From an uncultured Pelagibacteraceae bacterium (lineage in GTDB: Bacteria; Pseudomonadota; Alphaproteobacteria; Pelagibacterales; Pelagibacteraceae), in NCBI GenBank assembly GCA_902635685.1, contig CACPOY010000001.1, forward strand, positions 124,001 through 188,000: a DNA stretch of 64,000 bases. Direction: 5' to 3'. Within the stretch, counting starts at the first letter, position 1, and each line of letters starts with the position of its first letter. The notes below the pieces were generated by a model. That model ran no database searches and was not told where the DNA came from. It saw only the letters and a program-made list of their open reading frames with translations. This document shows, in pieces, positions 1-64,000 of this stretch. A program made the position numbers and the translations under genes.

Positions 1-36
1 GCAAGAGGAAGAAAGTCTTTAACAGTATCTGGCTAA
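1..36 (+). CDS. rpmH: 50S ribosomal protein L34, C-terminal fragment (partial at window edge)
   Basis: Frame 1 reads ARGRKSLTVSG* directly upstream of rnpA; typical L34 C-terminus and rpmH-rnpA order. Confidence 0.8.
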   Translation, partial: ARGRKSLTVSG

Positions 37-40
37 ATAA

Positions 41-382
41 ATGAAAAGCAAAATACTTGCTCTTTCTAAAAATGAAGATTTTAAAAATTTACTTCAAAAG
101 AAAAAAGCATCAAATAAATATGTCACAATTTTTTATGGCATTTTGGATAATAAAGATATTAAAAAACTAAATATAAGTTTTGTAACAAAAAAAAAATTAG
201 GAAATGCAATAAAAAGAAATAAAATAAAAAGAAGATTAAAAAATATAATTAATGAGGCAGTTAAAAATATGACAATAAAATGTAATTATTCATATCTTGT
301 TATTGCCAAACCAACCATGTTAAATAACGAATATAAAAACATAAAAGAAACGTTATTCCAAAGCTTAAAAGAAATAAGATAA
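41..382 (+). CDS. rnpA: Ribonuclease P protein component
   Basis: Motif KRNKIKRRLKNI and position between rpmH and yidD. Confidence 0.9.
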   Translation: MKSKILALSKNEDFKNLLQKKKASNKYVTIFYGILDNKDIKKLNISFVTKKKLGNAIKRNKIKRRLKNIINEAVKNMTIKCNYSYLVIAKPTMLNNEYKNIKETLFQSLKEIR

Positions 383-633
383 TGAATATTTTTACTTACC
401 TATTAATTAAATTTATAAAAACATATAAATTTTTAATTAGCCCTTTGCTCGGAAATTCTTGTAGATATTTCCCTACATGTTCAGATTATAGTATCGAGTC
501 TCTAAAAACTTTTGGATTTTTTAAGGGTATTTATAAAAGTCTAAGAAGAATTTTTTCTTGTCATCCCATTAGATTTTTAGGAGGTGGTGAAGGCTTTGAT
601 CCAGTTAACAAAGATATGAAAGTGAAGAAATAA
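382..633 (+). CDS. yidD: Membrane protein insertion efficiency factor YidD
   Basis: YKFLISPLLGNSCRYFPTCSDYSIESL motif; between rnpA and yidC. Confidence 0.93.
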   Translation: MNIFTYLLIKFIKTYKFLISPLLGNSCRYFPTCSDYSIESLKTFGFFKGIYKSLRRIFSCHPIRFLGGGEGFDPVNKDMKVKK

Positions 634-2312
634 TGGAGTCTAAAAATGTAATTGCAGCAATAGCATTATCTACAGCTGTAATCGTTCTGTATTCTTTGTT
701 TTTTATGCCAGAAAAATCAGTTTCAAACAAAAATTTAATAAAAAAAAATCAAATAGAACAAACTTCAGATACACCTACCCTTGATCAAAAAGAAACGTCT
801 ATTCAAGTTTCAAGAGAAGATGCACTAAAACAAAGTCAAAGAATTAATTTTGAAAATCAAAGTATAATTGGATCAATTAATTTAAAAGGTGCAACTATTG
901 ATGACTTGACTTTTAAAAATTACAACACTGATTTAGAAAGTAATAAAAAAGTTACCCTTTTAGGACCAAGGAACATAGAAAACGGATATTTAATTGAAAG
1001 TGGCTTTGTTACTTCAGACAAGAATATTGATATACCAAACTCAGAGTCTATATGGAGAGTAATTGGTAACAATAAATTAACAGACCAATCATCAATTAAG
1101 TTATCATGGACAAACAATCAAGGTATAATTTTTGAAAAAGAAATCTTGTTAGATGATAAGTATTTATTTACTATTAGACAGAGCGTAATAAATTCGTCTA
1201 ACAATAAATATGATTTTTATTCTTATGGTCAAATTATAAGAAATAAGATTCCTGAAATATCTAACTTTTATATTTTACATGAAGGTTTAATTGCTACATT
1301 AGATGACGAATTAATCGAAGAAGATTATGATGATATCCAAGAAAAAAAGTTTACAAAAACTGCACAAAAAGGTTGGCTTGGAATTGGAGATAAATATTGG
1401 ATTACATCATTAATTCCTCCTAGTGAAAGAGAATTTAAGACAACATTCGATTACAAAAAAAAATTTAGAGCTAATTTCATAACAACTGAACCTTTGGAAT
1501 TAGGTGAAAACGGTAAAATAGAGGAAGAATTTCAAATAATAATAGCTGCTAAAAGAGTAGATATTATTGATGGTTATGCTGAATCATTAAATATCGACAA
1601 ATTTGATTTAGTAATTGATTGGGGCTTTTTATATTTTATTACTAAACCTCTTTTTTTTGGAATTGATTATTTTTTCAAATTACTAGGAAATTATGGTTTA
1701 GCAATTATAGCGATTACAATTTGTATTAGATTAGCTTTTTTTCCACTCGCAAATTTTTCTTTCAGAAGTATGGCTAAAATGAAAGCTCTTCAACCAGAAA
1801 TGGTTAGATTAAAAGAACTTCATAAAGATGATAAAATGAAACTTCAACAAGAAATGATGGCCCTTTACAAAAAAGAGAAAGTAAATCCAATGTCTGGCTG
1901 TCTACCAATACTTGTTCAAATTCCAGTTTTTTTTGCTCTTTACAAAGTTTTATTTGTAACAATTGAAATGAGACAAATGCCATTTTTTGGCTGGATACAG
2001 GATTTAAGTGAGAGAGACCCTACAAGTATATTTAATTTATTTGGCTTATTGCCTTATGATGTTCCATCTTTTTTGGTTATAGGTGCTTGGCCAGTGGCAA
2101 TGGGAGTTTCTATGTGGGTACAACAGAAATTGAATCCTGCTCCCACAGATCCAATGCAAGCAAAAATATTTATGTTTTTTCCACTTTTTTTGACCGTAAT
2201 ACTGGCGCCCTTTCCTAGTGGTTTGGTAATTTATTGGACTGTCAATAATATTCTAACTATGGCCCAACAAGTGTTTATCATGAAGAGGACAACGGTTAAA
2301 ACTGTCACTTAA
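633..2312 (+). CDS. yidC: Membrane protein insertase YidC
   Basis: 559 aa, 60K inner membrane protein C-terminal domain (NPMSGCLPILVQIPVFFALYKVL). Confidence 0.96.
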   Translation: MESKNVIAAIALSTAVIVLYSLFFMPEKSVSNKNLIKKNQIEQTSDTPTLDQKETSIQVSREDALKQSQRINFENQSIIGSINLKGATIDDLTFKNYNTDLESNKKVTLLGPRNIENGYLIESGFVTSDKNIDIPNSESIWRVIGNNKLTDQSSIKLSWTNNQGIIFEKEILLDDKYLFTIRQSVINSSNNKYDFYSYGQIIRNKIPEISNFYILHEGLIATLDDELIEEDYDDIQEKKFTKTAQKGWLGIGDKYWITSLIPPSEREFKTTFDYKKKFRANFITTEPLELGENGKIEEEFQIIIAAKRVDIIDGYAESLNIDKFDLVIDWGFLYFITKPLFFGIDYFFKLLGNYGLAIIAITICIRLAFFPLANFSFRSMAKMKALQPEMVRLKELHKDDKMKLQQEMMALYKKEKVNPMSGCLPILVQIPVFFALYKVLFVTIEMRQMPFFGWIQDLSERDPTSIFNLFGLLPYDVPSFLVIGAWPVAMGVSMWVQQKLNPAPTDPMQAKIFMFFPLFLTVILAPFPSGLVIYWTVNNILTMAQQVFIMKRTTVKTVT

Positions 2313-2342
2313 AAAAATTAATTATTACCTAAAAATAAAAAA

Positions 2343-3191
2343 ATGGATTTAAAAAAAATACTTCCCAAAAATGGACCACCAATTAATGAAGTATCTAAGT
2401 ATATAGAAAAATATAAAAATGATCTCATAGTCATAAAATATGGAGGAAATGTTTTTATAGACAGAAATATCTTTGACAATTTTATAATTGATATAAATAT
2501 ACTTAATAAATTAGGTATTTCTTTTGTAGTTGTTCATGGAGGAGGTCCTAGAATAAAAAGAGAACTGGAAAAATCAAATATTCAATCAAAATTTATCAGG
2601 GGTTTAAGAGTTACTGATGAAAAGATAATAAACATAGTTGAGTCAGTTTTAATTGATTTTAATAATGATATTGTTGACTCCTTAAAAAAGTTTGGAACTG
2701 ATGCAATCTCAATCCATACACAAAAAAATAATATTATTGAGGTAGCCCCAGAAGCAAAAGAGCTCGGTTTTGTTGGAATACCTAAGAAAATTAACAATAG
2801 TCTTATAGAAAAAATTCTTAATCAAAAGCAAGTTCCAATAATTTCACCACTAGGCTTAGGAAGTGATAATCATCCATATAATATTAATGGTGATACTACT
2901 GCTGGCGCAATTGCGAAATCATTAAAATCTAGAAGATTACTATTAATGACTAATGTAGAGGGAGTTTTAGATAAAGACAAAAAACTGATTAATGAAATCT
3001 CTTCGTCAGAAGTTTTAAAGATGGTTGAAGATAATATTATTACTGAAGGTATGATTCCTAAAATTAACACTTGTTTGGATGCAGTTAAAAATGGAGTGAA
3101 GGCAGTTGGAATAATTGACGGTAGAAAGCAACACTCTATATTATTTGAGATTTTTTCTGACAAGGGCTCCGGGACTTTGATAAGAAAATGA
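2343..3191 (+). CDS. argB: Acetylglutamate kinase
   Basis: KYGGN and VVHGGGPRI motifs, NINGDTTAGAIA. Confidence 0.95.
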   Translation: MDLKKILPKNGPPINEVSKYIEKYKNDLIVIKYGGNVFIDRNIFDNFIIDINILNKLGISFVVVHGGGPRIKRELEKSNIQSKFIRGLRVTDEKIINIVESVLIDFNNDIVDSLKKFGTDAISIHTQKNNIIEVAPEAKELGFVGIPKKINNSLIEKILNQKQVPIISPLGLGSDNHPYNINGDTTAGAIAKSLKSRRLLLMTNVEGVLDKDKKLINEISSSEVLKMVEDNIITEGMIPKINTCLDAVKNGVKAVGIIDGRKQHSILFEIFSDKGSGTLIRK

Positions 3192-3880
3192 TAAATTTTA
3201 AGCAAATGAAATATCTTCTTTTAGATCTTGATGGAGTTTGTTATGGAAAACACAACAATTATTCCTTAGAAAAAGTATTTGGTCAAGTTTCTAAAAGAAT
3301 GACAATGTTCATATCTGAACGACTTAAAATAGATATGGAAAAAGCAAAAAAATTACAGACTGATTATTTTTATAAATATAATACAAGCTTAAATGGTTTA
3401 ATGATACATCATGACATACCTCCAGAAGAATTCTTAAAGTATGTTCACACAATAGATCTTTCGTTTATGAAAGAGGATAAGATTATGAGAAGTGAGCTTG
3501 AAAAATTAGATATGGAAAAATTTATCTTTACTAATGGAAGCGCTGAACATGCCAAAAATATTTTAACTCATTTAGGAGTATATGATCTCTTTGGAAGAGA
3601 TAAAGTTTTTGATATTAAAGATGCTGGATACGTACCAAAACCTGAGGCTAAAACTTTTGATTTAATGGTTAAAAAATTCGGATTAAATCCAAAAGAAACT
3701 ATTTATATAGAAGATATTGCGAAAAACCTCAGTATTGGTTATGAGCGAGGCTGTGCAACTGTTTGGTTAATTAATGATGATCACTTTGGTAAATTAGATT
3801 CAGATAAAGATTATATTTCTCATAAAATCGAAAATCTGTCTTTATTTCTTAAAGAAATAAGGTTATTAAAAAGTCAATAA
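3188..3880 (+). CDS. HAD-superfamily pyrimidine 5'-nucleotidase-like protein
   Basis: LLLDLDGVCY N-terminal HAD motif, FTNGSAEHA, YIEDIAKNL. Confidence 0.8.
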   Translation: MINFKQMKYLLLDLDGVCYGKHNNYSLEKVFGQVSKRMTMFISERLKIDMEKAKKLQTDYFYKYNTSLNGLMIHHDIPPEEFLKYVHTIDLSFMKEDKIMRSELEKLDMEKFIFTNGSAEHAKNILTHLGVYDLFGRDKVFDIKDAGYVPKPEAKTFDLMVKKFGLNPKETIYIEDIAKNLSIGYERGCATVWLINDDHFGKLDSDKDYISHKIENLSLFLKEIRLLKSQ

Positions 3881-3883
3881 GTT

Positions 3884-4711
3884 ATGTCTATAGAAAAAAT
3901 TATAAATGAAGCTTGGGAAAACAAAGATCAAATAAATCCAAACTCGGATAAGAGTTTAAAGGATGCAATCAATCAAGTGATAAATGACTTGGATAGTGGT
4001 AAATCAAGAGTTGCTGAAAAAATAAATGGAGAATGGGTAACTCATCAACATCTAAAGAAGGCAATTATGCTAAGTTTCAGAATTTATCCAATGGAAAATT
4101 TAAATGGACCTTACTCCAGTTGGTATGATAAGGCGCATTTGTTAAAAGGAAAAACAGCTGGCTGGACAAAAGAAGATCATGAGAGGGCAGGTTTTAGAAT
4201 GGTTCCAAACTCACCTGTTAGAAAAGGATCATTTGTAGGAAAAGATGCAGTTCTCATGCCATGTTATGTAAATATTGGTTCTTACATTGGGGCTAAAACA
4301 ATGATGGATACATTTAGTCGTGCTGGTAGTTGTTGTCAGATTGGGGAGAATTGTCATATATCTGCAGGGTCCGGGGTTGGTGGGGTACTGGAACCTGCTC
4401 AAGCATTACCTACAATTATTGAAGATAATGTATTTTTAGGAGCAATGTCTGAGGTGGTTGAAGGGGTGATTGTTGGTGAAGGTTCTGTGTTAAGTATGGG
4501 AATGTTAATTACACAATCTACAAAAATTGTAAATAGATCAACCGGTGAGATTACCTATGGAAAAATTCCGCCATACTCAGTCGTTGTTCCAGGTTCTCTT
4601 CCTGATAAAAAAAATCCATCTGCTCCATCACTAAGTTGTGCAGTAATAATCAAACAAGTAGACGAAAAGACTAGATCAAAAACATCAATTAATGATCTTT
4701 TAAGAGATTAA
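3884..4711 (+). CDS. dapD: 2,3,4,5-tetrahydropyridine-2,6-dicarboxylate N-succinyltransferase
   Basis: Left-handed beta-helix repeats, MMDTFSRAGSCCQIGENCHISAGSGVGGVLEP. Confidence 0.96.
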   Translation: MSIEKIINEAWENKDQINPNSDKSLKDAINQVINDLDSGKSRVAEKINGEWVTHQHLKKAIMLSFRIYPMENLNGPYSSWYDKAHLLKGKTAGWTKEDHERAGFRMVPNSPVRKGSFVGKDAVLMPCYVNIGSYIGAKTMMDTFSRAGSCCQIGENCHISAGSGVGGVLEPAQALPTIIEDNVFLGAMSEVVEGVIVGEGSVLSMGMLITQSTKIVNRSTGEITYGKIPPYSVVVPGSLPDKKNPSAPSLSCAVIIKQVDEKTRSKTSINDLLRD

Positions 4712-4713
4712 AC

Positions 4714-5871
4714 ATGCAAAAAATTAATGAATTACAATTAGCTAAAGAGCTAATTAGGTTTCCAACTGTTACTCCAGTAGACGCAGGGGTGATGAAATTT
4801 TTAGAAAAAAAATTAAAAAAACTTGGTTTCAAAACAAAAATACTAGATTTTAAAGAAAGAGGTTTCAAGCCAGTTAAGAATTTATATGCAAGATTTGGAT
4901 CAAAAGAACCTAATTTTTGTTATGCAGGTCACCTGGATGTTGTACCTCCAGGAAATATAAAAGATTGGACAACAAATCCATTTAGACCATTAATAAGAAA
5001 AGGTTATTTAATTGGACGAGGTGCAAATGATATGAAAAGTTCTGTTGCGGCTTTTGTTTCTGCTGTAAGCACTTTTTTATCGATAAATAAAAAGTTTAAT
5101 GGGTCGATTAGTCTATTGATAACAGGTGATGAAGAGGGTGATGCGATTAATGGAACAAGAAAAGTAGTGGAGTATCTAAAAAAAAAAAGAGAGAAAATTA
5201 GTTTCTGTCTAGTGGGTGAACCAACAAATCCAAACAAATTGGGTGAAATGATCAAAATTGGCCGTAGAGGCAGTTTAACAGGTAAATTAACTATATTCGG
5301 TTTACAGGGCCACGTTGCGTATCCTCATAGAGCAAATAATCCCTCAACTATAATTGTAAAAATTTTAAAAGAATTAAAAGATATTAAATTTGATAAAGGT
5401 ACAAAAGATTTTCAGCCTACAAACTTAGAAGTTACAAAAATAAATATAAATAATACTGCCGACAATGTTATTCCCGCTACAGCTGAAGCAACTTTTAATA
5501 TCAGATTTAATAATAAACATTCATCAACTTCAATTAAAAAAAGACTAAATAAAATTTTTATAAAATTTAATAAAAAATATAGATCAAAATTTAGAATCGA
5601 TTATAGAGTTTCTGGTGAAGCTTTTTTAACTAAACCAAATAAAACTACATATATGATACAAAATATCATAAAAAAAATCACTAAGATAAAACCAAAATTA
5701 TCAACTACGGGCGGAACCTCAGATCTACGATTCATAAAAGCCATATCACCTGGTTTAGAATTTGGTTTAGTTGGACAAACTATGCATCGCGTGGATGAGG
5801 TGGTATCTTTAAAAGATTTAAAAAATCTTAAAAAAATTTATGAAAATATTTTAATAAATTATTTTAAATGA
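4714..5871 (+). CDS. dapE: Succinyl-diaminopimelate desuccinylase
   Basis: M20 peptidase family motifs (GHLDVVPPG, GRGANDMKS, TGDEEGDA); downstream of dapD. Confidence 0.95.
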   Translation: MQKINELQLAKELIRFPTVTPVDAGVMKFLEKKLKKLGFKTKILDFKERGFKPVKNLYARFGSKEPNFCYAGHLDVVPPGNIKDWTTNPFRPLIRKGYLIGRGANDMKSSVAAFVSAVSTFLSINKKFNGSISLLITGDEEGDAINGTRKVVEYLKKKREKISFCLVGEPTNPNKLGEMIKIGRRGSLTGKLTIFGLQGHVAYPHRANNPSTIIVKILKELKDIKFDKGTKDFQPTNLEVTKININNTADNVIPATAEATFNIRFNNKHSSTSIKKRLNKIFIKFNKKYRSKFRIDYRVSGEAFLTKPNKTTYMIQNIIKKITKIKPKLSTTGGTSDLRFIKAISPGLEFGLVGQTMHRVDEVVSLKDLKNLKKIYENILINYFK

Positions 5872-6791
5872 AAACCGCGATAATAAATTCTGATTCTTAT
5901 GAAAAACATAATACTGGCGATGGTCATCCTGAACAACCTAAGAGAGTAATTGCTATTAAAGAAAAATTAAAAAAAAGAAAAGATCTTATCTGGGATAAAC
6001 CAGATAGTGTTCCTGATGACATATTGTCTATGACACATTCAAAAGATTATATAGATAACTTAAAAGACTCTTTTCCTCAAAAAGGCCTTAAGTTTTTAGA
6101 TGGAGATACAGTTGTCTCGCCAGAAAGTAAAAAGGCTGTTTTTGACGCTGCAGGCTCAACAATAAGAGCAATAGATGGAATAGAGAACAATCAATTTAAA
6201 AACGCGTTTTGCTTGGCGAGACCGCCAGGCCATCATGCTGAAAGAAGTAAGGCAATGGGATTTTGTTGTATATCAAACGCAGGGGTAGCAACAAACTATT
6301 TAGTGAGAAAATATAAATACAAAAGAATTGCCTGCGTAGATTTTGATGTACACTGGGGAAACGGAAATTATGATGTTATGCGTAATAATAAAAATTCATT
6401 ATATATTTCCACGCACCAATATCCTTTTTATCCTGGTGGAGGGACAGATAAAGATAAAGGAGACTTTAACAACTCATTAAATATTCCTTTGCCCGCTGGC
6501 ACAAACTCAGAAGAATACTTTAATGCCTTTGATAGAGTGTTAGAAAGATTAGTTCAATATAAACCAGATTTTCTTTTATTTTCAGCAGGTTTTGATGCAC
6601 ATAAAGATGACCCATTAGCTCAATTTCAACTAAGTTCTAAAGATTTTTATGAGATTACTAAAAGAACGTTAATGGCCACCAATAAGTTTACTACGGGTAA
6701 AGTTGTTTCTATACTTGAGGGTGGATATGATTTAAATGCCTTAGCAGAAAGTGCTAATGAACATGTTAATGCATTGGTAGAATTCAATTGA
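5868..6791 (+). CDS. Histone deacetylase family protein (acetoin utilization/APAH-like)
   Basis: RPPGHHAERSKAMGFC, DFDVHWGNG, SAGFDAHKDDPL motifs. Confidence 0.93.
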   Translation: MKTAIINSDSYEKHNTGDGHPEQPKRVIAIKEKLKKRKDLIWDKPDSVPDDILSMTHSKDYIDNLKDSFPQKGLKFLDGDTVVSPESKKAVFDAAGSTIRAIDGIENNQFKNAFCLARPPGHHAERSKAMGFCCISNAGVATNYLVRKYKYKRIACVDFDVHWGNGNYDVMRNNKNSLYISTHQYPFYPGGGTDKDKGDFNNSLNIPLPAGTNSEEYFNAFDRVLERLVQYKPDFLLFSAGFDAHKDDPLAQFQLSSKDFYEITKRTLMATNKFTTGKVVSILEGGYDLNALAESANEHVNALVEFN

Positions 6792-6821
6792 TAAATATCT
6801 AGTTCATTATAAATCTCTTTC

Positions 6822-7316
6822 ATGAAATTATACAACATAGGGAAATCAAAAATTGATAATAAAGGTCGTGGACTTTATGCTGCTAAAGATATCTCAGAGG
6901 GTACAAAGATTATTAATTACATAGGAAAAGTAATTACAAATAAAGAAGTTGAGAAGTCAACCAAATATGACAATAAAAAACCTATTTACCTATTTACTTT
7001 AAATAAAAAATATACTTTGGATGGTGATTTCTCATTTAATATTGCTGGATTAGTAAATCATAGTTGCGATGCGAATGCGCGTTATGATGGTAAAGGTTTA
7101 AAAATTTGGATAACAGCTGATAGAGATATTAAAAAAGGTGAAGAGATAACTTGTGATTACGGCTTTAGTTTTGATAAAGAGGATTACAAACAATTTCCTT
7201 GTAAATGTAGATCAAAAAATTGTTGCGGTTTTATAGTTCGTGAGGAAAGTCGATGGAGAATTCATCGTAAATTTGCAATGAGTAATAAAAAAAAATTAAT
7301 AAATAACTCTAGTTAA
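6822..7316 (+). CDS. SET domain-containing protein (putative protein-lysine methyltransferase) with post-SET-like cysteines
   Basis: GRGLYAAKDISEGTKI..LVNHSCDANA..KGEEITCDYG, then CKCRSKNCCGFI. Confidence 0.9.
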   Translation: MKLYNIGKSKIDNKGRGLYAAKDISEGTKIINYIGKVITNKEVEKSTKYDNKKPIYLFTLNKKYTLDGDFSFNIAGLVNHSCDANARYDGKGLKIWITADRDIKKGEEITCDYGFSFDKEDYKQFPCKCRSKNCCGFIVREESRWRIHRKFAMSNKKKLINNSS

Positions 7317-8036
7317 ATAAAGACCATGTGGTGGTGCAGGTGGAGCACACAATGTTCTTTTTCTTGAATTCATAACATTTATAAATTTTTTTAATGTCCA
7401 TTTTTTTTCCCCAACATATTTTAAACAACCAACCATGGACCTGACCTGCTGTTGTAAAAAAGATTGAGATCTAAATTCTATTTCTATCTTATTTTTTGTA
7501 GATTTGATTTTTACTAATTTCATAGTTTTTATTGGACTTTTAGCTCTACAACTAGATTTTCTAAAAGTACTAAAATCCATAGTTCCTATTAATTTTCTTG
7601 CGCTTTTCCTCATTAATTCTAAATCAAGATCTTTCATAATGTGCCAACCTCTATTTTCATCTAAAACTGGTTTACTGATCTGATTTATAATCACGTAATT
7701 ATAAACTCTTATTTTAGCTGAAAATCTAGCGTGAAAATTTTTACTTCTTTTTTTAATCTTAAGTATTGCAATTCCATCATTATTTAAAAAGTGATTGATT
7801 GATTTTAAAAACTTATCAATTTTATCAATCTTTTTTTTACAATCAAAATGTGCTGACTGCTCTTTTGCATGAACCCCGACGTCCAACCTTCCAGCTCCAT
7901 ATATTATAACTTTTTCTTTTAAAAGTTTTGAAATTGTGTCTTGTAATAATCCCTGAACAGTTTTGCCTTTTTTTTGAATTTGCCAACCTCTGAAATTTGT
8001 ACCCTCATATTCAATTAATATCTGATATCTAAACAT
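7296..8036 (-). CDS. truA: tRNA pseudouridine(38-40) synthase
   Basis: EYEGTNFRGWQIQ, GRLDVGVHA motif. Confidence 0.96.
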   Translation of the reverse strand: MFRYQILIEYEGTNFRGWQIQKKGKTVQGLLQDTISKLLKEKVIIYGAGRLDVGVHAKEQSAHFDCKKKIDKIDKFLKSINHFLNNDGIAILKIKKRSKNFHARFSAKIRVYNYVIINQISKPVLDENRGWHIMKDLDLELMRKSARKLIGTMDFSTFRKSSCRAKSPIKTMKLVKIKSTKNKIEIEFRSQSFLQQQVRSMVGCLKYVGEKKWTLKKFINVMNSRKRTLCAPPAPPHGLYLTRVIY

Positions 8037-8961
8037 TTAATAACTTTGAGCCCTTTTTTATTTGAGAGCCCAACATAAATTCGCTAATTTTTTGTGGTCT
8101 TTTTCCTTGTCTTTGAATTTCGAGAATCTTAATAGATTGATTGTTATTACATGCGACCTCTAAGTCATTTGAAATTATTTCTCCAACTTGACCTATACCA
8201 TTACCAATTACAGCTTTTAAAATTTTATATCTTTCGTTATTAAAAGTAAAAGAAGCTCCAGGTGATGGAAATAATCCATTTATTTTTCCAATAATTTTCG
8301 AGGCATCCTCATCCCAATCAATTTGTGACTCCTCTTTACGAATTTTTTTTGCGTAAGTTGCTTTTGAATGATCTTGAACAATAAACTTTGCTTTATCTTC
8401 AAGTATATCATTTACATTATCTAAAATTTTTTCAGCAGCTAAAGTGGATAATTTCTCTGAAATTTCTTGAGCATTTTGATTTTTATCTATCTTAACCTTA
8501 TATATGTTGCTTACCGGCCCACTATCTAATTCTTCATTAATCTTCATAATACTTATTCCTGTTTCAGAGTCTAAATTCATAATCGATCTTTGAATTGGCG
8601 CTGCTCCTCGCCAGCTAGGAAGTATTGAAGCGTGAATATTCACAAAACCTTTTTTGGTTAGGTTTAAAAAATTTTTGGGAATAATTTGTCCATATGCACA
8701 CACTATTGCAAGATCGGCATTTAGCTCTTTTAAAAATTCATACTCCTCTTGATTATCCTTGAGTGTCTTGGGTGTTCTATAATCTATATTTAAAGATTCA
8801 GAAATTCCCTGAATTGGACTCTTATTAATTTTTTGTCCTCTATGAGATTTTTGTGGTGGTTGAGTAAAAACTACAGAAATATCATGGCCATTTTGATATA
8901 AAGATTTTAAGATTGGCACACAAAATATTGGGGTACCCATAAAGATAATCTTATTTGCCAT
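8029..8961 (-). CDS. fmt: Methionyl-tRNA formyltransferase
   Basis: IIFMGTPIFCVPIL, NIHASILPSWRGAAPIQRSI. Confidence 0.97.
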   Translation of the reverse strand: MANKIIFMGTPIFCVPILKSLYQNGHDISVVFTQPPQKSHRGQKINKSPIQGISESLNIDYRTPKTLKDNQEEYEFLKELNADLAIVCAYGQIIPKNFLNLTKKGFVNIHASILPSWRGAAPIQRSIMNLDSETGISIMKINEELDSGPVSNIYKVKIDKNQNAQEISEKLSTLAAEKILDNVNDILEDKAKFIVQDHSKATYAKKIRKEESQIDWDEDASKIIGKINGLFPSPGASFTFNNERYKILKAVIGNGIGQVGEIISNDLEVACNNNQSIKILEIQRQGKRPQKISEFMLGSQIKKGSKLLNV

Positions 8962-8963
8962 CT

Positions 8964-9488
8964 TTAAACTACTATTCTGTCTGGATTTTTTTTAATTTTT
9001 GAAATTTTTTTTATAATAAAATCTTTCTTTAATTTTGATAAATGATCAATGATTAGTTTTCCATCTAAATGATTAATTTCATGCTGAACGCAGGTAGATA
9101 AAAGCCCATCACATTTGAGATTTTTTTTCTCTCCCTTCTCATCAATATATTCCACCTCACAAATTTTTGGTCTCTCAATTTCAATAAAAGTTTCGGGTAT
9201 AGATAGACAACCCTCTTCATACACTGATTTCTCCTCACTTAATTTTTTTATTACAGGATTGATTAACGCAATTGGTTGTTTTTTTCTATCTTTGTTTGAA
9301 ACGTCAACAACTAAAACTCTTTTAAGAATACCTACTTGAACTGCCGCAAGGCCAATTCCCTTAGAGTGGTACATTGTTTCAAATAAGTCATTGATTAATT
9401 TTTTTTCATTAATTCCGACTTTTTCTATTGGTTCAGAAATTCTTTTTAAAATATCATCGGGTACGGTAATAATTTCTTTAATACTCAT
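8964..9488 (-). CDS. def: Peptide deformylase
   Basis: GIGLAAVQVG, EEGCLSIP, QHEINHLDG motifs. Confidence 0.97.
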   Translation of the reverse strand: MSIKEIITVPDDILKRISEPIEKVGINEKKLINDLFETMYHSKGIGLAAVQVGILKRVLVVDVSNKDRKKQPIALINPVIKKLSEEKSVYEEGCLSIPETFIEIERPKICEVEYIDEKGEKKNLKCDGLLSTCVQHEINHLDGKLIIDHLSKLKKDFIIKKISKIKKNPDRIVV

Positions 9489-9511
9489 GAAATTAATAGA
9501 TAAACTAATTT

Positions 9512-11296
9512 TTAAACTTTTAAAGGCAGAACTTTTAATAAAATATCGTTTCTTATCTTATCGATATTTAATTGATTTAATGTAGCTATTATAAAATACA
9601 TTGTATCATCATCAATTCTATCTAAATCATCTTGACCAATTACTTCTATTATCCTTAAAAGAGCAGCACCTTTTTCATCATTGTTAATCATTACTTGTAT
9701 ATCAGAGGGTATCTCTGATTGATTTATTTTATATAAATCATCATATTTTTTTGGAACTGCAATTCCGTCAGACTTTAATGATTCTAGAAAAATTTGGTCT
9801 TTTTTAGAAAGTGAGTATTCTTTTTTCTTTTTTATCTTTTTTAAAAAATTTTGTAGATCTTTTTCAAGTTTCGACTTTGAATAATTACCATCAAAATAAT
9901 TAATAAGTTTTGATTGATGCATCACTTCCTTGTTAAATTTTATTTTTTTTTTTTCTTCTTTGCTGATTTCTATATTAGTGTAATAAAAACTTGTTAGATT
10001 ATCTGGTATATCCCTCGGTTCCATCACATCTAAAAATTTCTTTAACTCAATATCAAATGCATTTTCGAGATTATCTTTTTTAAATGACTCCTTTAAAATT
10101 TTTAATAATTTTAATTTTTCAACTTTTTCAGACTCAAGTAAAATCTTTTGATAGACTAATGCTCTTGCTTCAATATTAGATAATAATTGAATATGATCTC
10201 TTACATTTAGAAGTTGATTTAAGTTAAACTGAAATCTTTTATATAGCTCAAATAAATCCTCCTCATAATAATTTTTGTCATGAGTCGCTTTTTCGAGAGT
10301 AGAAATCTTATCTAATTCAGAAATATCAATTTCTTTGAAAGCGCTTAATAAGTTAAATGATGATAAATATTTCCAAATTAGTTTATCTGTTGTCTCTTTG
10401 GGTTCGAAAATAAATTGAGGATTTGTTTGATGAGCCAAATGAAAATCTAAAATTGATTTTTCTGAGATCGTCTTATCAATTTGAGAGGTGTACCCGAATA
10501 AGTTAGATATTTTTTTTTCAAAATAAATGTCATTAAAACCAAGTTCCTTTTTTAGATCTAGAATAAGTTGCGCTTCCTCATTTTTCCCATTTTTGATCAA
10601 ACAATATATATTAAATTTTGATAGATAATCGTCATTTAAAGGTTCCCTATTTTTTGAAAATATTTCACACACCTTTTCTACATTAGCCTTAGAAAGATGT
10701 TGATCTATTAGATGTCTTGTTAATTTAGGATGGGTATCAAAAATTTGATTTTTTGTTAAATATTCCTCAATCAAATTTAAATCACTATTTTTTATCAACC
10801 ATTCTGATTTAATTTTTATAAATTCTTCCTCTGTTATATTTTTTTGTGGTTGATATGCATTTGTTAATAGAGAAATATTCATCAATTCTTTTGCATCTTT
10901 AGAAAGACTCATTCTATTCAATTTTGCAAAAATATTTTTTAATTGATCGCCATCAGAATTAGACCACATATTTAAACTCAATCCAAAATCATCAGGATCA
11001 TATAATCCTAAAATTTTTATTTCTGAAGAATTAAGATTTTGTTCAAATTTAATTTCTTTGATCGGGCTTTGAGGTTCTAACTTTAAAGTGTCTAATATTA
11101 AACTTTGATCTGAATTTTCATTTTTGTTTATTTCATTTAATACATCTTTATCATTTACATTATTTTGGTTTAGTTTTGATTTATCTATGTTCCAAATATC
11201 AACTGGTTGTTCCTCAGAGTATGTAATTCCAAAAAGAGTAAAAAATGTTACTAAAATTGATAAAAAAAATTTATTTAACAATTTTAAAATTTTCAT
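9512..11296 (-). CDS. Conserved-type secreted hypothetical protein (594 aa, N-terminal signal/anchor)
   Basis: Long ORF, hydrophobic N-terminus LLNKFFLSILVTFFTLFGITYSEEQ; no family recognised. Confidence 0.7.
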   Translation of the reverse strand: MKILKLLNKFFLSILVTFFTLFGITYSEEQPVDIWNIDKSKLNQNNVNDKDVLNEINKNENSDQSLILDTLKLEPQSPIKEIKFEQNLNSSEIKILGLYDPDDFGLSLNMWSNSDGDQLKNIFAKLNRMSLSKDAKELMNISLLTNAYQPQKNITEEEFIKIKSEWLIKNSDLNLIEEYLTKNQIFDTHPKLTRHLIDQHLSKANVEKVCEIFSKNREPLNDDYLSKFNIYCLIKNGKNEEAQLILDLKKELGFNDIYFEKKISNLFGYTSQIDKTISEKSILDFHLAHQTNPQFIFEPKETTDKLIWKYLSSFNLLSAFKEIDISELDKISTLEKATHDKNYYEEDLFELYKRFQFNLNQLLNVRDHIQLLSNIEARALVYQKILLESEKVEKLKLLKILKESFKKDNLENAFDIELKKFLDVMEPRDIPDNLTSFYYTNIEISKEEKKKIKFNKEVMHQSKLINYFDGNYSKSKLEKDLQNFLKKIKKKKEYSLSKKDQIFLESLKSDGIAVPKKYDDLYKINQSEIPSDIQVMINNDEKGAALLRIIEVIGQDDLDRIDDDTMYFIIATLNQLNIDKIRNDILLKVLPLKV

Positions 11297-11453
11297 TTGG
11301 TATAATTTTTTCTATAACTTTATTAGGGGTAGGAAAATTAATTTTATTCAGTAAAAAAACAATTCCAGCAAATATCGTTAAAATTATAACTACCTTTATT
11401 ACTAAACTTAATAGGCTTGAACTCCTTGATCTTGTTTTTTTATATATTTGCAT
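11271..11453 (-). CDS. Small single-TM hypothetical protein
   Basis: 60-aa ORF with basic N-term and one hydrophobic helix, overlapping the start of the 594-aa gene. Confidence 0.5.
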   Translation of the reverse strand: MQIYKKTRSRSSSLLSLVIKVVIILTIFAGIVFLLNKINFPTPNKVIEKIIPNENFKIVK

Positions 11454-11510
11454 ATATCTTTAGGTATTTTCAAATTAAGACATATTTGTGTTTTTTCAAT
11501 AAATAAACTT

Positions 11511-12023
11511 ATGGAATCAAATAAAAATCTTGTTTTTTTAGGAATGATGGGTTCTGGCAAAACAACCTTAGGAAAAATTGTTTCAAAAAAACTTAATAAA
11601 GAGTTTATTGATGTCGATCAAGCAATTGAAGTTCAAGAAGATATGGTCATATCTGAAATATTTGAAAAAAAAGGGGAACCTTTTTTTAGGATATTAGAAG
11701 AAAAAATATCACTACTAAGTTTAAAAAAAAAAAATGCTGTCATTTCTCTGGGAGGAGGAGCTTTTTTGAACAAAAAAATTCAAAAAGAAATTTTAAAAAA
11801 TCACATCTCGATTTGGTTAAAATGGGATAATAAAAATCTTATCAAAAGAATTAAGAATAGCCAAAAAAGACCTATTGCAATAAAATTGAATAATATCGAT
11901 TTAAATAAGTTAATTAATGACAGATCTAGAATTTATTCTAAGGCTAAATATCAAATTAAATGTGATAGAATTACTAAATCAGAGGTAATAGAGAGGATTA
12001 TTAGATTCAATGATAAAGGCTAA
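11511..12023 (+). CDS. aroK: Shikimate kinase (start moved to internal ATG of ORF 11448..12023)
   Basis: NLVFLGMMGSGKTTLGKI P-loop; followed by aroB; MESNKN start is more plausible than the ORF-track start. Confidence 0.92.
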   Translation: MESNKNLVFLGMMGSGKTTLGKIVSKKLNKEFIDVDQAIEVQEDMVISEIFEKKGEPFFRILEEKISLLSLKKKNAVISLGGGAFLNKKIQKEILKNHISIWLKWDNKNLIKRIKNSQKRPIAIKLNNIDLNKLINDRSRIYSKAKYQIKCDRITKSEVIERIIRFNDKG

Positions 12024-13116
12024 GTTGGGAATTAGAACAAATAATGGGAGTTATTCAGTCGTAATTGGTACAAATTTTTTCAATAAATTATCGAAAATTT
12101 TGCGAAAAAACGGTTTCAATTTCAATAAATGCTTTTTATTAATTGATAAGAAAATTGGTAAAAAAAGAATCAAGCAAATATCTAAATCAATATCAAAGAA
12201 AAAAATAATTTACTTATTTAATTCCACTGAAAAAAATAAAAGTTTTGGTAGTGTTCTTAAAATTTTAAATTTACTTCAAAAAAATAATTTTAACAGAAAT
12301 GATTGTCTTCTAACGGTTGGAGGGGGAATAACTGGAGACACTGGTGGATTTGCTGCAAGTTTATTTAAAAGGGGAATAAAATTTATAAACATCCCAACAA
12401 CATTGTTAGCGCAAGTTGACTCCTCTATTGGGGGCAAGACAGGCATCAATACAGTTTATGGTAAAAATTTAATTGGAAGTTTCTATCAACCAAATTTAGT
12501 ATTAGCAGATACTCTTTTTTTAAAAACTTTACCAAAGAGAGAAATTACATGTGGCTATGCAGAAATTTTAAAACACTCGCTTATTTCTGATAAAAAACTA
12601 TTTCTTTATTTAGATAAAAATGTACAAAATATTCTCAAACTTAAATCTCCGTTTATTGAAAAAGCTATTTTTAAAAGTTGTAAGATAAAAAGAGATATTG
12701 TTCAAAAAGATGAAAAGGAAAATAACTTAAGAAAAATCTTAAATTTTGGACATACATTTGCACATGCTTATGAGGCATCAATGACCTATTCAAAAAAATT
12801 AAATCATGGAGAAGCTGTAATTTTAGGAATTTACTCTTCTTTAAAATTCAGCCTAGATAATAAATTAATAAATTTATCTGAATTTAATTTAATCATTGGG
12901 CATTTAAGTAAAGCTAAATTATCTTACAATGTTAGCAAATATTTTTCTAAAATCGATACAAAAAAAATTATTTCTTACATGCAAAATGATAAGAAAAATA
13001 ATTCCGAAAAAATAAACCTTATTCTATTAAAAAAAATTGGATCTATGGAATTAAATAAAAAATTTAGTAAAGAAAAAATTAGATCATTTATTAATGAAAA
13101 ATTATTAATTAATTAA
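12010..13116 (+). CDS. aroB: 3-dehydroquinate synthase
   Basis: TVGGGITGDTGGFAASLFKRGI, PTTLLAQVDSSIGGKTGIN, NFGHTFAHAYE. Confidence 0.96.
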   Translation: MIKAKLGIRTNNGSYSVVIGTNFFNKLSKILRKNGFNFNKCFLLIDKKIGKKRIKQISKSISKKKIIYLFNSTEKNKSFGSVLKILNLLQKNNFNRNDCLLTVGGGITGDTGGFAASLFKRGIKFINIPTTLLAQVDSSIGGKTGINTVYGKNLIGSFYQPNLVLADTLFLKTLPKREITCGYAEILKHSLISDKKLFLYLDKNVQNILKLKSPFIEKAIFKSCKIKRDIVQKDEKENNLRKILNFGHTFAHAYEASMTYSKKLNHGEAVILGIYSSLKFSLDNKLINLSEFNLIIGHLSKAKLSYNVSKYFSKIDTKKIISYMQNDKKNNSEKINLILLKKIGSMELNKKFSKEKIRSFINEKLLIN

Positions 13117-13377
13117 TATTTGTAATGAATGAATAGATTTACTAATCTCGTCACTTAGAATTTTATAAACTTTTTTATTTCTTTCAATTTTATTCATTTT
13201 CTTTAGTTCTTTTGACTCAATAGATAATTTAATATGAAATTTGTTATTATCATTTCCTGAGTGATTTTTATGTAAAAAAGTTTTATCTTCGACTTTTAAA
13301 TTTTCACATGTTATATTCGTCGAAATTTTTTTTTTTATTATTGAAATTAAATTATTTATATCCATAAGTATAATCAT
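13105..13377 (-). CDS. BolA family protein
   Basis: Small BolA-like ORF (HSGNDNNKFHIKLSIESKEL..KVYKIL), 3' end overlaps aroB. Confidence 0.75.
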   Translation of the reverse strand: MIILMDINNLISIIKKKISTNITCENLKVEDKTFLHKNHSGNDNNKFHIKLSIESKELKKMNKIERNKKVYKILSDEISKSIHSLQILIN

Positions 13378-13383
13378 TATAAC

Positions 13384-13911
13384 ATGAAAAATATTTGTGA
13401 TTGGAATAATTGTAATGAAATAGGTGAATATAAGGCCCCTATTGAAAAAGATAATAGTAAAAAGTTCAGATTACTTTGCCTGGAGCATGTCAAAGAGTTT
13501 AATAAAAATTGGAATTACTTTTCAGGAATGAATGACCAACAAGTGATTAATTTCCTTAAGTCAGATATGATTTGGCACAAACCCACTCAAAGTTTTAGCT
13601 CTTCAGACAATTTTTTTAAAGTTTTGTGGAATAACACTCTAAAAGATGAAACAGATGTTAATAAATTTAAAAGTGAATACAATCATATGCGTCAATTTAA
13701 ATTTGATCATAAAGACATAAAAGCATTTAGTATTTTAGGTGTTTCTGTTGGTATTAAATGGTCAAGGATTCAAGATAAATTCAAAATACTTGTCAAAAAA
13801 TTTCACCCTGATATGAATTCTGGAAATAAAAAATATGAAGAAAAATTAAAATTAATTACTTTAGCCTATACACAGCTAAAAAATACATATAGAGAAAAAA
13901 TTGACACTTAA
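13384..13911 (+). CDS. DnaJ (J-domain) protein
   Basis: C-terminal J-domain: FSILGVSVGIKWSRIQDKFKILVKKFHPDMNSG; upstream of cobS. Confidence 0.88.
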   Translation: MKNICDWNNCNEIGEYKAPIEKDNSKKFRLLCLEHVKEFNKNWNYFSGMNDQQVINFLKSDMIWHKPTQSFSSSDNFFKVLWNNTLKDETDVNKFKSEYNHMRQFKFDHKDIKAFSILGVSVGIKWSRIQDKFKILVKKFHPDMNSGNKKYEEKLKLITLAYTQLKNTYREKIDT

Positions 13912-14875
13912 TCTAGATATACAACCAGATATTAAACTATCTTTAAAACAAACATTTGGAATCGACTCTGAGATAGAAGTTGATGCCTTTTCAAAAAAGA
14001 CAGAATATGTGCCAGAGATTGATAAAAATTACATATTTGATAAGGACACTACTTTAGCGATTATTTCTGGTTTTTCTTTTAATAAAAGAGTTTTAATTCA
14101 GGGGTATCATGGAACAGGTAAATCAACTCATATAGAGCAAATTGCTGCAAGATTAAATTGGCCATGTATTAGAGTTAACCTAGATAGTCATATCTCTAGA
14201 ATAGATTTGATTGGTAAAGATGCTATTGTTTTAAAAGATGGAAAACAAGTTACTCAGTTTAATGAAGGTATATTGCCCTGGTCTATTCAAAATCCTGTTG
14301 CATTAGTTTTTGACGAGTATGATGCTGGAAGGCCAGATGTAATGTTTGTAATCCAACGAGTTTTAGAGTCAGAAGGTAGCTTTACTCTTCTCGATAAAAA
14401 CAAAGTAATTAAACAAAATAAATTTTTTAGATTGTTTGCAACTTCTAACACTGTTGGATTAGGTGATACAAGTGGCTTATATCATGGAACACAACAAATA
14501 AATCAGGGTCAAATGGATAGATGGAATATAGTTTCGACGCTCAATTATTTAAGCCTTGATAAAGAAATGGAAATAATAATAGGAAAAAACAAAAATTTCG
14601 ATAATCCCCAAGGTAAAGAAAATGTAGCAAATATGATAAAAGTTGCTTCTTTGACTAGGAAAGGTTTCATAGCGGGTGACATCTCTACCGTAATGAGTCC
14701 AAGGACAGTATTGCATTGGGCTGAAAATACTGAGATATTTAAAGATATTGGTTATGCTTTTAGAGTAACTTTTTTAAATAAGTGTGATGATTTAGAAAAA
14801 AATACTATTGCTGAATATTTTCAAAGATGTTTTGGCGAAGAACTACCAGAGTCATTGATTAATATTCAAATTTAA
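13901..14875 (+). CDS. cobS: CobS-like AAA+ ATPase (aerobic cobaltochelatase subunit family)
   Basis: QGYHGTGKSTHIEQIAARLNWPCIRVNLDSHISRIDLIGKDA and MFVIQRVLESEG. Confidence 0.92.
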   Translation: MTLNLDIQPDIKLSLKQTFGIDSEIEVDAFSKKTEYVPEIDKNYIFDKDTTLAIISGFSFNKRVLIQGYHGTGKSTHIEQIAARLNWPCIRVNLDSHISRIDLIGKDAIVLKDGKQVTQFNEGILPWSIQNPVALVFDEYDAGRPDVMFVIQRVLESEGSFTLLDKNKVIKQNKFFRLFATSNTVGLGDTSGLYHGTQQINQGQMDRWNIVSTLNYLSLDKEMEIIIGKNKNFDNPQGKENVANMIKVASLTRKGFIAGDISTVMSPRTVLHWAENTEIFKDIGYAFRVTFLNKCDDLEKNTIAEYFQRCFGEELPESLINIQI

Positions 14876-16675
14876 ATGTCTATCAAAATATCCCATCTTA
14901 AAGAAAAAATGAGACAAGCATTAACCTCGACTAAGAAGGTAATTTCAGAGGATTTTACGATCAATAACGAAAAAAAAATAAATACCAATGATAATCACTC
15001 AGAAGTGATAAAGGTAGACAATTTATCAAGTCCTGAAGATTTTATAAGATTAAGAGCCGAATTTGACTCATCTGCTTTAGAAAAGAAATTTTCAAATAAA
15101 GAAATATTTAAAGATAATGTTCCAAAAAACCCCTCATGCAAAATGCTTTACAAATTCGCCGAAAAAACAAGATATGAATTATTAGGCTGTCAAATGTTGA
15201 AAGGAATAGAAAAAAATTTAACTAAAAATTATTATCGGATGATGAATGTGAAAAAAGAGCATAAAATCAATACTAAAGAAGACGTCATAGTCTCCGAGGC
15301 CTTTGAGCTTTACTTGCTTAAAAATTTTCAAAAAATTAAATTAAATTCTTTCTCAGAAAAAAAATTAAGTTTTTGGGAAAAAGATTTCGACAAATCAATA
15401 AAAAAACATATTAACTTCCTTTATCAAAACTTAGATAATCAAAAAGTATATGGTTCTAAATTTTCTGAAATTCTTCAAAATATGGACATTTTTGACTCTG
15501 GAGAAATTGATGAGAATAAAGAAGAACAAAATGACGAAGGAAAGGATGCATCTTCAAATGAAGATGACAAGTCAGATCAAGAAGATAAAAAAGACTCTAG
15601 CCCTAAAGACGAAACAGAACCAGCTATGGACTCTGACTATAATAAAGATGAATACAATTTAGATGACCAGCTTGATGATATGAATTTAAAAGAAGAAAAT
15701 TCTGAACAGATTGTTAAGAAATCAATTAAAGAAATTAATCTTGAATATAAAATTTTTACAAATGAATTTGATGAAATAATAAAAGCTGAAAATCTAGAAA
15801 ATGAGGAAGACTCATTGAAACTAAGAAAAAATCTTGATCAACAGCTAATAGGATTTCACGACATCGTAACAAAACTTGCAAATAAACTTCAAAGACAACT
15901 TTTAGCAAAACAAAATAGATCTTGGAATTTTGACTTAGAAGAAGGACTGCTTGACAGTTCAAAACTAACTAGAATTATCATGGATCCATACAATTCATTA
16001 TCTTTTAAAAAGGAAAAAGATTTAGATTTTAAAGATACAATAGTTACATTGTTAATTGATAACTCTGGCTCAATGAGAGGAAGGCCCATAACTATCGCCG
16101 CTATATGTGCTGATATTTTATCAAGAACATTAGAGAGATGTTCAGTTAAAGTAGAAATTTTAGGCTTTACCACAAAAAACTGGAAAGGTGGTCAAAGTAG
16201 AGAGAAATGGAGCAAAAATAGTAAACCTAAAACACCTGGTAGATTAAACGATTTGAGACACATAATTTATAAAGGAGGAGATACTCATTGGAGGCAGGCC
16301 AAAAATAACTTGGGTCTCATGCTTAAAGAAGGTTTACTAAAAGAAAATATTGATGGAGAAGCTATAACCTGGGCTTATAATCGTTTGCAAAAAAGGAAGG
16401 AAGAGAGAAAAATTTTAATGGTAATATCTGATGGTGCACCAGTAGACGACTCTACTTTATCTGTAAATTCTGGAGATTTTTTAGAAAAACATTTGAAAAA
16501 GACAGTGAAATTTATTGAGGACAAGTCTGATATTGAGATCTTAGCTATTGGAATTGGCCATGACGTATCAAGATATTATAATAAAGCAATTAAAATTACT
16601 GACGTAAATGAGCTAGCTGATGTGATGATTTCACAATTAAGTTCATTATTTGAAAATAAAAAAAAACTACACTAA
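14876..16675 (+). CDS. cobT: CobT-like VWA-domain protein (aerobic cobaltochelatase subunit family)
   Basis: Acidic linker plus C-terminal [22 protein letters not shown]; adjacent to cobS. Confidence 0.92.
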
Positions 16676-17952
16676 ATTTTAAACAAATCTTTATTCTTCC
16701 ATTTTATTAAAACTTCTGCTCCACCTCTTGTTTTAGAATTTCTAAAATGAAGTGATGCAAAATTTTTTTCAAGCAAAGTTTTACCTATAAAAAGACCTAA
16801 GCCAAGTCCAATCTTATTTTTTTCCATTTTACTAAATGATCTTAAATAAGGTTCTCCTATTTTAGAGATTATATCACTCGGATATCCAGGTCCATCATCC
16901 TCAACTATTATTTCTGTAGTTTCGTTATCACTTTTTAGAGAAATGAATATTTTGCTTTTACAGAATTTATTTGCATTACCAATAAAGTTTCTCAAGCCAT
17001 AAACAATTTCAATAGATTTTGTGATTTTTTTTGAATTAGAGTCTTGATCAAGATTTAAAATAAACTCTTTTGAACTTGTCTCCTGGAAAGAAAAAATAAT
17101 TTCCTTTAAATACTCTTTCATTGATAAATCCTCATCAATAAAATCATCTTCTTGGTTTGGATTTAAAGATAGTCTTTTTAAAATTTGATTGCATCTCTCA
17201 ACTTGACTTTCAAGTAACTCAATATCTTGTATTACCTCTTTATTATTTTTTAATTGTTTTAACAGTTCTTGAGTAATAATTTTAATTGTAGAAAGAGGTG
17301 TTCCTAGAGAGTGAGCCGCTGCTGCAGCTTGTCCTCCTAAGGAAAGCATTTCGTGTTCTTGTGCCATCACTTCTTCCATCTTATTCAAAGCTTCTTTTCT
17401 AAGGCGTGACTCAGAACCAAACAAAATTGCAAAATAATTCAGGAATATAAGAGCTATTATCAAAGCTATTGGAATAGAGTAATAATAATAGTCATCAACA
17501 TGAAAATGTTCATTTAATGGAGCGGGTAAGTCCTCTGAATAAAAAGTCAGAAAAATTATTATCAAGGTAGTTGTAATTACCAATAATAAATTTGTCTTAA
17601 AACCTAAATTTGATGACGCAAAAACACTTGGTATTATTAAAAATATTATGAAAGGGTTTGCTATTCCTCCAGTTAAATAAATTAAACCTGCCAACTGAAA
17701 TATATCTACTATTAAAAAAATTAAAGCTGACCTTTCAGATAATTGAGTTTTTTTGTAGATAAAAATTAAATATAAATTACTTATTGCTCCTAAAATAACA
17801 ATCAAATTAGATAAGAGAAAATTAAAATTAAACTCAAGAAAAAAATATACTATATATATTGATAGTAACTGGCCAATTATTGCAATCCACCTAAGTGAAA
17901 TATAAGTAGATTTTTTTAATGAAAAATATTTAGAAGTTTCAAAAAACTTCAT
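16672..17952 (-). CDS. regB: RegB/PrrB/ActS-type sensor histidine kinase
   Basis: Multiple TM helices, H-box [16 protein letters not shown], ATPase [21 protein letters not shown]. Confidence 0.82.
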
Positions 17953-17954
17953 TT

Positions 17955-20015
<2,061 letters not shown>

Positions 20016-20127
20016 TTAATTATGGAATAAAAAGAATTATACCACTTTTTAATAAAAATTGTTTAAATATAATTTTTAAATATTTCTTAACATGTAGAAT
20101 AGAGCTTAAATATTGGGCGTTATTTGA

Positions 20128-20217
20128 TGGCGGAGAGAGTGGGATTCGAACCCACGAAAGAGTTGCCTCTTAACACGCTTTCCAAGCGTGCGCCTTAAAC
20201 CACTCGGCCATCTCTCC
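20128..20217 (-). tRNA. tRNA-Ser (anticodon GGA), CCA encoded
   Basis: Reverse complement GGAGAGATGGCCGAGTGG..CGCTTGGAAAGCG..GGTTCGAATCCCACTCTCTCCGCCA with long variable arm. Confidence 0.95.
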
Positions 20218-20266
20218 TATATTAAATAAATTTATATTACCTATAATAAAATATATAAATAGATTT

Positions 20267-21010
20267 ATGAATAAATTTGATTTTGCTCTAATTTTAACCT
20301 GCACTATTAACCCAGTAGATATTCCAAATTTAGAAAGAAATGATCCCGATATAAGATTTGAAGATTATAAAAAATCTTTTAATTTTTGGGCTAATCATCC
20401 AAGGATCAATAAAATCATTTTTATTGAAAATAGTAATTACGACATTGATTATTTTAAAAATTTTGCAAAGAATAAAAATAAACAAATTGAGTTTTTTTCA
20501 AACAACCTAAATAATACATTTAATAAGAGTCGCGGAAAAGGATTTGGCCAATATCTATCTTTTAAGGAAATTTTTGAAAAATCGTCTTTAGTAAAAGAAA
20601 CAGATTATTTTTTCAATGTAACTGGAAGACATATTATTAGTAATTTCGATGAAGTTTACAATGATATGATTTTAAAGAAAAATGATATTTATATAAATCT
20701 GAGCGATAATCTTAAATTTTGCAACACTACCTCCTTTGGAGCGTCAAAAAGATTTATTACTAATTATTTTCTACCTGAGGCAAAAAAAACTAGTGATTTA
20801 GATGATCTAATTTTAGAGAGAAATATGTCTAGAGCAGTGCTTAAAGCAGTAGCTGATGGTCTAATTCTCTCAAATGTGCCTGTTTATTCGCACCTAAAGG
20901 GATTTATTGGAACAAATGGCAAAAAGCTGAAATTTAATTTTTTCAAAAAAATTAAGCTTTATTTTTTTAGAAAATTAAAAATATTTTTTATGAATCATAA
21001 AAAATATTAA
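20267..21010 (+). CDS. Hypothetical protein, possibly glycosyltransferase-like; surface-glycan cluster
   Basis: 247-aa ORF; only context and weak style (FFNVTGRHIISNFDEV) support a glycan role. Confidence 0.5.
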   Translation: MNKFDFALILTCTINPVDIPNLERNDPDIRFEDYKKSFNFWANHPRINKIIFIENSNYDIDYFKNFAKNKNKQIEFFSNNLNNTFNKSRGKGFGQYLSFKEIFEKSSLVKETDYFFNVTGRHIISNFDEVYNDMILKKNDIYINLSDNLKFCNTTSFGASKRFITNYFLPEAKKTSDLDDLILERNMSRAVLKAVADGLILSNVPVYSHLKGFIGTNGKKLKFNFFKKIKLYFFRKLKIFFMNHKKY

Positions 21011-21012
21011 TT

Positions 21013-21825
21013 CTAATATAATTCTTCCTCCTCAAAAAAAAACCAGGGCCAATTTAAAACTTTATAATTTTTGTTGAACCAATAAGATAAATATCTTTCA
21101 GCTAAATAAGCATAAAGTCTTTGAGTGTCATACCCTGAAAGATCTTTAAAACCAAATATTGACTCGCAATTTTCAAGCCATTGAAATAATTTAGAAAACC
21201 ATTTATCAACAATCTTTGGTTTTGAAATAAACATTATATGTGGATTAAAGTAAGTACTCTCATTTACAAAACTTCGAAAATCTTCTTTATCATCATCTCC
21301 TAGGAGATCAATTGCTCTGTCCATATTTCCATAGCCATGGTGCATATCAAAATGAAATTTTATCGATTGTTTTTTTGTATCGAAAAATATACTTGGTTTT
21401 TTAATTAATGATCTAAAACCTCTTTTTATCATTTTAATTTTTTTAACTTTATTAATTTTAATTGGTTCACAGAGAATTACCTCAAAATCTTTCCATTCAC
21501 TGTAAGGTTCTACAAGGATACTTTGAGAAATATTGGAGGAGTCATAAAGTTTTTTTTCAGTATGTTTGTTCTTAGACCAAAATCTTCTTTTTTGGCAAAA
21601 GCCTACCCAATTATCTGAGTTTAGATCTAGTAAATTTTTCCAATACCAATAATGAAAAGTCAGCTCAGAGTAATACTTTTCTTTTTGAAAAATATTTATT
21701 TTATTATTTGATTTAATATAATTTTGTGGACATTCCTCTAAACCAACCCAAGATAAATTATACTCGCTACTTTCTAAGAATTTTAATCTTTTGTTTGTAA
21801 CACAATACATTTCTAATTTACTCAT
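21013..21825 (-). CDS. DUF4422-like / putative glycosyltransferase
   Basis: YYSELTFHYWYWKNLLDLNSDNWVGFCQKRRFW resembles the DUF4422 H..YW.WKN..GfCHYRR pattern. Confidence 0.55.
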   Translation of the reverse strand: MSKLEMYCVTNKRLKFLESSEYNLSWVGLEECPQNYIKSNNKINIFQKEKYYSELTFHYWYWKNLLDLNSDNWVGFCQKRRFWSKNKHTEKKLYDSSNISQSILVEPYSEWKDFEVILCEPIKINKVKKIKMIKRGFRSLIKKPSIFFDTKKQSIKFHFDMHHGYGNMDRAIDLLGDDDKEDFRSFVNESTYFNPHIMFISKPKIVDKWFSKLFQWLENCESIFGFKDLSGYDTQRLYAYLAERYLSYWFNKNYKVLNWPWFFFEEEELY

Positions 21826-21834
21826 ATAAACTTT

Positions 21835-22545
21835 TTATTTTAAGATTTTTTTTAATTTTTTTATACTTATGGACGAGTCAAACGGCATTCCAATTTTAGC
21901 ATTCTTTTTTAAAAAAGATTTTTTTACTTTTTTATTACTTTTTTTTGCAAAGTCATAAATATATTGAGATTTGCCACCAACATTAATTATTCCTTTTTTA
22001 TCTAATAATTTAAACAAAATCTTAGCAACATCCTGGTGATACATAAAACTAGACTTTACGTTAACAAATGCCTCTTTATGTATGAAGGGTTTTTCTGTCA
22101 TACACACCCTGACGATCAAAGAATTTTTATAAAGTTGCACAGAACATTCACCTCCTAATTTTGACCAAGCATAACTATTTACTGGAAATAGGTTATCATT
22201 TTCTGAGTAGTTGCCTTTAATACCAGGATAAACATAATTTGTAGAAAAATAAATTAGTTTTATATCCAAGTCAGAACATACTTTGGTTATATTGGCCGTA
22301 CCAATTATATTTAATTCAATACTTTTATTGATATTTTTTTCATGTATTGACATAGGTCTTGATAAACCTGCTAAATGAATAACTACGTTTGCTTTAATTT
22401 TTCTTAAATATTTTCTCATACTATCTGGGTTTAAGATATTAAATTTTTTTTTTTCTGGGAAAAAAATTTTGTGCTTTGTAACAGTATTTTTTAAGGAACT
22501 GCCAAATCTTCCAGATCCACCGGTAACAACAATTTTTTTTTTCAT
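21835..22545 (-). CDS. NAD-dependent epimerase / dTDP-4-dehydrorhamnose reductase-like (RmlD-like SDR)
   Basis: VVTGGSGRFGSSL Rossmann motif, VVIHLAGLSRP, YSENDNLFPVNSYAWSKLGGE. Confidence 0.8.
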   Translation of the reverse strand: MKKKIVVTGGSGRFGSSLKNTVTKHKIFFPEKKKFNILNPDSMRKYLRKIKANVVIHLAGLSRPMSIHEKNINKSIELNIIGTANITKVCSDLDIKLIYFSTNYVYPGIKGNYSENDNLFPVNSYAWSKLGGECSVQLYKNSLIVRVCMTEKPFIHKEAFVNVKSSFMYHQDVAKILFKLLDKKGIINVGGKSQYIYDFAKKSNKKVKKSFLKKNAKIGMPFDSSISIKKLKKILK

Positions 22546-22551
22546 AGTTAA

Positions 22552-23067
22552 TTATTTAAAATAACTTAAACTTTTACCATTTTTATCCTTTGACGATAAA
22601 ATGGGTTTTTTAGTAGGCCATTTAATACCAACATCTTTATCATCCCAGTTCAATGTAGTTTCACTTTTTTTATGTCTATATTGTGAGCACCTATAATTTA
22701 CAGTGCATTCTTTGGATAAACACAAAAAACCATGAGCAAAACCTTTGGGAATATAAAAAGAGAAATCAGAATTTTGTGAAATGACAATTGAAAAATACTT
22801 ACCAAAAGTTTTAGAATTTTTTCTTAAATCAACCACAACGTCTAAGATTTTACCATGAGTTACTGTTATTATTTTTGCTTGAAGCTTTTGAGTTTGTATA
22901 TGCAGGCCTCTTAAAACATTTTTTTTTGAATATGACATTACATCAAATAAAAATGGCTCATTTAAAAGCTTGCTCTTATAAACCTCCCTCAAAAAACCTC
23001 TTCTGTCCCTGTAAATTTTTGACTTAATAAGTTTTAAACCTTTTATTTTTAAATTTTCTAATTCCAT
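22552..23067 (-). CDS. rmlC: dTDP-4-dehydrorhamnose 3,5-epimerase-like (RmlC family)
   Basis: DRRGFLREVYKS, NVLRGLHIQ, FYIPKGFAHGFLCLS. Confidence 0.88.
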   Translation of the reverse strand: MELENLKIKGLKLIKSKIYRDRRGFLREVYKSKLLNEPFLFDVMSYSKKNVLRGLHIQTQKLQAKIITVTHGKILDVVVDLRKNSKTFGKYFSIVISQNSDFSFYIPKGFAHGFLCLSKECTVNYRCSQYRHKKSETTLNWDDKDVGIKWPTKKPILSSKDKNGKSLSYFK

Positions 23068-23127
23068 ATGACTAGATAATATTTATACAAAAGATATATT
23101 TTAAAAATAGATTAAAATTTTTTTTAT

Positions 23128-23943
23128 TTAATTTACGATCCATTTTTTTAGTTGCAATCTATTTTTTAAAACATAATTTGGAAATTTACTATCAAGAGGA
23201 ATTGGTTTAAAATTTTCATTTCTTCCAATAATGTCAGATCCTTTATCTACCCTTTTTTTAATCTCATTTAGATTTAAAAATTTTTTGTCAATTTTTTCCT
23301 TAAAAACATATGGGTCATTTGTTTCACATAGGTTTTCGTATTTATATAGAAGCTTTTCAGGGCTTTTTAAATTACAAAAATGCCATCCTCCGTCATCAAT
23401 TATATTATTCAACCGGTATTTATCTAGCCTCCAAAATGGTCTTTTTTTGAATTTTAAACTTCGTAACCATTGTGGAGATTTTAAATATTTTTTTACACAT
23501 ATTCTGCTACCAAACCAAAATGGATTTATTTGGCTCTGTAAATTAATCTTATAATAAAAATGCATTTGTTTAAAAACAGCATATTTCATACTTTTTCTGA
23601 ATTCTTTTAATTTATTAGGATTTGGTATTTCATCTAAATCAGAAATGATGATTAAATCTTCATTGTCAGCATTTTCTATTCCTCTAGAAATACAGTTTCT
23701 TTGATAATTTTCTCTTAAATATGGATTATCTCCATCGGGCATGTCTGTAATTTTTATGTAAATAATTTTTTCCCTAAATTTTTGAAATTTTGAAATATCA
23801 AAATTATGATTTTTATGATTATTTTGCCAGGTTTTATTACTCTCAACAATTACAAAATAATCAACAAATCTATCTAAGATATTAAATCTTATGTCGAGTA
23901 AAAGATCTTCATCTAAATAAGAGAAACAATCATAAATTTTCAT
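23128..23943 (-). CDS. Glycosyltransferase family 17-like protein
   Basis: YDCFSYLDEDLLLDIRFNIL..YFVIVESNKTWQ..YLRENYQRNCISRGI..DLIIISDLDEIPNP, pattern typical of GT17. Confidence 0.82.
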   Translation of the reverse strand: MKIYDCFSYLDEDLLLDIRFNILDRFVDYFVIVESNKTWQNNHKNHNFDISKFQKFREKIIYIKITDMPDGDNPYLRENYQRNCISRGIENADNEDLIIISDLDEIPNPNKLKEFRKSMKYAVFKQMHFYYKINLQSQINPFWFGSRICVKKYLKSPQWLRSLKFKKRPFWRLDKYRLNNIIDDGGWHFCNLKSPEKLLYKYENLCETNDPYVFKEKIDKKFLNLNEIKKRVDKGSDIIGRNENFKPIPLDSKFPNYVLKNRLQLKKWIVN

Positions 23944-23944
23944 A

Positions 23945-25753
23945 TTACTTTTCTTTATTAATCTTTAAAACTCCAATAAATGCTTCTTGGGGTATTTCAA
24001 CTCTTCCAAATTGTTTCGATCTAGCCTTACCTTTTTTTTGTTTTTCTAATAATTTTCGTTTTCGATCTGTAGCTCCTCCACCATGAATTTTAGTCAAAAC
24101 ATCTTTTTTAAACCCTTTGATTGTTTCACGAGCAATTATCTTTCCACCAATTGCAGCTTGAACTGGTATCATAAAATTATGTCTTGGAATCAAATCTTTT
24201 AGTTTTTCACATACTTCCCTTCCAGTTTTTTGAGCGAAGTCTTTATGAATCATCATGGCAAGCGCATCGACTGGTTCACCATTCACTAATATTCCAAGTT
24301 TCACTAAGTCCCCCTCTCTGTGCTTAATTATATCATAGTCGAAACTGGCATATCCACTTGTCATTGACTTTATTCTGTCATTAAAATCAAAGACAACTTC
24401 ATTTAAAGGTAGTTCATAACTTATGACAGCTCTATTACCAGAATAACTAAGATTAACTTGCACACCTCTTTTATCCTGGCATAATTTGATAATCGATCCC
24501 AAATATTCATCTGGTGTAATTATCGTAGCTTTAATCCATGGTTCCTCAATAAAGTTTATCAAAGTTGGGTCGGGTAGGTTTGAAGGATTTTGTAAATCAA
24601 TTATATCACCGTTATTTAGATTAACCTTATATACTACTCCAGGCGTTGTTGTGAGTAAATTAACATCGAATTCTCTTTCTAATCTCTCAGTAATGATTTC
24701 AAGATGAAGTAAGCCTAGAAATCCACACCTAAAACCTAGTCCAAGTGCTGAGGATGACTCAGCCTCGAAGGAAAAACTTGCATCGTTTAATTGTAATTTA
24801 GCAAGTCCATCTTTTAATTTTTGATATTCTGAACTATCAACTGGAAATAATCCACAAAAAACTACTGGTTTACTTGGCTTAAATCCTGGTAGAGCTTCAA
24901 CATTGGGTTTTAAAGCATCACAGATTGTGTCACCAACCTTTGTTTCTGATAATACTTTTATGCCTGTAGTAATGAAACCAATTTCACCAGTTTTTAACTC
25001 ATTTATATCTTTTGGTTTAGGAGTAAATACACCAACTTTTTCAACGATATAATCTTGGTTAGTAGATAGCATTTTAATTTTCATGTTTTTTGTAATCCTG
25101 CCATTTATTACTCTTACCAGGATTACTACCCCCAAATAAGTATCGTACCAACTATCAACTAATAAACATTTTAAATTTTCATTTTCATCACCTTTTGGTC
25201 CTGGCAACTGGTTAATTATTTGCTCTAAAATCTCCTCAATACCCTCACCTGTTTTTCCTGAACATGGAACTGCATTTTCTGTGTCAATTCCAATTACATC
25301 TTCAATTTGTTTTTTTGTTTTTTCTAAATCTGATGCCGGTAAATCTATTTTATTAAGCACAGGTATTATTTCGTGATTAATCTCTAATGCTTGGTAAACA
25401 TTAGCTAAAGTCTGAGCTTCAACACCTTGTGTGCTATCAACTATCAATATTGACCCTTCACATGCGTATAATGATCTGCTTACTTCGTAACTAAAATCTA
25501 CATGTCCAGGAGTATCAATTATATTCAAAACATAATTTTTTCCATCTTTAGCTTTATAGTTCAATTTTACAGTTTGAGCTTTAATAGTGATGCCTCTTTC
25601 TCTCTCTATATCCATTGAATCGAGAACTTGTGCTTTCATTTCTCGTGCTGTTAAACCACCACAATTATGAATGATTCTATCTGCTATTGTTGATTTGCCA
25701 TGATCAATGTGAGCAATAATGGCAAAATTTCTTATATTATCAATAGAGCTCAT
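23945..25753 (-). CDS. lepA: Elongation factor 4
   Basis: [40 protein letters not shown]. Confidence 0.97.
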
Positions 25754-25761
25754 TTAAATTT

Positions 25762-28170
25762 TTAAGATCGAATTTTAGCACCAGTTTTATTTTCGACTGT
25801 TTTAATGATTAAATTATTAATTTTTTCTAAATCATTATCATTCAAAGTTTTTTCATTGGACTGGATAGTAATGTTAATTGCTATAGATTTTTGATTTTCT
25901 GGAATATTTTCACCCTCATAAACATCAAATATTCTTATATTGCTAATAAGTTTTTGATCTATGTTTGAAACAACATTAATAAGATCTTGAGCTTTTAAAT
26001 CTTTGCTTACTATAAATGCAAAATCTCTTTCGGATTTCTGAAAATCGGAAACTTCAAATTTCCTTTTTTGGTTATTTAAAGTTTTGTCTGTAAGTTTTAA
26101 ATTATCCATAAAAATTTCAAAACCTACTAAAGACTCTGTTTTTAAATCTATTTTTTTTAAAATGTTAGGATGAATTTCGCCAAAATAAGCTATGGCTTGA
26201 TCTTTATCTTGATTTAAAAATAATCTACCTGATTTTCCTGGATGATAATATTTAGGTGTCTTGTCATCTATGAAAAATTTTTCTGAGCTATATCCTGCTT
26301 CAACTAATGTTTGAACCACATCTCGTTTAACATCAAATACATCTATATCTCTCTCTTTATCAATCCAAGAAAGTCTAGATTTTTTACCTGCTGATAGACC
26401 ACAAATCACAGTATTTTGTTCACCAGGATTAGGGCCAGTAAAAATAGGCCCAATTTCAAATATAGACAAATCTTTAAAACCTCTATCTAAATTTTTTCTC
26501 ATATACATAATTAAATTTGAATATATTGAGTTTCTTAATACATTTAATTCCGAACTTATTGGATTTACAATTCTGATATCTTCACATTTACCTTTAAAAT
26601 GATCATTATAATTTGAGTCCGAAAATGACCATGTAATTGCCTCTAAGTATCCCTTTGAAGCAATAGATCTTTGCAAAAAATGAAACAGCTTTTGAGATTT
26701 AGTTAAAGTAGACCTTGTCCTTTCCTTTATCGGGTCTACAATTTTTATTTTTTCAAAACCACTTATTCTTACTAACTCTTCTACAATATCAATCTCTTGT
26801 GTAATATCTGGTCTCCACGACGGGATAGTTAATGAAAAATATTTTCTTTCTTTTTTACTTTTAAAACCTAAATCATCTAAAATCTTTATCATCTCTCTAT
26901 TAGAAATTTTAAATCCTGATATTTTCTCGAATAAGCTTGGATTAAATGAAATTTTATTTATTTTATAACTTTCAGTTTTCTGAATATCTATTTTACTGAT
27001 TTCACCACCACATATTTCCTTTATTAAAAATGCTGCTTTATTTAATCCTTCTTCGATAGATAGTGGGTCAATACCTCTTTCGAATCTAAATTTCGCATCT
27101 GTATCAATATTTAATTTTTTTGCAGTATTTCTTATTGATCGAGGTTTGAAATACGCAGATTCTAATAGTATATTTTTTGTGTCAAGTTCTGTTCCTGATC
27201 TTGTTCCACCAATAATACCTCCTAATCCCAAAATACCATTCGCATCACTGATTACACACATGTCTTTTTCTAATTTATAACTTTTGTTATCAAGAGCTGA
27301 AAATTCCTCTCCACTTTTTGAATTTCTTATAATCAAACCCTTTTCAATTTTGTCTGCGTCATATGCATGTAATGGTCGATTAATATCCAGCATTACGTAA
27401 TTTGTAATATCAACAATTGCAGAAATTGGTTTTTGACCAACAGAAATAAGCTTATCTTTTAACCACTGCGGGCTTTCAGTATTTTTTACATTCTCAATTA
27501 AACAACTTCCGAAAACAGAACATCCTTGATTTTTTTCTTTATTAATTTTTACCTTTAAAGAATGTTTTATATTTGATTTAATTTTTTTTTCTTTTGAGTT
27601 TATTAATTTTCCAAAACCCGAAGCTGCTAAATCTCTTGCTACTCCTCTTACGCCAAGACAGTCTGGTCTATTTGGTGTGATCGATAAATCAATTGTATTA
27701 GTTTTTGACTCTAAAAAATAACGGTGGCCGATTTTTTTTTGATATTTAGAAGTTGATAATTCAACAATTCCCTCACTTTCATCTGACAAATTCAATTCTG
27801 ACTCAGAACATAGCATCCCATAGGAGATCACATCTCTGATTTTGGCAACAACTAGTTTTGTTTGAGTTTTAGGAATTACTGCTCCTGGAGGTGCATATAT
27901 AGTGATTAATCCCTCTCTTGCATTTGGAGCACCACACACAACTTTTTTAAACTCCCCTTTTCCAATGTCAACATCACAGATTTTAAGTCTATCAGCATTT
28001 GGGTGTTTTTTTGTTTTAATTACTTTAGCAATTTTGAATAATTCAGTCCCTGATGATAAATTTTCAACAGTTTCGACCTCTAATCCGATGTTAGTAAGTT
28101 TTTCTAAAAGATCTTTTTCTTTTGAATTAATCTTCAAATGTTCTTTTAACCAATCAAAAGTAATCTTCAT
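25762..28170 (-). CDS. pheT: Phenylalanyl-tRNA synthetase beta subunit
   Basis: 802 aa; [13 protein letters not shown]5 and FDX-ACB domains. Confidence 0.97.
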
Positions 28171-29234
28171 CTACTTAATCCTCTGTAATTTGTTGGGACA
28201 TCTAAAGGGTCAAAGCCAAAGTGGTTTAGCCATCTGTAATCACAATCAAAAAAAGCTCTCAAATCATTGATACCATATTTCAACATTGCCAACCTATCTA
28301 TACCGATACCAAAAGCATAGCCCTGATACTTTGTTGAATCTACTTTGACATTTTTTAAAACTTTAGGATGCACCATTCCACATCCCAAAATTTCAAGCCA
28401 TTTATCACCTTCACCTATAAATATTTTTCCATCTTTTATTTCATAACCAATATCAACTTCTGCAGATGGTTCTGTAAAAGGGAAATGACTTGGTCTAAAT
28501 CTCATCTTAATCTTTTTTACTTCAAAAAATTCTTTTATAAAATAATTCAAACAACCTTTTAAGTGACCCATATTAATATCTTTATCTATGTGAAGACCCT
28601 CAACCTGATGAAACATTGGTGAATGTGTTTGATCGCTATCTGATCTATAAGTTCTTCCAGGTGCAATTATCTTAAAAGGTGGTTTATCTTTAAGCATAGT
28701 TCTAATCTGAACAGGGGAAGTGTGTGTTCTTAACAACTTTTCTTTTTTTTCATCTAAATAGAATGTGTCATGCATATCCCTTGCAGGATGATTATCTGGG
28801 GTATTTAGTGCAGTAAAATTATTATACTCAGTTTCAACATCTGGACCCTCTTCAACGCTAAAACCTATTTCTGAAAAAATAGATGAAATTTCATCAATCG
28901 TTTGTGAGACTGGATGTATTTTTCCTTGAACAAAAGTTCTCTCTGGTAAAGTGATATCAACTTTTTCTTTTTTTAATTTTTTATTTATTTCCTCACTTTG
29001 TATTTCATTTATTTTGGAATTAATCTGATTTTGTAATTCATCTTTTATCAAATTTAATTCTGATGCAAATTTTTTTTTCTCACTCTCAGAAATAGATCCT
29101 ATTTTTTTAAATTGTGATGAAATTAACCCATTTTTTCCAAATAGATTGGTTTTGATTTCATTTATCTCTGATAAGCTCAATTTTTTTTCTAGTTTTAAAA
29201 GAAAATCATCTTTAATTTTTTTAAGATCAGACAT
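28167..29234 (-). CDS. pheS: Phenylalanyl-tRNA synthetase alpha subunit
   Basis: [37 protein letters not shown]. Confidence 0.97.
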
Positions 29235-29277
29235 CTTTACAGATTATTTCTTAACTAAAATAAAACAATAGTGAAGA

Positions 29278-29634
29278 TTAATTTAATGCAGATTGGGCTT
29301 TTTGGACAATGGTTTTAAAGGCTTCTGGGCTATCATAGGCTATCTCAGCTAGAATCTTCCTGTCAATTTTTATACCAGATTTGTTTAGTCCGTTAATAAA
29401 CTTTGAATATGTTAATCCCTCGGCCCTCACACCAGCATTAATTCTTTGTATCCATAATGATTTAAAATCTCTTTTTTTATTTCTTCGATCTCTATAGGCA
29501 TATTGCATTGCCTTTTCCATTGCTTGTCTAGCGGCCCTGATAGTATTTTTTCTCCTACCCCACTGGCCTTTAACTGCTTTCAAAACTTTCTTATGTTTTG
29601 CTTTACTAGTAACTCCTCTTTTTACTCTAGACAT
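29278..29634 (-). CDS. rplT: 50S ribosomal protein L20
   Basis: [19 protein letters not shown]. Confidence 0.97.
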
Positions 29635-29635
29635 T

Positions 29636-29842
29636 TTATCCTCTTAAACTGTATGGCATGTAAGATTTAACAATTTTGCTATCTTGTTTTGACATTACAG
29701 TTGTGCCTCTTAATTTTCTAATTTGAGAATTAGTTCTCTTAATCATACCATGCCTCTTACCAGCTTGAGCCATTATTACTTTACCTCTTGCAGATATTTT
29801 GAATCTTTTTTTTGCTGAGCTTTTTGTTTTAAGTTTTGGCAT
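29636..29842 (-). CDS. rpmI: 50S ribosomal protein L35
   Basis: [22 protein letters not shown]. Confidence 0.97.
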
Positions 29843-29895
29843 AATTGAGCGAGGTTATACAAAGAATGAATAAAATTTACAACCTATATTAAAGC

Positions 29896-30441
29896 CTATA
29901 AAGGCTGAATAACCATAATCATTTGCTTTCCATCAAATTTTGGATGTAATTCTACTTTACCAATATCTTTCATATCTTCTTTGATTTTAGTCATTAATTC
30001 ATTACCTAGATGAGAGTGCTGAAGTTCTCGGCCTTTAAATCTGATAGTGAATTTTACTTTATCTCCTTTCGCTATAAATTTTTTAGCATTTTTAACTTTA
30101 AACTCATAATCATGAGTCTCTGTTACTGGTCGCATTTTTATTTCTTTCAAGGAAATAATCTTTTGTTTTTTTTTTGCCAAGTTTGCTTTTTTTTGGGCAT
30201 CATATTTAAATTTTCCCATATCCATTATCTTGCATACTGGTGGATTTGCATTTGGTGCAATTTCAATTAAATCTAGTCCCTGGTTTTTTGCCATTGATAT
30301 AGCCTCATTGGTACTTAAAATACCTAAATTTTCGCCATCGCTCGTAATCACCTGAACATCGGGTGATGAAATTCTGTTGTTGGAACGCGGACCCTTCTCT
30401 CTTGTTCTTTTTTGAAAATAATTTTGTTTAAAATCTGCCAC
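29896..30441 (-). CDS. infC: Translation initiation factor IF-3
   Basis: NLGILSTNEAISMAKNQGLDLIEIAPNANPPVCKIMDMGKFKYD; GTG start immediately after thrS stop. Confidence 0.97.
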   Translation of the reverse strand: MADFKQNYFQKRTREKGPRSNNRISSPDVQVITSDGENLGILSTNEAISMAKNQGLDLIEIAPNANPPVCKIMDMGKFKYDAQKKANLAKKKQKIISLKEIKMRPVTETHDYEFKVKNAKKFIAKGDKVKFTIRFKGRELQHSHLGNELMTKIKEDMKDIGKVELHPKFDGKQMIMVIQPL

Positions 30442-32361
30442 TTAGTTTGAGAAAGCTTTGTTTAAAGCAGAGTATTTTTTTAAGAATGTTTTTAATTCCA
30501 TATTTTCTTGTTTTGTTGAGTCCAATCTTCTAATGGTTACAGAATTAGAGTCAACTTCTTTTTTACCACAAATTAATAAAAGAGGTACTTTAGCTAACGA
30601 ATGATCTCTAATTTTATAATTTAAATTATGTTTTTTTAAATCAACTTCTGAAGTTATGCCTGTCTTTTTAATTTCTTTTGAAACTTTTAATGCATATTCC
30701 TCAAAATCTTCAGAAATAGGTATAACAACTGTTTGAAGTGGGGAAATCCAAAATGGAAATTTACCGGCGTAGTGTTCAATCAAAATACCTATAAATCTTT
30801 CAAGAGAGCCAAATAACGCTCTATGCAACATCACTGGTACCTTTTTAGTCCCATCTTTATCAACATAGGATGCATTCAACCTTCCTGGCAAATTTAAATC
30901 AACCTGTATTGTTCCACACTGCCAATCTCTACCTATTGCATCTCTTAAAACAAACTCTACTTTTGGACCATAAAATGCTCCCTCACCTTTATTAATAGTG
31001 TATTTTAATTTTGTAGCTTTAACCGCCTCTAACAATGATGCTTCAGCTTCATCCCATACTTTATCGTCTCCTACCCTAATTTCAGGTCTGTCAGCATACT
31101 TAAGGATAACATTCTCAAAACCTAAATCTTTATAAATATCTAAAATTAAATTTGTAACATTTAAACACTCACTTGTGATTTGATCCTCAGAGCAAAAAAT
31201 ATGCGCATCATCTTGAGTAAATGCTCGAACTCTAAGGAGCCCATGTAGAGCGCCTGAAGGTTCATAACGATGCACTTTTCCAAACTCTGTTATTCTCAAG
31301 GGTAAATCTCTATAACTTTTTAATCCTTGATTAAAAACTTGAATATGACCAGGGCAATTCATTGGCTTGATTGCAAAAACTTTTTCGTCAGGTGTTTGAG
31401 AAGTATACATATTTTCTCCATATTTTTCCCAATGGCCAGATTTTTCCCAAAGCAGTCTGTCTAATACTTCTGGAGTATTTACTTCTCTATACCCTGCAGC
31501 ATCTTGTTTGGCTCTCATGTAATTTATTAATTTTTGAAATAGTGACCAACCTTTTTCATGCCAAAATACAGAGCCTGGGCTTTCTTCTCTAAAATGGAAC
31601 AAATCCATCTCCTTACCCAACTTTCTATGATCTCTTTTTTCAGCTTCTTCAATTCTTTTTAAATATTCTTCAAGATCTTTTTGAGAGGCCCAACCAGTTC
31701 CATAAATTCTTTGAAGCATTTCATTTTTAGAGTCTCCACGCCAATATGCTCCAGAAACTTTTGTGAGCTTGAAAGCTTTACCTATCTTTCCTGAAGATAC
31801 TAGATGTGGCCCTCTACACAAATCATGCCAAGTATCACCGTGATAATATACCGACAGTTCCTCATTTTCTGGAATACTTTCAATTATCTCAGCCTTATAC
31901 TTTTCACCTATTTTATTAAAATGGCTTATCGCTTTTTCCCTATCCCAAACTTCTCTTTTTGTTTTAATATCTTTATCAATAATTTCTGACATTCTTTTTT
32001 CAATCTTTATAAGATCATCGCTTGTAAAAGGTTCTTTTCTTGAAAAATCATAATAGAATCCATTCTCTATTACTGGTCCTATTGTTACTTGTGTTCCTGG
32101 GTAAAGCTCCTGCACAGCCATTGCCATAATATGAGCTGCATCGTGTCTTATCACCTCAAGTCCTTCAGGGTCTTTTGACGTAAAAATTTTTACTGTACAA
32201 TCATTCTTAATTGTAAAGTATAAATCTTTCAATTCTCCATCAACACTCATCACTAAAGCATGTTTAAGAAGAGATCTGCTAATTTTTTCAGCGATTTCTA
32301 AACCATTAACTTCTTTCGAAAAATTAAGATTTTTTCCATCTGGCAAAGTAATTGTAGGCAT
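30442..32361 (-). CDS. thrS: Threonyl-tRNA synthetase
   Basis: 639 aa; TGS domain, KPMNCPGHIQVF, QCGTIQVD. Confidence 0.97.
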   Translation of the reverse strand: MPTITLPDGKNLNFSKEVNGLEIAEKISRSLLKHALVMSVDGELKDLYFTIKNDCTVKIFTSKDPEGLEVIRHDAAHIMAMAVQELYPGTQVTIGPVIENGFYYDFSRKEPFTSDDLIKIEKRMSEIIDKDIKTKREVWDREKAISHFNKIGEKYKAEIIESIPENEELSVYYHGDTWHDLCRGPHLVSSGKIGKAFKLTKVSGAYWRGDSKNEMLQRIYGTGWASQKDLEEYLKRIEEAEKRDHRKLGKEMDLFHFREESPGSVFWHEKGWSLFQKLINYMRAKQDAAGYREVNTPEVLDRLLWEKSGHWEKYGENMYTSQTPDEKVFAIKPMNCPGHIQVFNQGLKSYRDLPLRITEFGKVHRYEPSGALHGLLRVRAFTQDDAHIFCSEDQITSECLNVTNLILDIYKDLGFENVILKYADRPEIRVGDDKVWDEAEASLLEAVKATKLKYTINKGEGAFYGPKVEFVLRDAIGRDWQCGTIQVDLNLPGRLNASYVDKDGTKKVPVMLHRALFGSLERFIGILIEHYAGKFPFWISPLQTVVIPISEDFEEYALKVSKEIKKTGITSEVDLKKHNLNYKIRDHSLAKVPLLLICGKKEVDSNSVTIRRLDSTKQENMELKTFLKKYSALNKAFSN

Positions 32362-33516
32362 TTAATTTAATAGTCTTTTATACTCTGAATAAGTAGAAAA
32401 ACACATTTTTTCAACATTAAATTTTTTTGCTATATTTTTTCTGCCCTCTTTACCCATTCTTTTACAAGAACTTTCATCTAATGTTACTGCTTGAATTATT
32501 CTTTTACTTAAAGAATTCGGATCCCCCGCTTCAAATAATAGACCAGTTTTCCCATCAATAATTGTTTCATTTGATCCTCCAATATTACTCGCAATAATTA
32601 ATTTTTCCATTGACTGAGCTTCTACAGCAACTCTTCCAAATGCCTCTGGTTCGATCGAGGGAGAAATAACAATATCAGAAATCTTATAGGCTAAAGCCAT
32701 GTCTTTGCAATGATCTATAAACTTTATTTGGTTAGTTAAATGATACTGTTCTGTTAATTGCATGAGTTTTTTTTTATACAAATCTCTACCTTGTTCATTT
32801 CCCAGTATAACAGCATGAAAAGCCTCATAACCAAGCTCTATTTTGACTAAATTTAAAGACTGAATAAACATCTCATGACCCTTCCAGGCAGTTAATCTTC
32901 CTGGAACTAAGATAATTTTTTTATCTTTATTTATTCCCCATTCTTGAAGTAGTTTTTTTTCATCGTCCTCTAATTTTGTGGATTGATCAAAATAATCTAC
33001 ATTTATTCCTCTAAATATTACAAGAAATTTCTTGTCAGCCTTTAAAAATTCTGAGTAATTTTCTTTTATGTGTGAAAAAATGAAATTTGAACCAGCAATA
33101 ATTAAATCCGATCTCACCATTACGGAATTATAAAATTTTTTAAATTTTCCGTTAAAATTATAAGTTCCATGAAAAGTTGTTACAAATTTTCTTCTTGTTA
33201 ATTTTGTTGCCAACAAACATGACCAGGCTGGCGCACGACTTCTTGCATGAACGATTGAAATATTAAAAAATAAAATTATCCCAATTAAAAAAATTGAGTT
33301 TAAAAGCATCAATAAAGGATTTTTGCTATGTACTGGTAACCTAATCAGTTTTACTTTTTCTTTATTTACAAATTTGAGTAGTTCACCTCCACTAGTTACA
33401 ATAAAAGATTTACAATTATTTTCTGGTAAATAATGAGCAATATCGTAACAGCCAGTTTCGGCTCCACCATATCCCAATTTTGGTATTACCTGTAAAACTT
33501 TTATATTAGACGACAT
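32362..33516 (-). CDS. GT4-family (GT-B) glycosyltransferase
   Basis: IPKLGYGGAETGCYDIA, VPGRLTAWKGHEMF, SPSIEPEAFGRVAVEAQSMEKLIIAS. Confidence 0.9.
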   Translation of the reverse strand: MSSNIKVLQVIPKLGYGGAETGCYDIAHYLPENNCKSFIVTSGGELLKFVNKEKVKLIRLPVHSKNPLLMLLNSIFLIGIILFFNISIVHARSRAPAWSCLLATKLTRRKFVTTFHGTYNFNGKFKKFYNSVMVRSDLIIAGSNFIFSHIKENYSEFLKADKKFLVIFRGINVDYFDQSTKLEDDEKKLLQEWGINKDKKIILVPGRLTAWKGHEMFIQSLNLVKIELGYEAFHAVILGNEQGRDLYKKKLMQLTEQYHLTNQIKFIDHCKDMALAYKISDIVISPSIEPEAFGRVAVEAQSMEKLIIASNIGGSNETIIDGKTGLLFEAGDPNSLSKRIIQAVTLDESSCKRMGKEGRKNIAKKFNVEKMCFSTYSEYKRLLN

Positions 33517-33558
33517 TACGTAAGGTTATATAATAATAGATAAAACTAATAAACTTTA

Positions 33559-34306
33559 ATGACGAAATTCTATTATTCAAGATTAAGTAAATCCAAAAAA
33601 ATCAGATATTTAAAACATGTCCAAAAAGATAGTGATTATATTGTTTTTTTACATGGATTTATGTCAGACTTAGAGGGAAAAAAGCCAAAGATTTTTTTAA
33701 ATTTTGCAAAAAAAAATAAACTTGGATTTATCGCGCTCGAATATTCTGGTCATGGGAAATCAACTGGAAAATTTACTAAAGGAAATATTTCTAAATGGAC
33801 TAGAGAAACATATTTATTGCTAAAAAAAACTGTAAAAAAAAATAAGATTTTTTTTATTGGGTCAAGTATGGGTGCGTGGATTTCTTTAAACCAATTTAAA
33901 TTTTTTAAAAATCAAATAAAAGGTTTTTTGGGGATAGGTTCTGCACCTGAATTTTTAGAGAATTTAATGTGGAAAAAATTTACTAAAAAAATGAAAGCTG
34001 AAATAATTAAAAAAAGGAATATATTACTTGAAACATGGAAATTATACTTATCCAATTACTCTTCAATTATTAAGTGATGGTAGAAAGAATAGAGTCTTCA
34101 ACAAAAAAATAAGATCAAAAATTAAAGTCACGATGGTTCATGGAAAAAAAGATGAGGTTGTTCCCGTATCTTATTCAAAAAAAATATTAAAGATATTTAC
34201 AAATGCAAAGAAAAAATTAGTTATAGTTAAAAATGGAGATCATAGTTTATCATCCAACAAAGGGTTAAAAATACTTAAAAAAGAAATTAAGTTAATTACT
34301 AGCTAA
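33559..34306 (+). pseudogene. Alpha/beta hydrolase split by a frameshift at an A7 run (ORFs 33559..34077 and 34028..34306)
   Basis: First ORF has FLHGFM..EYSGHGKSTG..GSSMGAWISL; second ORF, in a different frame, carries the C-terminal GKKDEVVPVSYS..NGDHSLS catalytic region. Confidence 0.75.
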
Positions 34307-37300
34307 CTTCCTTCTCTTTTGATTTAAAAGTGATAGGATTTTCAATTTTGTCTATCATTTCTTTTGGACAAACTTGAACAAATTTTTTTATTTCCTCATC
34401 AAAATTATCAATTATATATTTTGATACTTTAGAATTAGTCTCCTCTAAGTGCTCTAGAATTAAGTTTTTGAGAAAATTTATCCAATATTCAGTTTCGATA
34501 TTCTGCCATATCACTGACTCCGGGTTAACCTTGTTCTCAAAATCTCCTGATTTATCATAAACAAATGCCATGCCACCTGTCATACCTGCTGCAAAATTAT
34601 CACCTACATTACCTAAAATTACTACTGATCCACCAGTCATGTATTCACAACCGTTAGAGTCACAACCCTCAATCACTGAAAAAGCTCCAGAATTTCTTAC
34701 TGCAAATCTATCTCCAGCCTGTCCAGCAGCAAATAGTTTACCTGATGTAGATCCATATAGCACTGTGTTCCCTATGATTGTGTTTTCATTAGAAATTAAG
34801 TTACTTTCATCAGGTAGTTTAATAGAAATTGTTGCTCCTGATAATCCCTTTCCAACGTAATCATTGGCATCACCTTTAAGATTAAGTTTTAATCCTTTTG
34901 AAGCAAAAGCTCCAAATGATTGACCTGCTGAGCCTTTAAAATTTAAAGAGAGGAAGTTCTCCTCAAGTTTTTCATACCCATATTTTTTATATAAGTTATG
35001 AGATATTCTTGTGCCGACTGCTCTGTTAGTATTTTTAATAATAAACTCTTTATCAATTTTCTTTGAATTATCTAAACTTTTCTCAATTTCTGGCCAAATT
35101 TCATGGTCCAAAGTATCTGGCACCTTGTTGATTTCTACATTTTCACAATATCTTTTATTATTTCCTGGGTCAGCTTGAACAAACAGTGGATTTAAATCCA
35201 AATCATCTAGATTTGGTGATGCTTTACTTACTTGCATAAGTAAGTCTGTTCTACCAATTACATCATTTAGAGATTTAAAGCCCAACTCAGCTAAAATTTC
35301 TCTTACTTCAGACGCAATAAATGTAAATAAATTTACAATTTTATCAGGAGTACCAGTAAATTTTTCTCTAAGCTTTTCATCTTGAGTACAAACTCCAACT
35401 GGACAAGTGTTAGAGTGACATTGTCTTACCATTATACAACCCATAGCAACTAATGCTGTGGTAGCGACTCCATACTCCTCAGCACCCATCATTGCTGCAA
35501 TGACAACATCTCTTCCAGTTTTTATACCTCCATCAGTTCTTAAAGTAACCTTATGTCTCAAATTGTTTAAAGTAAGGACTTGGTTAGCCTCAGTTAGACC
35601 CATTTCCCAAGGGATACCTACATACTTAACACTTGTCTGTGGAGTTGCGCCGGTCCCACCATTATGACCTGAAATTAATATTATATCTGCTTTTGCTTTT
35701 GCTACTCCAGCTGCAATAGTTCCAATACCTGATGACGCAACTAATTTAACACCAACTCTTGCTTTAGGATTTATTTGTTTTAAATCATAAATTAATTGAG
35801 CTAAATCTTCAATCGAATATATATCGTGATGAGGTGGAGGAGAAATCAATGTTACACCTGGTGTAGAATGTCTTAATTTTGCAATTTCCTCTGTAACTTT
35901 AAATCCAGGTAATTGACCACCTTCTCCGGGTTTAGCACCTTGTGCCATTTTAATTTCTATCTCATTGCAATTATTCAAATAATTTATAGTCACACCAAAT
36001 CGTGCAGATGCAATCTGTTTAACTCTTGAATTTGCACTATCTCCACTATCCATAACTTTAAATCTTTTCGCGTCCTCTCCTCCTTCACCACTGCAAGAAG
36101 CCCCTTTAATTCTGTTCATGCCTATAGCTAATGTTTCGTGTGCCTCTTTTGATAAAGCTCCATGTGACATACTCCCACTACCAAATCTTTTTAATATTTT
36201 TTCTATGGGTTCTACTTCAGACAATTCAATTGAAGGACCTAATTTTTTTTTTCTAAAATTTATCAAATCTCTTAAATTAATTGGAGGTAGATCATAAATC
36301 CCCTCTACATATTTTTTATAAACCGAGTAGGAATTAGAACCGACAGCACTTTGAAGTAAGTGAATTAACCTGCCTTGATATTGATGAGTTTCTCCATTCT
36401 TTCTGTACCTATATATTCCCCCAATTGGAAGAACTGTATCCGTAGTTTCAAATGCCTCTTTATGAATTTGTCGTATTTTTTTCTCAATACCAGTCAAACC
36501 AATTCCAGAAATTTTAGATACAACTCCAGGAAAATAATCGTTAACTATAGTTCTACTTAATCCAACTGTTTCAAAATTACATCCACCTCTATAAGAACTT
36601 AAAACTGAAATACCCATTTTTGACATTATCTTTAATAAGCCAGCGTTAACAGATTTGATATATCTCTCAACACAGTCATCAAAACTGTATTGCCCAAACA
36701 ACTTTTTTTCATGTCTTTGAAATAAACTGTCAAAAGCTAAATATGGATTAACGGTCGTAGCACCAACACCTATTAAAGTTGCAAAAGAATGAGTGTCTAA
36801 AGCTTCGCCTGATTGCACGTTTATTGAAACATAACCCCTTAATTTTTTTTCAATTAAGTAAGTATTTATTGCGCCAACACATAAAAGCATAGGCATTGGC
36901 AATCTTTCAAACGAAAGATTTTTGTCAGTTAAAATCAATTGTGTTTTACCTTGTCTTACAGCTATTTCGGACTCTCTTTGTATTCTTTGAATAGCATTAG
37001 TTAAATTTTCATCTTTTGAAAAAGTACAATCAATATTTAAAGAATTTGTACCAAAAAAATTTACAAATTTACTAAATTGTGAGTTTGATAAAATTGGGCT
37101 ATTTAAAACATAAATATTATCTTTCGTTAAAGTATCAAAATCTAAAATGTTCCCTAGATTTCCAAATCTAGTTTTTAAACTCATAACTTTATTTTCTCTA
37201 AGAGAGTCAATCGGAGGGTTGGTAACCTGGCTAAAATTTTGTCTAAAAAAATGATAAAGTGGTCTGTACTTGTCAGATAAAACTGCCAATGGAGTATCAT

Positions 37301-38804
37301 CTCCCATAGAGCCAGTCGCCTCTTTAGCGTCCTCAGCCATCGGATGTAATATTAATTCTAAGTCCTCTAAACTTATTCCAAAAGTATGTTGTCTCCTTCT
37401 TAAATCTTCTCCTTTAAAAGTAAACTTCTCTCTATTAATTTGTAATTTTTCGTCTAAATCAATTATTTGTGAATTAAAATGTTTATACTCCTTAGCTAAA
37501 TAATCTTTAATTTGATCGTTTGAAAAAACTTTACCTTTTTCTATTCTTATACCTAAGATTTCTCCTGGCCCCAATCTTCCTTTTGATAAAATTTTCTTCT
37601 CATTTAATTCTATCATTCCGGTTTCAGATCCTGCAAATAGAAGCTTATCTTTCGTTATGGCATATCTTAAAGGTCTTAATCCGTTACGATCGTTAGCAGC
37701 AATTACCCACTCATTATCTGTTGCAGCTATGGCTGCAGGGCCATCCCATGGCTCCATTGTACTATTTAAAAAATTAAATAATTGTTGATGATTTTTTGGA
37801 AGAGTTCTATTTTTTTTCGACCACGCGTCAGGTACTAACATTAGTTTTGCTAAAGGAGCAGGTTGTCCAGATTTATTTAATAATTCAAAAACATTATCTA
37901 ATGCAGCGGAATCTGAAACTCCTTTTCTAATCACAGGCTTCAAATTATCTAGGTTTTCAAAAAGGGGACTATTCATCTCTTCTTCGTGAACTTTCATCCA
38001 ATTTTTATTCCCTTTATAAGTATTTATTTCTCCATTATGTGCTATTGCTCTAAATGGTTGAGCTAAACTCCAGCTCGGAGCCGTATTAGTTGAAAATCTT
38101 TGATGAAAAATTGCGTATCGTGATATAAATCTTTGATCATTTAAATCTTGATAAAAATCAGATATTGCCTCAGCTAAGAACATACCTTTATAAATTATAG
38201 ATTTCGAACTAATCGAACATATGTAAAAATCATTAAGAGACATTTCAAAAGCTTTATTTTCTATTCTTTTTCTGATTTCATAAATTTTCCTCTCTAACTC
38301 TTTATCAAGCAAATTCTGATCGTTTGATTTAAATAATACCTGAATTATTTCAGGCATAGTTTGTAAAGCTTTTTCACCTAAAACTTTTGGATTAACAGGC
38401 ACTTGCCTCCATCCATAAATACTAAAATTATTTTTAGTTAGCTCGCTCTCAACAATTGTTTTACAACTCTCTTGAGATGAGTAATCATTTCTGGGTAAGA
38501 AAATCATACCTACACAAATTTCTGAATTATCATAATCATGACCAGTGACTTGAATTTTTTCTATAAAAAAATCTTTTGGAATTTCTAAATGAATTCCAGC
38601 ACCATCGCCAGTTTTTCCGTCAGCATCCACTGCTCCTCGGTGCCAAACAGCTTTGAGGGCCTCAATACCATATTCAACTACTGCCCTAGATTTTTTTCCT
38701 TCCGTTGAGCAAATAAATCCCACTCCACATGAGTCATGTTCCATTTCTGAGGAATAAACATGATTTTTAGTTAGTAATTCAAAATTTTTTTTATAATTTT
38801 CCAT
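34299..38804 (-). CDS. gltB: Glutamate synthase (NADPH) large subunit
   Basis: 1501 aa; CGVGFICS Ntn amidotransferase N-terminus, FMN/3Fe-4S region, GXGXG C-terminal domain. Confidence 0.97.
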   Translation of the reverse strand: MENYKKNFELLTKNHVYSSEMEHDSCGVGFICSTEGKKSRAVVEYGIEALKAVWHRGAVDADGKTGDGAGIHLEIPKDFFIEKIQVTGHDYDNSEICVGMIFLPRNDYSSQESCKTIVESELTKNNFSIYGWRQVPVNPKVLGEKALQTMPEIIQVLFKSNDQNLLDKELERKIYEIRKRIENKAFEMSLNDFYICSISSKSIIYKGMFLAEAISDFYQDLNDQRFISRYAIFHQRFSTNTAPSWSLAQPFRAIAHNGEINTYKGNKNWMKVHEEEMNSPLFENLDNLKPVIRKGVSDSAALDNVFELLNKSGQPAPLAKLMLVPDAWSKKNRTLPKNHQQLFNFLNSTMEPWDGPAAIAATDNEWVIAANDRNGLRPLRYAITKDKLLFAGSETGMIELNEKKILSKGRLGPGEILGIRIEKGKVFSNDQIKDYLAKEYKHFNSQIIDLDEKLQINREKFTFKGEDLRRRQHTFGISLEDLELILHPMAEDAKEATGSMGDDTPLAVLSDKYRPLYHFFRQNFSQVTNPPIDSLRENKVMSLKTRFGNLGNILDFDTLTKDNIYVLNSPILSNSQFSKFVNFFGTNSLNIDCTFSKDENLTNAIQRIQRESEIAVRQGKTQLILTDKNLSFERLPMPMLLCVGAINTYLIEKKLRGYVSINVQSGEALDTHSFATLIGVGATTVNPYLAFDSLFQRHEKKLFGQYSFDDCVERYIKSVNAGLLKIMSKMGISVLSSYRGGCNFETVGLSRTIVNDYFPGVVSKISGIGLTGIEKKIRQIHKEAFETTDTVLPIGGIYRYRKNGETHQYQGRLIHLLQSAVGSNSYSVYKKYVEGIYDLPPINLRDLINFRKKKLGPSIELSEVEPIEKILKRFGSGSMSHGALSKEAHETLAIGMNRIKGASCSGEGGEDAKRFKVMDSGDSANSRVKQIASARFGVTINYLNNCNEIEIKMAQGAKPGEGGQLPGFKVTEEIAKLRHSTPGVTLISPPPHHDIYSIEDLAQLIYDLKQINPKARVGVKLVASSGIGTIAAGVAKAKADIILISGHNGGTGATPQTSVKYVGIPWEMGLTEANQVLTLNNLRHKVTLRTDGGIKTGRDVVIAAMMGAEEYGVATTALVAMGCIMVRQCHSNTCPVGVCTQDEKLREKFTGTPDKIVNLFTFIASEVREILAELGFKSLNDVIGRTDLLMQVSKASPNLDDLDLNPLFVQADPGNNKRYCENVEINKVPDTLDHEIWPEIEKSLDNSKKIDKEFIIKNTNRAVGTRISHNLYKKYGYEKLEENFLSLNFKGSAGQSFGAFASKGLKLNLKGDANDYVGKGLSGATISIKLPDESNLISNENTIIGNTVLYGSTSGKLFAAGQAGDRFAVRNSGAFSVIEGCDSNGCEYMTGGSVVILGNVGDNFAAGMTGGMAFVYDKSGDFENKVNPESVIWQNIETEYWINFLKNLILEHLEETNSKVSKYIIDNFDEEIKKFVQVCPKEMIDKIENPITFKSKEKEVS

Positions 38805-40243
38805 TAAGCAACTTTTATTTTTCCCAATTTATTATTTTCTAAATAAGTCTTAATTGAAGATGCTGCATCTCTTCCGTCTTTAATAGCCCAAACGACTAAA
38901 GAGGCTCCTCTTACAATATCCCCTGCAGCAAAAACGCCTTTTAAATTAGTTTCCATAGTATCAAAATCTGTTTTAATAGTTCCCCATCTAGTAACTTGTA
39001 ATTCCTGAGCTTCAAAAAGAAGGGGTAAATTTTCTGGATCAAAACCTAGAGCTTTTATAACCATATCAGCTTTTATTTCAAATGCCGAACCTTCTTTAAT
39101 TACTGGTTTCCTTCTTCCAGATTCATCTGGTTCACCTAATTTAATTTGATCAACTACCAAATTTTCAATTTTATTTTTACCTTTAAATTCTTTTGGGCTA
39201 GATAACCACACAAACTCAACACCTTCCTCCTCAGCATTTGCTACTTCTCTCGCTGATCCAGGCATATTTTCTTTATCTCTTCTATAAATACATTTTACTG
39301 ACTTTGCATTTTGTCTAACTGATGTTCTTACACAATCCATAGCAGTATCACCACCACCTATTACGACAACATCTTTTCCTTCAGCATTTAATATACCTTT
39401 GTCAAATAATTCTACTTTATCTCCTAAGCCTTTTTTATTTGATGCTATCAAAAACTCCATTGCTGGAAAAATGTTTTCTAAATCATTTCCAGGTAATTCG
39501 ATTTCTCTCGGTTTATAAACACCGGTAGCAATTAAAATTGCATCATGTTCTTTTCTTAATTGCTCTAAAGTCGCATCTTTTCCTACTTCAAAGTTTTGAA
39601 CAAATTTAATTCCACCATCCTTTAAGAGTTTTGTACGTCTTTCAACTACATATTTTTCTAATTTAAAATTTGGAATACCATAAATTAACAATCCTCCTGC
39701 ACGATCATATCGATCATACACGGTAATTTTATAACCATTTTGTCTTAGTTGTTCAGCTGCCGCTAATCCTGCGGGACCTGCTCCAATTATGCCAACACTT
39801 TGATCTTTTTCATATTTCACATTAATTGGCTTAACCCAGCCCTTTTCCCATGCGTTATCAGTTATATATTTTTCAACTGAACCTATTGTTACCGTTCCAT
39901 GGCCTGATTGTTCTATTACACAATTTCCTTCACATAATCTGTCTTGTGGACAAATTCTTCCACAAACTTCAGGCATGTTGTTAGTACTTTGGGATAACTC
40001 GTAAGCTTCTTTAAGTCTTCCTTCTGCTGTTAATTTCAACCAATCAGGAATATTGTTACTCAATGGACAATGCACTTGGCAAAAAGGGACTCCACATTGT
40101 GAACATCTACTTGATTGGTCTTGTGCTTTCTGATTAATAAAATCTCCATAAATCTCATTAAAATCTGATTTTCTTGTATCAACATCCCTTTTAGGTGGGT
40201 TTTGTTGACCTATTTTTACAAATTTTAGCATTTTATCTGACAT
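38804..40243 (-). CDS. gltD: Glutamate synthase (NADPH) small subunit
   Basis: CSQCGVPFCQVHCPLSNNIPDWLKL, GAGPAGLAAAEQLR; adjacent to gltB. Confidence 0.97.
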   Translation of the reverse strand: MSDKMLKFVKIGQQNPPKRDVDTRKSDFNEIYGDFINQKAQDQSSRCSQCGVPFCQVHCPLSNNIPDWLKLTAEGRLKEAYELSQSTNNMPEVCGRICPQDRLCEGNCVIEQSGHGTVTIGSVEKYITDNAWEKGWVKPINVKYEKDQSVGIIGAGPAGLAAAEQLRQNGYKITVYDRYDRAGGLLIYGIPNFKLEKYVVERRTKLLKDGGIKFVQNFEVGKDATLEQLRKEHDAILIATGVYKPREIELPGNDLENIFPAMEFLIASNKKGLGDKVELFDKGILNAEGKDVVVIGGGDTAMDCVRTSVRQNAKSVKCIYRRDKENMPGSAREVANAEEEGVEFVWLSSPKEFKGKNKIENLVVDQIKLGEPDESGRRKPVIKEGSAFEIKADMVIKALGFDPENLPLLFEAQELQVTRWGTIKTDFDTMETNLKGVFAAGDIVRGASLVVWAIKDGRDAASSIKTYLENNKLGKIKVA

Positions 40244-40426
40244 AACAATTATAAATTTAGAGCAAAATATACTTTGTTTTTCAATGTAAAAGAAATATTT
40301 AGGTCAGAATATATTACCTAATTTGATGAATATTGCCTTTGAATTCTAGGTTTTTGGATAAATGCATACCTAATATGAATAAATCGAATTGTTTAAAATC
40401 GATATTTTTTAAGTTACCACACTTAA

Positions 40427-41194
40427 ATGTTTGACGAATTTTTAGAAATATTCATTCTTTCAGCAGTTCAAGGAATATCAGAATTCTTACCAATTAGCTC
40501 CTCGGCGCATTTAATTTTAATTTCTAGTTTTTTTGATTTAAAAATAAATTCTTTATTAATAGACATTAGTTTGCATTTAGGTTCGCTAATCGCAATAATA
40601 TTTTATTTCAGAAAAGATTTATTTGACTTAAATAACAATCGAAAATATCTAAATCTAATTCTATTTGGATCGATACCACTTTTAATATTTGGATATATAT
40701 TGCATACATCCGAACTAATTTATCTTTTAAGGAATATAAAAGTAATTGCATTTACATCTTTGTTTTTTGGAATAATTTTGTTTTTTTCAGACCAGGCTAA
40801 AACAGAAAAAAATATATCTACAAATTTAGATTTTAAATCAATAATATTTATTGGTCTATTTCAAATTTTGGCACTAATACCGGGTGTTAGTCGAGCGGGT
40901 ATAACTTTGACTGCAGCAAGATTCTTAAAATTCAATAGGGTCGATTCTGGTAAAATCTCCTTTTTGTTGTCTATTCCCGCTTTAGCTGGTGCTAGTTTTC
41001 TTGGACTCCAAGACCTTATGGGTCAACCATTAGAAATAAATCATTTAATTATTTTTGCTATAATTTTATCTTTTTTATTTTCTTTTATAACAGTAAGATT
41101 TTTTTTAAATTTTATTAATAAATTTTCATTAAATATTTTTATAATTTATAGAATTTTATTATCACTTATCTTATTTGGAATTATTTATCTTTAA
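40427..41194 (+). CDS. uppP: Undecaprenyl-diphosphatase
   Basis: SAVQGISEFLPISSSAHLILIS, PGVSRAGITLTAARFL. Confidence 0.95.
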   Translation: MFDEFLEIFILSAVQGISEFLPISSSAHLILISSFFDLKINSLLIDISLHLGSLIAIIFYFRKDLFDLNNNRKYLNLILFGSIPLLIFGYILHTSELIYLLRNIKVIAFTSLFFGIILFFSDQAKTEKNISTNLDFKSIIFIGLFQILALIPGVSRAGITLTAARFLKFNRVDSGKISFLLSIPALAGASFLGLQDLMGQPLEINHLIIFAIILSFLFSFITVRFFLNFINKFSLNIFIIYRILLSLILFGIIYL

Positions 41195-42081
41195 GAAGAC
41201 CTTTTTATTAAAGGAACTAATTGAGAAAACAAAACACCTGATAATATAAATAAACATCCTAACAAATTATTTATATCTAATATTTGATTTAGCAAAAACC
41301 ATGCTGCTACTGTAGCAAAAACACCTTCCAGAGAAAATATTATAGCAGCGGGAGCAGGGGTAATATTTTTTTGAGCATATATCTGTAATACAAAAGCAAG
41401 TCCACCTGATAATATTCCAGCATATAAAATTGAGTCTATCTCGTTTACGATATTTTCAAAAATAAACTCCTCATAAACTGAACCAATTAAAAAAGAAAAT
41501 ATAGCTACAATTAAAGTTTGAACAGCGCCGATGGTTATGGGCAAATTGTATTTTGTAATAATTATTGATGTAAAAATAATGTGCGTACTCCAGAATAATG
41601 CTCCAAGAATGACCAATGTATCTCCAAGCCTAACTGTAGCATCATAAAAACTTGTTAATAGATATCCACCAATTAAACATAAAATTACTGAAGGCCATAC
41701 ACTCCAATGTAATGAGTTCCTCTTAAATATAAAAAGAATAATCGGTACCATAGGGACATAAAAAATTGTAAAGAAGGCGGCATTGGCTACATCCGTATAA
41801 AGTAGAGCTATTTGTTGTAATGCTGAGCCTAAAAAAAGTGATAATCCAATTAAACAGGACAGAATAACAAAATGTCTATAACCAATTTTAAACTCTATTT
41901 TAAATTTTTTAGTCTCAAATAATAATGCTACAGGAAGAATTGCTAAAAAACCTACAAAAAATCTAACTGCATTAAATGTAAAAGGACCTATATCATCCAT
42001 ACCAGTGTCTTGAGCTATAAATGTAGTTCCCCAAATAAATGTGCATAACAAAGCACTTAACAATGAAACACTCTTGGACAT
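41191..42081 (-). CDS. EamA/DMT-family transporter
   Basis: About 10 TM helices, CTFIWGTTFIAQDTGMDDIGPFTFNAVRF. Confidence 0.88.
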   Translation of the reverse strand: MSKSVSLLSALLCTFIWGTTFIAQDTGMDDIGPFTFNAVRFFVGFLAILPVALLFETKKFKIEFKIGYRHFVILSCLIGLSLFLGSALQQIALLYTDVANAAFFTIFYVPMVPIILFIFKRNSLHWSVWPSVILCLIGGYLLTSFYDATVRLGDTLVILGALFWSTHIIFTSIIITKYNLPITIGAVQTLIVAIFSFLIGSVYEEFIFENIVNEIDSILYAGILSGGLAFVLQIYAQKNITPAPAAIIFSLEGVFATVAAWFLLNQILDINNLLGCLFILSGVLFSQLVPLIKRSS

Positions 42082-42088
42082 TATTTAA

Positions 42089-43354
42089 CTAAACAGCTAG
42101 CTTATAGGCAAAATTTTTGCCCAAATTTTCTTTTAAATTATTATTAAATCGAGCTGCCTCCGCACCGTCGATAATTCTATGATCATACGATAAAGAAAGT
42201 GGTAACATAGTACGTGTAACAAATTTTCCATCCATAAATACCTGTTTTTTTTCTGCTCTGCCTACTCCCAAAATAGCAACCTCAGGATAATTTATAATTG
42301 GAGTAAAGAAAGATCCACCAATTCCTCCAAGGCTAGTTATGGTCATTGAACCTCCAAATAACTCTTTTTTATCAATTTTAAGATCTCTGCATTGTTGACT
42401 TATTTTTTTTAATTCTGTGCTTATTAAAGAAATATTCTTATTATCAGCATTCCTCAATTTTGGAACCATCAAACCATGGGGAGTATCTACTGCTATACCA
42501 ACATGATAATATTTTTTAACAGTCATTTTACCATTTTCAATTTCATCTATTGAGGTATTAAAATTTGGAAATTTTTTCAATGATGTTGTTAATGCTTTTA
42601 CGATGAAAGCTAATGGTGTAATTTTTTTTTTTTCACCAGTATATATATCCGTTAGAGAAGTTCTGAATTCCTCTAATTCAGTTATATCAGCTTCATCATG
42701 ATTAGTTACGTGAGGAATTTTTGTCCACGAGTTCATCAAATATCTAGATGATAACTTTTTTACTCTCGGGATGTCTCTAATATCTACTTCTCCAAAATCT
42801 GAATGTGAATATTCTAGTTCAATCTTTTTTTCAGTTGTAATTTGATCTTTGAAATTTTTATTAGATTTGGTTGCAACAAATAACTTCACATCACTTTCGG
42901 TAATCCTCCCTTGTCTTTCACTACCTGGAACTTTATTAATATTAACTCCCAGTTCTCTTGCAAATTTTCTTACTTTTGGTGATGCAGAAGCTTTTGCAGA
43001 AAAATCTTTGATTATTATATTTTTAGTTTCATTACTTTTTTTTAATTCATTTTTTTTTATTTTTTTTGATAATTGATTTTTTGTTAATTCCTGGACACTT
43101 GTTTTTTTAACTTCTTTCTCACTTTCAATTTCAATAATTTTATCACCTTCCGATACTTTGTCTCCAATTTTAACTTTTACAGAAGTTACAGTACCATCAT
43201 CAGATGATGGTATTTCCACACTAGATTTATCGCTTTCAATAGTTATTAGTGGATCATTCTTTTTAATTTTTTGACCTTTTTTAATTAAAACTTCAATGAC
43301 TTCTACGTCTTTGAATTCACCAATATTTGGAACTTTTATATCTATATTTGACAT
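42089..43354 (-). CDS. aceF: Dihydrolipoamide acetyltransferase (PDH E2), one lipoyl domain
   Basis: Lipoyl domain ESDKSSVEIP, E3/E1-binding domain, catalytic LPLSLSYDHRIIDGAEAARF. Confidence 0.94.
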   Translation of the reverse strand: MSNIDIKVPNIGEFKDVEVIEVLIKKGQKIKKNDPLITIESDKSSVEIPSSDDGTVTSVKVKIGDKVSEGDKIIEIESEKEVKKTSVQELTKNQLSKKIKKNELKKSNETKNIIIKDFSAKASASPKVRKFARELGVNINKVPGSERQGRITESDVKLFVATKSNKNFKDQITTEKKIELEYSHSDFGEVDIRDIPRVKKLSSRYLMNSWTKIPHVTNHDEADITELEEFRTSLTDIYTGEKKKITPLAFIVKALTTSLKKFPNFNTSIDEIENGKMTVKKYYHVGIAVDTPHGLMVPKLRNADNKNISLISTELKKISQQCRDLKIDKKELFGGSMTITSLGGIGGSFFTPIINYPEVAILGVGRAEKKQVFMDGKFVTRTMLPLSLSYDHRIIDGAEAARFNNNLKENLGKNFAYKLAV

Positions 43355-46300
43355 TATAGTTTTGTCGGCATTGGTTTATTTTTATCAATTTTGTATTTCT
43401 TTATTGCCTCTTGAGCATATTTAGATGCAATTAATTGTTCTTTAGCTAAAACACTTAGTCCATAAGTAACAACGTGCTCTTTATCAACTTCAAAAAACTT
43501 CCTTAAATTTTTTCTTGTATCACTTCTACCAAATCCGTCTGTTCCTAGTGAATAAAAGCTCTTATTTGTATAAGGTCGAATTTGGTCAGAGTTCATTCTC
43601 ATATAATCTGATGCAGCTAGAATAGGACCTTCAGTTTTACCTAAACAACTTTCAACATATGATTTTTTTGCTTCTTTTTCAGGATTTAATAAATTATACC
43701 TCTCGACCTCTAAACCATCCCTTCTTAATTCATTAAAACTAGTCACGCTCCAAACCTCACTATCAATTTGATATTCGGTTTGTAAAATTTCTGCAGCAGC
43801 CATCATTTCTCTTAAGATTGTACCAGATCCTAAAAACTGAATTTTAGTTTTTTTATATTTGTTAAATTCTTTTATTTTATACATTCCTTTTAATATACCT
43901 TCTTCACATGATTTATCTGTTGGCATAGCAGGGTGAGGATAATTTTCATTCATTGTAGTAATGTAATAAAAAATATTTTCTTTATTCTCGTGCATTCTTT
44001 TCAACCCTTCTCTAAATATGGTTGCTAACTCATAATGAAATGTTGGATCATAGGACTTACAATTTGGAATTGTTGATGCCATTAAATGACTATGTCCATC
44101 TTGGTGTTGTAAACCTTCTCCTGCTAAAGTAGTTCTTCCAGCAGTAGCACCAATTAAAAATCCTCTTGATTGACTATCTGCTCCCGCCCAAGCAAAGTCA
44201 CCTATTCTCTGAAAACCAAACATTGAATAAAATAAATAAATTGGGATCATTTCAATATCATGATTTGTGTAAGAAGTACCTGCAGCAATCCATGAAGACA
44301 TTGCACCTGCCTCATTGATTCCTTCTTCCAAAACTTGTCCACTTTTTTCTTCTCTATATGAACTTAATTGTGCCGCATCCTCAGGTTCATATTTTTGTCC
44401 TTCATGAGCATAAATACCAATTTTTTGAAAAAAACCTTCCATTCCAAATGTTCTCGCTTCGTCAGGAATAATTGGCACCAATCTTGGAGCAACATTTTTA
44501 TCTCTTAAAAGATTTGTTAACATTCTGACTAATGCCATGGTAGTGGACATCTCTTTATCTCCTGTTGATACTTTCATATTGTCAAAAATATTTTTTGGAG
44601 GAGCTTTAATGGGTTTTGCATAAGTAGTCCTCTCTGGGATAAATCCTCCAAGTTGAAGTCTTCTTTCTTTTATATATTTTATTTCTGGTGAGTTTTGGTC
44701 CGGCTTATAATATTCAATATTTTGTACCTGTTTATCAGTTAGAGGGACATCAAACCTGTCTCTGTAATACATCAAATCGTTTATATCTAATTTTTTAGTT
44801 TGATGTGTTGTATTTACACTTTCACCGCTTTTACCCATACCATAACCCTTTATAGTCTTGGCAATCACAACTGTTGGACTTCCAATATTTTTTGAGGCTT
44901 TATCATAAGCTGCAAAAACTTTGTGAGGATCATGTCCACCTCTATTCAGTCTCCATATATCTTTATCTGAAAGGCTGGAAACTAATTCTTTAGTTTCAGG
45001 ATATTTGCCAAAAAATTTTTCTCTGACATAAGCTCCGTCTCTTGCTTTCATCGCTTGATATTCACCATCAACGGTTTCATTCATAACTTTAATTAAATAG
45101 CCAGTTTTATCATTAGCCAATAGCGGATCCCAATAAGAACCCCAGATTACTTTAATAACATTCCATCCAGCTCCTCTAAAAATACCCTCTAATTCTTGTA
45201 TAATTTTTCCATTGCCCCTTACTGGTCCGTCCAATCTTTGAAGATTGCAATTGATTACAAATATTAAATTATCTAATTTTTCTCTAGCTGCTAAACCGAT
45301 TGCACCTAAAGACTCTGGTTCATCCATTTCCCCATCTCCTAAAAAAGCCCATACTTTTCGTCCTTCATCTTTAATTAGACCTCTGTTAATTAAATATTTC
45401 ATATATCTTGCTTGATATATTGCTAGCATTGGTCCTAAACCCATTGAGACTGTGGGAAATTGCCAAAAATTTGGCATCAACCAAGGGTGTGGATAAGATG
45501 AAAGACCTCCTGGATTGACTTCTTGCCTAAAACTATCTAACTGCTTTTCGTTAAGTCTTCCCTCAAGAAACGCTCTTGCGTACATACCTGGCGCGCTATG
45601 GCCTTGAAAGTAAATTAAATCCCCACCAAATTTATTATTTTTTGCTCTCCAAAAATGATTCATACCTACATCATAAAGTGTAGCAGCTGATGCAAATGTT
45701 CCAATATGTCCTCCTAGCTCTGGAAACTTTTTGTTCACACGAACAACCATTGCTGCGGAATTCCATCTTATCAATGACCTAATTCTTCTCTCGATATTTT
45801 GATCACCATTTGATTTTTTCTCTTCATTTACTGGAATTGTATTTATATAAGGTGTGTTTTGTGTATAGGGAATATTTGCACCCTCCATATAAGCTTTATT
45901 AATTAATTCCTTTATTAAATAATGAGCTCTCTGATTACCATCTTTTTCAATTACTGCAGAAAGTGACTCTAACCACTCATTGGTTTCTAATGGATCAATA
46001 TCACCGTCATTAACTACTTGAATTATTTCTGGTTTTTTTCTCTCACTATTATTTGTATGGATAGTTTGCTCTTGTTTTTTTTCTAATGATTTCTCCGCCT
46101 CTTTAATCAAGTTTTCAGTGTCTTTTGGAATAGTTTTTGATTGAGAATTTTTTTCAATTGAACCTGAAACACTGAGAATTAAATCACCTTTCGAAACTTT
46201 ATCACCTACTTTAACTTTAATTGTCTCAATTATACCTGATAATGTCGAAGGTATTTCAACACTTGATTTATCACTTTCAATAGTAACTACTGGATCATTT

Positions 46301-46392
46301 TTGGCAATTTTTTCACCTTCTTTGACAAGTAATTCAATAACCTCTACATTTTCAAAATCGCCTATATCAGGAACTAATAGTTTTTCACTCAT
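43354..46392 (-). CDS. aceE: Pyruvate dehydrogenase E1 (homodimeric AceE type) with N-terminal lipoyl domain
   Basis: 1012 aa; residues ~1-85 lipoyl-domain sequence, then AceE (RRIRSLIRWNSAAMVVRVNK, GDGEMDEPES). Confidence 0.94.
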   Translation of the reverse strand: MSEKLLVPDIGDFENVEVIELLVKEGEKIAKNDPVVTIESDKSSVEIPSTLSGIIETIKVKVGDKVSKGDLILSVSGSIEKNSQSKTIPKDTENLIKEAEKSLEKKQEQTIHTNNSERKKPEIIQVVNDGDIDPLETNEWLESLSAVIEKDGNQRAHYLIKELINKAYMEGANIPYTQNTPYINTIPVNEEKKSNGDQNIERRIRSLIRWNSAAMVVRVNKKFPELGGHIGTFASAATLYDVGMNHFWRAKNNKFGGDLIYFQGHSAPGMYARAFLEGRLNEKQLDSFRQEVNPGGLSSYPHPWLMPNFWQFPTVSMGLGPMLAIYQARYMKYLINRGLIKDEGRKVWAFLGDGEMDEPESLGAIGLAAREKLDNLIFVINCNLQRLDGPVRGNGKIIQELEGIFRGAGWNVIKVIWGSYWDPLLANDKTGYLIKVMNETVDGEYQAMKARDGAYVREKFFGKYPETKELVSSLSDKDIWRLNRGGHDPHKVFAAYDKASKNIGSPTVVIAKTIKGYGMGKSGESVNTTHQTKKLDINDLMYYRDRFDVPLTDKQVQNIEYYKPDQNSPEIKYIKERRLQLGGFIPERTTYAKPIKAPPKNIFDNMKVSTGDKEMSTTMALVRMLTNLLRDKNVAPRLVPIIPDEARTFGMEGFFQKIGIYAHEGQKYEPEDAAQLSSYREEKSGQVLEEGINEAGAMSSWIAAGTSYTNHDIEMIPIYLFYSMFGFQRIGDFAWAGADSQSRGFLIGATAGRTTLAGEGLQHQDGHSHLMASTIPNCKSYDPTFHYELATIFREGLKRMHENKENIFYYITTMNENYPHPAMPTDKSCEEGILKGMYKIKEFNKYKKTKIQFLGSGTILREMMAAAEILQTEYQIDSEVWSVTSFNELRRDGLEVERYNLLNPEKEAKKSYVESCLGKTEGPILAASDYMRMNSDQIRPYTNKSFYSLGTDGFGRSDTRKNLRKFFEVDKEHVVTYGLSVLAKEQLIASKYAQEAIKKYKIDKNKPMPTKL

Positions 46393-46493
46393 TTAATATT
46401 AAGATCTTATACACTATAAAATTTTACTTAATTGTTATTTTTAACACATTCTGCTCAATTTTTTGACACTCTTCTTACGTATCCTTTAGAAAA

Positions 46494-46610
46494 ATGATTA
46501 AAAAGTTATTAAATATGCTCTTGCAACCAAAAGAAAGCAATCACATTGATGCTAGAATTTGGATACAAAAAATTTTGCTTGAAGAGAAATTTAAAAGAAT
46601 TAATTCTTAA
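46494..46610 (+). CDS. Small unannotated ORF (38 aa), hypothetical
   Basis: MIKKLLNMLLQPKESNHIDARIWIQKILLEEKFKRINS; not in supplied ORF track; between aceE and thiolase. Confidence 0.35.
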   Translation: MIKKLLNMLLQPKESNHIDARIWIQKILLEEKFKRINS

Positions 46611-47782
46611 ATCCTCTCAACACATAAAGCTATGCCCATTCCACCACCTATGCATAGTGTAGCACACCCTTTGTTCTTTTTTTGTTTTATCATCTCATGA
46701 ATAAGAGTAACTAATATTCTGGCACCTGATGCTCCTATAGGATGACCCAATGCTATAGCTCCTCCATTAACATTTACTTTATGCTCATTGATATTTAATT
46801 CACGTATCACTGCAATGCTTTGAGCGGCAAAAGCCTCATTAATTTCAAAAAGATCTATGTCATTTAAATCCCATTTTGCTTTTTTTAATGCTTTACGCAC
46901 AGCCTCAATTGGTCCAAGGCCCATTAAAGTTGGATCAACTCCAACTGAAGCCCATGATGTTATCTTTACTAACGGTTGAATTGATTTTTTTTTAGCTTCT
47001 TCTAAAGTTGTTAATAATAAAGCAGCTGCACCATCATTAATTCCTGATGAATTTCCAGGTGTCACAGTTCCATTTTTTAAGAAAACTGCTTTTAATTTCT
47101 CTAAATCCGATTTATTTAGCTCTTTTCTTGGATGCTCATCTCTATCAAGATTGATACCAGATTGATTTATTTTGATTAGTTCTTCCTTAAATTTATTTGT
47201 GTTAATTGCAATTTCTGTTTTTTTTTGAGAATTTAGAGCATAATCATCCTGGTCTGCTCTTGAAATATTAAATTTCTTTGCAACATTTTCAGCAGTCACA
47301 CCCATATGATAATTATTAAATGCGTCTATCAGTCCATCATTTATCATTGTATCTATCAAATGTTTTTCTGAAATTTTTTTATTATCACGATAAAAAATTG
47401 AATGTGGAGCTAATGACATATTTTCTTGGCCACCCGAAATTACATTTTTTGCTTCTCCCAATTTAATTGATTGATATCCTGAGATTACAGCTCTAAGTCC
47501 AGATCCACAAACTTGATTAACTATATGGGCTGGTTTAGAGACATTTATACCTGCATTTATTGCTGCTTGTCTTGCAGGATTTTGACCTCCACCGGCTGTA
47601 AGTACTTGGCCCATAATTACCTCATCAATATCATCTTTATCCAATTTGCTTTTTCTTAAAATTTCCTTGATAACAATTGATCCCAACTTATCAGCACTTA
47701 ACTCTTTAAGAGATCCTTTATATGCTCCAATAGGTGTTCTAACAGCTTCTATAATTACAACATCCTTCAATGAATTATTCAT
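46607..47782 (-). CDS. Acetyl-CoA acetyltransferase (thiolase)
   Basis: VNQVCGSGLRAV, NVNGGAIALGHPIGASGAR, CIGGGMGIA. Confidence 0.95.
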   Translation of the reverse strand: MNNSLKDVVIIEAVRTPIGAYKGSLKELSADKLGSIVIKEILRKSKLDKDDIDEVIMGQVLTAGGGQNPARQAAINAGINVSKPAHIVNQVCGSGLRAVISGYQSIKLGEAKNVISGGQENMSLAPHSIFYRDNKKISEKHLIDTMINDGLIDAFNNYHMGVTAENVAKKFNISRADQDDYALNSQKKTEIAINTNKFKEELIKINQSGINLDRDEHPRKELNKSDLEKLKAVFLKNGTVTPGNSSGINDGAAALLLTTLEEAKKKSIQPLVKITSWASVGVDPTLMGLGPIEAVRKALKKAKWDLNDIDLFEINEAFAAQSIAVIRELNINEHKVNVNGGAIALGHPIGASGARILVTLIHEMIKQKKNKGCATLCIGGGMGIALCVERI

Positions 47783-47854
47783 AATAATTTAAATTTGTCT
47801 TAACATTAAAATATACTAAAAAATGATATAGAATAATAAATAAAATTTAAAAAT

Positions 47855-47931
47855 GCGCCTGTAGCTCAATTGGATAGAGCGCTTGGCTACGGACCAGGAG
47901 GTTCTGGGTTCGACTCCTAGCAGGCGCACCA
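47855..47931 (+). tRNA. tRNA-Arg (anticodon ACG), CCA encoded
   Basis: GCGCCTGTAGCTCAATTGGATAGAGC..TTGGCTACGGACCAGG..GGTTCGACTCCTAGCAGGCGCACCA. Confidence 0.96.
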
Positions 47932-47933
47932 TA

Positions 47934-48044
47934 ATGATAATGAATATGTTAAATTGGTTGTTGAAAACATCTCTTCAAAAGTCTGTGATATATTTTTTTA
48001 TAATTATCTTAATAATTCTATTAATTTTAACTTTTGTATTATAA
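47934..48044 (+). CDS. Small unannotated single-TM ORF (36 aa)
   Basis: MIMNMLNWLLKTSLQKSVIYFFIIILIILLILTFVL; immediately downstream of tRNA-Arg. Confidence 0.35.
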   Translation: MIMNMLNWLLKTSLQKSVIYFFIIILIILLILTFVL

Positions 48045-48054
48045 AAATAAGATT

Positions 48055-48456
48055 ATGTCTAAAGATTTCCAGCAAATTAGCATCCAACAAGGATTTATGA
48101 AACATAATGGTGGAGTATTGTTTAGAAATATTTCTGAAACTGAATATGAATTTAAATCAACAATAAACCAAAATCATTTAAATGCAGCAGGAATTACTCA
48201 TGGCGGGTATTTATCAGCTTTAGTAGATGCAGGAGCAGGGACAGCGGCACATAGATCTGCAGAAAATGCACCTTGCGTCACAATATCTTTAGATTTGAAA
48301 TTTATTGGGCCATCAAAAACCGGAGATGAAATAATAGGTAATGTCAAAATTCTTAAGAAGACAAAAACATTAGTTTTTTTATTTTGTGAACTAAAATGTG
48401 ACGATAAAATTATTACCTCTGCTACTGGGGTTTGGAAAATTCTTAAAAAATCTTAA
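48055..48456 (+). CDS. PaaI-family hotdog thioesterase (start moved from ORF-track 48034)
   Basis: NAAGITHGGYLSALVDAGAGTAA; first ATG gives MSKDFQQIS. Confidence 0.88.
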   Translation: MSKDFQQISIQQGFMKHNGGVLFRNISETEYEFKSTINQNHLNAAGITHGGYLSALVDAGAGTAAHRSAENAPCVTISLDLKFIGPSKTGDEIIGNVKILKKTKTLVFLFCELKCDDKIITSATGVWKILKKS

Positions 48457-48517
48457 ATAACTTTTTAATTATCTATAAGAATTAAGTATGCTAGAATAAA
48501 AATAGTTATTAGTTAAA

Positions 48518-48592
48518 ATGAGAACTTTTTATACTCCGATTCGGTCATGTTTTAGTCTATATTTGTTCTTTAACACCAACTACATTTGGTAG
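48518..48592 (+). CDS. Possible leader peptide (24 aa) upstream of helicase
   Basis: ATG..TAG ORF MRTFYTPIRSCFSLYLFFNTNYIW, 21 nt downstream of an extended -10-like TATGCTAGAAT. Confidence 0.3.
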   Translation: MRTFYTPIRSCFSLYLFFNTNYIW

Positions 48593-48621
48593 ATAAAAAT
48601 TTTGACATACTAAAAATAGGA

Positions 48622-51099
48622 ATGAACAAAAATAAAATTACAGCTGTGCTTGGCCCAACAAATACAGGCAAAACTCATTTAGCTATTGAAACTATGCTTT
48701 CTTTTGAAAATGGAATGATTGGGTTCCCTCTTAGATTATTAGCAAGAGAAGTATACGATAAGGTAATTCAAAAAACTTCGTTGGATAAAGTTGCTCTAAT
48801 TACGGGTGAGGAGAAAATTATTCCTAATAACGCAAAATATTTTTTATGCACAGTTGAGTCAATGCCGATTGATAAACAATTAGATTTTGTTGGGGTTGAT
48901 GAAATTCAAATGTGCGCGGATCATGAAAGAGGGCATATCTTTACTGATAGATTATTAAATTTAAGGGGTGATAAACTTACAATGTTAATGGGATCCAATA
49001 CTATTAAAAATATCATTTCAAGATTAGATGGTGATATTGAATTTATTAATAGAAAAAGATTATCTAAACTTACATATGCTGGATATAAAAAGATCTCTAG
49101 AATAAATAGAAAAACTGCAATTATAGCTTTCTCGGCTGAAGAAGTTTATGCTATTGCGGAACTCATAAGAAGACAAAAAGGTGGGGCAGCAATTGTGATG
49201 GGCTCTTTAAGCCCAAAGACCAGAAATGCTCAGGTTGAACTTTATCAATCAAATGATGTAGATTTTTTAGTCGCAACAGATGCTATTGGTATGGGAATAA
49301 ATATGGATCTTGATCATATTTACTTTTCTAATTTAAAAAAATTTGATGGAAGAAAATTACGAAGATTAAATTTATCAGAAATTGGACAAATTGCTGGAAG
49401 GGCAGGCAGGTATTTAAATGATGGTAATTTTGGAATAACTGGTGATTGTAAAGAAATTGGTGCTGAAGAAGTTGAATTACTTGAAAATCATAAATTTGAA
49501 GAAATTCAATTTCTATTTTGGCGTAATTCAGATCTTAATTTTGATAATCCTTCAGTGCTTTTAAAATCTCTTGAAGAAAAACCTAATAGAGCATGGTTAA
49601 GGAAGATACGTGAATGTGAAGATGAAAAAGCTCTTAAATTTTTCTTGAGAGATAAAAATCTAGAGAATTTTGAATTTACTGAAAGAAAATTAAAACTTTT
49701 ATGGGAATGTTGTCAAATACCTGACTTTGTCAAAAAAACTTATGGTAATCATTACGAGGTCATCTCAAATGTTTTTGAATATTTGAATAGTGAAAAAGGA
49801 AAAATTACCGATGAATACATGCGACTTCAGCTAATAAAACTTGATAAATTAGATGGAAATGTAGATTCTATATCAAATAGAATTGCAAATGTAAGAACTT
49901 GGTCTTATGTTTCGAATAAAAATAATTGGGTAGAGAATCAAAATTACTGGATAGAAAAAACGAAGTTATTAGAGGATAAACTATCAGATAGATTACATGA
50001 AGAACTTACAAAAACTTTTATTGATAAACGTGCGAGTGTTCTAGCAAGAGGTTTAAAACAAGATATGGAATTTGAGACCAAAATTTTAAATAATAATGAT
50101 GTCATGATTGATAATCAGTTCATTGGAAAAATTAATGGTCTTAAATTAGAACTTGATTTAAAAAAGGGTGCACTAGAAACTGATATTAAATCTCTCAAAA
50201 AGGCTGCTCGTCAGACAGTAGGTCCTGAACTAGAGAAAAGAATCCAATCAATAATAGAGACCGGGCTAATTGAACTAAATAATGATTTTAAGATATATTG
50301 GCGCAAATTTAAAATTGGAAAGTTAATACCAGGTAAAGACTACTTAAATCCAAAAATTGAATTAATAGTAGACGACATTTTAGAACAAGACCAAAGGCAG
50401 AAACTTACAAACTATTTAACGAAGTGGATCGCTAATAAAATAAACACAACACTCAAAAGTCTTATTGATTTAAAATTTTTAAAAGAAAAAAATTCTTCAA
50501 TAAAGGCACTTGCTTATCAACTTTATGAAAATAATGGAGTCCTAAAAAGAGATCAAGTAGCTGAATACTTAAAAAACTTAGAACAAAATGAAAGAAAAAT
50601 TTTAAGAGATCTTGGGGTTAGGTTTGGAAGATATCATATTTTTTTACATAAATTAATTAAGCCAGAGCCAGTTTCACTAAGAACCTTGTTGTGGAAAAAT
50701 TACCATCAAAAATATTTTAATCTTAACCCACCAACTTTTGGGCTCAATTTTATAAATGATGATAAAATAAAAAACAAAAACTTCATGCTACTTTGTGGGT
50801 TTGAAAAGTTTAATAATATTTATGTTAGAATAGACATTCTAGAAAGGTTGTTTATGCAAATAATCAATTCTAACTCTGAAAAAGATAAAGAAATTAAAAT
50901 GATACCAGAAATGTTAAACCTATTAGGGTGCAATAAAGAAAGTTTTAAAAAGCTCCTCATATGTATGAATTATAAGATAATTGAGAGAGAGAATGATATA
51001 TTTTTTAGATACACACCTAAAAGAAATTTTAAAAAGCAAAATCAGAAAATTTTAAAAGAAACACCTTTTGGAGTTTTAAAAGACTTGAATTTTAATTAG
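48622..51099 (+). CDS. Suv3-like DEAD/DEAH-box RNA helicase (likely ATG start; ORF track starts at TTG 48586)
   Basis: GPTNTGKTHLAIETM, DEIQM, GMGINMDLDHIYF, QIAGRAGRY. Confidence 0.9.
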   Translation: MNKNKITAVLGPTNTGKTHLAIETMLSFENGMIGFPLRLLAREVYDKVIQKTSLDKVALITGEEKIIPNNAKYFLCTVESMPIDKQLDFVGVDEIQMCADHERGHIFTDRLLNLRGDKLTMLMGSNTIKNIISRLDGDIEFINRKRLSKLTYAGYKKISRINRKTAIIAFSAEEVYAIAELIRRQKGGAAIVMGSLSPKTRNAQVELYQSNDVDFLVATDAIGMGINMDLDHIYFSNLKKFDGRKLRRLNLSEIGQIAGRAGRYLNDGNFGITGDCKEIGAEEVELLENHKFEEIQFLFWRNSDLNFDNPSVLLKSLEEKPNRAWLRKIRECEDEKALKFFLRDKNLENFEFTERKLKLLWECCQIPDFVKKTYGNHYEVISNVFEYLNSEKGKITDEYMRLQLIKLDKLDGNVDSISNRIANVRTWSYVSNKNNWVENQNYWIEKTKLLEDKLSDRLHEELTKTFIDKRASVLARGLKQDMEFETKILNNNDVMIDNQFIGKINGLKLELDLKKGALETDIKSLKKAARQTVGPELEKRIQSIIETGLIELNNDFKIYWRKFKIGKLIPGKDYLNPKIELIVDDILEQDQRQKLTNYLTKWIANKINTTLKSLIDLKFLKEKNSSIKALAYQLYENNGVLKRDQVAEYLKNLEQNERKILRDLGVRFGRYHIFLHKLIKPEPVSLRTLLWKNYHQKYFNLNPPTFGLNFINDDKIKNKNFMLLCGFEKFNNIYVRIDILERLFMQIINSNSEKDKEIKMIPEMLNLLGCNKESFKKLLICMNYKIIERENDIFFRYTPKRNFKKQNQKILKETPFGVLKDLNFN

Positions 51100-51106
51100 A
51101 TAAATT

Positions 51107-51511
51107 ATGTTTTTCAAAAATAATAAAAACCAAAACAATGATTTGATAAAAATAGCAGCACTACTAATTCATGCTGCAAAAATCGATGAAAATTTTACTA
51201 TTGAAGAAGAAAAAATTATAAAAGAAACTCTCTTAAACTTAGGAGCAAATAAAGAAAACGTAAAACAAATTATTATTGATAGCAAAAAAATTGAAGACAA
51301 AGCTAATCAAATTTTAGAATTTACTAAAGAGGTAAAAAATATGGAAGAAAATGACAAAATTAAAATTATAGAAACATTATGGCGAATTATCTACTCTAAT
51401 AAGAATGCTGACATTTATGAAACAAACTTAATGAGACGGCTTGCTGGATTATTATATATTGACAATAAGACGATGGGAGATATCAAAGAAAAGATAAAAA
51501 ATAATTCCTAA
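51107..51511 (+). CDS. TerB-like domain protein
   Basis: [29 protein letters not shown], TerB/DjlA-like all-helical pattern. Confidence 0.75.
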
Positions 51512-51837
51512 TGACATATATAGTTAATCAAAATTGTATTAAATGTAAACTAATGGATTGTGTTGATGTATGCCCAGTCGATTGTTTTTATGAGGGAAAA
51601 AATATGCTTGTAATTAAACCGGATGAGTGTATAGATTGTGGCGTTTGTGAACCAGAGTGCCCTGTTGATGCCATTAAAGCTGATACAGAGCCTGATAGTA
51701 AAAAATGGATAGAGATAAACAAAAAATATTCAGAAATCTGGCCTAATATAAACGAAAAAAAAGATCCTCCCTTGGATCATGAAAAATATAAAGATGAGCA
51801 AAATAAGTTTGAAAAATATTTTAAAGAAAACCTTTAA
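51511..51837 (+). CDS. fdxA: Ferredoxin (7Fe/3Fe-4S + 4Fe-4S type)
   Basis: [37 protein letters not shown]. Confidence 0.95.
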
Positions 51838-52672
51838 AAAAAAAACTAAACCAAAAATAAAAAAAATAAAATCAATTAGTGCTAATAAAATTACTAAGAA
51901 TAAAAAAGTAAAAACAAAATCTAAAAAAAACAAGATTGTTAAAATTACTAAAGTTAAAAAAATTACAAAGATAAATATAAAAAAAAAAAATGAAAAAACC
52001 GAAACTAAATCAGAAGCTTTAAGGATTCCAAAGAGTAATGAACTAAAACCAGAAATTAAGAAAGTAAAGAAACAAGAGACTGCAAAAAAAGAATATAAGA
52101 TTAAAGATTATGTAGTTTATCCTAAACATGGAGTTGGTCAAATATCTGAATTTAAAAAAATTAATATAGGTGGAATTGATGTAGAAACATACATAATTAA
52201 ATTCGAAAAAGATAAGGCTAATGGCATGGTCCCTGTTAATAAACAATCTCATTTAAGACCTCTTGCTACAATTAATCAAGTAAACAAGTGTATTTCTATT
52301 TTAAAAAGTAAACCTAAAATTAAAAGGTCAATGTGGAGTAGGCGTGCCCAAGAGTATGAGGCAAAAATCTCTTCAGGAAAGATTTATGAATTGGCTGAGG
52401 TGGTAAGAGATTTAAATAAAGGTGATGATTTGATGGTTGATCAATCTTATTCCGAAAGACAACTATTTGAAAAAGCATACGAAAGAATTTTGTCGGAATT
52501 TCAAATTATACTCAATCTATCATTAGAAGATACTCAAAAAAAATTAGATAAAGCATTAAAAAGAAACCTTGATAATCAAAATAAAACCGAGATTAAAGAA
52601 GAAAAAAATGATTCTCCTAAAATTCCAAATGAAGAACCTATATCTGATGACGTTGTACAGTTAGAGGATTAA
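51779..52672 (+). CDS. CarD-family transcriptional regulator with Lys-rich N-terminal extension (start uncertain)
   Basis: CarD N-domain [20 protein letters not shown].., [27 protein letters not shown]. Confidence 0.88.
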
Positions 52673-52718
52673 AAAAAAACGCCCCTCACACGTATATCGT
52701 TATGAGAAGCGTTTTTAA
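52673..52718. terminator. Probable bidirectional intrinsic terminator between convergent genes
   Basis: AAAAACGC-CC-CTCA..TGAG-AA-GCGTTTTT imperfect stem flanked by A-tract and T-tract. Confidence 0.7.
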
Positions 52719-52735
52719 TAAAGAATACTAAGTTA

Positions 52736-52813
52736 TTATCTTCTTCTTCTTTTTTTAGCTTTTTTCTTAGCTTTTTTCTTAGCCTTCTTTGCTTTTTTTC
52801 TTCTCTTAGGCAT
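52736..52813 (-). CDS. 25-aa Lys/Arg/Ala-rich basic peptide, absent from supplied ORF track
   Basis: Reading rc gives MPKRRKKAKKAKKKAKKKAKKRRRR followed by TAA TAA; AGGGAG SD-like sequence just upstream. Confidence 0.75.
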   Translation of the reverse strand: MPKRRKKAKKAKKKAKKKAKKRRRR

Positions 52814-52835
52814 CTTTAGCTCCCTTTTTAGTTAA

Positions 52836-52854
52836 ACGAATCAAAATGATTCGT
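52836..52854. promoter_or_regulatory. Perfect inverted repeat (ACGAATCA-AAA-TGATTCGT) in the 5' leader of the basic peptide
   Basis: 8-bp perfect palindromic arms, 3-nt spacer, seen directly. Confidence 0.6.
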
Positions 52855-52864
52855 CATTAGGTTA

Positions 52865-52893
52865 TTTTTATTTTTTTATACGCGTTATGTCAA
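52865..52893 (-). promoter_or_regulatory. Candidate promoter for basic peptide (TTGACA at 52888..52893, weak -10 TAAAAA)
   Basis: Consensus -35 on minus strand with 17-nt spacer to a 4/6 -10 match. Confidence 0.4.
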
Positions 52894-53010
52894 TTATTTA
52901 ATTAGAGTTCAAAATTAATTTTAAAAATTATAATCAAAAAAAATTTAAAATATTTTTTATGCAAAAAAAGTTAATGTTTATGCGCTTTATAACCTAATAT
53001 TTTAACAATT

Positions 53011-54699
53011 TTAATAAAGTTTTTCTAAATCTTGTTTATATTTTTCTAAAATTTTTTTTCTTCTTAACTTTAAAGTTGGTGTCAACATTCCATTTTCAAT
53101 TGTAAATTCTTCTGTAATCAACTTAAATTTTTTTACTTTTTCTATTAATGATAAATTTTTATTTAAATTTTCTAAATAAAATTCAATTTCTTTTTTATTT
53201 TCTACACCTTCGGTTACAATTAATGCAACTAAATAAGTTTTTTTATCACCATATACAAAACTTTGTTTAATTTTATCATTAAGACATAATAAATTTTCAA
53301 TCTTAGATGGAGAAATATTATCTCCACCAAGGTTAACTATAATTTCCTTTTTTCTATCAGTAATTTTTAAATTTCCTTCACTTGTAATTTCACCAATATC
53401 ACCTGTATGTAACCAACCGTCTTTTAAAATCTCATCAGTTTCTTTTTCCATACCCCAATAACCAAGCATTACATTTTCACCTTTAACCAAAATCTCACCA
53501 TCCTTGGCAATTTTAACCTCATTAGTTCTAAAAGGTGGACCGACGGTTTCTATCTTTATTTTTCCAGGAATATTGCAGCTCACAACTGGTGATGTTTCAG
53601 TTAAGCCATATCCTTGAAGTGTTGGCAAACCTATGGAATTTAAAAATTCTCCAATTTTATGGTCCAAAGCACCTCCTCCAGAAACAAAGGCTTTTAAATT
53701 GCCACCAAACTGGTTTTTGACCTTTCTTCTTACCAATATTTCGCATAAATAATTAAGAATTTTTTCATTAAAATTAAGCTTTTCTTTATTTAAAGTTTTT
53801 ACTCCAAGTAAAATAGTTTTATTTATTAATTTTTTTTTCAAACCTTTTTGCTTAGAAAAATTAAAAGAAATTTTGCTAAATAGATTTTGATAAAATCTTG
53901 GAACAGCTGTCATAATTGTTGGCTTAGCAATAGCTATATTTTGTAATAATTTTTCTAAACTTTCAGCATAAAATACTTTTGCCCCAAGTGAAATTTGAAC
54001 GTATTGTACGGTATGTTCGTATGAGTGAGATAATGGCAGCCAAGTCAAAAAAGTCGGTGCATCTTTAGTAACTAGTGATTTTAAGATTTCTTGAGCACCC
54101 TCACAATTCGATAAGATACCTCCATGACTAAGCATAACGCCTTTAGGGTTTCCAGTTGTTCCAGATGTATAAATTATACATGCAAGATTTTTTCTTTCTA
54201 TATTTTTGTTAAAGTCTAATTCAAACTTTGAATTATTTTTGTGCAGAATATTTTCAATATTTTCAATTTTATCATTAATATTTTCAATTGAAAAAATTTT
54301 TATTTTATTTGAAATAAACTTTTTAATTTTATTTAATTGCGTATTATTTGAAACAATACATATTTTCGGCTTACAATCATTTAAAATATACTCATAATCT
54401 TTTTCTGAATAAGTCGTAAACAAAGGTACAGTAACTCCTCCTGCATTCATAACTGCTAGGTCTATCATTAGCCATTCTGGACGATTTTCAGATAATAAGA
54501 CACACCTATCACCTTTAGATAAGTGATTTTTTAAATTTTCAGATAAAATCTGAATATTTTGTGTAACTTCTTTCCAAGATAAAAATCCTTTTTTATTATC
54601 TTTTAACCATCTTAAAAACGGTTTGTCAGACCGAGACTGTATTTGATGACTTTTTTTAAAAAAAAGCTCAACTAAACTATTTAATTTACTTAATTCCAT
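53011..54699 (-). CDS. Long-chain acyl-CoA synthetase / AMP-binding protein
   Basis: ACIIYTSGTTGNPKGVMLSHGG, GYGLTETSPV, GWLHTGDIG. Confidence 0.94.
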   Translation of the reverse strand: MELSKLNSLVELFFKKSHQIQSRSDKPFLRWLKDNKKGFLSWKEVTQNIQILSENLKNHLSKGDRCVLLSENRPEWLMIDLAVMNAGGVTVPLFTTYSEKDYEYILNDCKPKICIVSNNTQLNKIKKFISNKIKIFSIENINDKIENIENILHKNNSKFELDFNKNIERKNLACIIYTSGTTGNPKGVMLSHGGILSNCEGAQEILKSLVTKDAPTFLTWLPLSHSYEHTVQYVQISLGAKVFYAESLEKLLQNIAIAKPTIMTAVPRFYQNLFSKISFNFSKQKGLKKKLINKTILLGVKTLNKEKLNFNEKILNYLCEILVRRKVKNQFGGNLKAFVSGGGALDHKIGEFLNSIGLPTLQGYGLTETSPVVSCNIPGKIKIETVGPPFRTNEVKIAKDGEILVKGENVMLGYWGMEKETDEILKDGWLHTGDIGEITSEGNLKITDRKKEIIVNLGGDNISPSKIENLLCLNDKIKQSFVYGDKKTYLVALIVTEGVENKKEIEFYLENLNKNLSLIEKVKKFKLITEEFTIENGMLTPTLKLRRKKILEKYKQDLEKLY

Positions 54700-54713
54700 A
54701 ATATGGTGGGCGA

Positions 54714-54788
54714 AGAGAGAATCGAACTCTCACTTCTTGCGAAACACGATTTTGAGTCGTGCGCGTCTACCAATTCCGCCATTCGCCC
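54714..54788 (-). tRNA. tRNA-Leu (anticodon CAA), CCA encoded
   Basis: rc GGGCGAATGGCGGAATTGGTAGACGC..CACGACTCAAAATCGTG..GAGTTCGATTCTCTCTTCGCCCACCA. Confidence 0.94.
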
Positions 54789-54847
54789 CTAATTATTTAA
54801 TAATTTATTAAATAGTATAAGAACTGAAATTATATTAAAACCAAAAA

Positions 54848-55453
54848 ATGTTTAAAAGTCTTTACAAAAAATGTTTAGATTTAGCAGGGCATAAAAGTTC
54901 TAAATATTACTTAGCAGTTGTCTCTTTTATTGAAAGTTCGTTTTTTCCTATTCCTCCAGATGTAATGGTTATTCCAATGGTGATATCAAAAAAAAATGAT
55001 TTCATTAAAATTTTTCTAATAACTACAATTTTTTCAGTTACTGGTGGAATGCTTGGCTATTTAATTGGGGCGTTTTTTTTTGAATTTGGTGCACACATCA
55101 TGAATTTTTATGGTTATGAAGATAAATTATCAAATATTAAAGATAATTTAATTAATAGTGAGGGGTTTTATGCCTGGCTAGGAATACTTTTTTTAGCTGG
55201 GTTTACCCCTCTTCCTTATAAAGTTTTTACTATTGCAAGCGGTCTAATAGGATTTAATTTTTTAATCTTTATTTTTATAAGTTTAATTTCAAGGGGATTA
55301 AGGTTTTTCGTAGTGTCATATCTTTCTTATAAGTTTGGAGATTTATTTAATGAGTTTATGAATAAACATGGGTCAAAATGGTTTACAATAATCGGAATTT
55401 TGATTGTTATAATTGGATTAATAATTTATCTAATTTTTAAATCTCATGTTTAA
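54848..55453 (+). CDS. DedA-family membrane protein
   Basis: SFIESSFFPIPPDVMVIPMV..GGMLGYLIGAFFFEFG, VTAGFTPLPYKVF-like region. Confidence 0.88.
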   Translation: MFKSLYKKCLDLAGHKSSKYYLAVVSFIESSFFPIPPDVMVIPMVISKKNDFIKIFLITTIFSVTGGMLGYLIGAFFFEFGAHIMNFYGYEDKLSNIKDNLINSEGFYAWLGILFLAGFTPLPYKVFTIASGLIGFNFLIFIFISLISRGLRFFVVSYLSYKFGDLFNEFMNKHGSKWFTIIGILIVIIGLIIYLIFKSHV

Positions 55454-55931
55454 CCTAAAATCTGAAATTTACTTAAAAATAATTTTTCTGTTTAGCCTTA
55501 TTGCACTAATTAGTGCATATTTTATTGAGTATGTTCTTGGTTATCAGCCATGTAACCTATGTTTAATTGAGAGAATTCCCTATGGTTTAAGCATTATTTT
55601 AACATCTCTAATATTAATATTAAAGAAAAATGAAAAATTCTTTATTGTATTGTTAATGGTTACTTTTGTTTTTTCTTTCGCAATTTCTTTGTATCATTTA
55701 GGTATTGAACAGGGCGTCTTTGATGAGTCTACTGTCTGTGCTGCTAAAGACTTTTCTGAGAATATAACAAAAGAGGATTTACTTGAACAATTAAGTAGAA
55801 GAACAATCAGCTGTAAAGATGTGACATTTAGAATTTTTGGATTATCACTAACTACTATTAATATTGTAATCGGTTTATTATTTATTATAACACTTACAAA
55901 AATTTATACTAAATATGAAAAAAAAAAATAG
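55446..55931 (+). CDS. DsbB-family disulfide bond formation protein
   Basis: YQPCNLCLIERIPY and second Cys pair VCAAK..SC. Confidence 0.88.
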   Translation: MFNLKSEIYLKIIFLFSLIALISAYFIEYVLGYQPCNLCLIERIPYGLSIILTSLILILKKNEKFFIVLLMVTFVFSFAISLYHLGIEQGVFDESTVCAAKDFSENITKEDLLEQLSRRTISCKDVTFRIFGLSLTTINIVIGLLFIITLTKIYTKYEKKK

Positions 55932-56445
55932 CAAAGTTGAAGAGTTTATTAGAGTTGATCATGCAGGTGAGAGGGGTGCAGTGAAAATTTATGAAGGTCA
56001 GCTATTAGCCTTAAATACAATTGTAAAAGATGAAAATCTAAAAAAAACAATTGAAGATATGAAGGTACATGAGATTGAGCATTGTCAATTTTTTGAAAAA
56101 GAGATTAAAAAAAGAGATATTGAACCAACAAAATTTTTACCATTATGGGATCTTCTTGGATTAGGCTTAGGTTTTGGCTCAACCATTCTTGGGAAAAAAG
56201 CAGCTATGCTATGTACTGCTTCTGTTGAAGAAGTTATCGACGAGCATTATCAAGATCAGATAAATCAACTAGGTCCAGAGGAAAAAAATTTGAAGAAAAA
56301 AATTATTAAATTTAGGAATGATGAACTACATCACAAAGATATAGCTTATGAAAAAGGTGCTACAAAAAAAGGATTTTATTCAATTATGGATAAAATAATA
56401 AAAACTGGATCAAAGATTGCAATCCGTATTTCTGAAAAGGTTTAA
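55915..56445 (+). CDS. coq7: Ubiquinone biosynthesis hydroxylase Coq7
   Basis: FIRVDHAGERGAVKIYEGQ, EIEHCQFFE, EEVIDEHYQDQ, DELHHKD di-iron motifs. Confidence 0.95.
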   Translation: MKKKNSKVEEFIRVDHAGERGAVKIYEGQLLALNTIVKDENLKKTIEDMKVHEIEHCQFFEKEIKKRDIEPTKFLPLWDLLGLGLGFGSTILGKKAAMLCTASVEEVIDEHYQDQINQLGPEEKNLKKKIIKFRNDELHHKDIAYEKGATKKGFYSIMDKIIKTGSKIAIRISEKV

Positions 56446-56448
56446 ATT

Positions 56449-57018
56449 TTAAGCTTCCAACTCTACATCCCAATATAAATAATCCATCCAGCTTTTATGT
56501 AAGTAATTTGGAGGAAAATTTTTTCCGTTACGATGTAAATCTTCTGTCGTAGGTCGGTAAGGATAGCTAGATAATTTCATTCCAGATTTTTTTAGTAATT
56601 TTCCACCTTTTTTTACATTGCATGCAGAACATGCTGTAACTACATTATCCCAATTAGTCTCTCCCCCTTTGGATCTAGGTAATAAATGGTCAAAGGTAAG
56701 TTCTTCTCCACTCCCACAATATTGACATGAAAATTTATCTCTAAGGAAAACGTTAAATCTTGTAAAACTTGGTTGTGTTTGTGGTACTATATAATCTTTC
56801 AATGCAATAACGCTAGGCAATTGCATATTAAATGATGGACTTCTAACTATTCTATCATAAGTGCTTACTATAATTACTCTATCTAAAAATACGGATTTAA
56901 CAGTATCCTGCCATGACCATAAAGATAAAGGATAATAGCTTAAAGGCCTATAATCAGCATTTAATACCAATGCTGGGCATTTTTCCAAAGAGACGTCCCT
57001 ATCAATAAAATTATTCAT
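56449..57018 (-). CDS. HNH endonuclease family protein
   Basis: CQYCGSGEELTFDHLLPRSKGGETNWDNVVTACSACN. Confidence 0.92.
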   Translation of the reverse strand: MNNFIDRDVSLEKCPALVLNADYRPLSYYPLSLWSWQDTVKSVFLDRVIIVSTYDRIVRSPSFNMQLPSVIALKDYIVPQTQPSFTRFNVFLRDKFSCQYCGSGEELTFDHLLPRSKGGETNWDNVVTACSACNVKKGGKLLKKSGMKLSSYPYRPTTEDLHRNGKNFPPNYLHKSWMDYLYWDVELEA

Positions 57019-57055
57019 TAAGAAAACATAACTTATTAAAAAAATATTTCAATCT

Positions 57056-57715
57056 TTAGACAAGATTAAATTTTTTGAGAATATAATTTAATGCTATACT
57101 TGATGCCTGAACAGGAATATGATGGTCGCAGCCTTTAATTAAATGAGTTTCAATTTGAATGTTATTCCTTATAAAAAAATCTTTTGCTTCTAGCAAAAAG
57201 TTGGCTGGAACTACTTGATCTAAATCACCATGGATCAATAATGTATTTGTAGAGGTCTTTTTTCTGTTTTTTAAATTTTCTTGATTTATAATTTTTCCTG
57301 AAAAACCAATAATGCTATTGTATTCTTTTTCAGAGGTTAAGCCTAGATTAATAGCCATCATACAACCTTGGCTAAATCCTGATAAACAAATTTTATTATT
57401 TTCTAAATCAAATTCCTCTTTTATTTCAACTATAAATTTATTTAATATTTTTTCGGCTTTTATGGACTCATCTAAAATATAACTTGAATCATTTTTTGTT
57501 AAATCAAACCACTGGAAACCTGATGGGTTAATTGGACATGTCTCATGACCGTCTGGACAAATAAATATAGTATTCGGCAAATGTCTTTTCCAATTTAATG
57601 AAAGCATGCTTATATCTTTTCCATCTCCACCATAACCGTGTAGTAAAATTATAGCATTTTTAATTTCCAAATTATTTTCTGGTTTAATAATTGTTGAATT
57701 AAGGCAAAATGTCAT
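57056..57715 (-). CDS. Phospholipase/carboxylesterase (alpha/beta hydrolase)
   Basis: ILLHGYGGDGKDI, LSGFSQGCMMAINLG, HGDLDQVVP. Confidence 0.92.
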   Translation of the reverse strand: MTFCLNSTIIKPENNLEIKNAIILLHGYGGDGKDISMLSLNWKRHLPNTIFICPDGHETCPINPSGFQWFDLTKNDSSYILDESIKAEKILNKFIVEIKEEFDLENNKICLSGFSQGCMMAINLGLTSEKEYNSIIGFSGKIINQENLKNRKKTSTNTLLIHGDLDQVVPANFLLEAKDFFIRNNIQIETHLIKGCDHHIPVQASSIALNYILKKFNLV

Positions 57716-57768
57716 ATCATATAATTTATGTTTTTTTATTTTAAAAACAGATTACAATCTTTTAATAT

Positions 57769-57972
57769 ATGATTTCTGGAGTATTAGTAAAAGTAATATC
57801 ATTAACTTTGTTAATGGCAGTTGGAATAGTCCTAATCCTTGGAATTGGTACTTTATTTAAAGGAGGCAAAACAAGCAAAAAATATTCCAACAAATTAATG
57901 CAGTTAAGGGTATTGTTGCAATTTATTGCTGTTATAGCATTGGTGGTTTTTGCTTACTTTTTTAAAAATTAA
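57769..57972 (+). CDS. HIG1-domain-like twin-TM protein
   Basis: 67 aa; two TM helices with G..SKKYSNKLMQLRVLLQFIAV between. Confidence 0.8.
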   Translation: MISGVLVKVISLTLLMAVGIVLILGIGTLFKGGKTSKKYSNKLMQLRVLLQFIAVIALVVFAYFFKN

Positions 57973-58478
57973 TTAAAATTACTCAACCATCTTATAAATT
58001 CTTCATTTTCAAAATTTATTGATCCGACAATTCTTGCAAACTCAAGTCCATCTTTATTTAATAAAATTGTGGTAGGTATACCCCTTAAACCAAATTTTTT
58101 GGCCAGAATTATTTGTGAGTCAAAATATGTATCTAAATTTTTAATTTTAAGGTCATTAAAAAAATTTATGGCTTTTTCTTCACTCTCTTGACCTACATTT
58201 ATAGGAAATATCTTTAAATTATCTAAATTGGCTTTTTTATCTAATAAATCTAGAGAGGGCATTTCTTCTTTACAAGGAGCGCACCAAGTTGCCCAAAAAT
58301 TCAGCAAGATTAATTTTCCTTTAAAATCCTCTAAGTTTATCTGTTCCTTTTTAGAGTTTAAGAATGTTAAATCATCATATTTCTTTAATTCTTTGTTGAT
58401 AACGAGATTTTTTATATTAGTTATCTCGTTTGCAACCGAATTAGAAACTAAAATAATAAATATTATTAAAATTCTCAT
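57969..58478 (-). CDS. TlpA-like thioredoxin-fold protein
   Basis: LLNFWATWCAPCKEEMPSL, GIPTTILLNKDG. Confidence 0.92.
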   Translation of the reverse strand: MRILIIFIILVSNSVANEITNIKNLVINKELKKYDDLTFLNSKKEQINLEDFKGKLILLNFWATWCAPCKEEMPSLDLLDKKANLDNLKIFPINVGQESEEKAINFFNDLKIKNLDTYFDSQIILAKKFGLRGIPTTILLNKDGLEFARIVGSINFENEEFIRWLSNFN

Positions 58479-58502
58479 GCTAAAAAGGTATAATTAATTA
58501 TC

Positions 58503-59894
58503 ATGACAAAAAATAAAAACAACCAGGCAATATGGGGCGCTAGAATCAAGGCAAACACATCATCAATTTATCAAAAAGCTGGTAGCTCTATAAATGTAGA
58601 TAAAAGACTTTACAAAGAGGATATAGCTGCATCTATAGCACACGTAGAAATGTTATTCAGGCAGAAGATAATTTCTTTTAAAATTAAGAATAAAATTGTT
58701 TATGGCCTTAATAAGATTGAAAAGGAAATTTCCAAAAAAAAATTTCAATTTAATGAGAAGTACGAGGATATTCATTTAAATATTGAAAAAAGACTTTTTC
58801 AAATTATTGGGGATGAGGCAGGCTATCTTCATATTGCGAGATCAAGAAATGATCAGGTAATTACAGATTTTAAAATTTGGATCAGATCTGCTTCAAAAAA
58901 AATTATAATTAGAATAAATAACATAATTAAAAGTTCATTAAAGTTAGCTGAAAAAAATATAGATACTATTATGCCTGGTTTCACCCATCTCAGAAATGCT
59001 CAGGCAATTTCATTTGCACATTACATAATGGCTTATATTGAAATGTTTGAGAGAGATAAAAAAAGATTTTCTAATAATTTGGAGAATTTGAGTGAAAATC
59101 CTTTAGGTGCTGCTGCACTCACTGGAACATCCTTTAATATCGACAGAGATTACACCTCAAAAAAATTAGGCTTTAAGAGACCAACAAAGAACTCAATCGA
59201 CACAGTTTCTGATAGAGATTTTGTTTTAGATTTTTTATTTAGTGTATCTATCTGCTCTATGCATATTTCTAGAATAGCCGAGGAGCTCATTATATGGAAC
59301 TCAGACGGCTTCAAACTAATAAATTTATCGGATAAAGTAGTTACGGGCTCATCAATAATGCCTCAAAAGAAAAATCCAGATCTTTTAGAATTCATAAGAG
59401 GAAAATCAGGGATTTCTTATGGAAATCTCTTTGCCATGCTTACAATTTTGAAAGGTTTACCATTGTCATATTTTAAAGATCTTCAGGATGATAAAGTAAT
59501 AATTTTTAAATCTTTTGATACATTATCAGATTGTTTGAAAATATTTGATGAAATTCTCAAGAACTTAAGTCCCAATAAAAAGAGAATGTTGGAACTTGCT
59601 AGCCATGGCTATATTACTGCTACAGATTTAGCTGATTATCTCGTTATAAATCATTCAATCCCTTTTAGAAAAGCTTATCAGAAAACTGCAAAAATAGTTA
59701 ATTTAGCTGAAAAGAAAAAGAAAAGACTTGATGAATTAACTTTAGAGGAATTAAAAATAGTTGAACCAAAACTATCAAAAGATGTTTTAAAGGTATTTGA
59801 TTTGAAGAATTCTATAAAATCAAAAAAATCTTATGGTGGAACGTCTTTTGTAAATATAAAAAAAATGATAATGAACTATAAAAAACAAAAATGA
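58503..59894 (+). CDS. argH: Argininosuccinate lyase
   Basis: HIARSRNDQVITD, GSSIMPQKKNPDLLEFIRGK. Confidence 0.97.
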   Translation: MTKNKNNQAIWGARIKANTSSIYQKAGSSINVDKRLYKEDIAASIAHVEMLFRQKIISFKIKNKIVYGLNKIEKEISKKKFQFNEKYEDIHLNIEKRLFQIIGDEAGYLHIARSRNDQVITDFKIWIRSASKKIIIRINNIIKSSLKLAEKNIDTIMPGFTHLRNAQAISFAHYIMAYIEMFERDKKRFSNNLENLSENPLGAAALTGTSFNIDRDYTSKKLGFKRPTKNSIDTVSDRDFVLDFLFSVSICSMHISRIAEELIIWNSDGFKLINLSDKVVTGSSIMPQKKNPDLLEFIRGKSGISYGNLFAMLTILKGLPLSYFKDLQDDKVIIFKSFDTLSDCLKIFDEILKNLSPNKKRMLELASHGYITATDLADYLVINHSIPFRKAYQKTAKIVNLAEKKKKRLDELTLEELKIVEPKLSKDVLKVFDLKNSIKSKKSYGGTSFVNIKKMIMNYKKQK

Positions 59895-60022
59895 AAAAAA
59901 AATTATTTCTAAGTTTAATATTTATAACCTTTTTAATATCGTGTGGGAAAAAAGGTGATCCAGAATATGAAGGACGCTTAGATGGAACAATAATTCAAAA
60001 TAAAATTGTCAAAATATCCTAA
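59891..60022 (+). CDS. Small LptM/YifL-like lipoprotein (43 aa), absent from supplied ORF track
   Basis: MKKKLFLSLIFITFLISCGKKGDPEYEGRLDGTIIQNKIVKIS*; lipobox LISC then GKKGDPEYEG; overlaps argH stop and lysA start. Confidence 0.85.
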   Translation: MKKKLFLSLIFITFLISCGKKGDPEYEGRLDGTIIQNKIVKIS

Positions 60023-61236
60023 TGAAATACTTGAAAAAAAAACTTACTATTGAAAATGTGAAAGTTGATTATATAGCTAAGAAATATGGAACACCCACAT
60101 ATTGTTATTCTTACTCAGAATTAAAGAAAAATATCAATAATTTCAAAAATAGTTTTAGATCTTTTTCTCCATTAATATGCTTTGCAGTTAAATCTAATAC
60201 TAATGTTAATTTAATTAAAGAAATTAAAAAATTTGGTCTTGGCGCTGATGTGGTATCAGTGGGAGAATTAATGATGGCTATTAAAGCTGGAATTAGCCCA
60301 AAAAAAATAGTCTTTTCTGGAGTTGGCAAAACTTTTGATGAAATTAAATATGCTGTTAATAAAAATATATTTTTGATTAATGCTGAATCAGAAAGTGAAA
60401 TTAAGCAAATTGAAAAAATTGCAAAATCAAAAAAAAAGAAAATACAAATTGGTATTAGACTAAATCCTAATACGGATGCAAAAACTTTAAGTCAAATCTC
60501 TACTGGCAAAAAGGAAAATAAATTTGGAGTTAATAGTAAAACTTTTATTAAACTTATAAATAATTATAAAAATTCAAAAAATATTGAAATAAAATGTTTA
60601 AGTGTTCATATTGGAAGTCAAATTCTTGATCACAAACCTTATGAAAAAATGCTTAAATCTATTACAAAAATACTTGAAATAACTAAATATAAATTTGAGT
60701 TTATCGATCTTGGTGGTGGTATGGGAATTTCCTATGATAATAAACAAAATAGTCTAGATTATAAAAAGTATTACTTAGTAATTAAAAAATTTTTAAATAA
60801 ATACAAGTCCAAAATTATATTTGAACCTGGCAGGTCTATCATAGGAAATACTGGTACTTTAATTAGTAAAATAATTTATATTAAAAAAAGTGGAAAAAAA
60901 AACTTCATTATTTTAGATGCTGCAATGAATGATTTAATGAGGCCAGCTTTATATGGGGCAACTCATAGGATAATGCCCTCATTAAAGAAAAATAAAATAT
61001 ATAATGAAAATCACGAATTCGTTGGGCCAATCTGTGAGAGCACAGATAGTTTTTTGAATTTAAAAAAATTTCAAGAATTAAGAGAAAATGAAATTATTGT
61101 TATATGCGATGTGGGTGCATACGGTATGTCTCTAAGCTCAAATTATAACTTGAGGCCGAAACCAATCGAATTACTTATAAAGGGATCTAAAATAAAGATT
61201 ATTAAAAAAAGACAAAGGCATAAAGATTTTATCTAG
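60022..61236 (+). CDS. lysA: Diaminopimelate decarboxylase
   Basis: ICFAVKSNTNVNLI, GLGADVVSVGELMMA, CLSVHIGSQI, CDVGAYGMSLSSNYN. Confidence 0.96.
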   Translation: MKYLKKKLTIENVKVDYIAKKYGTPTYCYSYSELKKNINNFKNSFRSFSPLICFAVKSNTNVNLIKEIKKFGLGADVVSVGELMMAIKAGISPKKIVFSGVGKTFDEIKYAVNKNIFLINAESESEIKQIEKIAKSKKKKIQIGIRLNPNTDAKTLSQISTGKKENKFGVNSKTFIKLINNYKNSKNIEIKCLSVHIGSQILDHKPYEKMLKSITKILEITKYKFEFIDLGGGMGISYDNKQNSLDYKKYYLVIKKFLNKYKSKIIFEPGRSIIGNTGTLISKIIYIKKSGKKNFIILDAAMNDLMRPALYGATHRIMPSLKKNKIYNENHEFVGPICESTDSFLNLKKFQELRENEIIVICDVGAYGMSLSSNYNLRPKPIELLIKGSKIKIIKKRQRHKDFI

Positions 61237-61246
61237 CTTTTGAAAG

Positions 61247-61948
61247 ATGATTAGAAACTTTTTATTTTCAACTTTCTTTTTTAGTGGAATATTAATAATT
61301 TCATTAATCTTTTTACCATCTTTTTTTTTTCCTCAAAAAATAGCTTTATTTGGTGGTAAAATAATGGGTTACTGGACAGGTATTTGTTTAAGATTTTTTT
61401 TGAGTACAAAAATTGAGATAAAGGGTAAAGAAAATATTATTAAGAATGAAAAGTTTTTTATAGCTGCATCTCACCAGTCTATGTTTGAAACTTTCTACTT
61501 ACAGACTATATTTAACTCTCCAATTTTTATTCTCAAAAAAGAACTGACTTATATTCCTATTTTTGGTTGGTATTTGAAAAAAATTGGATCTGTTTCAATT
61601 AAAAGAAACAAGGTTTCTAAAGATAATTTAAATTTTTTTGGTAATATTTCTGAAAAATTAATGAATACCAAGAGACCTTTAATAATTTTTCCGCAAGGAA
61701 CAAGGGTTTTACCACATGAACGTCCTCCTTTTAAGAAAGGTGTATCTAGGATTTATGAGGAATTAAAAATTATATGCCAGCCAGTTGCAATTAATTCAGG
61801 ATATGTTTGGCCAAAGAGAGGAATTAAAAATAATAAAAGAACAATAATAATTTCAATTTTAAAACCCATACACCCCGGTATATCTAAAGATGAGTTTCTA
61901 AAAAATCTTGAAAACTGCATTTATTCTGAGCTCGATTTACTATGTTAG
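61247..61948 (+). CDS. 1-acyl-sn-glycerol-3-phosphate acyltransferase-like
   Basis: AASHQSMFETFYLQ (HX4D/E), FPQGTRVLP. Confidence 0.92.
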   Translation: MIRNFLFSTFFFSGILIISLIFLPSFFFPQKIALFGGKIMGYWTGICLRFFLSTKIEIKGKENIIKNEKFFIAASHQSMFETFYLQTIFNSPIFILKKELTYIPIFGWYLKKIGSVSIKRNKVSKDNLNFFGNISEKLMNTKRPLIIFPQGTRVLPHERPPFKKGVSRIYEELKIICQPVAINSGYVWPKRGIKNNKRTIIISILKPIHPGISKDEFLKNLENCIYSELDLLC

Positions 61949-63057
61949 CCCTTCATTGGCATAACGACAAATATACTATTAAAATCTCCAGGATCTTTAA
62001 TCAACGCAGGCGAGCCACTATCATTAAGATATATTTCAACTTTTTCTCCATCTAATTGTGATGCAATGTCAATCAAGTATCTCGAATTAAAACTTATTTC
62101 TAAATCATGATCAAATTTTACCGATAACGTTTCTTTCCCATCTCCACTATTTGTATTATTTACTGATAAGTTTAAAATATCTTTTTCTAAACTAAATTTT
62201 ACTCCATCTTTTTTGTCTAGTGAAACCGAGGCTACTCTATCAACTGAATTTAAAAAAAGTTTTAAATCTATCTCTAACTTTTTTTGATTATTTTTTGGTA
62301 TGACCTGTATATAATTAGGAAATTTTCCATCAATTAACTTTGATATTAAAATACTATTATTTAATTCAAATTTAATTTTTGATTTAATATTAGAAATTTT
62401 TACATCACCATCATAATTATCTAATAAAGAGCATAATTGAAAAATAGTTTTTTTTGGTAATATTATAGGTTCGAAAGTTATATCTTCATCTAATCTTATT
62501 TTAGATATTGACATCCTATGACTATCAGTTGCTGCAGCTGTTAAATAATTTTTATCTTCAAATTCTGTTTTATGGATATAAATGCCACTTAAGTAGTGTC
62601 TTGTTTCATCATTCGAAATAGAAAATTTACATTTATTCAAAAGTTTAAGAAGTTGTTTAGATTTGATAACAAAAACATCTTGATTAAAATCCTCTCCAGT
62701 TACCGGAAATTCTGAAGCACTCATACAATTAAGATTAAAATTAGATTTTTCTGATTGCAAATTTAATTTACTCTTTTCATTAAGCGTTAGATTAATTTTT
62801 TTTCCAGAAGAAAGTTTTCTTATAATATCATACAATGTAGATGAGGTTGTTGTGGTTGTTCCTTCCTCTAAAACTTCAACATTTTTTATATGATGAATAA
62901 ATATCAAATCTAAATCAGTAGCTGTCAATGTGAGATTTGAACTTTGAGCATTCAAGAGTATGTTTGACAAAATTGGAAGTGTACTTCTTTTTTCTATTAC
63001 CCCTTGACAATAATTTAAAGCTTGCTGAAAATCTTGTTGGTTTACATTAAATTTCAT
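61945..63057 (-). CDS. dnaN: DNA polymerase III beta subunit (sliding clamp)
   Basis: 370 aa; RSTLPILSNILL, C-terminal IFVVMPMKG. Confidence 0.96.
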   Translation of the reverse strand: MKFNVNQQDFQQALNYCQGVIEKRSTLPILSNILLNAQSSNLTLTATDLDLIFIHHIKNVEVLEEGTTTTTSSTLYDIIRKLSSGKKINLTLNEKSKLNLQSEKSNFNLNCMSASEFPVTGEDFNQDVFVIKSKQLLKLLNKCKFSISNDETRHYLSGIYIHKTEFEDKNYLTAAATDSHRMSISKIRLDEDITFEPIILPKKTIFQLCSLLDNYDGDVKISNIKSKIKFELNNSILISKLIDGKFPNYIQVIPKNNQKKLEIDLKLFLNSVDRVASVSLDKKDGVKFSLEKDILNLSVNNTNSGDGKETLSVKFDHDLEISFNSRYLIDIASQLDGEKVEIYLNDSGSPALIKDPGDFNSIFVVMPMKG

Positions 63058-64000
63058 CTTCTGTGTTGTTGTATAATATTTGATTTTTTAATTTATTTAT
63101 ATTCTCTACCATCGATGGGTCTTTTTCCTTAAGCTTTTCAATGGTCTTAACTGAGTGAATTATCGTTGTATGATCTCTATTGGAGAATTCTCTCCCAATC
63201 TCAGGAAGGGATTTTGAAGTCAAAATTTTTGCTAAGTAAATTCCTATTTGTCTAGGTCTTACTAAATATCTAGATCTTCTGGATGATAACATTTCGTTCT
63301 TACTAATTTTAAAAAATTTGCAAACCAACGTCTGTATAAGATCTATTGTAACTTTGTTTTCGTTAAGATTTAACAAGTCTTTTAAAACAACTTTAGCCTC
63401 AGAAAGATTTGGAGATTTAGTATATATCCTTGAAAAAGAGAAAATTCTATTTATTGCTCCTACTAGTTCTCTTATGCTAGCTGTGATTTCTTTACTAATA
63501 AAATCCTCAATTTCACTAGAAATTTTTACCTCATCTGAATATAAATTATTAAACTCCTCAATTTTTTTTGAAATAATTTTTTTTCTAAGCTCATAATCAG
63601 GTTTTTGTATATCAACAACTAAACCTCCAGAAAACCTAGATTTAATTCTTTCTTGAATTCTTGATAACCTGTTTGGCGGCCTATCTGCAGAGACAATGAT
63701 TTTTGATCCCTTTTCTTTTAAAGCATTAAATGTGTGAAAAAACTCCTCTTGCATTGCTTCTTTACCATTCATAAACTGAATATCATCAATCAACAGGACA
63801 TTGGTATTTCTAAAATATTCCTTAAATTTTACCATATCATTAGATTTTATTGATTTAACAAATTGATACATAAACCTCTCTGCTGAAATGAACATTACTG
63901 TGTTATTCTTTTTTAATTCAAAACCAATAGAGTTTAAAAGATGCGTTTTACCCATCCCAACACCTCCATAGATATAAAGTGGATTGTAGTTTGAGACATT
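63047..64000 (-). CDS. dnaA: Chromosomal replication initiator DnaA (partial; 5' part beyond window)
   Basis: NVSNYNPLYIYGGVGMGKTHLLNSI, LLIDDIQFMNGKEAMQEEFFHTFNAL, FSNRDHTTIIHSVKTIEKL; frame open to 64000. Confidence 0.97.
   Translation of the reverse strand, partial: NVSNYNPLYIYGGVGMGKTHLLNSIGFELKKNNTVMFISAERFMYQFVKSIKSNDMVKFKEYFRNTNVLLIDDIQFMNGKEAMQEEFFHTFNALKEKGSKIIVSADRPPNRLSRIQERIKSRFSGGLVVDIQKPDYELRKKIISKKIEEFNNLYSDEVKISSEIEDFISKEITASIRELVGAINRIFSFSRIYTKSPNLSEAKVVLKDLLNLNENKVTIDLIQTLVCKFFKISKNEMLSSRRSRYLVRPRQIGIYLAKILTSKSLPEIGREFSNRDHTTIIHSVKTIEKLKEKDPSMVENINKLKNQILYNNTEDEI

Follow-up and report, generated by a model that had tools for sequence, protein, structure and literature searches.

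A conserved SAR11 micropeptide gene beside carD and the rhtB RNA motif as its candidate antisense regulator

Background

SAR11 bacteria rank with the most abundant cell types on Earth; their regulators are few and their intergenic spaces very short. In the 64,000-nucleotide stretch of Pelagibacteraceae DNA analyzed here ("the window"), a reading frame on the minus strand encodes the 25-residue peptide MPKRRKKAKKAKKKAKKKAKKRRRR, in which 19 residues are lysine or arginine. Is this frame a gene and, if so, what controls it and what might its product do?

Results and discussion

An unlisted peptide gene convergent with carD

A preliminary description of the locus had proposed an ORF with tandem stops, a Shine-Dalgarno-like site, a TTGACA element, a leader palindrome and a terminator. 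All of these are seen directly in the sequence, as follows.

52736..52813, minus strand: micropeptide ORF of 25 amino acids, read from 52813 to 52736 and ending in tandem TAA stops (sequence and translation)
52888..52893, minus strand: -35-like TTGACA, 76 to 83 nucleotides 5' of the ATG in the copies examined (sequence)
52865..52870, minus strand: -10-like TAAAAA, 17 nucleotides beyond TTGACA (putative promoter role)
52836..52854, minus strand: leader hairpin ACGAATCA-TTT-TGATTCGT (palindrome; folding)
52820..52824, minus strand: Shine-Dalgarno sequence GGGAG, 6 nucleotides 5' of the ATG (sequence)
52672..52714, minus strand: intrinsic terminator, a conserved hairpin plus T-run that touches the carD stop (sequence and fold)
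51779..52672, plus strand: carD (PF02559 and PF21095), the convergent neighbor of the peptide gene (synteny)

The TTGACA and TAAAAA elements form a putative promoter. The AAAAAAATAAAAATA block does not vary across 27 close copies, and leaders containing TTGAC[AT] and CGAATCA are common to the genus of the window and other genera of the family. The arms of the leader hairpin, CGAATC and GATTCG, are present in 160 of 162 copies, and the 5' end of the peptide mRNA would be expected close to this hairpin, near AACGAATCA. A gene for an AMP-binding enzyme lies upstream on the same strand. We also observed that a stretch of the 3' UTR, TTAGTATTCTTT (52723-52735, minus strand), shows strong conservation in the peptide mRNAs of many members of the genus; it is predicted to pair with codons within the ORF.

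Among the 297 ATG-initiated ORFs of at least 20 amino acids in the 64-kb window, this is the sole one with a lysine-plus-arginine content of at least 60%. ORFs in which this content reaches 76% or more were absent from 20 random 64-kb sequences of the same dinucleotide make-up. The ORF is therefore more than a chance occurrence.

When the peptide was used directly as a protein query, 30 of 297 genomes of the family gave near-identical copies, all of them in the genus of the window. For 19 of 20 genus genomes missed by this search we obtained a carD match, and in all 19 a version of the peptide lies beside carD with the same GGGAGCTAAAG-ATG start. The apparent absences thus reflect the weakness of searches with a low-complexity query, and carD synteny recovered the remaining copies. 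The 119 distinct copies in the genus are all open, and they encode 44 different peptides of 20 to 35 amino acids composed solely of M, P, K, R, A, T and S. Insertions and deletions in the ORF are multiples of three nucleotides, whereas an A-run just 5' of it changes by single bases. The promoter-like block, the leader hairpin, the GGGAGCUAAAG-AUG start and the terminator are conserved among the genus copies, and the start sequence GGGAGCTAAA[AG]ATG is kept across the genus. Since the 3' end of the adjacent carD diverges freely, this conservation is not merely a product of recent descent. Public records with a matching pattern come from Pelagibacteraceae, including Candidatus Pelagibacter ubique.

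These observations confirm the ORF as a genuine, previously unlisted gene of Pelagibacteraceae (SAR11). They also support the proposal that the micropeptide is encoded by a conserved transcription unit of its own: relatives retain open frames, the start and the flanking elements, and the gene withstood a search of those relatives for loss of the ORF or Shine-Dalgarno sequence, frameshifts and premature stops. We found no earlier report of the peptide in the open-licence literature.

The start site is complementary to the rhtB RNA motif

Searches with the pattern of the start site gave a second match in many genomes, which proved to be the rhtB RNA motif (RF01814). A weak plus-strand match to the rhtB Rfam model at the peptide locus is an antisense match to this RNA; weak matches of the locus to rli38, ctRNA and STnc430 fall below cut-off and were taken as chance. 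In the genome of the window, RF01814 lies elsewhere (contig C2, locus L158, 585-631) and scores 79.3 bits with the covariance model, against a cut-off of 55. Meyer et al. (2009; PMC2704228) described it as a candidate motif with a conserved loop and bulge, left open whether it is regulatory, a terminator or an inverted repeat, and proposed no target. We found no target described for it in the open-licence literature.

Read toward rhtB, the RNA is GATAGUCCUU-CUUAGCCAUCUUUAGCUCCCGGUUUUU-AAGGACUAUC, with a loop and bulge complementary to the Shine-Dalgarno sequence and AUG of the peptide mRNA. Its outer stem varies in pairs (CCTT/AAGG, CCTA/TAGG and CCA/TGG). The complementary part of the peptide gene is the following.

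52811..52824, minus strand: 14-nucleotide core GGGAGCTAAAGATG, whose complement is found in the RF01814 loop and bulge

Pairing may reach beyond this core, to 52805 and 52829. Whole-genome scans of 17 genomes placed the 14-mer GGGAGCTAAARATG at two sites only, the peptide gene and RF01814, with one mismatch in the gene copy of G222; other one-mismatch matches vary from genome to genome. Complementarity over the 14 nucleotides is perfect in 59 of 61 genomes that carry both sites, the exceptions being a G-U pair (G208) and the G222 mismatch. Five genomes have AAAAATG in the mRNA, and all five have the compensating base in RF01814. They form one clade in a carD tree (support 85), which indicates a single paired event, kept since. 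At position +9 the tendency is the same: roughly two independent contrasts have support, and none runs in the opposite direction. Versions of the peptide with proline at position 2 have a C-C mismatch in the pairing beyond the AUG. Judged by sequence, then, complementarity to the start site appears to be unique in the genome and to have been kept by compensation, in one event.

Folding calculations are consistent with such pairing. The predicted duplex at the peptide start has an energy of -34.6 kcal/mol, compared with -19.3 kcal/mol for the most stable among 60 other ORF starts from the window. Co-folding the two RNAs gains ~16 kcal/mol over folding them separately, and both pairing sites are mostly unpaired when each RNA folds alone. 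When mRNAs were swapped among genomes, own pairs were only slightly favored (-36.5 versus -36.1 kcal/mol) and 40 of 5000 permutations were as low, in a comparison from which relatedness was not removed.

Distribution and genomic context of RF01814

RF01814 exceeds the Rfam cut-off in 118 of 151 genomes of the genus and in 37 of 40 high-quality ones. There was no match in 14 control genomes. Outside the genus, 20 genomes from other genera gave nothing over chance, and GGGAGCTAAAG is missing from the peptide start regions observed there. In readable sequence from sister genera (L378-L384), the DUF2805 and LysE/RhtB genes are divergent and separated by a short gap that lacks RF01814, which makes the RNA an apparent acquisition of the genus of the window. 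In two other genera, the peptide leaders (L084, L085, L087, L089 and L090) have CTCC ~10 nucleotides 5' of GGAG. These sequences could form a cis hairpin that hides the Shine-Dalgarno sequence, where the genus of the window has a trans RNA.

An extended -10 sequence, TGNTATAAT (at least 7 of 8 positions matched), is located 6 to 8 nucleotides 5' of the hairpin in 71 of 90 RF01814 copies; shuffled sequences average 1.2, and the opposite side of the hairpin has it in none of the 90. As far as a sequence motif can indicate, RF01814 thus appears to have its own promoter in the right direction, and a separate transcript would begin at GATAGTCC. A T-run of at least five follows the hairpin in just 31 of the 90 copies; in many genomes, therefore, the RNA may extend into rhtB.

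Proposed mechanism and alternatives

The explanation that best fits these data, and that we consider likely as a whole, is that RF01814 acts in trans as an antisense sRNA and represses the translation of a minimal, histone H1-tail-like polycation gene beside carD. The hairpin RNA would be made at another chromosomal site, under a promoter of its own. Its loop and bulge would pair with at least 14 nucleotides spanning the Shine-Dalgarno sequence and AUG of the peptide mRNA, and ribosome binding would be blocked. When RF01814 is scarce, or the mRNA is freed, the peptide would be made; as a disordered polycation it would then bind DNA or RNA without sequence specificity. Its likeliest role would be in nucleoid compaction or in CarD-linked transcription. 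Because RF01814 is complementary to the translation start, the cell probably meters out this tiny histone-tail-like peptide by antisense RNA.

The direction of control could also be the reverse. RF01814 might serve chiefly as a 5' leader for the mRNA of the LysE/RhtB exporter, with the peptide mRNA pairing to its loop and so opening or shutting rhtB. In most copies, including that of this genome (L158, 585-641), the LysE/RhtB ATG is 4 to 14 nucleotides past the hairpin and the sole Shine-Dalgarno-like sequence, AAGGA or TAGGA, lies in the 3' arm, so the rhtB start site, too, may be masked by the hairpin. The lack of T-runs in about two thirds of copies fits a leader as well. However, the gene 3' of the hairpin may be rhtB, proC, or none facing forward, and hairpin and loop are unchanged throughout, which speaks for an RNA that acts on its own. 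We regard this reversal as improbable, and give a similarly low rating to two-way pairing, whereby the sRNA would gate a protamine-size polycation switch (nucleoid or RNA compaction, coupled to CarD) while the peptide mRNA also opens the RF01814 hairpin that hides the rhtB ribosome-binding site.

A small peptide matched at its start site by an antisense RNA is also what a type I toxin-antitoxin pair would present, with a toxic polycation and RF01814 as antitoxin, and strong polycations could harm the cell if overproduced. Type I toxins are usually hydrophobic membrane peptides, but 19 of the 25 residues here are lysine or arginine and there is no hydrophobic stretch. Moreover, other genera keep the gene beside carD in the absence of RF01814, as does the sister family in a longer form, and fixed synteny in small genomes is unlike a selfish module. 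Such a pair is accordingly very unlikely. We think just as little of the idea that the peptide is a bTHX-like ribosome-associated protein, with RF01814 regulating it in an autogenous or stress circuit. Small size, basic composition and a highly conserved start region agree with it, and strong expression is plausible. The preliminary description had raised this resemblance, which was not supported: length drifts freely from 20 to 91 amino acids as repeat units are gained and lost, and no Pfam or NCBIfam family or PDB chain matches. The least probable reading is that the RF01814 site is transcribed in the opposite direction, to give a decoy that mimics the peptide mRNA or a leader ORF of the DUF2805 gene. 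The opposite strand does carry the same GGGAGCTAAAGATGGCT sequence, but it has no extended -10. We rejected the leader ORF outright, as the would-be product is merely MAR, MAK or MA before a stop codon in many copies.

Relationship to longer H1-like proteins and to CarD

Elsewhere in the family, other genera have versions of the peptide with 21 to 58 amino acids in the equivalent position next to carD. In the sister family this place is occupied by proteins of 76 to 91 amino acids with AAPKKK/AKKK repeats, for example MEELKVIFAKARKKAKKKAAPKKKRKAAKRKPAKKKAAPKKKK..., which upholds the likeness to histone H1 tails proposed from the sequence of the window. Given this series, the peptide is probably a streamlined H1-tail-like protein at the short end of a Pelagibacterales family encoded beside carD. 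Kinship with the long forms is suggested by position, leader and graded length; the homology signal of these lysine-rich sequences is slight, and an alignment of such low-complexity sequences is no proof by itself. Pfam, NCBIfam and PDB searches with short and long versions gave no match, family models being weak on low-complexity sequence. A class-wide profile search also gave no match, but its first pass returned almost no candidates and it is uninformative. The composition of the peptide suggests that it binds nucleic acids.

CarD of the window (51779-52672, plus strand) has a lysine-rich N-terminal extension of ~90 residues, and several other alphaproteobacterial CarD proteins (L399, L401, L403 and L406) also have H1-like extensions rich in lysine, alanine and proline. 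In Myxococcus, histone H1 or its C-terminal region can replace the basic tail of CarD (PMC8156234). Together with the fixed neighborhood, these features suggest a functional tie between the peptide and CarD. The carD neighborhoods of 26 other alphaproteobacterial families, two of them poorly parsed, revealed no comparable adjacent small gene rich in lysine and alanine.

Significance

A conserved, unlisted polycation of 20 to 35 amino acids would add a likely nucleic-acid-binding factor to SAR11, in which chromosome packing has been little studied. The orphan RNA RF01814, unexplained since 2009, would gain a specific target, and the result is a directly testable sRNA-mRNA pair.

Comparison with known systems

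The peptide shares lysine/alanine/proline repeats, strong positive charge and presumed disorder with histone H1 C-terminal tails and the bacterial H1-like proteins HC1 and HC2, and the 76- to 91-amino-acid version of the sister family has the look of an H1 tail. Unlike them, the genus peptide has only 20 to 35 residues, with no folded domain and no Pfam or NCBIfam match. As with the basic tails of Myxococcus CarD, a basic disordered segment is associated with CarD, but in SAR11 the polycation has its own gene next to carD, and CarD itself carries a lysine-rich N-terminal extension as well.

The partner RNA belongs to RF01814, being over the cut-off and having the same hairpin and the same rhtB/proC context as the motif described in 2009. 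What differs from that description is that its loop and bulge are now explained as the complement of the start site of the peptide mRNA. RNA-OUT and IstR-1 are antisense sRNAs with single targets, and RNA-OUT pairs at the start site of its target. RF01814 resembles both in that the loop of a stable hairpin would pair with a single-stranded region of one mRNA, and resembles RNA-OUT in pairing at the start site; it too appears to have one target. In contrast to these RNAs, RF01814 is encoded far from its target, in trans, and that target is a conserved housekeeping-like polycation gene rather than a transposase or a membrane toxin.
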